Source: Acetobacter okinawensis
Lineage (GTDB): Bacteria; Pseudomonadota; Alphaproteobacteria; Acetobacterales; Acetobacteraceae
Reading direction: 5' to 3'
Length of the DNA: 64,000 bases
Assembly (NCBI RefSeq): GCF_002153655.1
Contig: NZ_JOPJ01000006.1
Location: forward strand, 124,001 to 188,000
Shown: positions 1 through 64,000 of the stretch, one piece after another
Position numbering within the stretch: the stretch's first letter is position 1
Layout of the letters: the number at the start of each line of letters is the position of its first letter
Notes under the pieces: model-generated
The model's input: the letters and a program-made list of their open reading frames with translations, nothing else
What the model was told of the DNA's origin: nothing
Database searches by the model: none
Program-made: the position numbers and the translations under genes

Positions 1-1
1 G

Positions 2-115
2 CTGATCAACAAGCAGCAGGAGCCGATCGGTACCCGTATCTTTGGCCCGGTTGTGCGTGAACTGCGTGCGAAGAAGTTCATGAAGATCATCTCTCTGGCG
101 CCGGAGGTGCTGTAA
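2..115 (+). CDS. rplN: 50S ribosomal protein L14, C-terminal fragment
   Basis: The last 37 codons of ribosomal protein L14, cut by the window edge. The fragment contains the typical L14 ending with the [13 protein letters not shown] stretch followed by [13 protein letters not shown]14 binds 23S rRNA and contacts the small subunit. Its TAA stop overlaps the ATG of rplX (TAATG), so the two are translationally coupled. The order L14-L24-L5-S14-S8-L6 is the standard spc operon order, which supports the call. Confidence 0.95.
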
Positions 116-435
116 TGGCTGCCCGTATTAAAAAAGGCGATACGGTTGTCGTCATCACCGGCTCTTCCAAGGGCGTGCAGGGTGAAGTTCTGGAGGTTCG
201 TCCTTCTGAAGATCGCGCTGTTGTGCGTGGTGTTGCAATTGCCAAACGTCACCAGCGTGCGCGTCGTATGGGTGAAGAAGGTGGGATTATTGCCCGTGAG
301 GCAGCCGTCCACCTCTCCAACCTGAAGCTGGTTGATCCTGCCTCCAAAAAGCCGACACGCGTTGGTTTCCGGGTGCTGGAAAACGGCAAAAAAGTTCGCG
401 TTGCCAAGGCGACTGGCGAAGTGATTGAAGGTTGA
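115..435 (+). CDS. rplX: 50S ribosomal protein L24
   Basis: A 106-residue L24, close to the usual 102-108. L24 is an assembly-initiating protein that binds the 5' end of 23S rRNA. The N-terminal KOW motif is visible around residues 6-28 ([20 protein letters not shown]), and the C-terminal [20 protein letters not shown] stretch is typical of the family. The start ATG shares one base with the rplN stop. It is followed after a short gap by rplE with its own ribosome binding site. Confidence 0.97.
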
Positions 436-445
436 GAGGCTAGGT

Positions 446-1015
446 ATGAGTGCGAATCAGGAAGGGCGTTCCCTCCCGCGCCTTCACCAGCGCTATGAGA
501 GTGAACTTCGTGCCAAGCTGCGTGAGCAGTTTGGTTATACCAACGAAATGCAGGTGCCGCGGCTTGAAAAAATCGTCCTGAATATGGGCGTTGGCGAAGC
601 CGCTGGTGACCAGAAGAAGCTGGATGCAGCCGTTGCGGAAATGACCCTTATTGCGGGTCAGAAGCCGGTTAAGACGGTAGCCAAGAAGGCAATCGCGGGC
701 TTTAAAATCCGTGAAGGTCTGCCGATCGGCTGTAAGGTTACGCTGCGTCGGGCTCGGATGTACGAATTTCTCGATCGTCTTGTGACGATTGCGATGCCGC
801 GCATCCGTGACTTCCGTGGTCTCCCTGCGACAAAAGGCTTTGATGGCCGTGGCAATTTTGCCCTTGGTCTGAAAGAGCAGATCGTTTTCCCTGAAATCGA
901 ATACGACAAAGTGGACGAAGTCCGCGGTATGGACGTTGTGTTCGTGACCAGCGCGAAAACGGATGCTGAAGCTAAAGCTTTGCTGAAGGCATTTGATCTT
1001 CCCTTCTTGGGATGA
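446..1015 (+). CDS. rplE: 50S ribosomal protein L5
   Basis: L5 binds 5S rRNA and forms part of the central protuberance. The chosen start, ATG at 446, gives 189 residues and is preceded by a GAGAGGCTAGG purine-rich site; an in-frame ATG-type codon at 425 would overlap rplX and add 7 unlikely residues. Family motifs visible are [13 protein letters not shown] near residue 40, [10 protein letters not shown] in the middle, and [17 protein letters not shown] towards the C-terminus. It lies between rplX and rpsN in the standard order. Confidence 0.96.
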
Positions 1016-1042
1016 TACAGGCTGCTTTATTGTGTGATCTTG

Positions 1043-1062
1043 GAAAACCGTCGAAGGTTTTC
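1043..1062 (+). promoter_or_regulatory. Intercistronic hairpin between rplE and rpsN
   Basis: Seven-base arms GAAAACC and GGTTTTC with a 6-base loop lie in the 71-base gap between rplE and rpsN, upstream of the rpsN ribosome binding site (CCGGAGGTAA). There is no T run, so it is not an intrinsic terminator. It may influence mRNA processing or rpsN translation. This is inference from the dyad only. Confidence 0.35.
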
Positions 1063-1086
1063 GAAGGGTTCCGGAGGTAATGTTGT

Positions 1087-1392
1087 ATGGCTAAAACATC
1101 TGCCATCCTGCGTAATGCGAAACGCAAGCGCATGGCGGCACGGGATAATGAGAAGCGTACCGCTCTCAAGAATATTGTAATGGACCGGTCTTTGCCCGTG
1201 GAAGATCGGTTTGATGCGTCTCTCAAGCTGGCAGAACTGCCGCGTAACGGTTCCCGTGTACGCGTGCGTCTGCGTTGCAAGCTGACAGGTCGTTCTCGCG
1301 GTAACTACCGTAAGTTTGAGCTGTGTCGTATCGCTTTCCGTGATCTGGCCTCTGATGGTCAGATTCCGGGAGTGGTGAAAGCTAGCTGGTAA
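1087..1392 (+). CDS. rpsN: 30S ribosomal protein S14
   Basis: A 101-residue S14 of the long, zinc-free type: it lacks the paired CxxC motifs of the short form and ends with the family signature [16 protein letters not shown], then [20 protein letters not shown]14 sits in the head of the 30S subunit. A strong GGAGG site precedes the ATG by 7-8 bases. It is the fourth gene of the spc-type segment and is followed 9 bases later by rpsH. Confidence 0.97.
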
Positions 1393-1401
1393 GGGCTCGA
1401 G

Positions 1402-1800
1402 ATGTCGCTTTCAGATCCTTTGGGTGATATGCTCACCCGTATTCGCAACGCTCAGCGTGCGCGTCACAACTCTTGCGTTGCTCCGGCATCCAATCTGCGT
1501 GTGAATGTGCTTGAAGCTCTGCAGCGCGAAGGTTACATCCGTGGTTACAAGCGTGAAGAAGTGCGTAAGGGCATTGCCCAGCTGCACATCGAGCTGAAGT
1601 ACGCGGAAGGTGAACCGGTTATTCGTGAAATCCAGCGCGTTTCGCGTCCTGGTCGTCGCGTTTATTCCAAAATTAAAGAATTGCCGCGTGTCTGCGCTGG
1701 TCTGGGTGTTTCTATCCTGTCCACGCCCCGTGGTGTTCTGTCCGATGTAGAGGCCCGCGCCGCCAATGTTGGTGGTGAAGTCCTTTGCCGCGTCTTCTGA
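1402..1800 (+). CDS. rpsH: 30S ribosomal protein S8
   Basis: A 132-residue S8, the usual length. S8 binds helix 21 of 16S rRNA and, in E. coli, also represses its own operon by binding the rplE leader region. Visible family features are the N-terminal DPLGDMLTRIRNAQ and the C-terminal STPRGVLSDVEARAANVGGE. A weak GCTCGAG site precedes the ATG. It lies directly between rpsN and rplF. Confidence 0.97.
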   Translation: MSLSDPLGDMLTRIRNAQRARHNSCVAPASNLRVNVLEALQREGYIRGYKREEVRKGIAQLHIELKYAEGEPVIREIQRVSRPGRRVYSKIKELPRVCAGLGVSILSTPRGVLSDVEARAANVGGEVLCRVF

Positions 1801-1810
1801 GGAGGGATAA

Positions 1811-2344
1811 ATGTCACGAGTAGGCAAGTATCCCGTCGAAGTTCCGGCAGGGGTCACAGTTTCCATCGCGGACGGTGTTTTTAAGGCTAAGGGTAAGCTG
1901 GGTGAGCTTTCTCTGCCCATTTCCAGTCATGTTACGGCTGAAGTGAAGGACAATTCGGTTGTTGTGCAGCCGAATGGTACCGAATCTCAGGCCCGCATGA
2001 TGTGGGGAACAACACGCGCGCTCATCGCTTGTGCGGTCAAAGGTGTTTCTGACGGGTTTTCCAAAACTCTGGAAATTACCGGGACGGGTTATCGTGCTGC
2101 AGTGCAGGGTTCTAACCTTGTTATGAACCTCGGCTTCTCTCACGATGTGATCTATCCAATTCCGGCTGGCATCAAAATTTCCACCCCACGTCCTACAGCG
2201 ATTGTGGTGGAGGGGATTGATAAGCAGCGTGTTGGCCAGGTGGCTCTGGATATCCGTAGCTATCGTAAGCCTGAACCTTATAAAGGTAAGGGTGTGCGTT
2301 ACGATACGGAAACCATCCGCCGTAAGGAAGGCAAGAAGAAATAA
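1811..2344 (+). CDS. rplF: 50S ribosomal protein L6
   Basis: A 177-residue L6, which lies near the GTPase-associated centre of the 50S subunit. The N-terminal [14 protein letters not shown] and the C-terminal L6 signature [14 protein letters not shown] with RRKEGKKK tail are clear. GAGGGATAA precedes the ATG. The TAA stop overlaps the rplR start as TAATG, the same coupling seen between rplN and rplX. Confidence 0.97.
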
Positions 2345-2706
2345 TGAGCACTCAGCAGGAATTGCGGAACCGGCGGCGTGCGCGCCTCCGTTTTCAGCTC
2401 CGCCGCAAGGCTGGTGGCCGTCCTCGTCTGTCGGTTTTCCGGTCTGGTAAGAACATCTATGCTCAGGTGATTGATGATGCGCAGGGCGTTACCCTTGCTG
2501 CGGCATCAACGCTGGATAAAGAACTGCGTGAAGCCCTGAAAAATGGCGCCACGCAGGATAGCGCCGGTGCAGTTGGCAAGCTGGTAGCCCAGCGTGCTGT
2601 GGCTGCTGGTGTGTCTCAGGTCGTGTTCGATCGGGGATCTTATCTTTATCACGGGCGCGTCAAGGCCCTGGCGGAGGCGGCCCGTGAGGGCGGTCTCTCC
2701 TTCTGA
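2344..2706 (+). CDS. rplR: 50S ribosomal protein L18
   Basis: A 120-residue L18, which binds 5S rRNA together with L5. Features are the basic N-terminus ([20 protein letters not shown]), the [17 protein letters not shown] strand, and the C-terminal [18 protein letters not shown] signature ending in GLSF. Its start overlaps the rplF stop by one base, implying translational coupling. Confidence 0.97.
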
Positions 2707-2721
2707 GGAAAGGATCACGCA

Positions 2722-3297
2722 ATGGCTCGTGAACCAAGAGAAGGCGGTCGAGGCGGCCGTGAGCGCGAACGCGAAGGCGATGAGCTGGTTGATAAGCTGG
2801 TAACCATCAATCGCGTTGCAAAGGTTGTTAAGGGTGGTCGGCGTTTTGCGTTTGCTGCTCTGGTTGTGGTTGGTGACCAGAAAGGTCGCGTGGGCTACGG
2901 TGCCGGTAAGGCTCGTGAAGTTCCCGAAGCGATCCGTAAGGCAACTGAACGCGCCAAGCGTGGGATGATTCGCGTTCCCATGAAGGAAGGGCGTACGCTG
3001 CATCATGACGTCGCTGGTCACTTCGGGGCTGGTAAGGTTGTGCTGCGCTCGGCGGAAGCCGGGACAGGGATCATCGCTGGTGGTCCTATGCGTGCGGTTT
3101 TTGAAAGCCTTGGCATTAACGACGTTGTGGCCAAGTCTTTGGGAACCCGGAACCCGCATAACATGGTCAAGGCAACATTCGATGCCCTGACGCGTTGTGC
3201 CAGCCCGCGTGCCGTGGCAAATCGTCGTGGCAAAAAAGTGGCGGAAATCTTTGGCAAGCGCGACCAGGCTGCTGGTGCGGAGGCTGCAGATGTCTGA
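2722..3297 (+). CDS. rpsE: 30S ribosomal protein S5
   Basis: A 191-residue S5, which lies at the mRNA entry site and affects decoding fidelity. It has a charged N-terminal extension of about 22 residues ([18 protein letters not shown]) before the conserved double-stranded RNA-binding domain with [19 protein letters not shown] and then [20 protein letters not shown]. The extension makes it longer than E. coli S5 (167). A GAGGAAAGGA site precedes the start. Its end overlaps rpmD by 8 bases. Confidence 0.97.
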
Positions 3298-3475
3298 GAA
3301 AAAAACTTTCAAGGTGATCCAGGTTGCGTCCGGAAACGGACGTAAGCCGGGTCAGCAGGAAACCCTGATCGGGCTTGGTCTGAACAAGATCGGGCGCGAA
3401 AAGGTTCTGGAAGATACCCCTTCCACGCGCGGTATGGTCCGCAAGGTGGCCCACCTGGTGAAGGTGGAGGACTGA
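3290..3475 (+). CDS. rpmD: 50S ribosomal protein L30
   Basis: A 61-residue L30, starting at the ATG at 3290 inside the end of rpsE. The upstream in-frame extension to 3197 is a shadow of rpsE and is rejected. Family features are [18 protein letters not shown], then [13 protein letters not shown] and the ending [14 protein letters not shown]30 lies on the 50S surface near 23S domain II. The 8-base overlap with rpsE implies coupled translation. Confidence 0.95.
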
Positions 3476-3476
3476 A

Positions 3477-3965
3477 ATGAGACTTAACGAACTTCGTGAT
3501 AACGAAGGCGCTCGCTACCGTAAAAAGCGGCTTGGGCGCGGTATCGGTTCCGGCAAAGGCAAAACGTCCGGTAAGGGTGTGAAAGGCCAGAAAGCACGTG
3601 AGGGTGTGTCCCTCAACGGGTTTGAAGGTGGTCAGCTCCCGATTTATCGTCGTCTGCCGAAGCGGGGCTTTAAAAACATCTTCCGCAAGGTCTATGCTCC
3701 CGTTAATCTGGGTGCTGTAGAGCAGGCGTTGGTTGATGGTAAGCTGGAAAACGGCGTGACCATTACCGAAGAAGCGCTGAAGAAAGCTGGTCTGGTTGGG
3801 ACTGGTAAGTACGCAGGTGTTCGTATTCTTGCTGAAGGCGAACTGACCAAAAGCGTTTCTTTTGAAGTGTCTGGTGTCTCTGCTTCTGCCAAGGTTGCCA
3901 TTGAAAAAGCTGGTGGCAGCGTAAAGCTGCTGGCAGCGGCGCCTGTGGAAGCTAGCGCCTCCTGA
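3477..3965 (+). CDS. rplO: 50S ribosomal protein L15
   Basis: A 162-residue L15, a late-assembly protein of the 50S subunit. The N-terminal glycine/lysine-rich tail [19 protein letters not shown] and the [17 protein letters not shown] motif are diagnostic, and the C-terminal globular part ends with [12 protein letters not shown]-like sequence ([12 protein letters not shown]). It begins one base after the rpmD stop. A 139-base gap with a hairpin follows before secY. Confidence 0.97.
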
Positions 3966-3975
3966 TTGCGTGGGA

Positions 3976-4004
3976 GAGAGAGCAGTGGGAGACCCTGTTC
4001 TCTC
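3976..4004 (+). promoter_or_regulatory. Hairpin (possible attenuator) between rplO and secY
   Basis: Ten-base arms GAGAGAGCAG (3976-3985) and CTGTTCTCTC (3995-4004) pair fully with one G-U pair around a 9-base loop, 11 bases after the rplO stop. The following sequence TTCCTTGCC is pyrimidine-rich but lacks a T run. The rest of the 139-base gap up to secY shows no gene. It could reduce read-through from ribosomal genes into secY; that role is inferred. Confidence 0.45.
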
Positions 4005-4104
4005 TTCCTTGCCCGGATCAGAACAGCTGTCTGATATTTTTCAGGCAATCATGCCAGCGTCTCCACGTTATGTGGCGGCGCTGTTTGTGTGAAAGGACGG
4101 ATGC

Positions 4105-5457
4105 ATGGCTTCCGCGGCCGAACAACTGGCTGCCAATTTTAACGTAGGCTCCTTTGCCAAGGCGACGGAACTCAAGAAGCGGATCTGGTTTACGCTGGGC
4201 GCGCTGATTGTTTATCGTTTGGGAACATATATTCCTGTGCCCGGTGTAGATGCTACGGTTATGGGGCAGCTTCTGGCGCAGCATCAGGGCGGCATTCTTG
4301 GTATGTTCAACATGTTCTCGGGGGGCGCTCTTGGGCGTATGACCGTGTTCGCGTTGAACATCATGCCCTATATCTCTGCGTCAATTATTGTGCAGTTGAT
4401 GTCTACGGCGGTACCTTCTCTTGAGGCACTCAAGAAGGAAGGTGAGCAGGGGCGTAAAAAGCTTAACCAGTACACGCGCTACCTTACGGTCCTGATCGCT
4501 GTTTTTCAGGCTTACGGGATCGCAATCGGGCTTGAGAATGTTCAAAGCGGCGCTGCCGTGGTGAACCCCGGGCCGCTTTTTCTGGTGACCTGCGTTACGG
4601 CGCTGGTGGGTGGCACCATGTTCCTGATGTGGCTTGGTGAGCAGATTACGTCACGCGGGGTGGGCAATGGGATTTCACTCATTATCTTCGCCGGGATTGT
4701 CGCCAATCTGCCGCATGCCTTGGTAAGCCTTTTCCAGTTGGGGTATACGGGCGCACTGTCTTCGTTCTTTGTGCTGCTGTTCCTTGTGCTGGCTGGCCTG
4801 ACCATCATGTTCATCGTGTTTATGGAGCAGGCGCAGCGTCGGGTTGTCATCCAGTATCCTAAACGGCAGATGGGACAGCGCATGTTTGGTGGAGACACCA
4901 CGCATATGCCGCTCAAGGTGAACACTGCGGGTGTTATTCCACCAATTTTTGCATCATCAGTGCTGTTGATACCCGTAACACTTGCCGGGTTTATGAACGG
5001 TAAATCCCTACCGGGGTGGCTGTCATTTCTGGGTGAGGAGTTGGGGCAGGGGCAGCCTCTGTATCTGCTCTTTTACGCCTTGATGATTGTCTTCTTCTCG
5101 TATTTCTATGCGGCGGTGACCTTCAATCCTGCGGAGACCGCAGACAACCTGCGTAAGCAGGGTGGGTTTATTCCTGGTGTGCGCCCCGGCGCATCTACCG
5201 CATCGTACTTCGACAAGATCCTGACGCGTCTGACGACGATTGGCGCGGCCTATATGGTTGCGGTGTGTTTGCTACCGCAGATTTTGATCAGCCGTTACAA
5301 TGTGCCGTTCTACTTTGGCGGGACGAGCCTGATTATTATTGTCTCGGTGACGATTGATACGGTGACACAGGTGCAGTCTCATCTTGTAGCGCATCAGTAT
5401 CAGGGTTTGATGCGCAAATCTCGTGGTGGCAGGAAGCAGAGGATCATCAGACGATGA
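4105..5457 (+). CDS. secY: Preprotein translocase subunit SecY
   Basis: A 450-residue SecY, the ten-helix channel of the Sec translocon in the inner membrane, which works with SecE, SecG and SecA. Visible features are the N-terminal cytoplasmic segment, the GTYIPVPGVD stretch after helix 1, the plug-region GGILGMFNMFSGGALGRMTVFAL segment (split here as GGILGMFNMFSGG and ALGRMT), the conserved GIGNGIS-like VGNGISLIIFAGI, and the C-terminal loop NPAETADNLRKQGGFIPG. GAAAGGACGG precedes the ATG at 4105; an ATG at 4101 is out of frame. The stop overlaps adk as ATGA. Confidence 0.97.
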   Translation: MASAAEQLAANFNVGSFAKATELKKRIWFTLGALIVYRLGTYIPVPGVDATVMGQLLAQHQGGILGMFNMFSGGALGRMTVFALNIMPYISASIIVQLMSTAVPSLEALKKEGEQGRKKLNQYTRYLTVLIAVFQAYGIAIGLENVQSGAAVVNPGPLFLVTCVTALVGGTMFLMWLGEQITSRGVGNGISLIIFAGIVANLPHALVSLFQLGYTGALSSFFVLLFLVLAGLTIMFIVFMEQAQRRVVIQYPKRQMGQRMFGGDTTHMPLKVNTAGVIPPIFASSVLLIPVTLAGFMNGKSLPGWLSFLGEELGQGQPLYLLFYALMIVFFSYFYAAVTFNPAETADNLRKQGGFIPGVRPGASTASYFDKILTRLTTIGAAYMVAVCLLPQILISRYNVPFYFGGTSLIIIVSVTIDTVTQVQSHLVAHQYQGLMRKSRGGRKQRIIRR

Positions 5458-6122
5458 ACATTATTTTTCTGGGCCCACCGGGAGCGGGAAAAGGAACACA
5501 GTCCAAGCTGCTGGAAGAGCGGCATGGACTGGTCCAGATTTCCACCGGGGACATGCTGCGTGCGGAAGTGGCGCGCGGCTCCGAGATTGGTAATCAGGCT
5601 AAGGCGTTGATGGTTGCGGGCAAGCTCGTGCCGGATGCGCTGATTATTGCCATGCTCAAGGACCGCATTGCCCAGCCGGACTGCCAGAATGGCTTCATTC
5701 TGGATGGTTTTCCACGCACTCTGGCGCAGGCCGAGGAACTGGATACCATGTTGTCGGTTGATGGAAAGAGCATTGATGTTGTGCTTTTTCTAGACGTGGA
5801 TGAAGAGATTCTTGCCGATCGTATTTCTGGACGTTTCACCTGCGCCAACTGTGGGCAGACTTATAACGAAGCGTCCAACCCGCCTGCAAAGGAAGGGGTG
5901 TGCGATGCCTGCGGGAGTCATGAGTTCAAACGTCGGGCAGACGACAAGCGCGAGACAGTTGTTGAGCGCCTGAAAGAATACCGCAATCTTACCGCGCCGA
6001 TTCTGCCGTTTTATGAAAAATCGGGTCGTTTGCGTAAGGTAAACGGCATGCTTTCGACTGCTGAAGTGACGGCAGAAATTGAAGCAGCGCTTGAAGATAG
6101 CGGCGTGATCACGAAGAAGTGA
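5454..6122 (+). CDS. adk: Adenylate kinase with zinc-type LID
   Basis: A 222-residue long-form adenylate kinase, which interconverts ATP + AMP and 2 ADP in the cytoplasm. The P-loop GPPGAGKGTQ is at residues 7-16, the AMP-binding STGDMLRAEV follows, and GFPRTLAQAE is intact. The LID domain carries two CxxC pairs (FTCANCGQTY and VCDACGSHE), a tetra-cysteine zinc site that the E. coli enzyme lacks. The ATGA overlap with secY indicates coupling. A leader with a possible promoter follows before rpsM. Confidence 0.97.
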   Translation: MNIIFLGPPGAGKGTQSKLLEERHGLVQISTGDMLRAEVARGSEIGNQAKALMVAGKLVPDALIIAMLKDRIAQPDCQNGFILDGFPRTLAQAEELDTMLSVDGKSIDVVLFLDVDEEILADRISGRFTCANCGQTYNEASNPPAKEGVCDACGSHEFKRRADDKRETVVERLKEYRNLTAPILPFYEKSGRLRKVNGMLSTAEVTAEIEAALEDSGVITKK

Positions 6123-6132
6123 TCAGTTTTCG

Positions 6133-6159
6133 TTGACTTGTAACGGTGGTCGGTATATT
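6133..6159 (+). promoter_or_regulatory. Candidate promoter for the rpsM-rpsK-rpoA-rplQ (alpha) operon
   Basis: TTGACT (6133-6138) and TATATT (6154-6159) resemble sigma-70 -35 and -10 boxes with a short 15-base spacer, 11 bases after the adk stop. The position matches the start of the alpha operon in other proteobacteria. The short spacer lowers confidence. Confidence 0.45.
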
Positions 6160-6207
6160 TCGCGGCCACCAAGTGAAATCCGCCCAGTCAAAGCAGGGCT
6201 ATGAGCC

Positions 6208-6235
6208 GTTCGCTGTAAAAGCGGGCGAACAGGAG
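6208..6235 (+). promoter_or_regulatory. Hairpin next to the rpsM ribosome binding site
   Basis: Arms GTTCGC (6208-6213) and GCGAAC (6225-6230) form a small stem that ends directly before the AGGAG ribosome binding site (6231-6235) of rpsM. In E. coli the alpha operon leader is bound by S4 as a pseudoknot; this hairpin is in the right place for leader control, but no S4-type pseudoknot can be shown by eye. Confidence 0.3.
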
Positions 6236-6243
6236 TATAAGGC

Positions 6244-6621
6244 GTGGCACGTATTGCCGGCGTGAATGTCCCGACAAACAAGCGGGTTGTGATCGGGCTT
6301 CAGTATATTTATGGAATTGGCGCAACTAAGGCGGCAGAAATCTGCAAGTCCTTGGAAATTCCGGAAGCAAAGCGGGTTAACGAACTCAGCGACGATGAAA
6401 TCATGAAGCTCCGTGAGCTGATTGATGGCAATTATCGCGTTGAAGGCGACCTGCGTCGTGAAATTGCGATGAACATTAAGCGCCTGATGGACCTTGGTTG
6501 CTACCGCGGCCTGCGCCATCGTCGTGGTCTGCCGGTTCGTGGTCAGCGGACGCACACCAACGCCCGTACCCGTAAGGGTAAGGCAGTGGCGATTGCCGGT
6601 AAGAAGAAAGCAACGCGTTAA
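6244..6621 (+). CDS. rpsM: 30S ribosomal protein S13
   Basis: A 125-residue S13 of the 30S head, contacting the P-site tRNA and the 50S subunit. It starts with GTG at 6244, 8 bases after AGGAG. Family features are [18 protein letters not shown] at the N-terminus, the helix-hairpin-helix [15 protein letters not shown], and the basic C-terminus [19 protein letters not shown]. It opens the alpha operon segment. Confidence 0.97.
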
Positions 6622-6639
6622 TCCAATTCGCTAAGGCGA

Positions 6640-6661
6640 CCAGCCTGCAAGCGCAGGCTGG
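6640..6661 (+). promoter_or_regulatory. Perfect 9-bp hairpin between rpsM and rpsK
   Basis: Arms CCAGCCTGC (6640-6648) and GCAGGCTGG (6653-6661) with an AAGC tetraloop occupy the middle of the 63-base gap between rpsM and rpsK. No T run follows, so a terminator is unlikely. A role as a processing or stability element is possible. Confidence 0.45.
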
Positions 6662-6684
6662 ATAGGGACTGAGGTAGAAAAGAC

Positions 6685-7077
6685 ATGGCGAAAGCCGCAA
6701 CACCGCGTGTTCGTAAAAAAGAGCGTAAGAACATTATTTCGGGCGTGGCGCATGTGCTCTCCACGTTCAACAACACCATGATCACCATCTCCGATGCCCA
6801 GGGGAATGCTATTTCCTGGTCGTCCGCTGGTGCGCAGGGCTTTAAGGGCTCGCGGAAATCCACGCCGTATGCGGCGCAGGTTGCGGCTGAAGACGCAGGT
6901 CGTAAGGCCCGCGAACACGGCATGGAAACGCTGGAAATCGAAGTTTCCGGTCCTGGGTCGGGGCGTGAAAGCGCACTGCGTGCCCTTCAGGCTGTTGGTT
7001 TCACGATTACTTCTATCCGTGATATGACACCTGTCCCGCACAACGGTTGCCGCCCGCGCAAGCGTCGCCGCGTCTGA
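6685..7077 (+). CDS. rpsK: 30S ribosomal protein S11
   Basis: A 130-residue S11, part of the 30S platform. The conserved [20 protein letters not shown], the [20 protein letters not shown] segment, [18 protein letters not shown] and the ending [18 protein letters not shown] are all present. It is preceded by a GGTAGAAAAGAC leader. In the E. coli order rpsD would follow; here rpoA comes next, as is usual in alphaproteobacteria. Confidence 0.97.
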
Positions 7078-7087
7078 GCTTACGAGC

Positions 7088-7119
7088 GGAGAGATGGCCT
7101 GCGAGCAAGCCATCTTTCC
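7088..7119 (+). promoter_or_regulatory. Hairpin between rpsK and rpoA
   Basis: Arms GGAGAGATGGC (7088-7098) and GCCATCTTTCC (7109-7119) pair over 11 positions with one G-U pair, 10 bases after the rpsK stop. The tail TTCCATTTGTTG is U-rich only in part. It might be a weak attenuator that sets the ratio of ribosomal protein to RNA polymerase synthesis; that role is inferred. Confidence 0.4.
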
Positions 7120-7187
7120 ATTTGTTGTGTCCACTTCAGAGAAATCGCTGTGAAAGCAGTGGTTTTTCCTATTGAAAGGCCGGTCCA

Positions 7188-8207
7188 TTGGTCCTTCAGA
7201 AAAACTGGCAATCTCTGATCAAGCCCGAAAAGCTTGAAGTTGAATCCGGAGTGGAGCCCGCTCGTATCGCAACCGTAGTGGCTGAGCCGCTGGAACGCGG
7301 TTTTGGTATGACGCTTGGTAACGCGCTGCGTCGGGTTCTGCTGTCCTCACTTCAAGGTGCTGCGGTCACGGCGGTTCAGATTGACGGCGTTCTGCACGAG
7401 TTTTCGTCTGTTGCCGGTGTACGGGAAGATGTGACTGACATCGTCCTGAACATCAAGCAGCTGGCGTTGCGCATGCACGGTGAAGGGCCGAAGCGTATGG
7501 TGCTGACGGCCACCGGCCCGGGCGAAGTGCGCGCAAGCCAGATCCAGACCGGTCATGATATTGAAATCATGAACCCGGACCTGGTCATCTGCACGCTTGA
7601 TGACGGCGTTAAGCTGGGCATGGAATTTATTGTCAACACCGGAAAAGGCTATGTTCCTGCGGCGGCTAACCGTCCGGAAGATGCGCCGATCGGCCTGATC
7701 CCGGTTGATGCAATCTATTCGCCCGTCAAGCGCGTGTCTTACAAGGTGGAACCGACCCGCGTTGGTCAGGTCACCGACTATGACAAGCTGCTCCTGACGG
7801 TTGAAACAAACGGTGCGGTAACCCCTGAAGATGCAGTGGCACTTGCTGCGCGCATTCTGCAGGACCAGCTGCAGCTGTTCATCAACTTTGATGAGCCGCG
7901 TCCTGTGCAGGCTGAAGAGCCTGAGGATGATCTGCCGTTCAACCGTAATCTGCTGCGCAAGGTGGATGAGCTTGAATTGTCTGTTCGTAGCGCTAACTGC
8001 CTTAAGAACGACAATATCATCTACATCGGGGATCTGGTTCAGAAGAGTGAGCAGGAAATGCTGCGCACACCGAACTTTGGCCGTAAATCCCTGAACGAAA
8101 TTAAGGAAGTCCTGACCTCCATGGGGCTGTCCTTGGGTATGAATGTCCCGGCATGGCCGCCGGAAAATATTGAAGAGTTGGCAAAGCGGCTTGATGAGCC
8201 GTTTTGA
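7188..8207 (+). CDS. rpoA: DNA-directed RNA polymerase alpha subunit
   Basis: A 339-residue RpoA. The N-terminal domain, which dimerises and nucleates the core enzyme, carries [19 protein letters not shown] and the [19 protein letters not shown] segment. The C-terminal domain, which binds UP elements and activators, carries [20 protein letters not shown]. The start is TTG at 7188: an in-frame TGA lies five codons upstream, and the sequence [17 protein letters not shown] matches the usual alphaproteobacterial N-terminus, so no later ATG fits. GAAAGG lies upstream as ribosome binding site. Confidence 0.96.
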
Positions 8208-8238
8208 TCTGACTTTTCTCGATACTAGGAACTGAACC

Positions 8239-8664
8239 ATGCGTCACCGGATTGCCGGCAGAAAGCTCGGCGTTACCTCTTCTCACCGTGCAGCCATGTT
8301 CCGCAACATGGCTGTGGCTCTTATCAAACATGAGCAGATCACCACCACGCTTCCCAAAGCGAAGGAACTGCGCCCGTTTGTTGAAAAGCTGATCACCCTT
8401 GGCAAGCGTGGCGACCTGCACGCACGTCGGCAGGCTTTTGCCGTGCTGCGTGATGATGTGATTGTCAAAAAGCTGTTTGCTGCCGTGGCTGAACGCTACA
8501 AAGCACGCAACGGTGGTTACACCCGCGTTCTGCGTGCTGGTGTACGTTACGGCGATGCTGCCCAGATGGCGGTGATCGAACTGATCGACCGTGATGTGAG
8601 CGCAAAAGGGCAGGACAGCGGTCCGCGCCCGGAAGTGGAAGATAAGCAGGATCTTGCTGCTTAA
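8239..8664 (+). CDS. rplQ: 50S ribosomal protein L17
   Basis: A 141-residue L17, slightly longer than the E. coli form (127) because of a charged tail ending in QDLAA. Family features are [20 protein letters not shown] and [20 protein letters not shown] at the N-terminus and [20 protein letters not shown] further on. It is the last gene of the ribosomal segment and is followed by a strong terminator. Confidence 0.97.
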
Positions 8665-8688
8665 TTTTCGCTTTATAAGCCGAAATGG

Positions 8689-8720
8689 AAAAAGCTGGCC
8701 CTCTGGAGCCAGCTTTTTTT
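8689..8720 (+). terminator. Intrinsic terminator after rplQ
   Basis: AAAAGCTGGC and GCCAGCTTTT form a GC-rich stem with a short CTCTGGA-type loop, followed directly by a run of T. This is a textbook intrinsic terminator that closes the ribosomal/rpoA transcription unit. Confidence 0.92.
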
Positions 8721-8788
8721 ATGTTGTTCGGCTTGATTGGTGGAACACTGGCATTTGATAAAAATATTTCCTACGGCATGGTGCGTGA

Positions 8789-8819
8789 TTGACAAATTGG
8801 GGAATATATCCACTATCTT
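8789..8819 (+). promoter_or_regulatory. Candidate promoter for the NMT1-type ABC importer
   Basis: A perfect TTGACA (8789-8794) is followed by TATCTT (8814-8819) with a 19-base spacer, or by ACTATC with 17. It lies in the AT-rich gap after the rplQ terminator, 30 bases upstream of the chosen ATG. The gap 8721-8788 holds nothing else recognisable. Confidence 0.5.
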
Positions 8820-8848
8820 GTTTGATAATTTATTTAAGTGAAAGCGAT

Positions 8849-9895
8849 ATGGTCATGAAACGTGCGTTGTTAAAAATGTTAACGCTCACCGCCGTGGCAT
8901 TTAGTTGGATTGCCAGCCCGTCTCAGGCGGCGGAGAGTATTCGTATTGGGTATATTCCCGTTCTGGGCTCATCCGCACTCTTTGTCATCGATGGAGAGGG
9001 TTGGGCCAAACAGGCTGGGCTGGATGTGCAGCTTGTGCGCTTTACGTCTGGTCCGCAGGCTATTCAGGCGCTGGTTTCGGGGCGGATTGATGGTTATGTA
9101 GCGGGTGTGCTGCCATTGTTGCAGGCACGTGCACATGGCGTAGACGTCAAGGTTGTCGCCACCGCCTCTATTGAGGAACTGTCCGTTATTGCCCGTGGTG
9201 CTCTGGCTGATGGTATCAAGGCTGGTTCGGCAAACGGACCAACGCCAGATGCGGTCAAGGCGATTTTTGCCCGCTTCAAGCAGGATCAGAAGCGCCTTCC
9301 GCGTCTGGCTGCACAGCCTGCGGGGTCGGTGCCGGATACGCTGCTGCGTTACTGGTTGCAAAAACAGCTTGGGTTTGAGCAGGTCAACACAGTTGCTTCC
9401 ATTGTGGGGGTGGATATTGATGCAGCACAGCAGGCATTTCTCGCCGGTGCTGTGGACGGCGCAGTCTTGCGTGAACCTGCCCTGACGGTTGTTAAAACCC
9501 GTCTGCCAGACGCACGTATTCTGGCGTCCGGGCATGATATGATGCCAGACCAGCCCGGTTCCGTGCTGGCAATTGTTAAACCGGATGCGCCCGAGCACAA
9601 GGCATGGGCCGCCACGCTGACAACACTGTTCGTCCGTGCGACAACACTGCTGGCCCAGCACCCTGACGATGCCGTGCCATTTGTGCAAAAAGCGCTGGGT
9701 GGTGGTATGCTGAACGATGATGTTATGAAAACAGCGTTGGAACAGTCGGCCTCCCGTTTTGTCAGCGATCCGGCGCGTATTGTCGAAAGTGTTAAGCAGT
9801 TGCAGGAATTTGAAGTGTCTCAGGGCCTGTTGCGCAAGGCCGAACCCGTTGGAGACCTGTTTGACACGGGTCTGTGGCAGCAGGCCAAGCAGTGA
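8849..9895 (+). CDS. ABC transporter substrate-binding protein, NMT1/SsuA family
   Basis: A 348-residue periplasmic binding protein. Residues 1-27 form a signal peptide with cleavage expected after SPSQA. The mature start ESIRIGYIPVLGSSALFVID, then GLDVQLVRFTSGPQAIQAL and GRIDGYVAGVLPLLQA follow the SsuA/TauA/NMT1-fold pattern. The family binds sulfonates, nitrate, thiamine precursors and others; nothing in the sequence fixes the ligand. The ATG at 8849 is chosen because it gives a clean signal peptide and follows AAGTGAAAG; an open frame reaching up to the TTG at 8789 runs through the promoter and is rejected. It leads a three-gene operon. Confidence 0.85.
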   Translation: MVMKRALLKMLTLTAVAFSWIASPSQAAESIRIGYIPVLGSSALFVIDGEGWAKQAGLDVQLVRFTSGPQAIQALVSGRIDGYVAGVLPLLQARAHGVDVKVVATASIEELSVIARGALADGIKAGSANGPTPDAVKAIFARFKQDQKRLPRLAAQPAGSVPDTLLRYWLQKQLGFEQVNTVASIVGVDIDAAQQAFLAGAVDGAVLREPALTVVKTRLPDARILASGHDMMPDQPGSVLAIVKPDAPEHKAWAATLTTLFVRATTLLAQHPDDAVPFVQKALGGGMLNDDVMKTALEQSASRFVSDPARIVESVKQLQEFEVSQGLLRKAEPVGDLFDTGLWQQAKQ

Positions 9896-10656
9896 GTAGA
9901 AAACTCTCTGGGTCTGTCCGCCTGGGGCTTGGGCTGGCAGGGCTTGTTCTGTTCTTTGGTTTGTGGGAGGCAGCAGTCCAGTCTGGGCTGCTGCCTTCTG
10001 GCATGGTGCCAGCGCCGTCGGCACTGGGTCCGGCATGGCTGGACGAGGTGCGTGGCGGTTTTTGGCAGCAGGCTATTCTGGACAGTCTGCACCACTACCT
10101 GCTTGGCCTGTTTATCGGCTCGGTGCTGGGGGCGGGGCTTGGCATCCTGTGCGGCATGCTGGATCTGCTTGATGGTCTGCTGGAAGGGGTTGTCCGCCTT
10201 TTGCGACCGGTGCCGGGTCTGGCGTGGGTGCCTTTTGCCATTTTGTGGTTTGGCCTGAGCACCGCAGGGGCAACCTTTGTTATTGCCATATCGGTCTTCT
10301 GGATCAATTTTTATGCTGCCCATAGCGCTGTAAAAAGCGTGGACCCTGAACTGTATGAACTGGCTTCGGCCTTTGGGCATGGCAGTTTTGTGGGGCGGTT
10401 GTTCAAGATTGTGCTGCCTGCATCGGCTCCGGGTATTATGGCGGGTCTGCGCACGGGGCTGGGGCAGGGGTGGATGTCTGTTGTGGCGGCGGAGCTGTTT
10501 GGTGTGCCGGGTATTGGAGCACGCATGATGCAGGCCTCCAGCCTTTTGGCAACAGACGTGGTGGTGGTGTACATGCTGACCATGGCCATGCTGTATGCCA
10601 TTACCGATTTTCTTTTTGGATTTGTGCGCAAATGGGTTCTCAGATGGCAGCCATAA
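9892..10656 (+). CDS. ABC transporter permease, SsuC/TauC-like
   Basis: A 254-residue inner-membrane permease with about six hydrophobic segments. The cytoplasmic EAA-type loop that docks to the ATPase is visible as ELASAFGHGSFVGRLFKI followed by VLPASAPGIMAGLR. The start is taken as GTG at 9892, which overlaps the stop of the binding protein as GTGA; GTG at 9874 is an alternative that adds six residues. Its 3' end overlaps the ATPase gene by 13 bases. Together the three genes form one importer. Confidence 0.85.
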   Translation: MSRKLSGSVRLGLGLAGLVLFFGLWEAAVQSGLLPSGMVPAPSALGPAWLDEVRGGFWQQAILDSLHHYLLGLFIGSVLGAGLGILCGMLDLLDGLLEGVVRLLRPVPGLAWVPFAILWFGLSTAGATFVIAISVFWINFYAAHSAVKSVDPELYELASAFGHGSFVGRLFKIVLPASAPGIMAGLRTGLGQGWMSVVAAELFGVPGIGARMMQASSLLATDVVVVYMLTMAMLYAITDFLFGFVRKWVLRWQP

Positions 10657-11462
10657 GTCAGGCAGATGTGGTTGCTTCCTTACAGGATGTGGGTCTCTCG
10701 CATGATGGGGGGGAACACTTTGTTCTGCGCCATGTCAGCCTGACGTTGGCCCGTGGGGAGTTTGTGGCCCTGCTGGGACCATCGGGGGTGGGTAAATCGA
10801 CCCTGCTCAGGGTGCTTATGGGGCTGATGCACCCGACGGAAGGCCAGACAGGGGGCGCTGCCTGTGCGCCTGCCACGGGCAAGGCACATGCCACAGGGCG
10901 CAGTCGTGCCATGGTTTTTCAGGATGCGCGGCTGCTGCCCTGGCGATCAGTGCTGGGCAATGTCATGTTCGGGCTGGAAGGCCTGCATCTGAACAAAAGT
11001 GAAAAAAAAGCACGAGCGCAGGAAGCCCTGCGTCTTGTCGGGCTGGAGGACGCGGCAGACAGGCTGCCCCGCCGTCTGTCTGGTGGTCAGCGGCAGCGCG
11101 TCGGCGTTGCCCGTGCGCTGACAGTCGCCCCAGACCTGCTGCTTATGGACGAGCCTTTTGGTGCGCTGGACCCCATTACCCGCACAAGCCTGCAGGAGGA
11201 GTTGCAGCGGATATGGCAGCAGACGCATAAAACCGTCCTCTTTGTTACGCATGATATTGAGGAGGCTCTCCGGCTGGCGACCCGTGTTGTGGTGCTGGCG
11301 GGTGGCCCGCCTGCGGGCATTACGGGGGAAATTGTGCTGGATATGCCAGAGCGTAACCCGGATACCCCCGCTTTTCGCACATATGCCGCCCGCCTGCGCG
11401 CCATGATTGCAGGGGAGCCAGATCCGGGCGGGGAAGCCTACTGGCGCTCGGCTGAAATCTAG
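10644..11462 (+). CDS. ABC transporter ATP-binding protein, SsuB/TauB-like
   Basis: A 272-residue ATPase. Walker A GPSGVGKST is at residues 45-53; Q-loop VFQDARLLPW, signature LSGGQRQRVGVARAL, Walker B LLLMDEPFGALD and H-loop FVTHDIEEAL follow in order. The aspartate-rich DEPFGALD and the R-L-LPWRSV context are typical of nitrate/sulfonate/taurine-type importers. The start at ATG 10644 lies inside the end of the permease gene; ATG 10632 is possible. The 85-base gap that follows shows no terminator I can support. Confidence 0.88.
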   Translation: MAAISQADVVASLQDVGLSHDGGEHFVLRHVSLTLARGEFVALLGPSGVGKSTLLRVLMGLMHPTEGQTGGAACAPATGKAHATGRSRAMVFQDARLLPWRSVLGNVMFGLEGLHLNKSEKKARAQEALRLVGLEDAADRLPRRLSGGQRQRVGVARALTVAPDLLLMDEPFGALDPITRTSLQEELQRIWQQTHKTVLFVTHDIEEALRLATRVVVLAGGPPAGITGEIVLDMPERNPDTPAFRTYAARLRAMIAGEPDPGGEAYWRSAEI

Positions 11463-11547
11463 TCTTGCGCGTAAAAATCGTTCACATAGGCATCTTTATG
11501 GGGGCAACGCACGTTATCCCTTAATCCAGTATGGAGGACATCCTCAT

Positions 11548-11781
11548 ATGAGTGATGAGAGCAAGGCGGATTACGGTCTTGAGGACGGCATTGGCAATCT
11601 GAGCGATGGTGCGGATGGCCTGTTTGGCAAGTTGCCCAGCTATGACGCCCTGAATCCCGGCAAGCGGAGTGCCGCAGCCGAAGCATTGCGTGATGTTGTT
11701 ATTGATCAGCCCTTATTTGCTGTGGCTACGGCAGGTCTGCTGGGGCTGGTACTGGGAATTTTTCTGCGTCGCAGAAAGTAA
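11548..11781 (+). CDS. Small tail-anchored membrane protein, ElaB/YqjD (DUF883)-like
   Basis: A 77-residue protein with a soluble acidic N-terminus and one hydrophobic segment near the C-terminus (residues about 54-72, IDQPLFAVATAGLLGLVLG) ending in LRRRK. This DQP-helix-RRR layout is that of ElaB/YqjD-type proteins, which in E. coli anchor ribosomes or DNA to the inner membrane under stress. TATGGAGGAC lies upstream of the ATG at 11548, so the longer in-frame opening from 11407 is rejected. The C-terminus resembles that of the protein at 23036-23341. Confidence 0.65.
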   Translation: MSDESKADYGLEDGIGNLSDGADGLFGKLPSYDALNPGKRSAAAEALRDVVIDQPLFAVATAGLLGLVLGIFLRRRK

Positions 11782-11836
11782 ACGGGTCTAAAGCAGTGTA
11801 CGCTTTGACCGGAGTAGAAATATAAGGGAGTGCGAT

Positions 11837-12013
11837 ATGCTGAGACTGGCGCTGTTTTTTCTGGTTGTTTCACTTGTTGCAGGGCTGTTTGGTTTTGGCG
11901 GCATTGCCTCGGCTTCTGCCGGAATGGCTAAAATCCTGTTCTTTATAGCCATCATGCTGTTTGTGGTGTTTCTGGTCGTGGCTCTTCTGGCGGGCCGTGC
12001 CATTCTCAAGTAA
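11837..12013 (+). CDS. DUF1328-family small membrane protein (YtjA-like)
   Basis: A 58-residue protein of two hydrophobic helices: [19 protein letters not shown], then [19 protein letters not shown] and a second helix ending in LAGRAILK. The [19 protein letters not shown]-type centre is characteristic of DUF1328, a family of unknown function found in many proteobacteria. AAGGGAG precedes the ATG by 8 bases. It lies 55 bases after the tail-anchored protein and could be co-transcribed with it; a shared terminator follows. Confidence 0.8.
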
Positions 12014-12038
12014 CAGCACGTACGTATTGACCGGGTAT

Positions 12039-12076
12039 AAAAAAACCTCCGGGGCAATAGCTCCGGAGGTTTTTTG
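12039..12076. terminator. Bidirectional terminator between DUF1328 gene and RND operon
   Basis: AAAAACCTCCGG (12041-12052) and CCGGAGGTTTTT (12063-12074) form a 12-base perfect stem with a 10-base loop. A/T runs on both sides make it work in both directions, as expected between convergent genes. Confidence 0.92.
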
Positions 12077-12107
12077 TTGGGCTCCGCCCAGACCTGACTG
12101 AATGGGA

Positions 12108-13661
12108 TCAGTTTTTGTTCTTCTGTATAAAAGAGGGCAGGAACGGGTTGTCTGTTTGCATGGACCCTTTGCTGGGCAGTTCGGATGCATCCCAGCCACC
12201 GCCAAGTGCCTGCACCAGACTGACAGAGTCCAGAATACGGCTCTGCTGGATTTGTAGGGCCGTCTGAGCGTTGGACAGGGCTGTGACCTCGGCAGTAATA
12301 ACGGTTGTGTATATTTGGGTGCCAGCCATGTACTGGTTAAATGCGACTGTAACCGCCTTGTTTGAGGCCTCCAGCGCAACATGCTGCTGCTCCGCCTGAT
12401 CGGCCAGAATACGCAGGTTGGAGAGTTGGTCTTCCACACCCTGCAGGGCGGTCAGCACGGTCTGGCGGTAGGTGGCTACGTAGGCATCGTAATTGGTATC
12501 GGCCTCACGGACCGCTGCGGTACGGGCACCACCCGCGAACAGTGTTTCCGTGGCCGATGCGCCAAGGCTCCATATCCGGTTTGCGACCTGCACAAGAGCG
12601 CCAACGGGGTCACCACTGTAAGAGTAGCTCGCTGTAAGTTTGACGTCAGGGTAAAAGGCGGCCATGGCCGCACCGATCTGCGCGTTGTATTCTTCCATCC
12701 GGCGTTCGGCGGCTGCAATGTCCGGGCGGCGCTGGAGCAGGGTGGCGGGCACCATAACTGGAATGGCGGGAATGGCGCGTGGCAGGGCACCATGTGGGAT
12801 CGACAGGTCCGCAGGAGCCTTGCCAACAAGCACGGCAATCGCATGCTCGTACTGTGCGCGGGCGATGCCGGTAGCCGTAGTTTGTGCGCGGGTCTGCTCC
12901 AGTTGTGTGCGGGCCTGTAGCAGGGTGGTCGGGTCTGCTGTGCCGGCGTCATACTGGTTTTTGGTAATCTGGTAGGACCGCTCATAAAACGCCACGTTTT
13001 TGTTCAGCAGGTCGTACAGACTGTCCTGATAACGCAGGTTGAAATAGGCCGTGGCCAACTGCGCCTGATAGGAGAGGCGGGCATTGGCCAGATCTGCGGC
13101 GGATGCCTGTGCTTCGGTCACCTGTGCCTGGATCTGGCGGCGGATCTTGCCCCACAAATCCAGATCCCACGATGCCGTCGGCCCCATGGCATAGGTGTTT
13201 TCGGTCGAGTTGGACGGGGTTGAGGACGTGCTTGAGGTCCCATCGCTCCCGTAGTTGATGATGGTGCCACTTGAGCGCGACCCACGCCCGGAACTCTGGC
13301 GGTTGAACGAGAGGGCTCCGCTGAGAGTAGGGTAGAGTTGCGCCCTTACGGAATTAATGGTGGCGCGGGCGTTACGGTAGCGTGCCTCGTACTGCACGAT
13401 GTTCTGGTTGTTAATGTCCACCTGTGCCTCAAGGTCGTTCAGCACGGGGTCATTGTAGAGTGTCCACCATGTGCCTTTGGGCAGGCTGGCCATGTCTGGA
13501 GCGGTATAACGCCACCCCACGGCTGGGCGCAGTTCCTTGAAGCCAGGTGAAATAATGGGGGTAGGTGCTTTGTAGTCAGGCCCGACCATACAGCCTGTCA
13601 GAATGACAGGGGCCAGCAGCAAGGACAGGTTACGGGAACGGGAAGGGCGAGAAGAAGGCAT
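12108..13661 (-). CDS. RND efflux outer-membrane channel, NodT/OprM family lipoprotein
   Basis: A 517-residue TolC-like channel. A lipoprotein signal with lipobox LTGC places the modified cysteine at residue 24, followed by MVGPDYKAP, the usual NodT-family N-terminus. The two repeated coiled-coil/outer-membrane efflux domains are indicated by YEARYRNARATINSVRAQLYP, here in two halves (YEARYRNAR and ATINSVRAQLYP), and by PASWDLDLWGKIR-type sequence (TASWDLDLWGKIRRQ). It is the last gene of the pump operon, starting immediately after the stop of the upstream RND gene. A Ser/Thr-rich stretch (about residues 140-155) is unusual but harmless-looking. Confidence 0.92.
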   Translation of the reverse strand: MPSSRPSRSRNLSLLLAPVILTGCMVGPDYKAPTPIISPGFKELRPAVGWRYTAPDMASLPKGTWWTLYNDPVLNDLEAQVDINNQNIVQYEARYRNARATINSVRAQLYPTLSGALSFNRQSSGRGSRSSGTIINYGSDGTSSTSSTPSNSTENTYAMGPTASWDLDLWGKIRRQIQAQVTEAQASAADLANARLSYQAQLATAYFNLRYQDSLYDLLNKNVAFYERSYQITKNQYDAGTADPTTLLQARTQLEQTRAQTTATGIARAQYEHAIAVLVGKAPADLSIPHGALPRAIPAIPVMVPATLLQRRPDIAAAERRMEEYNAQIGAAMAAFYPDVKLTASYSYSGDPVGALVQVANRIWSLGASATETLFAGGARTAAVREADTNYDAYVATYRQTVLTALQGVEDQLSNLRILADQAEQQHVALEASNKAVTVAFNQYMAGTQIYTTVITAEVTALSNAQTALQIQQSRILDSVSLVQALGGGWDASELPSKGSMQTDNPFLPSFIQKNKN

Positions 13662-16600
13662 TCAGCTATCCTGCCTGAAACTGCGGAAAAACGGAAACGA
13701 GCGAATAAGGGAACCAGCACGTGCCTGCCATCTATCGAACATCAGATAAATAACAGGTGTTGTATAAAGCGTAAGCGCCTGACTGACGATAAGCCCGCCA
13801 ACAATGGCAATACCCAGCGGGTGCCGCAACTCTGCCCCATACCCGTTGGCGACCATAAGGGGGGCCGCACCAAGGGCTGCTGCAACCGATGTCATCATAA
13901 TCGGGCGGAAGCGGAGCAGGCAGGCAGTGCGAATGGCGTCATGGGGGCTCATGCCCTGTTCACGCTCGGCCATAATGGCAAAATCGACCAGCATGATGGC
14001 ATTTTTTTTAACAATGCCAATCAGCAGGATCACCCCGATCAGGGCAATGAGGGAAAACTCCTCCCCCGCCAGTTGCAGGGCCAGCAGCGCGCCGACCCCG
14101 GCGGAGGGCAGGGTGGAGAGAATGGTCAGCGGGTGTACGTAACTTTCGTACAGCACGCCTAGCGTAATATAGACTGCCACAAGAGCTGCCAGAATAAGCA
14201 GCGGCTCATCATTGACGGCTTTTTGGAACTGCGCGGCATTGCCCGCAAAGCTGCCGTGAATGGTATTGGGCATATGCAGGGTGACCTGCGCCGTATTGAT
14301 GATCTGTGTGGCCGTTCCCAGAGAGACACCCTTGGCCAGATTGAACGAGAGCGTTGCCGCAACCGCCAGCCCCTGATGGTTGACCGAAAGCGGTGTGCGG
14401 CTAGGCACCAGACGGGTAATCAGGGTCAGCGGGACCATGGCCTCCGATGCGGTGCTGACAGCCGAACCGTTGGAGGCTCCGGCTCCACCGGCCAGAGCGT
14501 TGGCTATCTGGTTTTTAAAAGATAGCGAACTCTGGGTGGTTGCTGTGCTGCTGGTCGCACCCGTGCTGGATGTGTTGCGGACCCGAACGGTGTTTGACTT
14601 GGTGCCCCCACCAGCAGACCCCCCGGCCACACTGACCCATACCTGCATCAGGCTTTGGGGGTCTGACCAGTTTTTGGGGTCGGCTTCCATGATCACGCGG
14701 TACTGGTTCAGCCGGTTATAGATCACGGAGGCAGCGCGCTGGCCAAATGCATCGTAAAGCGTGTTGGAGAGGAGTTGGGGTGTGATGTTGACGCGCGCAG
14801 AAGTATCGCGGTCGATTTCGGTGCTGATGGCAGAGCCGCCAAGCTGAACATCGGAGGAGAGGGATGTCAGCTCGGGGTGGCGGCGCAGTTCCGCCAGCAG
14901 GCGGTCTGTCCATTCGTACAGTTCGGAGGAGTTCTCCCCCTCCAGCGTGTACTGGTAGGCGGCATTGCTCTGCCGGGCACCAGCACGGATGGCGCCGGGC
15001 TGCATAAGAAAAAAGCTGGCCCCGACCAGATTGCGCAGCTTGCGGTTAACGCGGGCGATCAGGTCTGTCGGTGTGTCATTGCGCAGGGATTTGTCCTTGA
15101 GCTGCAAGAACAGCCCCGCCTCGTTGGAGGAGCCACGACCACCGATAAAGGAAGACACACTCTCCACGTCCCGGTCGTGCATGAGAATATTCTGCACATT
15201 GGTCAGTTTTTTGGCCAATGCTCCAAAGGAGACTGACTGGTCCCCCTGCAGGTGCCCCATAAGCATGCCGGTGTCTTCTACCGGAAAAAAGCCCTTGGGC
15301 ATGAGCATGAACAGGGCGGCTATAAGGGCCAGTGTGCAGGGCAGGCTGAGCAGGACGGTCTTGTGGTAGCGCAGGGCAATGTCAAGCGAGCGGGCGTAGC
15401 CTGACTGCATGCGGTCCAGAAAGGTGGTTATGGCAGCAATGGCGTGGCGCATCAGCCCGCTGGAGCCGGTTGTGTGCGGGGTCGTACCATGGGGGGCCAG
15501 CAGGTAGGCCGCCATCATGGGTGTAAGCGTCAGGGAGAGCACCATGGAGATAAGGATGGTGATGGAGACCGTCATGGCAAACTCATGGAACAGACGGCCC
15601 GCAAGCCCGCCCATAAGCAGAATGGGCAAAAAGACGGCAATCAGGGAAATTGAGATGGACATAACCGTAAAGGCCACCTCACCACTGCCTTTAATGGCCG
15701 CATCACGCGGGGTAAGACCTTGCTCAATGTAGCGGGCAATGTTCTCCATGACCACAATGGCGTCGTCCACCACAAAGCCGGTGGAAACCGTAAGCGCCAT
15801 GAGTGACATGTTGTCGAGCGAAAAACCAAGCAGACGCATGACGCCAAAAGTCGCAACAATGGAGGTGGGCACCACCACGGCGGGTATGAGCGTCATGCGC
15901 CATGAGTGCAGGAAGAGCAGCACCACCAGCACCACCAGCACGACCGAGATCAGCAACGTCAGCTGCGTATCAGTCAGGGCTGCGCGAATGGTCAGTGAGC
16001 GGTCCAGTCCCACGTGCAGCGCCACCCCACCGGGGAGTGCAGACTTGAGCATGGGCATTTCGGCATTGATCTGGTCTACCGTGTGGATCACGTTGGCCCC
16101 GGCCTGAGGGAACACAACGGCAATGACGGAGGCCTGACCGTTATAGTAGCCTGCGTTGCGCAGGTCTTCCACGCTATCGTGCACCTGCGCTACGTCAGCC
16201 AGCCGCACGGGGCGGTTTTTGCGCCATGCAATAATCAGGTCGCGGTAGTCCTGCGCGGTGCGGACCTGATCGTTGGTGTCCAATGTGTAGCGCGTGCCGT
16301 TCTGGTCAATAATGCCTTTGGGGGTGTGGGCATTGGCGGAGGCAAGGGCTGCGCGTACGTCCTCAAACCCGATCCCGTATTTGAAAAGGGGGAGCGGGTT
16401 TATTTCCGCCCGGATGGCAGGCAGCGCACTCCCGCTGATTTCAACCTGCCCCACACCCTGTATGGCGGACAGGTGCTGCACCAGCACATTGGTTGCGTAG
16501 TCATAGAGCTGGGGGCGGGTGTGGGTGTCTGACGTCAGGGTCAGGATAAGGATTGGCGCGCCATTGGGGTTGGCTTTGCGGTAGCTGGGGTTCTGCCGCA

Positions 16601-16967
16601 AGGAGGAGGGCATGTCCGCGTGGGCGGCTTGCAGGGCGGCCTCCACATCGCGCGCAGCGCCGTTAATATCGCGCGAGAGGGCAAACTGGAGCGTAATGCG
16701 GGTGCTGTTCTCGGTTGACTGGGATGTCATTTCCGTAACATCGGCAATCTGGCCCAGATGCCGCTCCAGCGGGGCGGCAACAGCGCTTGCAATTTCCTCC
16801 GGGGAGCCACCAGCCTGCCGGGCCTGAACCTGAATGACCGGAAAATCCACATTGGGCAGGTCGGCTACCGGCAGGCCGCGATAACCCAGAAGCCCCCCAA
16901 GGAACAGGGCTACGCTCAGCAGAATGGTGGCGACAGGCCGGTCAATAAAAATCCGGCTGATGTTCAC
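13662..16967 (-). CDS. RND multidrug efflux transporter, MdtC-like
   Basis: A 1101-residue inner-membrane RND pump subunit, longer than MdtC of E. coli (1025). It begins [20 protein letters not shown], has the large periplasmic loops and the proton-relay motif [14 protein letters not shown] in helix 4, and ends with helices 7-12. The extra length includes a Gly/Ser/Thr-rich insert encoded at about 14450-14625 that its partner lacks. Its start overlaps the stop of the other RND gene as ATGA. A pair of unlike RND genes is typical of MdtBC-type heterotrimers. Confidence 0.92.
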
Positions 16968-19900
16968 GGCACAGCTTGCCCGTTAGGGGGCGAGCCTGTG
17001 CTGGCATGGCGTAACCTGCTCCATTTTTGCGCCCATGTATCCAGTGTCAGGTAAATGACCGGGGTTGTAAACAGCGTCAGCAACTGGGAGAGGGCAAGCC
17101 CGCCAATAATGGCCAGCCCCAGCGGGTAGCGCAGTTCGGAGCCTGTTCCGTGCGAGAGCACCATGGGCACAGCCCCCAGCATGGCGGCAAGCGTGGTCAT
17201 GAGAATGGGCCGAAACCGCAATGTGGCCGCCGTGCGGATGGAGCGCAGGCTGTCCATCCCATGTTCGCGCTCCGCCTCCAGTGCGAAGTCGATCATCATA
17301 ATGGCGTTTTTCTTGACAATGCCAATCAGCAGCACAATGCCGATAATCCCCATGATGTCCAGATTAACGCCCGCCACCATCAGGGTCAGCAGCGCGCCAA
17401 TAGCGGCTGATGGCAAGGTGGAGAGAATGGTCACAGGGTGGATGAAGCTCTCATACAGGATGCCCAGCACAATATAGACGGCAATAATGGCCGCAGCGAC
17501 CAGAAACAGCTCATTGCTGAGCGAGCCCTCGAATGCTGCGGCTGTCCCCTGAAACGAGGTCTGGAACGCGGAGGGGAGGTGAATGTCCTGTTCCGCACGG
17601 CGGATGGCGGCCGTGGCATCCCCCAGCGCGTAGCCCGGAGCAAGGTTGAAGGAAATGGTCGTAGCCGGGAACTGGCCAAAATGGGTCAGCAGCAGGGGGG
17701 CTGTCTCCTGCGTGACTTTGGTCACGGCGGGCAGTGGCACCAGCCCGGAGGTGGGCGAGCGTGTGGGGCCGGACGTGCTCTCCCCCGCATTACCGCTGAT
17801 GCCGGGCAGGTAAAGCTGGTTGAGCGAAGACAGGTTGGACTGAAAGCGCGGATCAGCCTCCAGAATAACGCGGTACTGGTTGGACTGCGTATAGATGGTG
17901 GAAATCTGGCGCTGGCCAAAGCTGTCATACAGCACGTTATCCACCGTCTGGGGCGTGACCGAGTAGCGTGCCCCTGTGGCGCGGTCGAGAGTTACGCGTG
18001 CGACCAGCCCTTCGGCCTGAAGGTCTGATGTCACATCGGCCAGAGCGGACTCACGCTGCAAGCGCTCGATCAGCTTGGGAACCCAGACCTTGAAGGCGTT
18101 ATAATCCGGGTTTTCCAGCAAAAACTGGTATTGCGTTGCAGAGACCGTGGTGTCGAGCGAGAGGTCCTGCACAGGCTGGAGGTAGAGCTTTATGCCTGTA
18201 ACCTGCGCGGTCTCCTGCTCCAGTCGTGCGGCAATTTCGGTAGCGGAGGAGGAGCGGCTGTCATGCTCCTTGAGGTTGATAAGGAAGCGGCCCTGATTGA
18301 GCGTTGCATTCTGCCCATCCACCCCAACAAAGGAGGAGAGGGAGGCCACATCCGGGTCCTTGAGAATAACACTGGCCAGTTCCTGCTGATGCACCTTCAT
18401 GCTCTCGAACGAGATTGACTGCGCGGCAACGGAAATACCCTGAATAACTCCCGTATCCTGCACGGGGAAAAACCCTTTGGGAATATACCAGCCCAGAACG
18501 CCGGTGAGCACCAGCGTGCCAACAGCAACGCCCAGAGTGAGCTTGCGCCATTGCAGTACCACATCAAGCATGCGGTCGTAGGCGGCAATCAACCGCTCGG
18601 TTGCGGTTTCCATCCGGGCAGACCAGCGCAGGAACGGTGTTGCCGCAGCCCCTGCGTCATGCGGGCGTTCGGAGAGAATACGCGCACACATCATGGGCAC
18701 GAGTGTCAGGGACACTACGGCAGACAGGATAATGGTGGACGCCAGCGTTAGTGCGAACTCATGGAACAGCCGCCCCACCACATCGCTCATGAACAAAAGC
18801 GGGATCAGCACCGCAATGAGCGATATGGTCAGGGAGATAATGGTAAAGCCAATTTCCCCCGCACCTTTGAGCGCAGCACTCATGCGGTCCTCGCCCGCTT
18901 CCACATAGCGCGAGATGTTCTCGATCATCACAATGGCATCGTCCACCACAAAGCCGGTGGCGATGGTCAGAGCCATGAGCGACAGATTGTCGAGCGAGAA
19001 GTCCAGCAGATACATGATGGCCAGCGTGCCGATAATAGAGAGCGGTACGGACAGGCTGGGAATAATGGTTGCGGGGATATTGCGCAGGAATACAAAAATA
19101 ACAGCCACAACCAGCACAAGCGCAAGGAACAGTTCGAACTGCACATCCGCCACGGAGGAGCGTATGGTTGTTGTGCGATCAGTCAGGGGGACAATGTCAA
19201 TGCCCGGTGGCAGGGTCTGGCGCAGGGTGGGCAGGGTGGCCTTAACATTGTCCACCACGGCAATAACATTGGCACCGGGCTGGCGCTGCACGTTCATGAT
19301 CAGGGCCGGGGTCTGGTTGGACCATGCGGCAAGCTGGGTGTTTTCCGGGCCGATCACCACGCTGGCCACGTCACGTATGCGCACGGGGCCGCTGCTCTGG
19401 TAGGCAATAACCTGATTAAGCAGCATTTCGGGGCTGGTAATCTGGCCATCTACCCGCAGCGTAGCCGAGCGTTGCGCACCGTCAAACGTACCCGTGGGGG
19501 AGTTGACGTTGACATTGCCAATTGTGGTGCGCAGCGTATCAAGGTCAATGCCGTAGGATGTCAGTTTGGGAACATTGACCCGTACCCGGTAGGCCTTGCG
19601 GTTCCCGCCCGAGAGCGTGACTAGCCCTACGCCCGAAATCTGGCTGATTTTTTGGGCAAGCCTTGTATCCACATAATCTTCCACCTCCGGTAGGGGGATG
19701 GTGGCGGAGGTAATACCCAGCGTCAGCACGGGGGTGTCTGCCGGGTTGACCTTGGCATAAACCGGGGGGGCAGGCAGGTCGGTCGGGAGTAGGGAGTTGG
19801 CCTGATTGATGGCCGCCTGCACCTCCTGCTCCGCCACGTCCATGGACATGGACAGGTCAAACCGCAAGGTAATGACCGATGCCCCGCCAGAGGAGCGGGA

Positions 19901-20143
19901 TGTCATCTGGTCCAGACCGGGCATCTGCCCCAACTGGGTTTCCAGCGGTGCGGTGACCGAGGTCGCCATTACATCCGGGCCGGCACCGGGGTAGAATGTT
20001 TCCACCGTAATGGTGGGGTAATCAACCTGCGGCAGGGCCGAAATGGGCAGAAAATGGTAGCCCAGCAACCCGGCCATAAAAATGGCCAGCATCAACAGCG
20101 TGGTTGCAACGGGCCTGCGGATGAAAATGGCAGATGGGTTCAC
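16964..20143 (-). CDS. RND multidrug efflux transporter, MdtB-like
   Basis: A 1059-residue RND subunit starting [20 protein letters not shown] and continuing [15 protein letters not shown], the signature of the MdtB/MdtC group. The helix-4 proton-relay motif is [14 protein letters not shown]. In E. coli MdtB and MdtC assemble 2:1 with MdtA and TolC and export bile salts and novobiocin; substrates here are unknown. Both ends overlap neighbouring genes by four bases, so the operon is tightly coupled. Confidence 0.93.
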
Positions 20144-21348
20144 GGTGCGGCATGGTCCGGTGTGTGGGAGGAGGCCGCAGCGGGGATACTGACCTTGATG
20201 CCAGCCCGCAAATGGTCTGTGCCGTCAGTCACCACCCGGTCACCCTCTTTTAACCCGGAGGTGACAACGCTGAGCGTACCGTTGGAAATACCCGTGGTGA
20301 CGGGCTGCACGCTCACTGTGTCATCATCCTTCACAACATAGACAAACAGGCCGGAGGGGCCGGTCTGCACCGCCGTTGTGGGCAGGAGCAGCACGTGGTC
20401 CAGTGTTTTGACCAGCAGGCGCGCATTGACAAACTGGTTGGGGAAGAGGTGTTCGTCCTCATTGGTAAAAATGGCGCGCAGGCGCACGGTACCGGTGGCT
20501 GTGTCTATCTGGCTATCCAGCGCGCTGACCGTGCCATCCGCGATTTTTTGTGTGTTGGAACTGTTCCATGCCGAAACAGACAGCGCTTTATGGGCCTGCA
20601 ACTGTGAGAACACTTCTGGCAGTTGGTCCTGCGGCAGTGTGAAAATGACCGAGATCGGCTGCATCTGGGTCAATATTGCCAATCCGCCGGACTGGCCTGC
20701 GCTAACATAGTTGCCCTGATCGACGGCGCGGATACCAATGCGCCCATCCACAGGGGCAATGATGTGGCAGTAAATCAGTTGCAGCTTCTGGTTATCCACC
20801 AGTGCCTGATCGGCCTTGACCGTGCCTTCCAGCTGCTGGACCGTAAATTGCTGGTCGCGGGCAGTTTTGGCGTCAATACTGTCCTGTTTTATCAGGCGCT
20901 GGTAACGCCCGTTGTCCACGCGGGCCTGCTCAAGCTGGGCCTTGGCCTGCGCAAGCTGGCCTTCGTACTGTTCCAGTTGTACCTGGTAGGGGCGGGGGTC
21001 GATCAGGGCGAGCAGGTCGCCTTTGTGCACATGCTGCCCTTCCGTAAACAGCACCTGCGCCAGATAACCTTCCACGCGTGTCTGCACGGTTACGTTGGTA
21101 ATGGGCACAACCGTACCCAGCTCAGTCAGTTCCACGGGCATGTTGCCTGCATGGACTGTCTGCACGGCTACGGGCTGATTCTGGTTGGAATCAGCAGCAC
21201 TGTGGTGCGTTTTGTGGCTTGCGTGCGGGCGCAGAAAAGCAAAGCCCAGAATACAGGCCGCGACCAGTGCACCCCCCGTCAGGAGCAGGCGTTTTCTGGA
21301 AGAACGCGGTTTGGAAGGGGCGGTCGAGGGCGGAGAATTATCGTCCAT
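20140..21348 (-). CDS. RND periplasmic adaptor subunit, MdtA/HlyD family
   Basis: A 402-residue membrane-fusion protein: a single N-terminal helix (about residues 22-40, [19 protein letters not shown]), the lipoyl half-motif [20 protein letters not shown] followed by [16 protein letters not shown], an alpha-hairpin, then the second lipoyl half [19 protein letters not shown], a beta barrel and a membrane-proximal domain. It is the first gene of the four-gene pump operon (adaptor, RND, RND, channel). The 180-base region upstream separates it from an MFS gene on the same strand. Confidence 0.93.
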
Positions 21349-21434
21349 GAGGTGCGCTGTTCGTTAACCTAAGTTGCGTCAGAAAATGCAGGGGAACGCT
21401 GTGCATAGGGGCACCCTGTTTTGTGGGAACCAAC

Positions 21435-21454
21435 TGTGCGGAACTCTGCGCACA
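21435..21454. promoter_or_regulatory. Inverted repeat upstream of the RND operon
   Basis: TGTGCG-N8-CGCACA lies in the 180-base gap before the adaptor gene, about 90 bases upstream of its start. The spacing and symmetry would suit a dimeric repressor. The gap is AT-rich around 21481-21510 and probably contains the operon promoter, but I cannot pick out a convincing -35/-10 pair. Confidence 0.35.
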
Positions 21455-21528
21455 AGTGCAAGCCTCCTCATCGGAGCCGTGTATAAAATAACATTTCTTC
21501 ATGTAATCTGTGCGTTAAATCCGCGCAG

Positions 21529-22923
21529 TTAGCGGTGGTTCCCGCTCATGTTGGCCCCGGCTGAAGGCGAAAGTGTGGCGCATAGGGGAACAGCAAGCAG
21601 GGAGATAACGCCGGTCACAACAAACCCCAGTGCAAAATCTGTCATGTTTGCAGGGGTGTTGTGGTGCAGCTTGCTCAAAAGCGTCAGTGTGCCTGCGGCG
21701 ATGCAGATACCGGCAGAGAGCATGATCTGCTGCATGGTGGAGTACAGGCTGGTGGCCGCACTCATCCTGTCCGCAGGAATATCGGCATAAGCCACTGTGT
21801 TATAGGCCGAAAACTGGAGTGACTGCGCAGCCCCCGCCAGTGTGAGTACAAGAGAGAGCAGCCAGAGCGGGTAGGTGGGGCGGAAGGCCGCGATCATGGC
21901 AAAAACCAGTGCGGCGGAGGAGCCGTTGGCCATAAGAATGGTGCGGAAGCCCCAGCGTTTGAGCAGCGCTGGCACAAAGGGGCGCATGGCAATGGCCCCA
22001 AGGGGGGCGACAAATGTGACAAGCCCGCTCTGCGCCGCGCTCAGCCCCGCCCCGATCTGGAGAAATGAGGGGAGCAGAAAAGGCAGCGAACCCACGGCAA
22101 TGCGCGATGCAGCGCCCCCAAACACGGAGATGCGGAAGGTTTGAAAGCGCATTAACCGCAGGTCCAGCAGAGGGAAGGGGGTGCGCCCCGCGTGGTAGGC
22201 ATACATCCCGAGCAGGACCAGCCCCACGCCCAGAAAGCTCGCAACCAGAGCGGGCGAGCCCGTACCATGGCTGAACAGTTCGGCAAAAATGGACAGGACT
22301 GCCAGCCCGCCCCCGGCCAGCAGAAGGCCCTTGAGGTCAAACGGCGGGGGGCTTGGCTCGCGCACTTCGGGGATAAAACGATAGGTCAGGAACAGCCCGA
22401 GCAGGCCCACGGGGATATTGAGGTAGAAGTTCCACCGCCATGTCAGCCATGTGGTGATGTACCCCCCCACCACAGGCCCCAGCAGCGGGCCAAGGGTTGC
22501 TGGCAGCATCATCCACGTCATGGTGCGGACAAGCTGGTCTGTGGGGGTGCTGCGGATAACCGCAAGGCGGCCTACGGGCACCATGAGTGCCCCCCCAATG
22601 CCCTGAATTGTGCGCATGATGGCAAGGAACAGCAGGGAGTGTGCGGTGCCGCAGAAAATGGAGCTGCCCACAAAAATGCAGATCGCCAGCATAAGCAGCG
22701 TACGGCTGCCCAGACGGTCCGCCAGTGCGCCCGATGCGGGAATGAAAATGGCCAGCCCGATAATGTAGGATGTCAGGGCAACGGATGTGGCGACCGTATC
22801 CACGTGCAGGCTGTGGGCAATGGCTGGCAGAGCGGTTGCCAGAATGGTGCCATCAAGCTGCTCCATAAAAAACATGGAACCAACAATGAGTGCGGTCAGT
22901 TGTGTGGAGGTCGGAGAAGGCAT
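21529..22923 (-). CDS. MFS transporter, DHA2 (EmrB/QacA-like) family
   Basis: A 464-residue proton-driven exporter. It starts SPTSTQLTALIVGSMFFMEQ with the DGTILATALPAIA segment (motif D1 of DHA2 proteins) and has loop motif A GALADRLGSRTLL; the hydrophobic pattern suits 14 helices. No adaptor gene accompanies it, so it probably acts alone in the inner membrane. It lies upstream of and in the same direction as the RND operon, and is divergent from the CsbD-like gene at 23036. Confidence 0.88.
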   Translation of the reverse strand: MPSPTSTQLTALIVGSMFFMEQLDGTILATALPAIAHSLHVDTVATSVALTSYIIGLAIFIPASGALADRLGSRTLLMLAICIFVGSSIFCGTAHSLLFLAIMRTIQGIGGALMVPVGRLAVIRSTPTDQLVRTMTWMMLPATLGPLLGPVVGGYITTWLTWRWNFYLNIPVGLLGLFLTYRFIPEVREPSPPPFDLKGLLLAGGGLAVLSIFAELFSHGTGSPALVASFLGVGLVLLGMYAYHAGRTPFPLLDLRLMRFQTFRISVFGGAASRIAVGSLPFLLPSFLQIGAGLSAAQSGLVTFVAPLGAIAMRPFVPALLKRWGFRTILMANGSSAALVFAMIAAFRPTYPLWLLSLVLTLAGAAQSLQFSAYNTVAYADIPADRMSAATSLYSTMQQIMLSAGICIAAGTLTLLSKLHHNTPANMTDFALGFVVTGVISLLAVPLCATLSPSAGANMSGNHR

Positions 22924-23035
22924 GCCTAGTCAGAGACGCGTTTTTGCGGTCTGATGCAACAGGCGATCGTGCAGATCTCCGGTCGCTCTCATGCGCGGAC
23001 CGTTACAAAACGGTTCAGAAAAGGAGAAAGTCGTC

Positions 23036-23341
23036 ATGGCTAAAGATAAAATCGACACTATCGAAAACAAGATTGAAGCCAAAGTCAGGGACGTTCAGGG
23101 ACATGTCAAGGATGCCGCTGGCGGTCTGACGGGTGACATCGGCCTTCAGCTTGACGGAAAGTTCGATCAGTTCGCAGGGCATGCGCAGGAAGATTTTGCC
23201 GACCTGTATGAGGAAGGTGAAAGCGCTGTAGAAAAAGCAGTGACCTTTGTGCGTGATAAGCCTTTGCTTTCATTGGGAATTGTTTCGGTTGTGGGGGTGC
23301 TCCTCGGCTGGCTTTTCTTCCCCCGTCGTAGCCGTTCCTGA
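23036..23341 (+). CDS. CsbD-like domain with C-terminal membrane anchor
   Basis: A 101-residue protein. Residues about 10-55 follow the CsbD pattern (KIEAKVRDVQG, then GGLTGDIGLQLDGKFDQFAG), a small stress-protein domain. The C-terminus adds one hydrophobic helix (DKPLLSLGIVSVVGVLLGW) ending PRRSRS, as in ElaB/YqjD proteins. AAGGAGAAAG precedes the ATG at 23036, so the in-frame opening at 22991 is rejected. A small inverted repeat ACCGTT-N4-AACGGT (22999-23014) lies just upstream of the ribosome binding site. Confidence 0.7.
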   Translation: MAKDKIDTIENKIEAKVRDVQGHVKDAAGGLTGDIGLQLDGKFDQFAGHAQEDFADLYEEGESAVEKAVTFVRDKPLLSLGIVSVVGVLLGWLFFPRRSRS

Positions 23342-23357
23342 AAAATCATTTGACCGG

Positions 23358-23460
23358 GACTCTTGCGCACCCGGGTAAAAAAATGCTTCTCCTTCCCTAC
23401 GGAGTCGCAATTGCTGCGACTCGGTAATTTTAACCGAGTCGTTTCAAGCGGCAGGGAAGG
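23358..23460 (+). promoter_or_regulatory. Leader of rnhB-ccrM with four GANTC sites and competing hairpins
   Basis: CcrM recognition sites (GANTC) lie at 23358-23362, 23402-23406, 23418-23422 and 23436-23440. Two hairpins share one arm: GAGTCGCA (23402-23409) with TGCGACTC (23415-23422), and CGACTCGGT (23417-23425) with ACCGAGTCG (23433-23441). CCTTCCCT (23391-23398) is exactly complementary to AGGGAAGG (23453-23460), the rnhB ribosome binding site. The sites and complementarities are seen directly; methylation or RNA control of rnhB-ccrM is inferred. Confidence 0.55.
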
Positions 23461-23466
23461 GATGCA

Positions 23467-24096
23467 ATGCCGGATTTCAGGCACGAACAACAGCATGGCG
23501 GCCTGGTCGCCGGAGTGGATGAAGTGGGCCGTGGCCCGCTTGCCGGTCCGGTTGTGGCTGCCGCCGTGGTGTTTGCCTGCGGCGTGCCTGCCGACCTTGC
23601 CGCCATTATTGATGATTCCAAAAAATTAAAACCCGCTGTGCGTGAGGCCATAGCCGAGCGCCTGCCCCATGTGCCCGGTGTGGCCATTGGCGTGGGAGCC
23701 GCCTCCACGGCGGAAATTGACCGCATCAACATTTACCATGCGTCACACCTTGCCATGCAGCGCGCGGTGGCGCGTCTGCCGGTCAGGCCGGACCATGTGC
23801 TGGTTGACGGTAACAAAATTCCAGATTTCGGGTGCAGTGCGCAGGCCATTGTTGGTGGGGACGGGATCAGCTTGTCCATTGCCGCGGCCTCCATTATGGC
23901 CAAGGTGGTGCGTGACCGCATTATGGCGCGGCTGGATATGCGCTGGCCCGATTATGGATGGGAAAAAAATGCAGGCTACGGCACGGCGGTGCACCGTCAG
24001 GCCCTGCTGCATGCTGGTGTGACCCCGCACCACAGAAAAACATTCGGCACAGTGCGCCGGCAGATGGAACATTCGAAAACGGAGATGCGGGCATGA
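23467..24096 (+). CDS. rnhB: Ribonuclease HII
   Basis: A 209-residue RNase HII, which removes ribonucleotides and RNA primers from RNA-DNA hybrids. The catalytic motif [15 protein letters not shown] carries D18 and E19; DDSKKLKP, the [20 protein letters not shown] segment and [20 protein letters not shown] complete the fold. AGGGAAGGG precedes the ATG at 23467. The stop overlaps the ccrM start as ATGA, an rnhB-ccrM arrangement common in alphaproteobacteria. Confidence 0.96.
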
Positions 24097-25196
24097 GCGG
24101 CGCAAAAGCACTTTCCATGGACCTCCCACTGGACCAGATCCTGCGGGGCGAATGTGTGGAGACCATGCGCACCCTGCCTTCGGGCTCTGTGGACTGCATT
24201 TTTGCTGACCCGCCATACAACCTCCAGCTCCGTGGGGAACTCCGCCGCCCAGATGACAGCGTTGTCGATGGCGTGGATGATGACTGGGACAAGTTTTCTG
24301 ACCTGCAGGAATATGACCGCTTCACGCGTGAATGGCTGAGCGAGGCCCGCCGCCTGCTGCACAAGGACGGCACAATCTGGGTTATTGGCTCGTACCATAA
24401 CATTTTCCGCCTTGGCGCCATTTTGCAGGACCTGGGGTTCTGGATTTTGAACGATGTGGTCTGGCGCAAATCCAACCCGATGCCCAACTTCCGTGGGCGG
24501 CGTTTTACCAATGCGCACGAAACGCTCATCTGGGCCGCCCGCAGTCAGGACAGCCGCTACCGCTTCAACTATCAGGCCATGAAGGCGCTGAATGATGATG
24601 TGCAGATGCGCTCGGACTGGTACCTGCCGCTGTGCACGGGCAATGAGCGGCTACGTAATGAACATGGGCTGAAGCTCCACCCCACCCAAAAGCCCGAGAG
24701 CCTGCTCCACCGTGTGCTGCTGGCCTCCACCACGGTGAATGACGTGGTACTGGACCCGTTCTCCGGTTCGGGGACAACAGCAGCCATGGCCCGCCGTCTG
24801 CGCCGCCACTTTGTGGGCATTGAGCGCCACCCGGACTACGTGGAGGCCGCCATGGCCCGCGTTGCGCGTGAAGTGCCGCTTGATGATGACGCCATACAGA
24901 CAACGCAGGACAAGCGCGAAGCCCCCAAACTTCCCTTTGGCAGTCTGGTTGAGCAGGGTACGCTTGTGGCTGGTACGGTCCTGAGTGATAAAAAACAGCG
25001 GATTCAGGCAACTGTTGCAGCCGATGGTACACTGGTCAGTGGCGCCAAGCGTGGTTCAATCCACAAAATGGGTGCCATGTTGACCAATGCCCCTTCATGC
25101 AATGGCTGGACATTCTGGCACTTTGAGCGCGAAGGGGTTTTGTTGCCGCTTGATGTGCTGCGGCAGGAAAGTCTGGCGGCAACTGCCAGCCAGTAA
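24093..25196 (+). CDS. ccrM: Cell-cycle DNA methyltransferase CcrM (GANTC adenine-N6)
   Basis: A 367-residue beta-class N6-adenine methyltransferase. The catalytic DPPY is at residues 39-42 ([10 protein letters not shown]) and the SAM-binding FSGSGTT at 223-229, in the order typical of beta-class enzymes. The C-terminal CcrM-specific domain is intact, with [19 protein letters not shown]. In Caulobacter CcrM methylates GANTC at the end of replication and links transcription to the cell cycle. The start at 24093 gives ATGA overlap with rnhB; the open frame upstream to 23958 is a shadow of rnhB. Confidence 0.95.
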
Positions 25197-25223
25197 GGTA
25201 TTATAAAACAGATCAGACGATTG

Positions 25224-25245
25224 AACGGGGGCGTATGCCCCCGTT
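25224..25245. terminator. Hairpin between convergent ccrM and ankyrin genes
   Basis: AACGGGGGC (25224-25232) and GCCCCCGTT (25237-25245) form a 9-base perfect stem with a GTAT loop. T tracts are short (GTTGT), but the position between converging genes supports a bidirectional terminator. Confidence 0.75.
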
Positions 25246-25267
25246 GTTGTATCTGGCGTAAAGCGCC

Positions 25268-25861
25268 TTAGCTGCCGCCAAAACCCAGAAAGCCGATGGA
25301 AGGCTGCGCGGCACCACCCGTGCGGTCATAGCGCGGGTCATTTGCCTTGCTTTTTGTGTCGTCCTCAATATCCACGCTGCCGCTGCTGACGTGCAGGCCA
25401 GAGGTGCTGACAGTGCCCACGCTGTCATTGCCCGGTGTGTTGCTGGAGTTGCGCAGGGACAAAAGCAGGAAGGTAATGGGGTTGCGGTTCAGGTCGATGG
25501 ACATGTCCAGTGGGGTCTGGCCCAGAATGTTGTGCCCGTTCAGGTCCGCACCACGGTTGATGGCATCACGCGCGGAGGAGACACTCCCCCGGTTGATGGC
25601 CTCAAACAGTGCAACCGTAGGCTCAATATCCTTGTTGGGGTGCCCGCCACCTTCACCTGCTTCATCATCCCCACCTTCCGCACCGGGAATAGCGGTGGGC
25701 GGGGCTGCGCGCTTGGCGGCCTTGGCGCTCTCCGACTTTTCAGCGGATTCCGATGCGGCGGCCTGATCTTCGGCCTCATCAGCAAAAGCCGGAACCGCCA
25801 CAAGCAGGGTAAGGCTGCTGAAGAGCAGAGCGGATGAAACAAGGCGTGGAAAACGGGTCAT
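25268..25861 (-). CDS. Exported ankyrin-repeat protein
   Basis: A 197-residue protein with an N-terminal signal peptide (hydrophobic LVSSALLFSSLTLLVAVPAF, cleavage expected after AFA). A low-complexity Ala/Glu/Ser/Lys stretch follows, then one or two ankyrin repeats around residues 85-135 (PTVALFEAINRGSVSSARDA, then GADLNGHNILGQTPLDMSID). The C-terminus is Gly/Ser-rich. Function is unknown; the signal peptide suggests the periplasm. It lies downstream of and in the same direction as the MoxR/DUF58 cluster, 68 bases from it. Confidence 0.72.
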   Translation of the reverse strand: MTRFPRLVSSALLFSSLTLLVAVPAFADEAEDQAAASESAEKSESAKAAKRAAPPTAIPGAEGGDDEAGEGGGHPNKDIEPTVALFEAINRGSVSSARDAINRGADLNGHNILGQTPLDMSIDLNRNPITFLLLSLRNSSNTPGNDSVGTVSTSGLHVSSGSVDIEDDTKSKANDPRYDRTGGAAQPSIGFLGFGGS

Positions 25862-25929
25862 TGTCTGTCCATCAATACAGGTAGTCTACAGCCTATCACA
25901 CCCCATGGAAGGGGAAAAGACGGCCCTGC

Positions 25930-28080
25930 CTATCGGGTTCGGCCTTCACGCCACCAGGCGGCAAACAGCAGTATGAGTGCAAGCGCCATGGCAAGTGGGG
26001 CGGGGAGCAGGGGTATGGGCGTTCTGCCGGTAACCAGATGTGCGTCCCGCTTGGCAAAAGCCAGCCAGTCCGCCCCGTGCAGCGCGCCAGAGCCGGCAAG
26101 CCGAAGGGTAGGGACATGCATGCTGGATGGTGCGTCACCCAGCCAGAACACACCGCCTCCGGTTTTGTTGGCCATATCGGTTACACGGCTTGCTGTGGCG
26201 CGCAGGTCCGTCATTTCATGCGTGTTGTCCTGCTCGGGGGCGGCGTAGGTTGTGCGGGTGCCATCGCTAATGCGCCAGATGCCGGATTCTGTTGCTGGCA
26301 CATGTGCTGTCTGCGTTCCTTCGTCCTCGCCAGCATGCAGGGCAATGGTGCTGCTCTGCCCTGATGGTGCTGTCAGCGTGACAGAGGCAGGGGCAGGCGC
26401 GCCAACACTGTGGCGGGTTATGCTCAGCGTACCATCGGCTATGCCTGCGCTCAGTTGCTCTTCCTCCAGCTCCGGTTCCTTCATCAACCAGTGCGAGATA
26501 CGGCGGAGCAGCTCGGCCTGCGGCCCGCCTCCATCCTCCCCGCGTGACCAGAGCCATATCTGGTCGGAGAGCAGGAGGGCGATCCGCCCTTTTTCCACCC
26601 GGTCCAGCACCAGCAGGGGGCTGTTGTCGGGGCCGTTCATCAGCACCTCACCATGTGTGCTGTCAGGGTGGAGGGCGCGGTACCATGGCCCCCACAGGCC
26701 GGGAATGGACGCAGGGCTGCTCAGGTCCGCACCGGCTTTTGGTGCACCGGGGAGGGAGGCCGTAACCGGGTGCCTGCGCCCGGTGTCGGTCAGGGTCGGG
26801 CGGAAGCGGCTGACAAGCATGCTGTCCTGCCCCGGAGTAACGTGGGCTGGCAGAACGTCACCCACCGGTGTGTCCTGCAAGGAGCCGGGGCCAATAAATT
26901 CGGGTCCGGCAGTCAGCAGTAGCCCGCCCCCCTGCCGTACGAAGCTGGCTATGTTTTCCAGATAACTATGTGGCAGGATGTGCCTGTTTTCAAAACCATC
27001 AAGAATAATCAGGTCAAACTGGTTGATCTTTTCCTGGAACAGTTCGCGCACGGGAAAGGCGATGAGCGCCAGATCAGACAGCGGGGTGCCGTCGTCCTTT
27101 TCGGGGGGACGCAGAATGGTAAAGTGGATCAGGTCGACCGAAGGGTCAGCCTTGAGCAGCCTGCGCCACACCCGCTCTCCCTGATTGGGGGTGCCGGAAA
27201 TCAGCAGAACCTTCAACCTGTCCCGTATGCCGGTAATATGGGCCACGGTCTGGTTGTTCAACTGCGATGTCTCTCCCTCCAAAGGGGAGGCGGACAGGCT
27301 GACAAGCAAAGGCCCCGGCTGTGCGACGGGGATGGTGATGTCCTGCGCAGTGCCACTCAGGAGCGGGATGTGCCGGGCCTCTTCCCCATTCACTCGTATG
27401 CTCAGGTCCACGGGGGTGCCAGCCTGTGTACCCGGCCCCGTGTCATCAACCTGCACGCGCAGTTTGGCGGTCTGGCCTGCTATGGCGTAGGGCGGGGCTT
27501 GCAGAATACTCAGCTTGCGGTCTTTTTCCTCCCCGCGTGCACTCAGCAGGATGTGCAGGGGCAGGAGCGCTCTGCTGCCATTGTCCTGCATGGGGCGCAG
27601 GCGTTCGGGCACTGTTGCTGGCACGTCCGTAATCTGGCCGTCCGTTACCATCATGGCGCCAGCAAAGCGGGCGGGGGGAATGTCTGCTGCCGCCTGCTCC
27701 AGTGCGTCAAACAGGTTTGTGCCGTCATGCGCGTTGCTGCGCACGGTTACGGTGCGTATGTCCAGCCCTGCAACCTTGTTCTGGGCCAGCACATCGGCCG
27801 CCTGCCGTGCAATTGCCGCGCGCTGGCCAAGAGACATGGAGGCAGACTGGTCCACCACCAGCAGGGCGGTTTGCGGGAGGCTGCGCCGCTGCTCATGGTA
27901 GCGCTGTGGCCCGGCAAGCCACAGCAGCACCACACCTGTTGCGCACAGGCGCAGGACAGTGCCGCGGCTCCGGCTGAACAGCCCCCATCCGCACAGGGCT
28001 ACAGCCCCAAGGCCCAGTATGGCCAGCAGCCACAGGGGCAGCAGGGGGGCAAAGCCAATGGTGGTAAAGAGGGCGCTCAT
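25930..28080 (-). CDS. Membrane protein with von Willebrand A domain and glutamine-amidotransferase-like fold
   Basis: A 716-residue protein. Two N-terminal hydrophobic helices are followed by a vWA region with an intact MIDAS start, VVDQSASMS (DxSxS). The middle and C-terminal part has FDLIILDGFENRHILPHSY and VRQGGGLLLTAGPEF, as in class I amidotransferase-like periplasmic domains, without a visible catalytic Cys-His-Glu triad. A last helix (PLAMALALILLFAAWW) anchors the C-terminus. It is the fourth gene of the MoxR cluster and overlaps the DUF4159 gene by four bases. Confidence 0.75.
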   Translation of the reverse strand: MSALFTTIGFAPLLPLWLLAILGLGAVALCGWGLFSRSRGTVLRLCATGVVLLWLAGPQRYHEQRRSLPQTALLVVDQSASMSLGQRAAIARQAADVLAQNKVAGLDIRTVTVRSNAHDGTNLFDALEQAAADIPPARFAGAMMVTDGQITDVPATVPERLRPMQDNGSRALLPLHILLSARGEEKDRKLSILQAPPYAIAGQTAKLRVQVDDTGPGTQAGTPVDLSIRVNGEEARHIPLLSGTAQDITIPVAQPGPLLVSLSASPLEGETSQLNNQTVAHITGIRDRLKVLLISGTPNQGERVWRRLLKADPSVDLIHFTILRPPEKDDGTPLSDLALIAFPVRELFQEKINQFDLIILDGFENRHILPHSYLENIASFVRQGGGLLLTAGPEFIGPGSLQDTPVGDVLPAHVTPGQDSMLVSRFRPTLTDTGRRHPVTASLPGAPKAGADLSSPASIPGLWGPWYRALHPDSTHGEVLMNGPDNSPLLVLDRVEKGRIALLLSDQIWLWSRGEDGGGPQAELLRRISHWLMKEPELEEEQLSAGIADGTLSITRHSVGAPAPASVTLTAPSGQSSTIALHAGEDEGTQTAHVPATESGIWRISDGTRTTYAAPEQDNTHEMTDLRATASRVTDMANKTGGGVFWLGDAPSSMHVPTLRLAGSGALHGADWLAFAKRDAHLVTGRTPIPLLPAPLAMALALILLFAAWWREGRTR

Positions 28081-30836
28081 GGTTTGTCCTCCAGCCGTTT
28101 GAGCAGCATGGGAACATGCACCTGATCTGCCTTGTAGCTGCCCGTCAGGGCGTAGATAACGGTGTTCAGCCCAAACCTGTAGGCTTGCAGGCGCTGGTCG
28201 CTGCCGCCGGGAATAACGGCAAAAGGCGTATTGCCTGCGCTATCTACCGCCCATGCATGCGCCCAGTCTGCCGAGCCGATAATGACCGGGCTGACATCAT
28301 CATTCTCCGCGTCTCCCTCCTTGGCGACCCATATGGGCTGCCCCGCATATCGGCCGGGAAAGTCATGCAGAAGGTAAAAAGTGTGGGCCAGCAGATGGTG
28401 GTCGGTCATGACCACCAGAGGGGGGATGACCAGACCAGCCGTAACCCGGCGCAGGGCTGCTGTGGTGCCGGGGGCATCGGCGGCAAAAGTTGTATCGGTG
28501 CTGTTTGTGCCGTCCTGCCCCTGTGTGTCTATCAGCAGGATGCCGCCATGGGCCATAAAGGTGTTGAGTGCTGCCGTCATGGCGGGTGTGGTGGTGGCGT
28601 CTGCGGTAATCGGCCAGTACAGCAGGGGGTAGTAAGTCAGGTCATCCGTGCCGGGGTGCACGCCATCGGGGTGGCCCATGACGGCGGAGGTGCGAGCATT
28701 TACAAAGTCGGACAGGCCCTGCAACCCCGCGCGGGAGGCTTCGTCTACATCCTCATGCCCGCTTACAATATAGCCCAGCCGGGTTTCCAGTGCGGCTGCA
28801 GGCACATGTGCCTGCGCCGTGGCATCCTGCGTTTGGGCGGTGGAAGGGGTTGCGTACAGTGCGCCGAGCAGCGCAAGCAGGGGGGCTGCCCTGCGTGGAG
28901 CAAAAAGCCTGCCCGTACGCATAAGCCCGACAAGCACACCGTCCAGCAGAGCAAGCAGAACAAACCCCAGCAGGCAGTAACGCCCAAGAGGCAGGTCTGG
29001 CCTCTGACCAGATGCATCTGTCAGGGTACCCACGGGCTGTGCGGCTTGCAGGCTCTGCATGCCAGCAGCAGCGTTAAGAGCCCGGCGCCCGTCCGGGGGG
29101 CCATACAGGCCCGGCGGATGGATGGGAGAGACTACGGTACCGGCCAGTGCCGTACCCTGTATGGCCCGCGCGGTGGGAGGGGGCGGCCCCGCCATGCCCT
29201 CACCATCCAGCGTTATGGCAGGGGCGAGCAGCGTTGTGTCGGCTGGGGTGCTCAACCCGTTGGCGTGTTCAGTCAGGCGTTGGAGCATGGCAACAAACAG
29301 GCCCGACAGCGGCAGGTTTGACCAGTCTGCCGTGCTGCTGACATGGAACAGAACAACCTCGCCACGCCCCAGTTCCATATGGGTGACAAGGGGTGTGCCA
29401 TCGGCCAGCCGCGCCCAGACATGCGCCCCCAGATCGGCCGAAGGACTGGCCAGCACCTGACGGGAGACAGTGACATCTGCCGGAATGCTCAGACCGCGGA
29501 AAGGGGATGTCTGCTCAAACGGTGCCAGATGCTGCGGGGTGCCCCATGTCATGGAGCCACCAAGCTGACGTGCACCATCAAGCAGGGGAACGGGCAAAAG
29601 GTCCCGTGCTGCATCCTGTGGCGTGGGGGTGCTGGTCTCTGCATCACGCTGGCTGCCAGCCAGGGCTGGCCCTGCAAAGCGGATGAGCATGCCACCGTTT
29701 TTTATCCAGTCCTGTACGGTTTTCTGGCTTTGTGCTCCGGCCAGAGTACCATCTGGTGCAATCAGTACGGATAAGGGGCGGGCCAGCAAGGCATCCAGCG
29801 TTCCCTCATGCAGGTCGGAGAGCGGAGCAAGTGCGCGGCGGAGGTAGAAAATGGAGCCGATCAGCGGTGTGTCTGCTCCGCCGCTGGATAGCAGGCCAAC
29901 GGGGCGCAGGCGCGTGTTTTCGTCCAGCAGCACGGTGGTGGCGGCACTGGCCACGCCCTGAACATTCAGCGTGTCTATGCGGTTGCGCACGGCTATGGGC
30001 AGGTTGATCTGCACATCTGCCTGTGTGGCGCTGGCGGCAACCGGCACGGGCACAACGGCAAGTGTGCCACCATCCGTTGTGCGGGCAGCAACATGCACAA
30101 GGCGTGGCTGGGGGGAGGGCAGAAGTAACAGACGCGCCAGTGCTCCCCCTTCCGCCGCCGGGGTGGAGGGGGCCAGCGCCATGCTGTTCTGTGGTGCAAA
30201 GCGGATTTCCTGCACCGTGCCGCGTGCGTGTAGGGCTTTGGCAAAGCTGTCCACATCGCCTTGGGCTATGCCGTCGGCCAGATAGACCACACGGGCAAAA
30301 GGTGTTTGGGGCAGGTGCTCAAGCTGCTGGGCCGCACGTGCCCGGTCCACGGGCCAGGAGCTGGGATGGAGGCTGTTGAGCATCTGCCGCACAACCGCTG
30401 CGGGCTGGAGTTCTGGTGCTGTGGATGGGGCCTCCGCCTGAGGGGCGGTGGTCAGCACAAGCAGGCGGGACTTTGTACGCTCAGCATCGTCCACAATGGA
30501 TTGTGCCGCATTCAGGCGTTCGGTCCAGTCTTGCGCACTCCACATGCCATCATCCATGACCAGCAGAACAGAACCGCTGGCCACAGCCCCATTATGGCTG
30601 CCGGGAATGAAGGGGCGTGCAAACCCCACAATCAGCAACCCTGCGACCAGAAGGCGGAGTAACAACAGCCATGGTGGGGAGCGTGCGGCTTCCGTCTCCT
30701 TCGGGTGTAGCCGGGACAGGACGGTAACGGGGGGGAAAACCTGCTGGCGCGCGCGTGGTGGCGTTGCGCGGAGCAGCCACCACACCAATGGTAGGCAAAG
30801 CAGGGCAGAGAGCAGCAGAGGGAACTGGAAGATCAT
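28077..30836 (-). CDS. BatA-like/DUF4159 membrane protein
   Basis: A 919-residue protein with an N-terminal BatA-type membrane module (FPLLLSALLCLPLVWWLLRA and a second helix LLLLRLLVAGLLIVGFARPF). The vWA-like segment has VMDDGMWS where an intact MIDAS would read DxSxS, so metal binding is doubtful. Two helices lie near the middle (GFVLLALLDGVLVGLMRTG). The C-terminal DUF4159 domain contains TYYPLLYWPITADA and HGGILLIDTQGQDG. The family is common in alphaproteobacteria next to MoxR and DUF58, but its function is not known. Confidence 0.8.
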   Translation of the reverse strand: MIFQFPLLLSALLCLPLVWWLLRATPPRARQQVFPPVTVLSRLHPKETEAARSPPWLLLLRLLVAGLLIVGFARPFIPGSHNGAVASGSVLLVMDDGMWSAQDWTERLNAAQSIVDDAERTKSRLLVLTTAPQAEAPSTAPELQPAAVVRQMLNSLHPSSWPVDRARAAQQLEHLPQTPFARVVYLADGIAQGDVDSFAKALHARGTVQEIRFAPQNSMALAPSTPAAEGGALARLLLLPSPQPRLVHVAARTTDGGTLAVVPVPVAASATQADVQINLPIAVRNRIDTLNVQGVASAATTVLLDENTRLRPVGLLSSGGADTPLIGSIFYLRRALAPLSDLHEGTLDALLARPLSVLIAPDGTLAGAQSQKTVQDWIKNGGMLIRFAGPALAGSQRDAETSTPTPQDAARDLLPVPLLDGARQLGGSMTWGTPQHLAPFEQTSPFRGLSIPADVTVSRQVLASPSADLGAHVWARLADGTPLVTHMELGRGEVVLFHVSSTADWSNLPLSGLFVAMLQRLTEHANGLSTPADTTLLAPAITLDGEGMAGPPPPTARAIQGTALAGTVVSPIHPPGLYGPPDGRRALNAAAGMQSLQAAQPVGTLTDASGQRPDLPLGRYCLLGFVLLALLDGVLVGLMRTGRLFAPRRAAPLLALLGALYATPSTAQTQDATAQAHVPAAALETRLGYIVSGHEDVDEASRAGLQGLSDFVNARTSAVMGHPDGVHPGTDDLTYYPLLYWPITADATTTPAMTAALNTFMAHGGILLIDTQGQDGTNSTDTTFAADAPGTTAALRRVTAGLVIPPLVVMTDHHLLAHTFYLLHDFPGRYAGQPIWVAKEGDAENDDVSPVIIGSADWAHAWAVDSAGNTPFAVIPGGSDQRLQAYRFGLNTVIYALTGSYKADQVHVPMLLKRLEDKP

Positions 30837-31831
30837 ACGCGTTGGCTCATCTGGGCGTGGAGCGCCAGCAGCGTGGGGAGTGGTGCCATATCGGTCTGGT
30901 GGCGGGTGAGCGTGTGGCCAGTCCGGCCTGTGGTCTGTTCAAGCCACCGGGCGCGGGCGGTTACCAGATTTGTGTAGTCGGCCCGCAGGCTCTGCACATG
31001 CGGCAGTTCCAGCGTGGGTTCGTGCTCCAGACCAGAAAACTCGGTGCGCCCGGAATAGGGGAGTGTGTTCTCCGCCGGGTCACTGATGTGGAGCACATGG
31101 GCGCGGACGGGATGGGCCGCCAACTGGCGCAGGCAGTCATCCAGTGCCGTGTCGGGGCAGAGCAGGTCGCTGGCAAGCAGCAGGCGGGCGTGTCGGGGCA
31201 TAAGGGCCGGGGTGGGCAGGGCAGCAGGTTGGGCGGGACTGCTGGCAGCCAGCCCGCAAAGCCCAAGGGCCAGCCGCTCCAGAGCCGAAGGTGCCGGGGG
31301 TAGGGGCACAATCCCTGCGGGGGACAGGAGCTGAACCCGCTCTCCATTGCGCAGCAGCAGGGCGGCCATGCCCAGTAGCAGCAGGGCGGCACGGTCAAGC
31401 TTGCCGGGCAGGGCCTTGGCTGAGCGCCACTGCATGGAGCCTGAAAGGTCACACCAGAGCAGGACTGTCTGCGCGGCTTCTGCCTCGGTTTCGCGCACAT
31501 GGGCGCGGGTGGTGCGGGCGGACTGCCGCCAGTCAATCCGGTTGGCGGGTTCACCCGGCTGTGCAGGGCGGTACTGCCAGAATGTATCCCCCCATCCCGC
31601 ACGGCGCTGTGGGTGCAGGCCGGATGCCAGTGTTGTGGCCATCTGGCTGGCATGGAGCAGCAGGTCGGGCATGCGCGTGGCCAGAGCCTGTGCCGCACAG
31701 GCTACATCCGCTGTGGCTACTGGTGGGCTGGTTGTGGCGCTCCCTGTCGTGCGTGGTCCACCGGCTGCGGGTTTTTCCACGCCGTAAAACCAGCGCAACA
31801 GGGTGTTTGGCAACAGTCTGGAGCGGCTCAC
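30833..31831 (-). CDS. DUF58 domain protein
   Basis: A 332-residue DUF58 protein. The diagnostic motif is present as PANRIDWRQSARTTRAHVRE, followed by LLWCDLSGSMQW, a vWA-like metal site (DxSxS). The start is taken as GTG at 31831, four bases after the MoxR stop; TTG at 31867 would overlap moxR by 32 bases. DUF58 proteins accompany MoxR ATPases and are thought to be their partner in folding or metal insertion; the target here is unknown. Confidence 0.82.
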   Translation of the reverse strand: MSRSRLLPNTLLRWFYGVEKPAAGGPRTTGSATTSPPVATADVACAAQALATRMPDLLLHASQMATTLASGLHPQRRAGWGDTFWQYRPAQPGEPANRIDWRQSARTTRAHVRETEAEAAQTVLLWCDLSGSMQWRSAKALPGKLDRAALLLLGMAALLLRNGERVQLLSPAGIVPLPPAPSALERLALGLCGLAASSPAQPAALPTPALMPRHARLLLASDLLCPDTALDDCLRQLAAHPVRAHVLHISDPAENTLPYSGRTEFSGLEHEPTLELPHVQSLRADYTNLVTARARWLEQTTGRTGHTLTRHQTDMAPLPTLLALHAQMSQRV

Positions 31832-31835
31832 GGGG

Positions 31836-32855
31836 TCAGCCCAGCGTCTTGACCAGCCGGGCCACAATATCTTCCGTTGTCACGCCTTCGGCCCGTGCGG
31901 CAAAGGTCAGCGCCATACGGTGGGCCAGTACGGGGCGTGCCAGTGCGGCGACGTCATCCAGTCCGGGGGAGAGCCTGCCATCAAGCAGCGCACGTGCACG
32001 GCTGGCCAGCATGAGCGTTTGTGCAGCGCGTGGGCCGGGGCCCCATGCAATCTGCTCACGCAAGGTGGCGTCGGGTGTGCTCTGGGGGCGGGCCGAGCGG
32101 ACGAGGTGGAGAATGGAATCCACCACTTTTTCACCCACCGGCATGCGGCGGACCAGCGCCTGTGCGAGCATGAGCGTCTGTGCGTCCATGACCTGCTTGG
32201 CCTGCTGCGTCTGTGCGCCGGTTGTGGCCAGCAGCATGGCACGTTCGGACGCGGCATCGGGGAAGGTCAGGGCAATCTGGAGCATGAAGCGGTCAAGCTG
32301 CGCTTCGGGTAGGGGGTAGGTGCCCTCCTGCTCCATGGGGTTCTGGGTCGCCAGCACATGGAAGGGTTGAGGCAGCGGATACTCCACCCCGGCAACGGTC
32401 ACGTGGTGTTCCTGCATGGCCTGCAACAGGGCGGACTGGGTGCGCGGGCTGGCCCGGTTGATTTCATCCGCCATCAGCAGTTGGGTGAACACGGGGCCAT
32501 GCACAAAGCGGAAGCTGCGGTGCCCGCTGGCATCCTCGTCCAAAATCTCGCTGCCGGTAATGTCGGACGGCATCAGGTCAGGGGTGAACTGAACGCGCCG
32601 TGCGTTCAGCCCCAGTACGGTGCCAAGGGTGTTGACCAGCAATGTTTTGCCCAGACCCGGAGCTCCGACAAGCAGGGCATGGCCACCAGCCAGAACGGTG
32701 GTCAGGGTCTGGCGGATAATCTGCTCCTGCCCGAAAATGAGGGTTGAAATTTCCTGCTGGACGGCGGCAAGCCGTTCACAGATACGATCTGCCTCCCGCA
32801 CTTCTGGGGGGGAGGAAGGTTGTTGTGCCGGAAACGGTGCGTCTGATGTGGTCAT
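31836..32855 (-). CDS. MoxR-family AAA+ ATPase
   Basis: A 339-residue AAA+ ATPase. Walker A GAPGLGKT is at residues 64-71 and Walker B with the MoxR pattern LLMADEINRASPRTQSALLQ starts near residue 126; AMQEHHVTVAG and FHVLATQNPMEQEGTYPLPE follow. MoxR proteins act as chaperones with vWA partners, matching the three genes downstream. The first gene of the cluster; 101 bases separate it from the divergent DUF1285 gene. Confidence 0.92.
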   Translation of the reverse strand: MTTSDAPFPAQQPSSPPEVREADRICERLAAVQQEISTLIFGQEQIIRQTLTTVLAGGHALLVGAPGLGKTLLVNTLGTVLGLNARRVQFTPDLMPSDITGSEILDEDASGHRSFRFVHGPVFTQLLMADEINRASPRTQSALLQAMQEHHVTVAGVEYPLPQPFHVLATQNPMEQEGTYPLPEAQLDRFMLQIALTFPDAASERAMLLATTGAQTQQAKQVMDAQTLMLAQALVRRMPVGEKVVDSILHLVRSARPQSTPDATLREQIAWGPGPRAAQTLMLASRARALLDGRLSPGLDDVAALARPVLAHRMALTFAARAEGVTTEDIVARLVKTLG

Positions 32856-32956
32856 GGATCCAGTCTGAATTACATGCAGGGCTTACATCAAGCGGGGTAA
32901 GCTCCCTATATCATTGTGCACAACACAAGGACACGTATTAACAGGATGGTGAGTCA

Positions 32957-33556
32957 GTGAAAGGTGAACAGGCAGCCGGTGTGCAAGGCCTTTCGTGCCA
33001 CGATAAGCATGGGACCGATACCCCCGACGGGGCGGAAAACAGGCGTCTGCCTTTTTTGATCAGGCGGGATGGCACATGGCTTTACCGTGGGTCCGAGATC
33101 AGGCGTAAGGCCATGTCCTGCCTGTTTGGCTCCCTGCTGACGCGGAACGCACAGGGGGCTTACCTGCTGCGTACCCCCTTTGAGAGCGGGCTTATTGAGG
33201 TAGAGGACGTGCCTTTTCTGGCGGTGGAGCTGGACTGGAGCGGCATGGGGCGCATGCAGCGCCTGAGTTTTCGTACCAATATGGACGAGGTGGTGGTGGC
33301 GGATGCCGAGCATCCGATTCGGACTGTGTGGGATATTCCCCCCGAAGCCTGCCCCGAGGGATGCCCCCCTTATCTGACCATCCGCGCAGGGGAGGGGGCA
33401 TACCCGCTGGAGGCACGCCTGTCGCGCGCTGTGTGGTACGAGCTGGCGGCTCTGGCCGAGCCGGGGGCCTGTCAGGGTGTGCCCTGCATGGGGGTGTGGA
33501 GCTGTGGCAGCTTCTTCCCCATCGCGCGCATGGTGGTGGACAGTAGTGGCGGATAA
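32957..33556 (+). CDS. DUF1285 family protein
   Basis: A 199-residue soluble protein. The family pattern is visible in FLIRRDGTWLYRGSEIRRKA, GAYLLRTPFESGLIEVEDVP, then RMQRLSFRTNMDEVV. DUF1285 proteins are alpha- and gammaproteobacterial and of unknown function. It starts with GTG at 32957; the nearby ATG at 32946 runs into a stop after four codons. An inverted repeat GCTTAC-N10-GTAAGC (32881-32902) lies in the divergent region upstream. Its 3' end overlaps the nucleotidyltransferase gene by 11 bases, a pairing common in alphaproteobacteria. Confidence 0.82.
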   Translation: MKGEQAAGVQGLSCHDKHGTDTPDGAENRRLPFLIRRDGTWLYRGSEIRRKAMSCLFGSLLTRNAQGAYLLRTPFESGLIEVEDVPFLAVELDWSGMGRMQRLSFRTNMDEVVVADAEHPIRTVWDIPPEACPEGCPPYLTIRAGEGAYPLEARLSRAVWYELAALAEPGACQGVPCMGVWSCGSFFPIARMVVDSSGG

Positions 33557-34784
33557 ACTGCTGATCAACCGGCTTGAACCGCGCCAGCAGGCGGCGCTGG
33601 CGCTGCTGTGGTCGGTACTGCCTGCCATGCGTCTTGTGGGTGGCGTTGTGCGTGACTTGCTGGCGCAGCGCCCGATAGCCGATATTGATCTGGCAACGCC
33701 CGAACCACCCGAGCAGGTCATGCAGGACCTGCGTGCGCATGGGGTGCATGTGGTCGCAACCGGGCTGCAACATGGCACGGTAACAGCCGTGCTGGATGGC
33801 GCACCCTACGAGATTACCACCCTCCGGTGTGATGAAAAAACAGACGGCAGGCACGCAGTTGTGCGCTGGACGCAGGACTGGCGGCAAGACGCAATGCGGC
33901 GGGACTTCACCATCAACGCCATGTCGTGCGATCGGGCGGGGGTTCTGTACGACTATTTTGCAGGGCAGGCTGATCTGGCGGCAGGGCGTGTCCGCTTTGT
34001 GGGCGATCCTGCCCTGCGTATTCATGAGGATGCTCTGCGTATCCTGCGTTTTTTCCGGTTTTATGGGCGCTATGGGCAGGGGGCGCCAGACCCGCAGGCG
34101 CTCGACGCCATAACCCGTGGCGTGGCTTTGCTGGATGGCCTGTCGGTCGAGCGGGTATGGATGGAACTGCGGCGGATTCTGGCAGGTCCGAATGTTGCCG
34201 CCATTGTGCGCCTTATGGAGCAGGCAGGGGTTCTGGCCCGTATTCTGCCCGAAGGTTACACCTGCGACAGGTTTATAAGACTGTTGGCCGCAGGTGCGCC
34301 GGACAATGCCCTGCTGCGGCTGGCCGGGCTGAGCCGGAATGCCCCTGCCACCGCCCGCCGCCTGAAGCTGTCCCGGGCCGAGAGTGGGCTGCTGGCCGCG
34401 TTTGCCATGCCCGCTCCCGTGCCGGACGTGGGCATGGGGGATGATGCCCTGCGCCGCCTTGTGGCGGTTGAGCCGCCTGATGTGCTGGTGGGGCGGTTAT
34501 GGCTGCATCAGGCCGCACAGGCCCGTACGGATGCGCAGAATAGGGCATTTGCACAACTCAGGAGCAGGCTGCTTGGAATGGATGTTCCTGTTTTTCCTCT
34601 GGCCGGGCGGGACGTGGTGGCCATGGGGGGGCAGGCCGGGCCAGAGATCGGGCGTATTATGGGCCTTGTCCGGCAATGGTGGCTGGATGGAGGGTGCCTT
34701 GCGGGGGCGGCGGAGTGCCGCGAGCGGATAAAACACTATCTGAACGCAAAAACGGCACAAAGCGGACCCCGGCCCCTTACATGA
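33546..34784 (+). CDS. CCA tRNA nucleotidyltransferase / poly(A) polymerase family
   Basis: A 412-residue class II nucleotidyltransferase. The active-site motif RLVGGVVRDLLAQRPIADID has the catalytic carboxylates D46 and D48; RRDFTINAM and the FVGDPALRIHEDALRILRFF segment (in the form FVGDPALRIHEDALR) complete the head domain. The family either adds CCA to tRNA 3' ends or adds poly(A); in alphaproteobacteria with a single such gene it is normally the CCA-adding enzyme. The GTG at 33546 is chosen because the conserved sequence begins there. Confidence 0.9.
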   Translation: MADKLLINRLEPRQQAALALLWSVLPAMRLVGGVVRDLLAQRPIADIDLATPEPPEQVMQDLRAHGVHVVATGLQHGTVTAVLDGAPYEITTLRCDEKTDGRHAVVRWTQDWRQDAMRRDFTINAMSCDRAGVLYDYFAGQADLAAGRVRFVGDPALRIHEDALRILRFFRFYGRYGQGAPDPQALDAITRGVALLDGLSVERVWMELRRILAGPNVAAIVRLMEQAGVLARILPEGYTCDRFIRLLAAGAPDNALLRLAGLSRNAPATARRLKLSRAESGLLAAFAMPAPVPDVGMGDDALRRLVAVEPPDVLVGRLWLHQAAQARTDAQNRAFAQLRSRLLGMDVPVFPLAGRDVVAMGGQAGPEIGRIMGLVRQWWLDGGCLAGAAECRERIKHYLNAKTAQSGPRPLT

Positions 34785-36598
34785 CCGGGCGGGAGGCTGG
34801 TAGAGAACAGGGTATGACATCCGTGCAAAATGCCGCTCCCTCCCGCTCTTCCCGCCAGATGCCGCCTGGTGATACGCGGCTCCTGCTCAAAAGACTGTGG
34901 CACACACAGGTCAGCCGCTACCCGGGCCGCATTGCGGGCGTTGTGGCGGTTACGGTGCTTATGGCGGTGCTGACGGCCCTGTACCCGCTGGTTATCCAGC
35001 GGGCACTGGATATGTTTGCCGCACATGACCCACGCATCCTGTATCAGGTGCCACTGCTGGTGGTGGTGATTACGCTGGCCAAGTCTGTGGCCCAGTATGG
35101 GCAGACACTGGCAACACAGGGGCTGGTGCTGCTGGTCATCCGGGGTTTGCAGGAGCAGATGTTTGACCATCTGGTCAGCACGGATATTGCCCATGTGGAG
35201 CAGGAGGCCCCGGCCAAACTGGCTGCCCGCTTTACCACAGATGCGGTCTGTATCCGTGATGCCCTGATCCGCGCCGTTAATTCCGTGGGTGATGTGGTGA
35301 CAGTCGTGGGGCTGATTATTTCCATGCTGTATATGGACTGGGAACTCAGCCTGATCGGTGCGCTGCTCTACCCCATAGCGGCTGTGCCCGTGCAGCGGCT
35401 GGGCCGGCGCGTGCGCCGTGCATCCAGCGGCATGCAGGAACGGGTGGGGGATACCGCAGCCTTCCTGACCGAAAGTTTTGCACAGGCCCGCACGGTGCGC
35501 GTGTACAGGCTGGAGGATAGCGAGCGCGCGCGGGCCGCCTTGTCGTTTGACCATCTCTATCAGGCCATGCTGCGTATTACCCGTGGCCGCGCAAGGGTAG
35601 AGCCTCTGCTGGAGGCACTGGGCGGGGTGGCTGTTGCTGCCGTGCTCGGTTTTGCAGGTTGGCGTGCGGCCATGGGGGGCGCAACACTGGGTGACTTTTC
35701 CGGCTTTGTTGCGGCCCTGCTTCTGGCCTCACGCCCCTTGCGTGCCCTTGGCTCGCTTAACGCTGCCTTGCAGGAGGGGCTGGGCGGGCTTGTGCATGTT
35801 TTTGCCGTGCTGGATGACCCCCCGGCTGTCACTGACGGCCCCCACGCCCGCCCACTACCCGCAGGTGACGGGCACCTTGTGTTTGAGAACGTGAGCTTTG
35901 TGTATGGCGATGGCCGGGTAGGGCTGGAGCAGTTGAGCTTTGATGCACGGCCTGGCTGCACGGTGGCGCTGGTCGGGCCATCGGGCGCAGGCAAGTCCAC
36001 AGCACTCTCCCTTGTCCCGCGCCTGCATGATGTCACATCGGGGCGTATTATGCTCGATGGGATGGACCTGCGTGACGTGCAGTTGCAAAGCCTGCGTGCT
36101 GGCATGGCATATGTCAGCCAGGACCCTTTGCTGTTCGACCTTTCGGTGCGGGAGAATATTCTTATCGGCAGGCCCGGTGCATCACAGGCGGAGGTGGCGG
36201 CTGCGGCCCGTGCGGCGGCGGCAGAGCAGTTCATACAGGCTCTGCCCAATGGGTATGACACGGTGGTGGGGCCGGGGGGGCAGCGCCTGTCTGGCGGGCA
36301 GCGCCAGCGTGTGGCCCTTGCGCGCGCCCTGCTGCGCAACCCCCGCCTGCTGTTGCTGGATGAGGCAACAAGTGCGCTCGATAGCGAGAACGAGGCACAG
36401 GTGCAGGATGCGCTGGCCACGTTGCGGCGTGGGCGCACGACTCTTATTGTCGCGCATCGCCTGTCCACCGTGCGCTCGGCCGATATGGTTGTGGTGATGA
36501 AGGACGGACGTGCCGTGGAATGTGGCACCCATGATGAGCTGATGCGCCATGACGGGCTGTATGCCCGGCTGGTCAGAACTCAGGGGCTGGACCGTTAG
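34781..36598 (+). CDS. Type I ABC exporter (fused membrane and ATPase domains)
   Basis: A 605-residue half-transporter that would work as a homodimer. Six helices occupy roughly residues 40-320. The ATPase domain has Walker A GPSGAGKST, signature LSGGQRQRVALARALL, Walker B LLLLDEATSALD and H-loop IVAHRLST. It resembles MsbA/BmrA-type exporters of lipids or drugs; the substrate is unknown. ATG at 34781 overlaps the upstream stop as ATGA; ATG at 34814 is an alternative with a slightly better upstream purine tract. Confidence 0.88.
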   Translation: MTGREAGREQGMTSVQNAAPSRSSRQMPPGDTRLLLKRLWHTQVSRYPGRIAGVVAVTVLMAVLTALYPLVIQRALDMFAAHDPRILYQVPLLVVVITLAKSVAQYGQTLATQGLVLLVIRGLQEQMFDHLVSTDIAHVEQEAPAKLAARFTTDAVCIRDALIRAVNSVGDVVTVVGLIISMLYMDWELSLIGALLYPIAAVPVQRLGRRVRRASSGMQERVGDTAAFLTESFAQARTVRVYRLEDSERARAALSFDHLYQAMLRITRGRARVEPLLEALGGVAVAAVLGFAGWRAAMGGATLGDFSGFVAALLLASRPLRALGSLNAALQEGLGGLVHVFAVLDDPPAVTDGPHARPLPAGDGHLVFENVSFVYGDGRVGLEQLSFDARPGCTVALVGPSGAGKSTALSLVPRLHDVTSGRIMLDGMDLRDVQLQSLRAGMAYVSQDPLLFDLSVRENILIGRPGASQAEVAAAARAAAAEQFIQALPNGYDTVVGPGGQRLSGGQRQRVALARALLRNPRLLLLDEATSALDSENEAQVQDALATLRRGRTTLIVAHRLSTVRSADMVVVMKDGRAVECGTHDELMRHDGLYARLVRTQGLDR

Positions 36599-36692
36599 GC
36601 GGCAGATCGGCAGCGGTTTTCAGGTACATTGCGGGAAAAAACGGGCATGAGCCCATGTGGCGCTTGATGCAGGGGTATGAACGTGCCACATA

Positions 36693-36713
36693 CTGACCGA
36701 ACTGGTCGGTCAG
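36693..36713. promoter_or_regulatory. TetR-type operator upstream of emrAB
   Basis: CTGACCGA-N5-TCGGTCAG is a perfect inverted repeat with 8-base arms, 57 bases upstream of the emrA start. The TGACCGA/TCGGTCA half-sites are of the kind bound by TetR-family repressors of efflux genes. No tetR gene lies in the window. The rest of the 171-base gap 36599-36769 shows nothing else I can support. Confidence 0.6.
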
Positions 36714-36769
36714 CGCTGCTGGCCGTAAAAAACGCCGCGCAGGACGTGTGTGAGAGGGCAAGGAACAGA

Positions 36770-37942
36770 ATGGCCGACGACCATAGCGAACAGTCTTTAC
36801 CACCATCCTCTGCGCAGGAGCCCAGCCCCCCACGGGGGCCAGCCAAAAAAAGCAGTCGTGGCAAGGTCATCCTTTCCGGCGTTATTGGCTGTCTGGTAGT
36901 GGCTGGCGGGCTGTACTGGTTCATGACCCGTAATGAGGTGGAAACGGACGATGCCTTTACCGCAGGCCGCTCCGTAACCATTGCCCCGCATGTGGAAGGT
37001 TACGTGACCGAACTGCTGGTGAACGATAACCAGTTTGTGCGCAAAGGGCAGATTCTGGCCCGGATTGACCCGCGTGACTGGGTGGCCCAGAAGGACCGCG
37101 CCGCGGCACAACTGGCCAATGCACAGGCTGCCGCACAGGCAAGTGACATGATGCACCGCGTAGCACTGCTGGAATTCCCCGGTAGGCTGTTGCAGGCGCA
37201 GGGGCAACTGGCCGATGCCAGAGCCCAGCTCTTCAAGGCGCAAACGGATTTCCGCCGCCAGCGTGGTGTGGAACGTGCAGCAACCTCCCAGCAGGATATA
37301 GATTACGCAAAGGCTGCGCTGGAGGCGGCACAGGCACGGGTCATGGCGGCCGAAGGTACGGTGCAGATGGCTCAGCCCGTCCAGCCGAATATTGAAAATG
37401 CAGCCGTGCAGATTTCGCAGCAGGAGGCGCAGGTCAAGGCGGCGCAGGCCAGCCTTGTATCCGCTGCACTGAATGTGGAATGGACTGTTATCCGCGCCCC
37501 GCATGACGGCTGGATATCCCAGCGTAATGTGGAGCAGGGCAACTACGTCCGTCAGGGGCAGAGCCTGTTTGCCATTGTAGAGCCAGAAGTCTGGGTTGTG
37601 GCAAATTACAAGGAAACACAGATAACCAGAATGCGCCCGGGCCAGAAGGTGGACATCCACGTGGATGCCTACCCAAGCCTGAAGCTGCATGGACATATTG
37701 ATTCGCTGCAAAAAGGCACGGGGGCGACCTTCAGCGCTTTCCCGCCTGAAAATGCGACCGGCAACTATGTCAAGATCGTGCAGCGTGTGCCGGTTAAAAT
37801 CCTGATTGATGATGGTCTGGACCCGGACCAGCCGCTGGCCCTTGGTCTGTCTGTTGAGCCAACCGTCCATGTGGACACGCAAGGCCACTCCGATGCTCCC
37901 CCGCGTGGCGGCGTGGACAATAGCGGGCAGGTTACTCCATGA
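36770..37942 (+). CDS. emrA: Multidrug efflux adaptor, EmrA/HlyD family
   Basis: A 390-residue membrane-fusion protein. One N-terminal helix (GKVILSGVIGCLVVAGGLYW) is followed by ETDDAFTAGRSVTIAPHVEG, VTELLVNDNQFVRKGQILAR and the second lipoyl half APHDGWISQRNVEQGNYVRQ; these are EmrA signatures. ATG at 36770 follows AAGGAACAG; the frame is open back to 36677, but that would place the operator inside the gene. It overlaps emrB by four bases. Confidence 0.92.
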   Translation: MADDHSEQSLPPSSAQEPSPPRGPAKKSSRGKVILSGVIGCLVVAGGLYWFMTRNEVETDDAFTAGRSVTIAPHVEGYVTELLVNDNQFVRKGQILARIDPRDWVAQKDRAAAQLANAQAAAQASDMMHRVALLEFPGRLLQAQGQLADARAQLFKAQTDFRRQRGVERAATSQQDIDYAKAALEAAQARVMAAEGTVQMAQPVQPNIENAAVQISQQEAQVKAAQASLVSAALNVEWTVIRAPHDGWISQRNVEQGNYVRQGQSLFAIVEPEVWVVANYKETQITRMRPGQKVDIHVDAYPSLKLHGHIDSLQKGTGATFSAFPPENATGNYVKIVQRVPVKILIDDGLDPDQPLALGLSVEPTVHVDTQGHSDAPPRGGVDNSGQVTP

Positions 37943-39516
37943 GCGCACAGGCTGCCGACGCGCCAGCAGGGTGGAAGCCAAAATATAACCCATGGACCGT
38001 GGCCTTTGTGGTGACCATGGCCGCGTTCATGGAAATTCTGGACACCACCATTGTCAACGTGTCCCTCCCGCATATCGCGGGCAGTCTGTCCAGCACGTAT
38101 GATGATTCAACATGGACGCTTACGGCCTATCTGGTCGCTAACGGCATTGTGCTCACCATTTCGGGCTGGTTGGGAAAAGTGTTTGGTCGCAAACGCTATT
38201 TTCTCATCTGCATTACCATGTTTACCGTCTCGTCCTTTTTGTGCGGGATGGCAACAAGTCTGGGCGAACTGGTTGTGTTCCGCCTGATGCAGGGTTTTTT
38301 TGGTGGTGGGCTTCAGCCTAACCAGCAATCCATTATTCTGGATAGCTTCCCCCCCGCCAAACGGGCTGCGGCATTCGGGCTGACAGCAATTGCCGCCGTG
38401 GTCGGCCCGGTTATTGGCCCGACCCTTGGGGGGTGGATTACCGACAACTTCTCATGGCGGTGGATATTCTTCATTAACGTGCCGTTTGGTTTTTTGACCA
38501 CTGTTGGGGTCATGACCGTGGTGGAGGACCCGCCATGGGCGCAAAAGCAGAAGGCCCCGGTGGATGTGATCGGCATTAGCCTGATTACTCTTGGCTTTAG
38601 CTGCCTTGAGGTCATGGTGGACCGTGGGGAGGATGCGGACTGGTTTGGGTCCAACTTTATCCGCATTATGGGTGTTCTGGCTTTTCTGGGGCTTACCGGG
38701 GCTGTCTTCTGGTTGTTGCACACGGATCGGCCTGCAGTGGACCTGCGTGTTTTCAAAGACCGCAATTTTGCCGTGGGTACCGCTCTTATGGGGGCCATGG
38801 GCGCGCTGCTGTATGCATCGGCCATTGTGGTGCCGCAGTTTGCCCAGCAGGTCATGGGCTACACCGCAACCCTGTCCGGCCTGCTGCTCTCCCCCGGCGG
38901 GATTGCCGTGATCGTGCTGATTCCCGTTGTGGGCAAGTTGATGACATTGACCAGCGTACGCAACGTGATTGCCATAGGCTTTGGCCTTATGGGTGTAGCG
39001 CTGTTCTATTCAGCCCAATTGCTGCCTTTGCTGGATTTTAGGCATCTTATGCTTTACCGCATGAGCCAGACAGCCTGCCTTGCCTTCCTGTTTGTTCCAC
39101 TTTCAACCATCGCCTATTCCACCATTCCCGAGCGGTTGAACCCCGATGCCTCGGCCCTGTTCAGCATGGCGCGTAACGTGTTGGGGTCTTTGGCCATTTC
39201 GGGCGCAACGGCCTTGCTGACCGAGCGCAAACAGGCGCACCAAGCCTATATGGTGCACTGGATGACACCCTTCCATCAGCCGTTCAATGCGTATCAGGAT
39301 CAGGTCAGGCAGGCGGCAACCGCGCGGGGTGCGCCAGAGGGACTGGCAGATTCTGTAGCCCAGCACGCGCTTTTTAAGGAATTCTCGCGGCAGGTGGCCA
39401 TGCTGTCCTATAATGAGGTCTTCATGATTTTGGGGATCGGCGCGTTCCTGTGTGTGCCGCTGTGCTTTTTGCTCTCCCCCATCCGTGGGGATGGCAAGGC
39501 CAAGGGCGCGCATTAA
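37939..39516 (+). CDS. emrB: Multidrug efflux MFS transporter, EmrB/DHA2 family
   Basis: A 525-residue 14-helix exporter. The EmrB N-terminal motif MEILDTTIVNVSLPHIAGSL, TWTLTAYLVANGIVLTISGW (motif D1 region), GWLGKVFGRKRYF (motif A) and GPTLGGWITDNFSWRWIFFI (motif C) are clear. With EmrA it forms a trans-periplasmic pump that needs an outer-membrane channel; the only channel gene in the window is in the RND operon. A bidirectional terminator follows. Confidence 0.93.
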   Translation: MSAQAADAPAGWKPKYNPWTVAFVVTMAAFMEILDTTIVNVSLPHIAGSLSSTYDDSTWTLTAYLVANGIVLTISGWLGKVFGRKRYFLICITMFTVSSFLCGMATSLGELVVFRLMQGFFGGGLQPNQQSIILDSFPPAKRAAAFGLTAIAAVVGPVIGPTLGGWITDNFSWRWIFFINVPFGFLTTVGVMTVVEDPPWAQKQKAPVDVIGISLITLGFSCLEVMVDRGEDADWFGSNFIRIMGVLAFLGLTGAVFWLLHTDRPAVDLRVFKDRNFAVGTALMGAMGALLYASAIVVPQFAQQVMGYTATLSGLLLSPGGIAVIVLIPVVGKLMTLTSVRNVIAIGFGLMGVALFYSAQLLPLLDFRHLMLYRMSQTACLAFLFVPLSTIAYSTIPERLNPDASALFSMARNVLGSLAISGATALLTERKQAHQAYMVHWMTPFHQPFNAYQDQVRQAATARGAPEGLADSVAQHALFKEFSRQVAMLSYNEVFMILGIGAFLCVPLCFLLSPIRGDGKAKGAH

Positions 39517-39539
39517 AGCGGGTACTGCCGTTGTGTATT

Positions 39540-39586
39540 AAAAAACCACCTGCCGGAGGGCACTTTGCCTTCCCGCAGGTGGTTTT
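39540..39586. terminator. Bidirectional terminator between emrB and rppH
   Basis: AAAAACCACCTGC (39540-39552) and GCAGGTGGTTTTT (39574-39586) form a 13-base perfect stem; the 21-base loop contains a second small stem. A run on one side and T run on the other allow use from both convergent genes. Confidence 0.92.
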
Positions 39587-39633
39587 TTGTTTTGTAGCGG
39601 TGGTATTTTTTGGGCGAGTGCTGCCCCGGTGTG

Positions 39634-40140
39634 TCAGCCCGGCACTGCAAAGTGGCTGAATGCGCGGACCAACTGTTCATAAATCGGTTTTTTAAAACCA
39701 ACAGACTGTTCGGGCAGAGATGCCAGTTCCACCCACATCCATGCATCAAATTCAGCAGGGAGGTGGCGGTTCAGGCAGATATCAGCTTCCGTGCCGGTAA
39801 AGCGCAGGGCAAACCATTTTTGTGTCTGCCCACGGTAACGCCCGCCAAGGGCTTTGCCGATCAGTGCGGCAGGCAGGTCATACTGTATCCATTCCGGGTG
39901 TTCAGCCAGAATGCGAACATGCTCTGTGCCAAGTTCCTCCCCCACTTCACGCAGGACAGCGGTATGCGGGTCTTCCCCATCGTCTATGCCGCCCTGTGGG
40001 CACTGCCATGTGCCTTGGGTCAGTGGGCCACCTGCACCGGGCATGTCGGTGCGTCGGGCAATCAGCACATGGCCATCCGCGTTAAAAATCAGTGCACCCA
40101 CGTTGGGGCGGTAGGGCAGGGTTGTCGGGTCAACCGGCAT
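39634..40140 (-). CDS. rppH: RNA pyrophosphohydrolase (Nudix hydrolase)
   Basis: A 168-residue RppH, which removes pyrophosphate from the 5' end of mRNAs and so starts their decay. The Nudix box runs from G50 (GGIDDGEDPHTAVLREVGEE), and YRPNVGALIFNADGHVLIAR and WQCPQGG are typical of RppH rather than other Nudix enzymes. The start overlaps the stop of the upstream deacetylase gene (TAATG), so it is coupled to it. It is the last gene of the gpmI-envC-ctpA operon. Confidence 0.92.
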   Translation of the reverse strand: MPVDPTTLPYRPNVGALIFNADGHVLIARRTDMPGAGGPLTQGTWQCPQGGIDDGEDPHTAVLREVGEELGTEHVRILAEHPEWIQYDLPAALIGKALGGRYRGQTQKWFALRFTGTEADICLNRHLPAEFDAWMWVELASLPEQSVGFKKPIYEQLVRAFSHFAVPG

Positions 40141-41264
40141 TAGTGGTTGCCTCCCATCATGCGGGGGGCGGTGTTGGAAAGGTTGACGCGCATCTGGCCA
40201 TTGCTGGCTGGTGGGGGCAGGCTGGCCGGGTCGGGCGGCAGAATAAGCTGGCTAACTGGCACAAGCGTTATGCCAACGTCCTTGAGATGTGGCAGCCATG
40301 CCCGCAGGCAGGCCAGTGCTACGGGGCGTAAGGGACCAAGCACCCCTATGGCGCGCCCGTTCTGGCGGGCAAGCTGCTGGAGTTTGAGCAACTGGATATC
40401 AATATTAACAATATCTTCGTCGGTGTTGATGCTCACATCCGCCGTGCCAACGGCATTGCTGCTGTCCAGATGTGTTTGTGGTGTTGCGTTCAGGTACAGC
40501 AGGCCGCGCTGGTCCAATGTTGCCAGAATGGACTTGAACCCGCTGGAATTGGGGAAGCCGCCGCCATTTTGCCCGTCAAAAGCATTGGTGACACCCACAT
40601 ACCCCGCCAGATGGGAGAGGGACCAGTTGAGGTTGTCCATATTCTGTTTGGCAGAGAGCAGAACACCCAGCGCTTTGGGGCCTTCGCTATTGCTCGGGCT
40701 GTCCTTGCTGCCATTGGCGGGTTTGTCTGCATCCCCCTGCATGGGCAGGGAGAGCAGGAGTTCATGCTGGTGCTGGCGGGCGGCCTCCATAATGGCGTCC
40801 GGGTCCGCCACATAAGGTGATACGGCGAGCGACACCTGACCGGGGAGTGCGGCTATGGCATCCTTGGTCAGGTCTTCGGACTGGCCAACACCGTCAACCA
40901 GCAGCGCAACCATGGGGGTGCCGGGGGGCACTTCCACAGGTGGTGCGGCGTATACCTGCCGTGGCAAAGCACCATGCGCCCCACGAATGGGGAGGGGGAA
41001 GCCCCCCGGTCCGGGGCTTTTTTCAAGCAGAGCGGCCTGCGGAGGGGGAATGTTAACCAGATGCCCCCCCGTACCATCTGCCCGGCTGCCGCTTTGGGCT
41101 ACGGTATCAATATCATCCCCCCCTGCAATCAGGTGGGGTGGCCCCATGATCTGCAGGGTCAGGGCCAGTGCAGAGGTTGCCGCAAGGCAGCCCCCCCAAA
41201 AGCGGATGAACAACCGGCCATTGGCCGGAAGCTGCTGCCATAGGGTGGAATTCTGCATGGCCAC
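40140..41264 (-). CDS. Divergent polysaccharide deacetylase family protein (YibQ-like)
   Basis: A 374-residue protein with one N-terminal hydrophobic helix (FIRFWGGCLAATSALALTLQ), a Pro/Gly-rich linker and a deacetylase-like domain: MVALLVDGVGQSEDLTKDAI, LPGQVSLAVSPYV, then HELLLSLPMQGD. The usual metal-binding His residues of NodB-type deacetylases are not conserved, as is normal for this divergent family, often found beside envC and ctpA. Function is unproven; the anchor implies a periplasmic site. It lies 20 bases after ctpA. Confidence 0.85.
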   Translation of the reverse strand: MAMQNSTLWQQLPANGRLFIRFWGGCLAATSALALTLQIMGPPHLIAGGDDIDTVAQSGSRADGTGGHLVNIPPPQAALLEKSPGPGGFPLPIRGAHGALPRQVYAAPPVEVPPGTPMVALLVDGVGQSEDLTKDAIAALPGQVSLAVSPYVADPDAIMEAARQHQHELLLSLPMQGDADKPANGSKDSPSNSEGPKALGVLLSAKQNMDNLNWSLSHLAGYVGVTNAFDGQNGGGFPNSSGFKSILATLDQRGLLYLNATPQTHLDSSNAVGTADVSINTDEDIVNIDIQLLKLQQLARQNGRAIGVLGPLRPVALACLRAWLPHLKDVGITLVPVSQLILPPDPASLPPPASNGQMRVNLSNTAPRMMGGNH

Positions 41265-41284
41265 TGTCTTATCCCTGCTCCGTG

Positions 41285-42733
41285 TTAGTTATGCGCCGCA
41301 CAGTCAGTTTTGGCTGCGGGCTTGAGTGGCGGCAGGGATGCCGTGGGGTCGGGTGCTGGCAGGCCAGCCATGGAGCGTACAACCCGCAGACCTTCCTGTA
41401 GCTGGAAGTCCGTACCGGGTTTGTTGTATTCGAACTCCGGCCAGTTGGCAGGGGGCTGGTCAGGAATGATCTTGGCAATGGCGGGCAGGTCCGTGCGTGG
41501 CTGCGCCTTGGTCTGGTTGCCGCCCTGATTTTTGAGAATATGCTCCAGATCAGCCTCCCGCAGGCTGAAGCCGGGGTCCTCACGCGTTTCCTTGACCACA
41601 ATATCGGGGGTAATGCCCAATGCCTGAATGGAGCGGCCAGACGGGGTGTAATACCGCGCGGTGGTCAGGCGGACAGCACCATTGCCGGGGATGGGGATAA
41701 TGGACTGCACGGACCCCTTGCCAAAGCTGCGCGTGCCAAGCAGCACGGCACGGTGGTGGTCCTGCAGGGCGCCAGACACGATCTCCGATGCAGAGGCCGA
41801 GCCGCCATTGATCAGCACCACCATGGGCAGGCCATCGGTAATGTCTGTTCCATGCGCATCCCAGCGCTGGCTGTCCTTGGGGTGGCGTGCGCGGGTGGAG
41901 ACAATCTCGCCCGAGCGGATAAAGCTGGAGGAGACTTCCACCGCCTGATCAAGCAGGCCGCCGGGGTCGTTACGCAGGTCCAGCACCAGCCCGCCCAGCT
42001 TGCCACCGGCCTGCTGCTTGAGGGTGTTGTAGCCCTTGAGCAGTTCTTTTTCCGTGGTTTCGTTGAACTGGGCAATCCGCAGGTAGCCAATCCGGTCGTA
42101 CAGGGCGGATTTGACCACATCAATGTGGATGATCTCGCGCGTCAGGGTGACCGTAATGGGCTTGGGTGTTTTTTCACGCACAAGGGTCAGGGTAATTTTT
42201 GTGTTGGGCTTACCCCGCATTCTCTTGACCGCTTCGTCCAGCGGGGTGCCGTCTATTGTGTGCCCATCCACGGCAATAATGTAATCGCCCGGCTTGATCC
42301 CCGCGCGAAAGCCCGGTGTGCCATCAATGGGGGAGACAACGCGGATATGGCCATCCTGCTGTTGCAGCTCCAGACCCAGACCGCCAAATTCGCCCTTCAT
42401 CTGGACCATCATGTCGTCATACTGTTTTTGCGTCATGTATGAGCTGTGGGGGTCCAGACCGCTGAGCATGCCGTTCAGGGCGTTGGTAATCAGGTCCCGG
42501 TCGGAAACAGGCTCAACATAGTCGGCCCGGACCAGATCCAGCACCGTGCCAAACAGGGTCAGCAGGCGGTAGGTTTCCGCATGGTTGGTGGTGGGGGAGG
42601 CGTCCGTTGTGGCGCTTTCCGCCCGCGCCGGTGTGCCAAGCAATCCCGCGCCATTATTGTGTCCGGGGTGAAAAGTCAGGGCAAGGCCGGTCATGGCTGC
42701 GGCGCCGAGCATCAGACCTGTGCGGAACTTCAT
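41285..42733 (-). CDS. ctpA: Carboxy-terminal processing protease, S41 family
   Basis: A 482-residue exported serine protease. An N-terminal hydrophobic segment (TGLMLGAAAMTGLAL) is followed by a PDZ domain (FGGLGLELQQQDGHIRVVSP, then AGIKPGDYIIAVDG) and the catalytic S41 core with the serine motif INGGSASASEIVSGALQDH and the lysine in GTRSFGKGSVQ. CAGGAGAC precedes the ATG at 42733; the open frame back to 42841 has no ribosome binding site. CtpA proteases trim periplasmic envelope proteins, which fits its position after envC. Confidence 0.92.
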   Translation of the reverse strand: MKFRTGLMLGAAAMTGLALTFHPGHNNGAGLLGTPARAESATTDASPTTNHAETYRLLTLFGTVLDLVRADYVEPVSDRDLITNALNGMLSGLDPHSSYMTQKQYDDMMVQMKGEFGGLGLELQQQDGHIRVVSPIDGTPGFRAGIKPGDYIIAVDGHTIDGTPLDEAVKRMRGKPNTKITLTLVREKTPKPITVTLTREIIHIDVVKSALYDRIGYLRIAQFNETTEKELLKGYNTLKQQAGGKLGGLVLDLRNDPGGLLDQAVEVSSSFIRSGEIVSTRARHPKDSQRWDAHGTDITDGLPMVVLINGGSASASEIVSGALQDHHRAVLLGTRSFGKGSVQSIIPIPGNGAVRLTTARYYTPSGRSIQALGITPDIVVKETREDPGFSLREADLEHILKNQGGNQTKAQPRTDLPAIAKIIPDQPPANWPEFEYNKPGTDFQLQEGLRVVRSMAGLPAPDPTASLPPLKPAAKTDCAAHN

Positions 42734-42826
42734 GCGATCTTGTCTCCTGTCGCAGGGCCTTGGCCCGTGCGCTTGTGCTTCCTGTCTTTTCAAATACGGG
42801 CGCCAGTCTGGGCGACCGCGCGGCCA

Positions 42827-42844
42827 GCCATGCCCGAGCATGGC
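42827..42844. promoter_or_regulatory. Hairpin in the envC-ctpA gap
   Basis: GCCATGC (42827-42833) and GCATGGC (42838-42844) form a 7-base stem with a CCGA loop inside the 182-base gap between envC and ctpA. No T run follows on either strand. The remaining bases of the gap hold no gene; a promoter for ctpA may lie here but I cannot identify one. Confidence 0.3.
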
Positions 42845-42915
42845 GGCATACTGCGCAAGACTAGCGTGTTCCGCAACGAAGGGGAACAGCCAGCACGCGC
42901 AACCCGCCCCACTCT

Positions 42916-44379
42916 TTACAGAAATGGCGCGGGGTTGATGGTTTTTTGTCCGTTACGTAACTGAATGAACAGTGTGGACGCATTCCCTGTTGCACTCATG
43001 TGTCCCAGTGGCGCGCCTTTTGTCAAACTCTGTGCGGTATCCACACTCAGTTCCGAAAGGCCAGCAAGAATAAAGCGGTAGCGCCTGCCGCAGTTCAAAA
43101 TCACCATCTGCCCGTAGCTGCGGAATGCCCCGGCAAAATCCACGCTGCCAGAGCATGGGGCACGTACACTTGCACCCGGCGGTGTGCGGTAGGTCATGCC
43201 GGTTGTGGGGCCGGAATCGCTGGCGACGCCCCAGCCAGAGACCAGCCTGCCCGCCACGGGTTGCGCCCCCGTGCCTGCGCTGCGTTCGGCAAGGCCGGGT
43301 CCTTCTTGCTGGTTGAGTGTGGCCTGCTGCCTTCGGGCTGCCTGTGCGCGTTCAGCCTGATGGGCCTGTTCGGCGGCGGCAATTTCGTGCTGCAGGGCAG
43401 TGCGTGCGTTATCTTCCAGCGCATCCAGTCGGGCAATGGCGTCCTGCAGGCTGGATGCGCGCTGGGTCGCGGCAAGGAGCTGCTGTGCCGTATTCTGTGC
43501 TGCCCTGCTGGCCTGCTGCTGGGCAATGCGGGCGCGGGCTGCCTGCTGGCGCACCGTGTCACGCTGTTGGCTCTGGGTCTGCTTGAGCTGGGCAAGCGTT
43601 GCGTACTGGGCCGAAAGGTCTGCATCCACAGCGCTCAGGCGTGCCTGCTGGGTGCGCATGGCCTGAGCCTGCACCTCCATCTGGCGTGAAAGGCCGCGCA
43701 GGATCAAAAATCCGGTGACCGCATCCCCCTGCGGCACAGGTGCAGCCAGTAGCGTGTCGGATGGATAAAGCGACAGGCGCTCGGCTAGTGGCAGAATGGG
43801 GCCAAGAGCGCGGGCGCTGGTGTGCAGGGTGGTTTGCAGGGTGCGCTGTTCGTCACGGATTGTGCCAATGCGATCACTCAGGTCAGATATCTGCTGTTCC
43901 GTATCCTGTAGCTGACTGGTGGCGGCAATGGTTGCAGCAGACAGTGCTTGTGCCTGCGTGCTGGCCTGTGTGGCGGCAGCCTGAGCGGCTTCATTTTTAA
44001 GGCGTGAGGCCTCAATGGCGCCTGCCTGCTTGGCTTTTTCCATTTCCATGGCGGCGTGCCGTGCGTGTGCGGCCGCTACCGCTGCCTGTGCCTGCTGGAC
44101 CGAGCGGGGTTGCGGGCCAGCGGGGGAGGGGGGCGTATCGGCCGTGCCAGCCACCGCCTGTGTGCCCCGCCGTGGGGTATGGCGTTTTTTATGTGTGGGG
44201 ACAGATTGTGTCTGCCGGGTGGTCGTGGCGCTAGTCCCGCCCTTGTGCTCAGCACTCCATGCCAGTGGGGAGTGTGACGCCACAGCCATACTCCCCACCA
44301 GCAGTACAGCCCACCCCCCTTTGCGACCCATGGTCATGCGGCGCAGGGGGATGCGGGTCAGGGGCGGGCGGCGGGTCAT
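42916..44379 (-). CDS. EnvC-like murein hydrolase activator with degenerate LytM domain
   Basis: A 487-residue protein. A hydrophobic N-terminal segment (GGWAVLLVGSMAVASHSPLA) suggests export. The central part is a long Ala/Gln-rich coiled coil (about residues 90-340), and the C-terminus is a LytM/M23 fold with VSGWGVASDSGPTTGMTYRT and GQMVILNCGRRYRFILAGLS. The zinc ligands are missing: the HxxxD-type site reads TTGMT and the HxH site reads LFIQL. It therefore resembles EnvC, which activates amidases at division rather than cutting peptidoglycan. The start follows directly after the gpmI stop (TAAATG); internal ATGs at 44337 or 44331 are possible. Confidence 0.82.
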   Translation of the reverse strand: MTRRPPLTRIPLRRMTMGRKGGWAVLLVGSMAVASHSPLAWSAEHKGGTSATTTRQTQSVPTHKKRHTPRRGTQAVAGTADTPPSPAGPQPRSVQQAQAAVAAAHARHAAMEMEKAKQAGAIEASRLKNEAAQAAATQASTQAQALSAATIAATSQLQDTEQQISDLSDRIGTIRDEQRTLQTTLHTSARALGPILPLAERLSLYPSDTLLAAPVPQGDAVTGFLILRGLSRQMEVQAQAMRTQQARLSAVDADLSAQYATLAQLKQTQSQQRDTVRQQAARARIAQQQASRAAQNTAQQLLAATQRASSLQDAIARLDALEDNARTALQHEIAAAEQAHQAERAQAARRQQATLNQQEGPGLAERSAGTGAQPVAGRLVSGWGVASDSGPTTGMTYRTPPGASVRAPCSGSVDFAGAFRSYGQMVILNCGRRYRFILAGLSELSVDTAQSLTKGAPLGHMSATGNASTLFIQLRNGQKTINPAPFL

Positions 44380-45918
44380 TTAGTGTTCAAGCAGGGACTG
44401 GCCTGTCATTTCCGCAGGTTTGGGCAGGTCCATAATATCCAGCAAGGTAGGGGCAAGGTCTGCCAGCTTGCCACCATCATGCAGTTTTGTGGCATGGCTG
44501 CCTGCGACAATAAACGGCACAAGGTTGAGGGTATGCGCCGTGTGTGGGCCGCCTGTCTGGGGGTCTTTCATGGTTTCGCAGTTACCGTGGTCGGCGGTGA
44601 CCAGCAGAACACCCTGTTCTTCCTCCAGTGCCTGGGCAATGCGGCCCAGCCCGGTATCCACGGCTTCTACTGCGGTAATGGCTGCGGCCAGTACCCCGGT
44701 GTGGCCGACCATGTCCGGGTTGGCAAAGTTGAGGACAATCAGGTCGTATGTGCCGCTTTTAATGGCGGCCACGGCTTTGTCCGTCAGCTCAGGGGCCGAC
44801 ATTTCGGGTTGCAGGTCATAGGTGGCCACTTTGGGGGAGGGGACGAGAATACGGTCCTCACCTTCAAACAGGTTTTCACGTCCACCGTTCATGAAGTAGG
44901 TGACATGGGGGTATTTTTCGGTCTCGGCCATACGGAGCTGGCGCAGCCCGGCCTGAGCAACCACCTCGCCCAGCAGGTTGGTCAGTTCCTCCGGCGGGAA
45001 CAGCACGGTCATGCGGGCGGCCAGCGCATCGCTGTAATGGGTCATGGCAAGGGCTGCGGCAAAGTGCACAACCTTGCTGCGGGCAAAGCCGTTAAAATCC
45101 GGCTCAAGCATGGCGTCCATCAACTGGCGGATGCGGTCCGCGCGGAAGTTGAAGGAGAGAATACCGTCTCCATCGTGCATGCCAGTGTAGCCGGTCAGCA
45201 CGGTGGGGAGGATAAATTCGTCCGATACATCCTGCGCGTAGGCCGCACTGATAACCTCCTCGGGGCTTTGTGCCTGAGGGCCTGTTGCGCTGAGCAGGGC
45301 GTTATAGGCTTTTTCCACCCGGTCCCAGCGTTTGTCGCGGTCCATGGCGTAATAGCGGCCGGAAATGGTGGCAAGCTGCACGGCAGAAGGGAGTGCAGCC
45401 CGGAGCTGTTGCAGGTAGTTGGCGGCTGAACGGGGTGCCGTGTCACGGCCATCGGTAAACAGATGGAGGGCTACAGGGACCCCGGCATCGCTGACAATAC
45501 GGGCAAGGGCTGCTGCATGGTCCTGATGTGAATGTACACCCCCCGCGGAGATAAGCCCCATAAGGTGGCAGGTGCCGCCGGTTTTTTTGAGTGCGGCAAT
45601 AAAATCGGTCAGTGCTGGGTTGCGCGCCAGAGATCCATCCTCAATAGCCGCAAAAATGCGGGGGAGTTCCTGCATGACCACCCGACCGGCCCCGATGTTG
45701 AGGTGCCCGACCTCCGAGTTGCCCATCTGCCCGTCCGGTAGCCCCACATCTTCCCCGCTCGTGCGCAAAAAGCTGTGCGGGTTATTATGCCATAGCCGGT
45801 CAAAACTGGGGGTTCTGGCCAGATGCACAGCATTGTCCGACGAGTCTTCACGCCAGCCAAATCCGTCAAGAATGACCAGCATAGCAGTGCGCTTGTGGGG
45901 GGGGCGGGGAGATGGCAT
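44380..45918 (-). CDS. gpmI: 2,3-bisphosphoglycerate-independent phosphoglycerate mutase
   Basis: A 512-residue manganese-dependent iPGM, which interconverts 3- and 2-phosphoglycerate in glycolysis. The metal site begins at D18 (LVILDGFGWRED), the phosphorylated serine is S68 (GQMGNSEVGHLNIGAGR), and the ending VTADHGNCETMKD carries further metal ligands. ATG at 45918 gives the standard length and is preceded by GAGG; the frame is open to 45999 but those codons do not resemble the family. It is the first gene of the operon that continues into envC. Confidence 0.95.
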   Translation of the reverse strand: MPSPRPPHKRTAMLVILDGFGWREDSSDNAVHLARTPSFDRLWHNNPHSFLRTSGEDVGLPDGQMGNSEVGHLNIGAGRVVMQELPRIFAAIEDGSLARNPALTDFIAALKKTGGTCHLMGLISAGGVHSHQDHAAALARIVSDAGVPVALHLFTDGRDTAPRSAANYLQQLRAALPSAVQLATISGRYYAMDRDKRWDRVEKAYNALLSATGPQAQSPEEVISAAYAQDVSDEFILPTVLTGYTGMHDGDGILSFNFRADRIRQLMDAMLEPDFNGFARSKVVHFAAALAMTHYSDALAARMTVLFPPEELTNLLGEVVAQAGLRQLRMAETEKYPHVTYFMNGGRENLFEGEDRILVPSPKVATYDLQPEMSAPELTDKAVAAIKSGTYDLIVLNFANPDMVGHTGVLAAAITAVEAVDTGLGRIAQALEEEQGVLLVTADHGNCETMKDPQTGGPHTAHTLNLVPFIVAGSHATKLHDGGKLADLAPTLLDIMDLPKPAEMTGQSLLEH

Positions 45919-46023
45919 GGCGTTGGACCTCATTTTTTTATGTTTTTTGGGTTGTGGTGGAATAATGCCACCAAAACGCAGGGAAGATAAAGAGGTCACA
46001 GAGCGGGTTGGGGTGGATATGAA

Positions 46024-46057
46024 AACGGGGTGGTGGAACAGTGTCCACCACCCCGTT
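46024..46057 (-). terminator. Strong terminator after ilvA
   Basis: AACGGGGTGGTGGA (46024-46037) and TCCACCACCCCGTT (46044-46057) form a 14-base perfect stem with a 6-base loop, 33 bases beyond the ilvA stop. On the minus strand the stem is followed by TTTTC. The rest of the 171-base gap to gpmI has no gene. Confidence 0.88.
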
Positions 46058-46089
46058 GCAGGGCCAATATGGCAAAGCGGGTAACGCGC

Positions 46090-47286
46090 TCAGGCTCTGC
46101 GTACGATGTAGGACAGACCAAGGGCCTTGGTAATCAGCGCTGCATGTTCGGGGTCGCGCGCCTCGATCATGACTTCAAGCTGCGCTGCCTGCACGGAGGG
46201 GGCGGCAAAGAGCCGCTGGTGTGAGACCTCGATAATGTTGCCGCCCGCCTCCCCAATGGTTTTGGAAATATCGGCCAGCACACCCGGCCGGTCGGGAATT
46301 TCCATAATCAGGCGCAGGATGCGTCCATCCCGCAGCATGGCACGCAGCAGCGTGTTGGCCAGAATGCGGCTGTCAATATTTCCGCCAGAAATGGGGAGGG
46401 CGACCTTTTTGCCACGGAACAGGTCGGGGTAGGTCAGCACAGCGGCAAGGGCTGCAGCACCTGCGCCCTCGCTGACCTGTTTGGCACCTTCTGCCAGCAG
46501 GGTAATGGCGTTTTCGATCGCACATTCGGAGACGACAAGAACCTTGTCCACCTGCTTGCGAATAACCTCGTCCGTCTGCCTGCCAATCTGGAGCACGGCA
46601 ATGCCTTCGGCAATGGTGGAGCCACCATTGGGGTGCGTTGCAGGGCCGGGAAAGGCGGCGAGGGAATCGAAGGATTCAACCTGAACACCAATCAGCTCCA
46701 TGTTCGGGCGCATGGTGCGGGCCGCCACAGCACAGCCAGACAGCAGGCCGCCCCCCCCAATGGGGGCCACCAGCATGTCCAGCTCCCCTGCATCTTCCAG
46801 CAGTTCCAGCGCGCAGGTGCCTTGCCCCGCCATAACCGCAGCATCATCATACGGATGTACAAACGTGCGGCCTTCGCGCGCCTGAAGGTCCTGTGCGAAC
46901 ATCAGCGCTTCGGCAAAGCTCTCCCCTTCAAGCACCACGCGTGCGCCCCAGTTGCGCGTACGCACCACTTTGCCTGCGGGGGTGAACTTGGGCATGACAA
47001 TAACCGCGTCAATACCCAGCAGGCTGGCATGGCGGGCAACCCCCTGTGCGTGGTTGCCAGCCGATACGGCTATAACACCGCGTGCGCGCTCCTCCGGGGT
47101 CAGCAGGGCCAGCTTGTTGGCAGCCCCGCGCTCCTTGAAGGAACCAACAGCCTGAAGGTTCTCCAGCTTGAGCGTAATCTCCGCCCCCGTTGCGCGTGAT
47201 AGCGCGTGGGAGGGCACTGTGGGCGTGCGGAGAACACGGCCCTGAATACGCTTTGCCGCGGCGGTAACGTCGTCGAAAGAGATCAT
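46090..47286 (-). CDS. ilvA: Threonine ammonia-lyase with C-terminal ACT domain
   Basis: A 398-residue PLP enzyme that deaminates threonine to 2-oxobutanoate, the first step to isoleucine. The PLP lysine is K51 in GSFKERGAANK; SAGNHAQGVA and the glycine loop GGGGLLSG follow. A single ACT domain at the C-terminus (LRLIMEIPDRPGVLADISKT) suggests amino-acid control. This 400-residue single-ACT type differs from E. coli IlvA (514, two ACT-like domains). The ATG lies one base after the greA stop; no separate ribosome binding site is obvious. Confidence 0.9.
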   Translation of the reverse strand: MISFDDVTAAAKRIQGRVLRTPTVPSHALSRATGAEITLKLENLQAVGSFKERGAANKLALLTPEERARGVIAVSAGNHAQGVARHASLLGIDAVIVMPKFTPAGKVVRTRNWGARVVLEGESFAEALMFAQDLQAREGRTFVHPYDDAAVMAGQGTCALELLEDAGELDMLVAPIGGGGLLSGCAVAARTMRPNMELIGVQVESFDSLAAFPGPATHPNGGSTIAEGIAVLQIGRQTDEVIRKQVDKVLVVSECAIENAITLLAEGAKQVSEGAGAAALAAVLTYPDLFRGKKVALPISGGNIDSRILANTLLRAMLRDGRILRLIMEIPDRPGVLADISKTIGEAGGNIIEVSHQRLFAAPSVQAAQLEVMIEARDPEHAALITKALGLSYIVRRA

Positions 47287-47287
47287 G

Positions 47288-47761
47288 TCAGATAAATTTG
47301 ACGGACAGGATTTCGTAAGTTCTGTCACCACCGGGGGCGGGAACAGATACGGTATCGCCTTCCTGCTTGCCAATAAGCGACTTGGCGAGCGGGGATGAGA
47401 TGGAAATCTTGCTCTGTTTGATGTCCGCCTCGTGCAGGCCAACGATCTGGTAGGTGATTTCCTTGTCCGTATCCTCGTCAACAAGGCATACGGTTGCACC
47501 AAATTTGATATGGCTGCCAGACAGGGAGGAAGGTTCGATCACCTCGGCGGTGGAGATCAGCTCTTCCAGCTCCTGAATACGCCCTTCAATAAAGGACTGG
47601 CGCTCGCGCGCGGCGTGGTATTCGGCATTTTCTGAAAGGTCGCCGTGGCTGCGGGCTTCCGCAATGGCGCGGATAACAGCAGGGCGTTCTTCTGATCTCA
47701 GCTTGCGCAGCTCATCTTCAAGCTGAAGCAGGCCCTTGCCCGTCATTGGAGTTTTCTGCAA
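47288..47761 (-). CDS. greA: Transcription elongation factor GreA
   Basis: A 157-residue GreA, which rescues backtracked RNA polymerase by stimulating transcript cleavage. The N-terminal coiled coil carries the acidic tip in [20 protein letters not shown]; the C-terminal domain has [20 protein letters not shown] and the [20 protein letters not shown] signature. It follows carB after 144 bases and is tightly joined to ilvA. Confidence 0.96.
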
Positions 47762-47876
47762 GACGTGTCCCCAGAATAAAAGCTGCCGGACCTGCTGGCC
47801 CGGCGCGGTAGTTACAGCAATAGTCGCGTCGGGTGACGCCTCACACTCGTGGGGTTTGGCCCGGCATGGAACGTAA

Positions 47877-47899
47877 GGGGCAGCCGGTCAGGCTACCCC
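47877..47899 (-). terminator. Hairpin after carB
   Basis: GGGGCAGCC (47877-47885) and GGCTACCCC (47891-47899) pair with one C-A mismatch around a 5-base loop, 7 bases beyond the carB stop. The T run is weak, so partial termination before greA is the most that can be claimed. Confidence 0.45.
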
Positions 47900-47905
47900 C
47901 AGTGT

Positions 47906-50900
47906 TCAGAACGAACCACTAAAGTATGACTGAAGTGGCGCAACATCAAGCGGTCCTTCGCGCATTGCCGCAATAGCATGGATTGCAGCACGTGCGCCCG
48001 CCATGGTGGTGTAGTGCGGAATACCCAGCACAAGGGCGGAACGGCGGATGTCAAAACTGTCGGCAACCGACTGCGCACCCTGTGCGGTGTTGATGACCAT
48101 CTGCACTTCGCCCGAGCGGATGGCGTCCACGCAGTGCGGGCGTCCTTCAAGCACCTTGTTGACCACGCTCACTTCAATGCCGGACTCACGCAGCTTGCGC
48201 GCCGTGCCCCGTGTCGCCACGATTTTAAAGCCCATGGAGGCCAGCAGGCGGCCCAGCGGGGGCAGTTGCGGCTTGTCGCTCTCACGCACGGACAAGAACA
48301 CCGTACCACTCATGGGCAGGCGTACACCCGCCCCAAGCTGGGACTTGGCAAAGGCACGCTCAAAGGAGGTATCCAGCCCCATGACCTCACCCGTGGAGCG
48401 CATTTCTGGCCCAAGAATGGTGTCTACTTCCGCAAAGCGGTTGAAGGGGAACACGGCTTCCTTGACCGCCACATGCGGCACAACCGCCCGGTCGTCCAGA
48501 TTAAAGCCGCTCAGCTTGCTGCCCGCCATGACCCGTGCGCCAATTTTGGCTACGGGAACCCCCGTTGCCTTGGCCACGAACGGCACGGTGCGCGAGGCAC
48601 GCGGGTTGACCTCCAGCACAAAGATCTCCTGATCCTTGATTGCGTACTGGACGTTCATCAGCCCCACAATACCAAGCTCGCGCGCCATGGCCTCGGTCTG
48701 GGCCTTGAGTTCGGTCACAATGGCGGGGGAGAGCGTGTAGGGCGGAAGGGCGCATGCGCTGTCGCCCGAGTGAATGCCCGCTTCCTCAATGTGTTCCATT
48801 ACCCCGGCCACGTACACATCCGTGCCGTCGGCAATGCAGTCCACATCCGCCTCGATCGCCTCGTTCAGGTAGCGGTCAAGCAGGATGGGGCCGGAGGAAA
48901 TTTCATGCCCTGCGACCCGCAGCACGTCACGCATGTAACGCTGGAGGGAGGCACGGTCATACACAATTTCCATCGCCCGGCCACCCAGCACGTAGGATGG
49001 GCGGACAACCACAGGGTAGCCCACGCGTTCGGCCACGGCCTCGGCCTCTTCGGGGCTGCGGGCAATACCGTTTTCGGGCTGGCGCAGGCCGAGCTTGTGC
49101 AGCATGGCCTGGAAGCGCTCGCGGTCTTCTGCACGGTCAATGGCGTCAGCCGGGGTGCCCAGCAGCGGAATGCCTGCGGCTTCCAGTGCGCGGGAGAGCT
49201 TGAGCGGGGTCTGCCCGCCATACTGCACAATGCAGCCCTTGACCGTACCGTTACGCTGTTCGCAGCGGATCAGGGCAATGACATCTTCTGCCGTCAGCGG
49301 TTCAAAATACAGCCGGTCGGACGTGTCATAGTCGGTGGAGACCGTCTCGGGGTTACAGTTGACCATAATGGTCTCATACCCGGCCTCACGCAGGGCGTAG
49401 GCGGCATGAACACAGCAGTAGTCAAACTCGATCCCCTGACCAATACGGTTGGGGCCACCACCGAGGATGATGATCTTTTCCCGATCCGTCGGGTTGGATT
49501 CACAGACCGGAGGGGCAAAATGCCCTTCGTAGCTGGAATACATATACGGTGTTGCGGAGGCGAACTCGCCCGCGCAGGTGTCGATCCGGCGGTAAACAGG
49601 GTTTACGCCTGCTTCTGCCCGGAGCTTGGCCACTTCCTCCGGCTGGGTGCCGGACAGGCGGGAGAGCTGCACGTCGGAGAAGCCAAGTGCTTTGAGGCGG
49701 CGCAGGCCCTGTGCGTCTTTGGGCAGGCCGTGGTGTTCCACGTCACGCTCGGCGCGGATGATTTTTTCCATCTCACGCAGGAACCACGGTTCAAACTTGC
49801 AGGCCTCGTGAATGGCCTCGACCGACAGACCCGAGCGCAGCGCCTGCGCAGCCATGAGAATACGTTCCGGCCGCGGCTGGGAGAGTGCAGCACGGAAAGC
49901 GTCTTCCCCGCCATCACCGGGGACTTCCACCGGGTCCAGCCCATACAGGCCGGTTTCCATGGAGCGCAGGCCTTTTTGCAGCGCTTCGGGGAAGGAACGG
50001 CCAATGGCCATGGCCTCGCCAACCGACTTCATGGACGTGGAGAGCAGGGCGGGTGCGCCGGGGAATTTTTCAAACGTAAAGCGCGGGATCTTGACGACAA
50101 CATAGTCGATTGTCGGCTCGAAGGACGCAGGCGTTGTGCGTGTGATGTCGTTCTTCAGCTCATCCAGCGTGTAGCCCACGGCCAGCTTGGCTGCGACCTT
50201 GGCAATGGGGAAGCCCGTTGCCTTGGAGGCCAGTGCTGAGGAGCGCGAGACGCGGGGGTTCATCTCGATCACCACCATGCGGCCATCAACGGGGTTGATG
50301 CCGAACTGCACGTTGGAGCCGCCGGTTTCCACCCCGATGGCCCGCAGGCAGGCCAGAGAGGCATCACGCAGCCGCTGGTATTCCTTGTCGGTCAGCGTCA
50401 GGGCCGGGGCGACCGTAATGGAGTCACCCGTATGTACCCCCATGGGGTCGATGTTCTCGATCGAGCAGATGATAATGCAGTTGTCCGCCGTGTCGCGCAC
50501 AACTTCCATTTCGTACTCTTTCCAGCCCAGTACGGACTCTTCGACCAGCACTTCCGTGGTGGGCGAGGCATCAAGGCCGGAGAGGACAATCCGCTCGAAT
50601 TCTTCGCGGTTATAGGCAATGCCGCCACCTGAGCCACCCATGGTAAAGGAGGGGCGGATAATGGTGGGGAAGCCAATCTGCTTGAGTGCCTCGTGCGCTT
50701 CGGCCAGCGTGTGGGCAATAAAGCTGCGCGGGCTTTCAATGCCAATGGCGTCCATGGCCTCGCGGAACTTCTGGCGGTCTTCGGCGCGGTCGATCACATC
50801 GGCCTTGGCACCGATCAGCTCGACATTATGCTTTTCCAGAAAGCCCGAAGCATGCAGCGCCATGGCCGTGTTCAGCGCTGTCTGCCCGCCCATGGTGGGC

Positions 50901-51160
50901 AGCACCGCATCGGGTTTTTCCTTAAGGATAATGCGCTCGACCACTTCTGGCGTAATCGGTTCCACATAAGTGGCGTCCGCAAGGCCGGGGTCGGTCATGA
51001 TGGTGGCGGGGTTGGAATTGACCAGAATGACCCGGTACCCTTCCTCCCGCAGGGCCTTACAGGCCTGCGCGCCGGAATAGTCGAATTCGCACGCCTGACC
51101 GATAACAATGGGACCGGCGCCGATGATGAGGATGGAGCGGATGTCTGTCCGTTTGGGCAT
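47906..51160 (-). CDS. carB: Carbamoyl-phosphate synthase large subunit
   Basis: A 1084-residue CarB, the usual length. It makes carbamoyl phosphate from bicarbonate, ATP and ammonia channelled from CarA, for arginine and pyrimidine synthesis. It starts [20 protein letters not shown]; the two ATP-grasp halves carry [14 protein letters not shown] and [18 protein letters not shown], and the C-terminal allosteric domain (from about residue 940) has the [20 protein letters not shown] start. It lies 16 bases after carA in the same operon. Confidence 0.97.
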
Positions 51161-51176
51161 GATGCGTTCGGTCCTG

Positions 51177-52589
51177 TTAGTGTTTGACGCCGTTGGTGTC
51201 GATCAGGGTGACAAAGCGTTCGAACAGATAGAAGCTGTCGGACGGGCCGGGGCTTGCCTCGGGGTGGTACTGCACGGAAAACGCTGCGTATTTGTCGGAC
51301 GCCAGTCCCTCGTTCGAGCCATCAAAAAGGCTGATGTGGGTGACATGCGCATCTTCGGGCAGGGTTGCTGCGTCCACGGCAAAGCCGTGGTTCTGGCTGG
51401 TAATTTCCACCTTGCCGGTTGCAAGGTCCTGCACGGGCTGGTTGGCGCCGCGGTGGCCGCGTTCCATCTTGTAGGTTTTGGCGCCCAGTGCCTGTGCCAG
51501 CAGCTGGTGGCCAAGGCAGATGCCAAACAGCGGTATGCCCGCTTCCAGCACGGTGCGGATGGCAGGCACGGCATAGCTTGCCGTCGCCGCCGGATCGCCC
51601 GGACCGTTGGAGAGGAACACCCCTTCGGGCTTGAGTGCGAGAATCTGCTCACCCGTGGTGGTGGCGGGCACTACGGTTACGTCGCACCCGGCACTGACAA
51701 GGCAGCGCAGGATGTTGCGTTTTGCACCGTAGTCCACTGCCACAACCTTGCGGCGCTTGCCTGTGGGGGCGGCGGTGTTGTCCGGCCATGACCATACACC
51801 CTCGGACCACGTATAGGGGGCGGCGCAGGTGACTTCCTTGGCAAGGTCCATGCCTTCCAGCCCCGGCCATGCGGCCACTTCGGCAGCAATGGCGTCCAGA
51901 TCAAACCTGCCATCGGCGGGGAAGACAAGAGCTGCGGTCTGCGCACCGCCATCGCGGATTTTCAGCGTCAGGCTGCGGGTGTCCACACCGGCAATGCCGG
52001 GGGTGCCGTGCTGCTTGAGCCACGCATCCAGGCTGCTGGTGGCGCGCCAGTTGGCCTGTTCGGTCGGGTCTTCCTTGACCACCAGACCAAGGGCTGCGGG
52101 GCGTGCGGCCTCATCATCCAGCGCGTTTGTGCCGACATTGCCAACATGCGGAAAGGTAAAGGTGATGATCTGCCCGGCAAAGGAGGGGTCGGTCAGGGTT
52201 TCCTGATACCCGGTCATGCCGGTGGAAAAGCAGATTTCCCCAATGGCGGGCTTGGGTGTGAAGGCGCCAAAGCCTTTCCCCCACAATACGCTGCCATCTG
52301 CGAGAACAAGAGCGGCGGTCGCGCCATCCGGGCGGGCTTGAGGCATGGATGATCCTGTCTGGCTGCCTCCCGCAAGGGGGGAGGGTCTGTCTGTAACTGC
52401 GGGGGTGGGCTGAAGGTCCTGAAGGGAAAGACCCGTGGCCTGTGCAATGGCAGGCCAATGGCGGGAGGGAATGGCCTGCGCCTGTCGCCATTTGCGAATG
52501 GCCTCGGTGCCAACGCCGGTCAGCCGCGCCGTGGCCTCCGGGCCGCCAATGCGGGCGATAATGGAGTCGATTGACATGGGCATGGGCAA
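51177..52589 (-). CDS. carA: Carbamoyl-phosphate synthase small subunit fused to an N-terminal HTH domain
   Basis: A 470-residue protein. Residues about 5-60 form a Cro/YdaS-like helix-turn-helix domain ([49 protein letters not shown]). A Pro/Ser/Gly linker (61-81) leads to a complete CarA from about residue 88 ([20 protein letters not shown]), with the amidotransferase cysteine at residue 358 (FGICLGHQL) and the His/Glu pair in YHPEASPG. CarA alone is normally about 380-400 residues. TTG at 52589 has GGAGG seven bases upstream; ATGs at 52583 and 52577 are alternatives. An internal ATG at 52346 with AGGA six bases upstream would give plain CarA (389 residues). Confidence 0.93.
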
Positions 52590-52633
52590 GATGGTTCCTC
52601 CTCCAGATGCTCTTTTAGCAGCATGTCACGGAG

Positions 52634-52703
52634 GTGGGAAGAAATTTCCCACTCAGGGGGCGGGGTGCGCGGGGTGTGTGGGAAGTTTTTTCCCATATGG
52701 GGA
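52634..52703. promoter_or_regulatory. Tandem TGGGAA palindromes upstream of carA
   Basis: Two inverted repeats, GTGGGAA-N5-TTCCCAC (52634-52652) and GTGGGAA-N5-TTCCCAT (52678-52696), lie 44 bases centre to centre in the 226-base divergent region between carA and yqeY. A further half-site TGGGGA (52698-52703) completes CCCATATGGG (52692-52701). The first repeat overlaps the likely carA promoter zone. The binding protein is unknown; the HTH domain of CarA is a candidate. Nothing else is recognised in the remaining bases of the gap. Confidence 0.6.
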
Positions 52704-52815
52704 TTTATCGCCACATTCCAGCGTCTGTCTTTAGGCGTGGTCTTTTTTGCGCCGCCGGGTGATATGGTGCTCAACGACGGCAAGACTGTAATACGGATAT
52801 GGAGTGTAGAGAAGC

Positions 52816-53271
52816 ATGACCCTTCGTGAAAGCCTGATGGCAGACCTGAAAACCGCAATGAAGGCGGGAGAAAGTGCCCGGGTTGCAACCATCCGCATGG
52901 TAACGGCCAAACTCAAGGATGTGGAAATCGCAGGCCGTGCAAAGGGGCAGGAAGGGCTGAGCGAGGAGGACGGTATTTCCGCCCTGCGCGGCATGATCAA
53001 GTCCCGCACGGAATCCGCCACGTTGTACCGCGATGCCGGACGCCCCGAACTGGCGGACAAGGAAGAGGCCGAAATTGCGGTGATCCGTGGCTACCTGCCC
53101 CCTGAGCTGGATGAGGCCACTCTGGCCGCAGCAGTCAAGGAAGCTGTTGCCTCTACCGGTGCCGCGTCCATGAAGGATATGGGCAAGGTCATGGGTGTGC
53201 TCAAAGGCCGCTTTGGTGCAGCTCTGGACATGAGCCGCGCGAGTGCCGCCGTAAAGGCGCTGCTGGGCTAG
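52816..53271 (+). CDS. yqeY: GatB/YqeY family protein
   Basis: A 151-residue YqeY protein, related to the tail domain of the GatB amidotransferase. The family start LRESLMADLKTAMKAGE, VRMVTAKLKDVEIA-type segment (RMVTAKLKDVEIAGRA), YRDAGRPELADKEEAEI and GYLPPELDEATL are all present. It may bind tRNA, but its function is not settled. A GAGAAGC site lies upstream of the ATG. It lies 22 bases ahead of dnaG, a pairing frequent in alphaproteobacteria. Confidence 0.92.
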   Translation: MTLRESLMADLKTAMKAGESARVATIRMVTAKLKDVEIAGRAKGQEGLSEEDGISALRGMIKSRTESATLYRDAGRPELADKEEAEIAVIRGYLPPELDEATLAAAVKEAVASTGAASMKDMGKVMGVLKGRFGAALDMSRASAAVKALLG

Positions 53272-53293
53272 GCGGCGGGGCGGCGCGCGGCAT

Positions 53294-55123
53294 ATGGCCA
53301 TTGATTCCAATTTTCTGGACGAACTGCGCGCGCGCACGCCCATAACGTCTGTTATCGGGCGCAGGGTCAAACTCGCCCGCTCAGGCCGGAACTGGAAAGG
53401 CTGCTGCCCCTTCCACGGGGAAAAAACGCCCTCGTTTTATGTGTATGACGACCACTTTCACTGCTTCGGCTGCGGGGTGCATGGGGATGTGATCTCCTTT
53501 GTCATGCAGATGGAGGGCAAGAACTTCCCCGAGGCGGTGGAGGAATTGTCCACGGCCGCAGGCATGGAGGTGCCAAAAGACACCCGCACCACGCGGGAGG
53601 AGGTGGCCCGTGCGCGCTCGCTGGAGGATGTGCTTGAGGCTGCTCAGGCAGTGTGGTCAGCAGCCCTTTACAGGCCCGAGGGGCGTGCCGGGCTGGACTA
53701 CCTGCTCGGGCGGGGCTTAACGCGGGAGACCATTGCCGCCTTTGGGCTTGGCTGGGCCAGCGCAGGGCGCGGGCATCTGGTGGAGGCGCTGGCCCCGCAG
53801 GGCATTACCCCTGAGCAGATGGCCGAAGCGGGGCTAATGCGCGTGGACGAGGATGGCCGCCCCAAGGGCGAGCTGTTCTGGGGCCGCGTGACTTTTCCCA
53901 TACGTGACCGCAAGGGGCGGCTTGTCTCTTTTGGGGGGCGTATTCTGGGCGATGGGCAGCCCAAATACCTGAATGGGCCGGAAACCCCACTTTTTTCCAA
54001 GCGCAGGCTGCTGTTCGGTCTGGACCGTGCGCGCGCGGCCGTGCGTGCGCTAAGGCCCAGAGGAATGGCAGCCCCGGACCTGATTGTGGTGGAAGGGTAT
54101 ATGGACGTCATAGCCCTGCATCAGGCTGGTTTTACGGGGGCGGTGGCGCCACTTGGCACGGCGCTGACCCCTGAACAGATGGAGGTGCTGTGGCAGGTCG
54201 ACCGTGCGCCTATCCTGTGTTTTGATGGCGATGGCGCGGGTCGGAGGGCGGCTGTCAAAGCGGCGGAAACCGGCCTGCCCCTGCTGGCGCCAGAGCACAG
54301 CCTGCGCATCTGTCTGCTACCAGATGGTGAGGACCCCGACAGTCTGGTTCGCCAGCGTGGCGCGCCCTTTGTGGCAGAGCTTTTTGCCGGAGCGGCCCCT
54401 CTGTCGAACGTGCTGTTTGATCTGCTGGTGGGGGGCATAAGCAATCCGGGGCCGGAGGAAAGGGCCGCCCTGCGGCGCAGGCTGAGCGACGTTGCAGCCC
54501 TTATTCCAGACAAAGCTCTTGCCGCAGAATACCGGGTTACGCTGCTAGACCGTTTTTTTGCCACCTTCCGCCAGCAGGGGCGTGGGCGGCAGAAGGGTGG
54601 GGCGCAGGCGTTTGCCACACAGGGCGCTGTGCGGGATTCGCATACAGTGGACATGAACCACGAGCGGGAACTGCAACGGCTGATGCTGCTGCTGCTCGTG
54701 GAGCATCCACAACTGGTGCAGGAAATGGAAGAAGCCTTGTGCCGCCTTGACTTACCGGTAGATTTTGCGCCATTGCGTGGTGTGCTGCTGGACCTGTCGG
54801 CCGATGGGCGTCTGCCCCAGACGGGGGATGACCTGCGGACATGGCTGGAAGAACATGGGCAGGCGGCAACTCTGGCGCCTCTCATGCGTGTTGATGGCAC
54901 GGGCCTGAGCCATGGAGATGTGGAGACTGTTGCCGCCAGAACACGATGGTGGCATTTTTATGGCTTGCTGTACCGTGACCAGTTCATACGTGAGGTTACG
55001 GACGATGTGGCCCGTTTTTTTTCGGAAAAAACGGGAGATACCAGCCAGTGGCAGAGATTGCAGGCGCGGCTGGAAGCCATGGAGCGTCTGCGCCGTGGCG
55101 GACTGGATGATGCGGATATCTGA
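53294..55123 (+). CDS. dnaG: DNA primase
   Basis: A 609-residue DnaG, which lays RNA primers at replication forks. The N-terminal CHC2 zinc site is C38, H41, C57, C60 (CCPFHGEKTPSF, HCFGCG). The TOPRIM catalytic core includes LIVVEGYMDVIALHQAGF and LCFDGDGAGRRAA with its aspartates. The C-terminal helicase-binding region is present (RWWHFYGLLYRDQF). yqeY-dnaG-rpoD is the usual macromolecular-synthesis arrangement in this class, lacking rpsU. Confidence 0.96.
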   Translation: MAIDSNFLDELRARTPITSVIGRRVKLARSGRNWKGCCPFHGEKTPSFYVYDDHFHCFGCGVHGDVISFVMQMEGKNFPEAVEELSTAAGMEVPKDTRTTREEVARARSLEDVLEAAQAVWSAALYRPEGRAGLDYLLGRGLTRETIAAFGLGWASAGRGHLVEALAPQGITPEQMAEAGLMRVDEDGRPKGELFWGRVTFPIRDRKGRLVSFGGRILGDGQPKYLNGPETPLFSKRRLLFGLDRARAAVRALRPRGMAAPDLIVVEGYMDVIALHQAGFTGAVAPLGTALTPEQMEVLWQVDRAPILCFDGDGAGRRAAVKAAETGLPLLAPEHSLRICLLPDGEDPDSLVRQRGAPFVAELFAGAAPLSNVLFDLLVGGISNPGPEERAALRRRLSDVAALIPDKALAAEYRVTLLDRFFATFRQQGRGRQKGGAQAFATQGAVRDSHTVDMNHERELQRLMLLLLVEHPQLVQEMEEALCRLDLPVDFAPLRGVLLDLSADGRLPQTGDDLRTWLEEHGQAATLAPLMRVDGTGLSHGDVETVAARTRWWHFYGLLYRDQFIREVTDDVARFFSEKTGDTSQWQRLQARLEAMERLRRGGLDDADI

Positions 55124-55217
55124 GCGGCGTTTGAATGTTCCTGAGGGTGTTCCTCTTGACTTCGCGCTCAGTATATCCCACGTCCTGCCCGCCCCGAATA
55201 ACGTGAACAGTGTAGTG

Positions 55218-55256
55218 TGGTAAACTGGTCGTTCTGTATTCTGTCCGGAATACAGA
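55218..55256 (+). promoter_or_regulatory. rpoD leader: extended -10 element and 24-bp inverted repeat
   Basis: TGGTAAACT (55218-55226) looks like an extended -10 box. Just downstream lies TCTGTATTC-N6-GAATACAGA (55233-55256), with 9-base perfect arms, ending 22 bases before the rpoD ATG and close to its GGGGGAGGGAGC ribosome binding region. It could act as an operator or as a hairpin at the 5' end of the rpoD mRNA. The remaining bases from 55124 show no other feature I can support. Confidence 0.45.
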
Positions 55257-55278
55257 TGGGGGAGGGAGCAGGTCTGGC

Positions 55279-57255
<1,977 letters not shown>

Positions 57256-57279
57256 TCTAGGCTTTCTTCAGCCGGTTAC

Positions 57280-57310
57280 GCGCATGAAGGTTGTTGTGAC
57301 CTTCATGCGC
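57280..57310. repeat. Perfect 12-bp inverted repeat after rpoD, over the GNAT start
   Basis: GCGCATGAAGGT (57280-57291) and ACCTTCATGCGC (57299-57310) are perfect complements with a 7-base loop, starting 25 bases after the rpoD stop. It spans the candidate start codons at 57284 and 57305. No T run follows. It could be an attenuator of read-through from rpoD, an operator, or a structure that hides the start codon. Confidence 0.6.
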
Positions 57311-57823
57311 ATGAACACCCCACCCGCAACGCCAGCCCTGACGTTGCCAGATGGGTGGATGCTTGAAGATGACGTGCATCTCTCCGTGTCCCAGTACCGT
57401 AGCCTGCATTTTGGTGTAGGGCGGCAGTGTTGCTGGTGGATGCGGCAGGCTCTGTCGGACAAGGCATTGGGCCAGTTGCTGGCCACAGCCCCTATAAAAA
57501 TTGGCCTGCTGCGCGAGCATGGGCACATTCGTGGTTTTTACGAGCTGAATCTGACAGACCCGCAGAATGTCAATCTGGCTTATTTTGGCCTGTTGCCAGA
57601 GGCAATAGGGCAGGGAGTCGGGCGGGCTTTCCTGGATGGGGTGTTGCGTCGCGCATGGGCCACGCAGCCCAGAACCGTGCGGGTCAATACCTGCACAGCC
57701 GACCATCCCCGTGCCCTGCCGCTGTACCAGCAGATGGGCTTTGCAGTCATTCGCCGGGTGGAGGAGGAGTGGGATGTGCCAGACCGATTGGGGCTGGACA
57801 TTCCAGCACATCTGCGCGGCTGA
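57284..57823 (+). CDS. GNAT-family N-acetyltransferase
   Basis: A 179-residue GNAT-fold protein. The acetyl-CoA-binding loop is visible as LPEAIGQGVGRAFLDGVLRR, followed by the beta-bulge part VRVNTCTADHPRALPLYQQM and GFAVIRR. The substrate is unknown. The start is uncertain: 57284 is chosen because VVVTFMRMNTPP resembles the VTYLEM-like N-terminus I recall for this subgroup; 57311 would give 170 residues. The 5' end lies within a strong inverted repeat, which may limit translation. Confidence 0.75.
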   Translation: MKVVVTFMRMNTPPATPALTLPDGWMLEDDVHLSVSQYRSLHFGVGRQCCWWMRQALSDKALGQLLATAPIKIGLLREHGHIRGFYELNLTDPQNVNLAYFGLLPEAIGQGVGRAFLDGVLRRAWATQPRTVRVNTCTADHPRALPLYQQMGFAVIRRVEEEWDVPDRLGLDIPAHLRG

Positions 57824-57925
57824 AAAAACCTTGCTTTTTTACGCTGGCTGTGGTTGAGACTGCCTTTCCCTGCCGGGCTCAGGCATTGGTCCGGCTATAC
57901 CCTTAGTTTCTGGCGTGTTCAGAGG

Positions 57926-57955
57926 CACCGCTGCCGAAAGGGTTCGGCGCGGGTG
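57926..57955 (+). promoter_or_regulatory. Candidate S6:S18 autoregulatory hairpin in the rpsF leader
   Basis: A stem of CACC, GC and GCCGAA on the 5' side pairs with TTCGGC, GC and GG-TG on the 3' side around an AGGG loop, with small bulges at T57932 and G57953. It ends 27 bases before the rpsF ATG. In many bacteria the S6:S18 complex binds a bulged hairpin in this leader; this is a candidate for that element, not a proven match. The earlier part of the 159-base gap has only an A6...T6 dyad near 57825-57841. Confidence 0.4.
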
Positions 57956-57982
57956 GGTTGATTGTATCCGAAGGGAGCAAAC

Positions 57983-58438
57983 ATGCCACTTTACGAAAGC
58001 GTGCTTATTGCACGTAATGACATTTCTCAGCAGCAGGTGGACGCTATTCTGGACGGTATTGCCGCTCAGATCGAAGCAGACGGCGGTGCCGTTCGCAAGC
58101 GTGAATACTGGGGCCTGCGCAGCCTTGCATACCGCATCAAAAAGAACCGTAAGGGCCACTATGCTCTTCTGGGTCTGGAAGTGCGCTCGGAGCTGCTCAA
58201 GGAAATTGAACGCCAGCTGTCCCTCAACGAAGACGTCCTGCGTCTGCTGACGCTGCGTGTCGATGAAATTGACGAAGCACCGTCCCCCGTTCTGTCCCGC
58301 AAGGGCGAAGACCGTGGCGAACGTGGCAGCTTCCGTGGTGGCGCCAAGCCAGCCGGTGGTCGTTTTGAAAGCGGCCGTGGTGGCCGTCGCGGTGGCGACG
58401 ACCGGATTGCTGACCAGCCAGAAAACGCAGCGGAGTAA
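57983..58438 (+). CDS. rpsF: 30S ribosomal protein S6
   Basis: A 151-residue S6 that binds 16S rRNA together with S18. The family start [19 protein letters not shown] and the [19 protein letters not shown] strand are clear. A long Arg/Gly-rich tail ([19 protein letters not shown], then GGRRGG) extends it beyond the usual 100-135 residues and ends in an acidic QPENAAE. ATG at 57983 follows AAGGGAGC. It leads the rpsF-rpsR-rplI operon. Confidence 0.96.
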
Positions 58439-58443
58439 TTCAG

Positions 58444-58719
58444 ATGTCTGAAACAACAGAAATCAACCCCGCCGCCCGTCGTCCGGCTGTTGGTGCGCGT
58501 CGTCCGTTCTACCGTCGTCGCAAGTCCTGCCCGTTCTCCGGCCCCAACGCGCCGAAGATCGACTACAAGGACGTCCGTCTGCTCAGCCGCTTCCTTTCCG
58601 AACGTGGAAAGATCGTGCCGAGCCGTATTACGGCGGTTTCTGCAAAAAAGCAGCGTGAGCTGGCGCAGGCTATCAAGCGTGCCCGCTTCCTGGCTCTGCT
58701 TCCTTACGTTGTAAGCTGA
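58444..58719 (+). CDS. rpsR: 30S ribosomal protein S18
   Basis: A 91-residue S18, which forms a heterodimer with S6 on the 30S platform. The N-terminus is a short basic extension ([20 protein letters not shown]); the core has [20 protein letters not shown] and [20 protein letters not shown], ending in [12 protein letters not shown]. It starts five bases after rpsF, so the two partners are made together. Confidence 0.97.
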
Positions 58720-58730
58720 GGGGAACAACC

Positions 58731-59321
58731 ATGGCTGCTACAGAAGTAATCCTGCTCCAGCGCGTAGCGCATCTGGGTCAGATGGGTGATGCGGTAAAGG
58801 TTCGTCCGGGTTATGCCCGTAACTACCTGCTGCCGCAGGGCATGGCCATTCGTGCGAACGAAGCCAACCGTGCCCGTTTTGATCGTGAACGTGCACAGCT
58901 TGAAGCACAGAACATCAAAAACCGTGAAGAAGCAGAACGTCTGTCCGAACGGATGGAAGGTCTGGCGGTTGTTCTGATCCGTCAGGCTGGTGACAGCGGC
59001 AGCCTGTATGGCTCCGTGAGCACCCGCGACGTGGCACAGTCCGTGACGGAAGCTGGTTTTACCATCTCCCGCCAGCAGGTCTCCCTTGCGCACCCCATCA
59101 AGTCCCTGGGGCTGTATGAGGTCAAGGTTGCACTGCACCCGGAAGTGATCGTGTCTGTTATCGTTAACGTTGCCCGTTCGCAGGAAGAAGCTGAACGTCA
59201 GGCACGTGGCGAAGCGACCTCCGTGGAAGAAGAAGCCACGCTGGCCGGTGACGAAGCCTTTGTTGAAGGCGAAATCGTTGCTGACGCTGAAGAAGTTGAA
59301 GCTCAGGACGCAACGGCCTGA
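58731..59321 (+). CDS. rplI: 50S ribosomal protein L9
   Basis: A 196-residue L9, whose elongated shape projects from the 50S L1 stalk base. The conserved N-terminal domain has [20 protein letters not shown] and [15 protein letters not shown]; the connecting helix and C-terminal domain follow. A highly acidic tail of about 35 residues ([20 protein letters not shown]) makes it longer than E. coli L9 (149). GAGGGGAACAACC precedes the ATG. A terminator follows. Confidence 0.97.
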
Positions 59322-59344
59322 GTTTTCGCTTTCGCGAGACTGTG

Positions 59345-59379
59345 AAAAAAGGATCGGCTTTGGCCGGTCCTTTTTTTTT
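59345..59379 (+). terminator. Intrinsic terminator after rplI
   Basis: AAAAAGGATCGGC and GCCGGTCCTTTTT form a 13-base stem with one G-U pair, followed by a run of nine T. It closes the rpsF-rpsR-rplI unit. Confidence 0.93.
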
Positions 59380-59443
59380 GTCGGTTTGTCCGTTACGCTC
59401 TATGCAGTGACAGGATATTTTTCAAATATAGGGAAATTTCAGC

Positions 59444-60667
59444 ATGAAGCGCGTTCTGGACCCGATCTTACGGCATTTTGTGGAATCCGGCTCCTTGCGC
59501 GTTTTGTGGCCGGATGGCACGACCAGCACCTATAGTGGCAAAAAAAGCGGACCACATGCAGGAGTGCATTTAAAAAACGCAGCAGCGGTCAAATCTTTAG
59601 TGTTCAATCCCGGTCTGGCATTTGGCGAGGCTTATATGGATGGCGGGCTTGCTCCGATGGAGTGCACGCTCTACGACCTGCTGCACCTGCTCATGCTCAA
59701 TGCCATGAACCCCTCGGGGCATATTACCGAGCAGCTTTCGGCGGCATTGCGTTATGTGCGGCGCGGCTGGATCCAGTTTAATTCCACTTCCCGCTCAAAG
59801 CAGAATGTTGCCCACCATTATGATCTGGGGAACAGTCTGTACGAACTCTTTCTGGACAAGGACTGGCAGTATTCCTGCGCCTATTTCCAGACTGGGGAGG
59901 AAACACTGGACGAGGCACAGGAGGCAAAAAAACACCATATTGCCGCCAAGCTCAAACTCGACCGATCGGGGCTGGAAGTGCTGGATATTGGCTGTGGCTG
60001 GGGGGGCATGGCCCTGACTTTGGCCAAAGACTACGGCGCGGTTGTAACCGGCATCACCCTTTCGGAGGAGCAGCTTGCTTTTGCCCGCCAGCGCGCGCAG
60101 GACGCAGGGCTTGCAGGGCAGGTTACGTTTGAACTGCTGGATTACCGCCATTTGCGGCGCAGGTTTGACCGTATTATCTCGGTCGGTATGTTCGAGCATG
60201 TCGGGGTGGGGCATTACAAGGCGTTTTTTGAAACCGTTCGCAACAGCCTGAACCCCGATGGCATAGCCCTGATCCACTCCATCGGCCGGAGTGATGAGCC
60301 GGGGACGACCAACCCATGGATGAATAAATACATCTTCCCCGGTGGGTATTCTCCCGCATTGAGCGAGGTGTTTTCCGCCGTGCAGCAGACCGGCTTATGG
60401 GTTACGGACTGCGAAATCCTGCGCCTGCATTATGCCCGGACCATTGCCATCTGGCGTGAGCGTTTTGCCTCCCGCCGTGCGGAGGCCGTGGCCATGTATG
60501 ATGAGCGCTTTGCCAGAATGTTCGAGTTCTATCTGGTTGCGGCTGAACTTGCTTTTCGTGTGCAGGGGCACATGAACTTCCAGTTGCAGCTTTCCCCCTC
60601 CATCAGCGCGGTGCCCTATACCCGTGACTACATGGTGGATGCAGAAAGAGCCAAAACCACCCGCTAA
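59444..60667 (+). CDS. cfa: Cyclopropane-fatty-acyl-phospholipid synthase
   Basis: A 407-residue Cfa enzyme, which converts cis-unsaturated phospholipid acyl chains to cyclopropane forms using SAM, often in response to acid and stationary phase. The SAM-binding motif VLDIGCGWGGMALTLA, the NVAHHYDLGNSLYELFLDKD segment and SVGMFEHVGVGHYKAFF are characteristic. The upstream 60 bases after the rplI terminator are AT-rich and probably hold its promoter. Its end lies seven bases from the convergent rsmA end. Confidence 0.94.
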   Translation: MKRVLDPILRHFVESGSLRVLWPDGTTSTYSGKKSGPHAGVHLKNAAAVKSLVFNPGLAFGEAYMDGGLAPMECTLYDLLHLLMLNAMNPSGHITEQLSAALRYVRRGWIQFNSTSRSKQNVAHHYDLGNSLYELFLDKDWQYSCAYFQTGEETLDEAQEAKKHHIAAKLKLDRSGLEVLDIGCGWGGMALTLAKDYGAVVTGITLSEEQLAFARQRAQDAGLAGQVTFELLDYRHLRRRFDRIISVGMFEHVGVGHYKAFFETVRNSLNPDGIALIHSIGRSDEPGTTNPWMNKYIFPGGYSPALSEVFSAVQQTGLWVTDCEILRLHYARTIAIWRERFASRRAEAVAMYDERFARMFEFYLVAAELAFRVQGHMNFQLQLSPSISAVPYTRDYMVDAERAKTTR

Positions 60668-60674
60668 GTTTTAG

Positions 60675-61499
60675 TCAGCCAAGTGCCAGATGCGCCTGCG
60701 CCAGTTGGTCGAACTCTGCAATGCTCAGGGTTTCGGCCCGGCGGGTGCCATCTATATTTGTAGCAGCCAGCAGCTTTTCTCCATTCAGGCTTTTCAGCGA
60801 CCCCCGTAGCATTTTGCGCCTCTGGCCAAAAGCTGCGGCGGTCACGCGCTCCATGGCCTTGAACAGGGCTGGGGAGGGCTGGTTACGGTGGGGGGTAATG
60901 CTGGCAACGGCTGACCAGACTGCGGGAGGGGGCGTAAAGGCTCCGGGGGGGAGCTTCATCACCACAGCGCAGTCGGCACACCATTGGCTTAAAACAGCCA
61001 GACGGCCGTAATGGTCACTATCGGGGGCGGCACATATCCGCTCCGCCACTTCCCACTGGAACATCAGGGTCAGCCTGTCCCATGCCGTACCCTGACGCAA
61101 CCACCCTATGAGCAGGGGGGTGGCAACATTGTAGGGCAGGTTGGCCACAACCTGCCTTGGGGCGGGGCAGAGTGTTGTCAGGTCCAGCTTCAGGGCGTCG
61201 GCTTCTACCACGCTCAGGCGGTCTGGGTAAAACTGTGCCAGCTCCTTAATAACAGCAACGGCGCGGCTATCCAGTTCCACGGCAGTGACCGTACTGGCAC
61301 CTGCGGCCAGCAAAGAGCGGGTCAGACCGCCGGGGCCGGGCCCTACTTCTACCACATGCCGCCCGGCCAGAGAGCCTGCAAGGGCTGCAATATGGTCGGT
61401 AATGCCCGGGTCGAGCAGAAAATGCTGGCCTAGTGCCTTGCGGGCATCCAACTCATGCCGGCGAATAACATCGCGCAGGCTTTCCAGTTCGGGAGGCAG
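60675..61499 (-). CDS. rsmA: 16S rRNA dimethyladenosine transferase, probable CTG start
   Basis: RsmA (KsgA) dimethylates A1518/A1519 of 16S rRNA. The SAM motif is VVEVGPGPGGLTRSLL and the catalytic motif NLPYNVATPLLIGWL. The first standard start codon (TTG at 61451) gives 258 residues beginning LDARKALGQHF, but the frame stays open upstream and encodes PPELESLRDVIRRHE, the usual N-terminus of the family. No ATG, GTG or TTG precedes this stretch. CTG at 61499 lies two bases after the surA stop and seven bases after AAAGGGG; it gives 274 residues, close to E. coli KsgA (273). Confidence 0.85.
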   Translation of the reverse strand: MPPELESLRDVIRRHELDARKALGQHFLLDPGITDHIAALAGSLAGRHVVEVGPGPGGLTRSLLAAGASTVTAVELDSRAVAVIKELAQFYPDRLSVVEADALKLDLTTLCPAPRQVVANLPYNVATPLLIGWLRQGTAWDRLTLMFQWEVAERICAAPDSDHYGRLAVLSQWCADCAVVMKLPPGAFTPPPAVWSAVASITPHRNQPSPALFKAMERVTAAAFGQRRKMLRGSLKSLNGEKLLAATNIDGTRRAETLSIAEFDQLAQAHLALG

Positions 61500-61501
61500 G
61501 G

Positions 61502-62869
61502 TTACGCCCCTTTCAGTTTAACGCGCATGTCAATCATGGCGCGGCGGTGCAGGTCGCTGTCAAGCTGGCGGGCTGCCTGCTCCACACGCTCGTTCATCAA
61601 CTGGTCTGCAATTTCGCTCGGGGAGCGGTTGGAAAAGTTCTTTTCTGTTTTGGAGCAGACCATGAGCAGGGCAATCCCCTCACGCGAGACCATGGGGCGG
61701 GAGACCTGATTGAGTGGAAGCTCGCTCAGCACGGACTGCATCTGCGGGTTCAGGCGCTCCAGCGGCAGTTCGCCCGGATTGCCCGGTCGTTTCTCGCCTT
61801 CGGCTTTGTTCGCCACTTCCATTTCCGCACAGTTATGCGTTGTCTGGCTGATGTGCATGGCTTTTTGCAGGGCGGCTTCCTGCTGCGGGGTAACATGCTG
61901 GGGGTCCAGCGGCGTGTCAAACCCGACAAAAACCTGCCGGATATCAACCATATGGCCCATTTCCTTGCCGACCACGCGCTTGCCGTTCAAGGTGACAATT
62001 ACAAACCCGCCGGGCACGGTAATGGGGTTGGAGACAGCGCCAACACCAACGGGCATCTGCCGCACAATATCGACCACGCTGGGGTCGAGTTCGTCTTCCT
62101 GCACCCAGCCCATGGAGCCGCCGTCAAGCGCTGTCTGGCTCTGGGAGAACTGGGCCGCAACAATGGGGAAGGGCGCTCCCTTGTGCAGTTCCTCAATAAC
62201 CGTGTTGGTAAAGGCCAACTCGTCTTCCGCGTGGCGTGGGTCATCCACCTTGACGAAAATTTCGCTGATTTCGTATTCCGTCCGGCCTTCTTCGCGCTTC
62301 AGGGCTGCCTGACGCTGGGCAATATCGCCAGCGGCCACACGGGAGCGGGGGCCAAGCTCCTGCCGTAGAACCTGAACCCAGCCGATCTGCACCCGCAACT
62401 GGTCAATGAGCGTGGTGAGCGAGACGCCATCCTGCGCAAGGTGGCTGCGTAGAGTTCCCTCGGGCATGCCATTGCGTTTTTCAATATTCCCGATGGCAGC
62501 GGCAATCTGTTCGGGCGCAATGTTGATGTGGCGGCTCAGAATTTCCTGCGTGCGCAGTTTTTCGTCAATCATCTGGCGAATGATCTGTGGGCGCAGGCGG
62601 GCCATCAGATCATCGGAGACAGGCAGCCCCGTGGAGAGGGCAAACAGCTTGCCACGGTTGTCCACGTCCCTTTTGGTCAGGGGAATGCTGTTTACCACCG
62701 CCACGATCATGTCGTCGGGTTCGGGCTGCGTCTGGGCGGGTGTTGCGGGTTTGCCAGATGGTGTGTGGTGGTGTGTAGCCGCCAGTGCCGCATGGGGCGC
62801 GGCCGCGCAGAGTGGCAGAGCCAGCGCGGTAAGGGAACAACAAGCCAGTGTTAAGGAGCGCAGACGCAT
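61502..62869 (-). CDS. surA: Periplasmic chaperone / peptidyl-prolyl isomerase SurA
   Basis: A 455-residue SurA-like protein that escorts outer-membrane proteins such as LptD. An N-terminal signal peptide (SLTLACCSLTALALPLCAAA) is followed by the SurA N-domain (IVAVVNSIPLTKRDVDNRGK) and a parvulin domain with GGSMGWVQEDELDP and MPVGVGAVSNPITVPGGFVI. A second, more divergent PPIase-like domain lies at about residues 280-420. It is the middle gene of lptD-surA-rsmA, 81 bases after lptD. Confidence 0.93.
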   Translation of the reverse strand: MRLRSLTLACCSLTALALPLCAAAPHAALAATHHHTPSGKPATPAQTQPEPDDMIVAVVNSIPLTKRDVDNRGKLFALSTGLPVSDDLMARLRPQIIRQMIDEKLRTQEILSRHINIAPEQIAAAIGNIEKRNGMPEGTLRSHLAQDGVSLTTLIDQLRVQIGWVQVLRQELGPRSRVAAGDIAQRQAALKREEGRTEYEISEIFVKVDDPRHAEDELAFTNTVIEELHKGAPFPIVAAQFSQSQTALDGGSMGWVQEDELDPSVVDIVRQMPVGVGAVSNPITVPGGFVIVTLNGKRVVGKEMGHMVDIRQVFVGFDTPLDPQHVTPQQEAALQKAMHISQTTHNCAEMEVANKAEGEKRPGNPGELPLERLNPQMQSVLSELPLNQVSRPMVSREGIALLMVCSKTEKNFSNRSPSEIADQLMNERVEQAARQLDSDLHRRAMIDMRVKLKGA

Positions 62870-62950
62870 ACGGAACGGTCTTTCAGCTTTCTGCCATATC
62901 AGAACGATCTGTTGGTGATACCGGAGATGACACTATTTTTGAAGCAGTTC

Positions 62951-64000
62951 TTACTTGAGACCAAAAGCCCCCAGCGTTTTAAGGCTTACCGTGACAAGGT
63001 AGGTCGAGTTACGCTGCTGCCCGCCAACGTACGTGTATTGCTTGAGGTACATGATGTCGATGCCAAAGCAGTCGTTGCTGTACCCCACATCCCCCCCGAC
63101 CGAGACAAAGGTCTTGCGTGACAGACTGCGCCGCGAAAAGGCGGAGGCATACCAGTTCCGCCAGTCCACCGAGGCGCCGCCGCTGAGCTCACTGGTTTGC
63201 TGCGTGTAGAGCTGGGTAGGGGAATAGGCGCGGTAATTGGTGGCAAAGTAATAATACGGGGTAACGGGTTCATAGACATAACCACCACGAATATGGAAAT
63301 GCGGCACACCAGCACTGAAAAGCGCATCACCAAAATTGATTTTGGTTGTGTGCGGGTCCAGCCGCATGCGGGCGGTAAAGTCAAAATACTGGGTGGGAAT
63401 AAAGCGCGCCCGTGCCACAATGTCGGAAGCATGGTGGTCAAGCCCCGAGTTGGGGACCCTGTCGCGGGTGATGTGTTCTTGAAAACTTTCCCCCGCCAGC
63501 AGGTCCACGACATGGCCGTCCCATGTCCAGTTGGCGTGAATGCCTACGTTGCCGCGCAACCCGCCATCCAGCCGGTCAGTGCCCTGATAGCGGTTGAGGG
63601 AAAAGAGCGTGCTATCGGTAAATTCGTAAGCCAGACTGTCTTCATTCGGGATCAGATCATTGACCCCTGCACCGGTGTTGGGGGCATAAATACCCTGCAC
63701 AATCGGTTCGATCAGTTGCGTACCCCGACCGTGCATAAAGCTTCGCACAAACGGCCAGTTGGTTTTAAGGGCAATGGTCGGTAGTACCTGCCCGCTGACC
63801 ACCGTATGCATCGCATTGTAGTAGGTTGGCTGCTGGTAGAGCTTGTTGGCGCGGTAAATCATTGAATCCAGCCGCAGGGTCAGCAGGAACTGCTGGCCCA
63901 TTTTGGTATGGAAGGGTCGGTTCCAGTTAAGCTGGAGCTCCCCGCGCTGGTCGGAAACCCCATTGTCACGCCTGAGGTTGAAGTCTGTTGTGTCCACACT
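62951..64000 (-). CDS. lptD: LPS-assembly protein LptD, C-terminal part
   Basis: The last 349 codons of LptD (OstA), the outer-membrane barrel that inserts lipopolysaccharide; the gene continues beyond the window edge. Alternating beta strands such as GLRGNVGIHANWTWDGHVVD, then DFTARMRLDPHTTKINFGD and GASVDWRNWYASAFSRRSLS fit the barrel, and the text FIEPIVQGIYAP-like LIEPIVQGIYAPNTG matches the start of the C-terminal family domain. Position upstream of surA supports the call. Confidence 0.92.
   Translation of the reverse strand, partial: SVDTTDFNLRRDNGVSDQRGELQLNWNRPFHTKMGQQFLLTLRLDSMIYRANKLYQQPTYYNAMHTVVSGQVLPTIALKTNWPFVRSFMHGRGTQLIEPIVQGIYAPNTGAGVNDLIPNEDSLAYEFTDSTLFSLNRYQGTDRLDGGLRGNVGIHANWTWDGHVVDLLAGESFQEHITRDRVPNSGLDHHASDIVARARFIPTQYFDFTARMRLDPHTTKINFGDALFSAGVPHFHIRGGYVYEPVTPYYYFATNYRAYSPTQLYTQQTSELSGGASVDWRNWYASAFSRRSLSRKTFVSVGGDVGYSNDCFGIDIMYLKQYTYVGGQQRNSTYLVTVSLKTLGAFGLK

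Follow-up and report, generated by a model that had tools for sequence, protein, structure and literature searches.

Comparative evidence for an operator upstream of carA and a predicted autorepressor role for HTH-bearing CarA in Acetobacteraceae

PutA and BirA are enzymes that directly repress genes of their own pathways and are counted among the trigger enzymes, according to the accessible part of a published account (PMC6978683). In E. coli, the control of carAB involves PepA, PyrH, ArgR, PurR and RutR, and the enzymes PepA and PyrH share in the repression (PMC6245113, accessible part). The carA locus of Acetobacter okinawensis described here concerns the same operon, in E. coli likewise repressed with the participation of enzymes. 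It differs from the E. coli case in that there other enzymes and regulators act from far upstream, CarA itself not being described as a regulator in the accessible part of that account. Its likeness to PutA and BirA, as far as the accessible text on those two extends, is that one polypeptide is both a metabolic enzyme and, on our reading, the DNA-binding repressor of its own operon. The enzymes are different ones, CarA carrying a Cro-like head on a subunit of carbamoyl-phosphate synthase (CPSase), and PutA and BirA have DNA-binding folds and effector switching of their own that differ from HTH-CarA.

The head of CarA is a member of the NCBIfam model NF046037 (carph-isopro), which gives a name but no operator. 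In sequence and fold it is like the Cro proteins of phages (Xfaso 1, N15, P22), from which it differs in being fused to an enzyme and encoded in a chromosomal biosynthetic operon. Palindromic sites of 17 bp within a promoter are typical of Cro-like phage repressors. We found no paper on an HTH-bearing CarA, its operator or the carph-isopro name in a search at title and abstract level whose scope excluded most subscription journals and bioRxiv. NCBI has already given the domain a name and presumably knows of the fusion, while the role and operator of the CarA head seem undescribed in the literature searchable here.

The following features were placed in the window, meaning the whole stretch of 64,000 nucleotides that was analysed.

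47906..51160, minus strand: carB, 16 bp after carA, named from its ORF and translation read by eye.
51177..52589, minus strand: carA with N-terminal HTH, an ORF with CPSase small subunit and carph-isopro domains; start TTG at 52589 or ATG at 52583.
52410..52571, minus strand: HTH head (carph-isopro, Cro/YdaS-like), residues 5-58 counted from the ATG at 52583; 68.2 bits to NF046037, cut-off 38.
52479..52508, minus strand: recognition helix, residues 26-35 including Gln34; a helix in the structure model, in which residue 34 covaries with the half-site.
52597..52604, minus strand: Shine-Dalgarno-like GGAGGAGG of carA, from the sequence.
52612..52617, minus strand: predicted -10 hexamer TAAAAG of carA, 17 bp after the operator.
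52635..52640, minus strand: predicted -35 place of carA, TTCCCA, which is the right half-site of the proximal operator; placed by the spacing to the -10 TA in relatives.
52635..52651, minus strand: predicted proximal operator, exact palindrome TGGGAAGAAATTTCCCA, reading TGGGAAATTTCTTCCCA on the carA strand; conserved upstream of HTH-carA.
52679..52695, minus strand: predicted distal operator, exact palindrome TGGGAAGTTTTTTCCCA, reading TGGGAAAAAACTTCCCA on the carA strand; 44 bp from the proximal one.
52816..53271, plus strand: yqeY, the divergent neighbour (Pfam YqeY).

The sequence-only reading had pointed to two tandem TGGGAA-N5-TTCCCA palindromes 44 bp apart upstream of carA, and both are exact, at 52635-52651 and 52679-52695. 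Nowhere else in the window does a sequence come within two mismatches of this palindrome. Dinucleotide shuffles of the same upstream DNA (n=4700) contained one site in 1.4% of cases and two sites in none. One or two sites with ≤2 mismatches were found within 250 bp upstream of carA in 44 of 47 genus representatives, one for each of 47 of the 97 head-bearing genera and the best-scoring among the matches listed, with weaker genera under-sampled. This shows that the palindromes are more than chance. The genome (2.72 Mb) contains one further exact palindrome (C65:31347), which lies within a small ORF of a prophage-like stretch and which we took to be a chance occurrence. A third half-site, CCCATATGGG, had also been noted, and it is indeed present at 52692-52701. 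It was rejected as a part of the operator, being absent by eye from all 28 related Acetobacter upstream regions compared and recurring at 28328. MraZ boxes were dropped as the identity of the sites because they are direct repeats.

Conservation of the palindromes in relatives, proposed earlier as a check whose failure would refute the operator reading, extends across the family. A looser score recovered a site pair upstream of carA in 46 of the 47 genera, and two sites of ≤3 mismatches each were present in 40, of which 35 had them spaced 37-40 bp apart. The earlier description of the spacing as four helical turns fits the 44 bp seen here and in many Acetobacter, but not the 37-40 bp of most genera. 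The full range of 37-50 bp corresponds to no fixed number of helical turns, which counts against the model. Within Acetobacter, an exact site is present in 45 of 49 genomes and lies beside carA wherever the position of carA was compared. The four others are G012 and G016, both with a CarA without the head (for G016 only apparently so, its contig beginning at carA), G069, with one site of one mismatch and one of three (L158), and G071, a 68% complete genome with no CarA match. Sites are weak or degenerate in some genera (L120, L126, L130, L150 and L157). The Commensalibacter locus L120 has kept the head, while its sites are degenerate (TAGGAATTTTTTTCCAA) and show no recognisable promoter spacing. 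Upstream of HTH-less CarA, none of 16 regions (13 from other families and three from within the family) had a site of ≤2 mismatches, suggesting that the sites are lost together with the head.

The gene next to the palindromes had been said to encode an HTH domain, and the score of its head against NF046037, well over the curated cut-off, bears this out. The head of the window falls below the Pfam gathering cut-offs of YdaS (PF15943, 27.7 against 30 bits) and P22 Cro (PF14549, 23.4 against 30.2 bits), while all 46 heads examined match both families at E-values up to 0.01. By these scores the head resembles the two families, yet is not filed there. Its structure model is a compact five-helix HTH (pLDDT 90.3), joined to CarA by a linker of low model confidence (residues 61-80). 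Cro proteins were the best match in a profile search of the PDB (E-value 2.5e-4), and they also came first when the model was searched with Foldseek, at E-values of 0.08-0.13 (Xfaso 1 Cro: TM 0.72, E-value 0.13) and with no match at 0.001 or below. The head is thus modelled as having a Cro-like HTH fold. The remainder of the product is a complete CPSase small subunit (TIGR01368, 450 bits, cut-off 307), and the GICLGHQ and HPE columns are invariant in 46 aligned CarA sequences, so that the enzyme part of HTH-CarA is intact as judged from its sequence. carB presumably belongs to the same operon.

HTH-CarA is widespread in Acetobacteraceae. The CarA of the window is 99% identical to its counterpart in the Acetobacter genome G005. 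A search with the head found it in 373 of 397 sampled genomes of the family and in 97 of 102 genera. Among the matches listed, all head-bearing open frames but two (377 and 402 aa) were at least 444 aa long, in line with a fused CarA, and CarA follows the head in 80 of 80 named loci. These make up 80 of the 345 confirmed loci and come from Acetobacter, Komagataeibacter, Novacetimonas, Gluconacetobacter, Rhodopila, Acidisphaera, Commensalibacter and unplaced bins. Of 24 genomes of other families, 20 yielded a CarA match, which began at query residue 54 or later. A search for HTH-CarA at the level of the order returned only Acetobacteraceae. At the level of the class (337 genomes, head profile), there were 33 matches outside the family, and none of the 15 that were fetched had CarA within the locus.

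Of the 24 Acetobacteraceae genomes lacking a head match, we tested 20. Three have an HTH-less CarA (G012, G101 and G187), four are cut at contig ends, and 13 had no CarA match at an E-value of 1e-30. In all three HTH-less cases, the open frame upstream of CarA is too short for a head. G012 lies beside Acetobacter in the tree, whereas G101 and G187 belong to the genus g54; G101 lies beside g85, although its long branch makes this placement unsure. The HTH-less CarA of the family therefore probably reflect two head losses. The carA frames of two Acetobacter genomes contain an internal stop (G010:C194:7779-9196 and G046:C3:31236-32624), through either assembly error or decay.

We also compared the half-sites with the recognition helix, in which residue 34 is near the end (residues 26-35 in the structure model). 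The comparison covered 147 distinct upstream regions, many from close relatives, with sites picked solely by their GGAA/TTCC core; two were dropped for having no RKW/KKW. With Gln34, 460 of 528 half-sites had G as their second base; with Ser34, 38 of 44 had C there. Counted by majority per genome, 116 of the 135 Gln34 genomes had G, none had C and 19 were mixed, some of the latter because only one site was found. Ten of the 11 Ser34 genomes had C and one was mixed, as was the single Ala34 genome; ten of these 12 Ser/Ala genomes were chosen after the first two had shown the pattern, which was seen in L126 and L130 before ten more genomes of their genera were deliberately added. The half-sites of this clade are CCGGAA in place of TGGGAA. 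Because the two Ser34 genera form a single clade (support 99/95), the change from Gln34 to Ser is best counted as one event kept in many species, to which other differences of the clade may contribute. One Gln34 genome, L350, is an exception to the rule, with CCGG-like half-sites. Taken together, these data suggest that operator sequence and recognition helix have changed in step, in one matched change of specificity.

The proximal palindrome has a defined position relative to the predicted promoter. Promoters of Gluconobacter oxydans are given as ttGnnn and nAtnnn with a spacer of 16-23 in the accessible part of their description (PMC5756330), and the carA hexamers fit this pattern. In 37 of the 47 genera, a TTG starts precisely 6 bp ahead of the proximal palindrome, and in 36 of those 37 the second base after the palindrome is A. 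By contrast, TTG occurs at the same place of the distal site once in 46. The proximal palindrome would accordingly form the 17-bp spacer of a predicted TTGnnn-17-nAnnnn promoter. An ATG follows the predicted -10 by 6-8 nt in 33 of the 37 spacer-type genera, indicating that their carA mRNA is probably leaderless.

The remaining ten genera, which include Acetobacter, Gluconacetobacter and Commensalibacter, have the proximal site farther from the start. In nine of these ten (L120 is the exception), the TA of the -10 follows the operator at a distance of 17-18 bp, which suggests that the -35 place is occupied by the half-site TTCCCA. A script assigned 49 of the 80 named loci to the type with the half-site on the -35 place, 24 to the spacer type and seven to neither. 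Six of these seven show the TA of the -35-place type by eye; the seventh is the Commensalibacter locus L252, for which the script gave no promoter type. In both promoter types, a bound protein would cover the predicted core promoter. Set against the traits of PutA and BirA, HTH-CarA thus has a conserved site that overlaps its own predicted core promoter (spacer in 37/47, -35 place in 9/10 of the others).

We consider it very probable that the palindromes are the operator of carAB and that the repressor is CarA itself, as the sequence-only reading had proposed in calling them an operator and CarA a candidate binder and autoregulator. Conservation across the family, location in the predicted core promoter, absence of sites without the HTH and covariation with the recognition helix in one clade all support this. 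The best reading is a dedicated autorepressor of carAB that works like PutA or BirA. The fusion, the conserved pair, the placement in the predicted promoter, the joint loss with the head and the one matched change all come from comparison of sequences; direct binding, dimerisation and repression rather than activation are what we infer from them. One palindrome would be bound by the Cro-like heads of two CarA polypeptides, with one GGAA half-site read by each recognition helix. As the proximal site covers the core promoter, binding of CarA would block RNA polymerase. The second site, usually 37-40 bp and here 44 bp upstream, would add affinity, through either a second dimer or a CarAB oligomer. 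In this way the amount of the enzyme, and perhaps its state, would feed back negatively on the transcription of its gene. Candidate inputs to such a switch are free CarA, CarAB, glutamine, UMP and ornithine, and our guess is that repression is concentration-dependent and that assembly with CarB modulates it.

A separate, stand-alone regulator could instead bind the palindromes, the HTH on CarA being unrelated or degenerate, and other Cro-like proteins are indeed encoded in the genome. We regard this as unlikely, since loci without the head lack the sites, and the sites change with the head in one clade. As noted earlier, there is also no other regulator gene beside carA in the window, judged by reading. 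Nor is there a regulon for such a protein beyond carA: away from carA, the 49 Acetobacter genomes contain seven exact sites, compared to six for a reversed control pattern, so that carA looks like the sole target at exact-match stringency. The same count gives no support to the wider pyrimidine/arginine regulon for which a genome scan had been proposed, exact sites beyond carA being at control level in these genomes.

It is less probable still, and in our view very unlikely, that CarA, bound at the sites, acts as an activator or has the divergent yqeY as its main target. The distal site could in principle serve an activator, but a site between -35 and -10 (37/47) or on the -35 place points rather to repression of carA. 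Although yqeY is divergent in 40 of the 47 representatives, it is also divergent in 13 of the 16 HTH-less loci, which have no sites. Moreover, at loci with yqeY at a distance of about 600 bp (four loci) or with no yqeY found (seven loci, two of which have little upstream DNA), the sites are still next to carA. Being inverted repeats, the palindromes might also act as RNA hairpins in the transcript, as an attenuator or terminator. We give this almost no credence: 37 of 47 genera have their proximal site between the predicted -35 and -10, upstream of the transcript, 33 of those 37 have their ATG 6-8 nt after the -10, and the palindrome sequence varies with a residue of a protein.

Heads of this kind occur on other enzymes. 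The N-terminus of HisZ matches the domain or head profile, over the cut-off in L194 and at 35-39 bits in L189, and so do those of crotonyl-CoA carboxylase/reductase (L190, 58 bits; head in 23 of 31 genomes of that order) and NAD(P)H-hydrate epimerase/dehydratase (L328). The N-termini of GlmU (L180; 1390-1644, minus strand) and CoaBC (L191) match below the cut-off. We see a slightly better than even chance that the head is a portable self-regulation module, grafted several times onto biosynthetic enzymes in alphaproteobacteria (CarA, HisZ, crotonyl-CoA carboxylase/reductase and NAD(P)H-hydrate epimerase/dehydratase, and more remotely GlmU and CoaBC), each self-repressing through its own operator.

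Several further observations concern related heads. Many class-wide carph-isopro matches (L304, L305 and L310-L327) appear to be mitofilin-like membrane proteins that carry an HTH at the N-terminus, which for L305 was checked with Pfam. By eye, about 130 bp upstream of the start, HTH-HisZ genes (L299-L302) have repeated TGTCCTGTTTT/AAAACAGGACA and HTH-crotonyl-CoA reductase genes (L276-L298) often have AACAC repeats; both are possible operators. The HTH-GlmU gene has a CarA-like GGAA-N5-TTCC palindrome, GGAATTTAATTCC, upstream (by eye, in one gene of one genome in its order). In the A. okinawensis genome, two neighbouring genes of a prophage-like stretch (L001:2582-2797, minus, and 2870-3262, plus) encode a stand-alone YdaS/Cro-like protein and an HTH_3 repressor, and the gap between the two contains TTGGGAAATCCATCCCAA, similar to the carA half-site.

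If the head acts alike on HisZ, GlmU and others, fusion to a phage-repressor-like domain would be a general way of making an enzyme its own thermostat. The operator of carA is short and exact, and its sequence varies with one residue of a helix, making it quickly testable and a natural specificity switch. For the family, the prediction is that all of Acetobacteraceae, including the vinegar and cellulose producers, would gate the entry to pyrimidine and arginine synthesis by an enzyme sitting on its own promoter.
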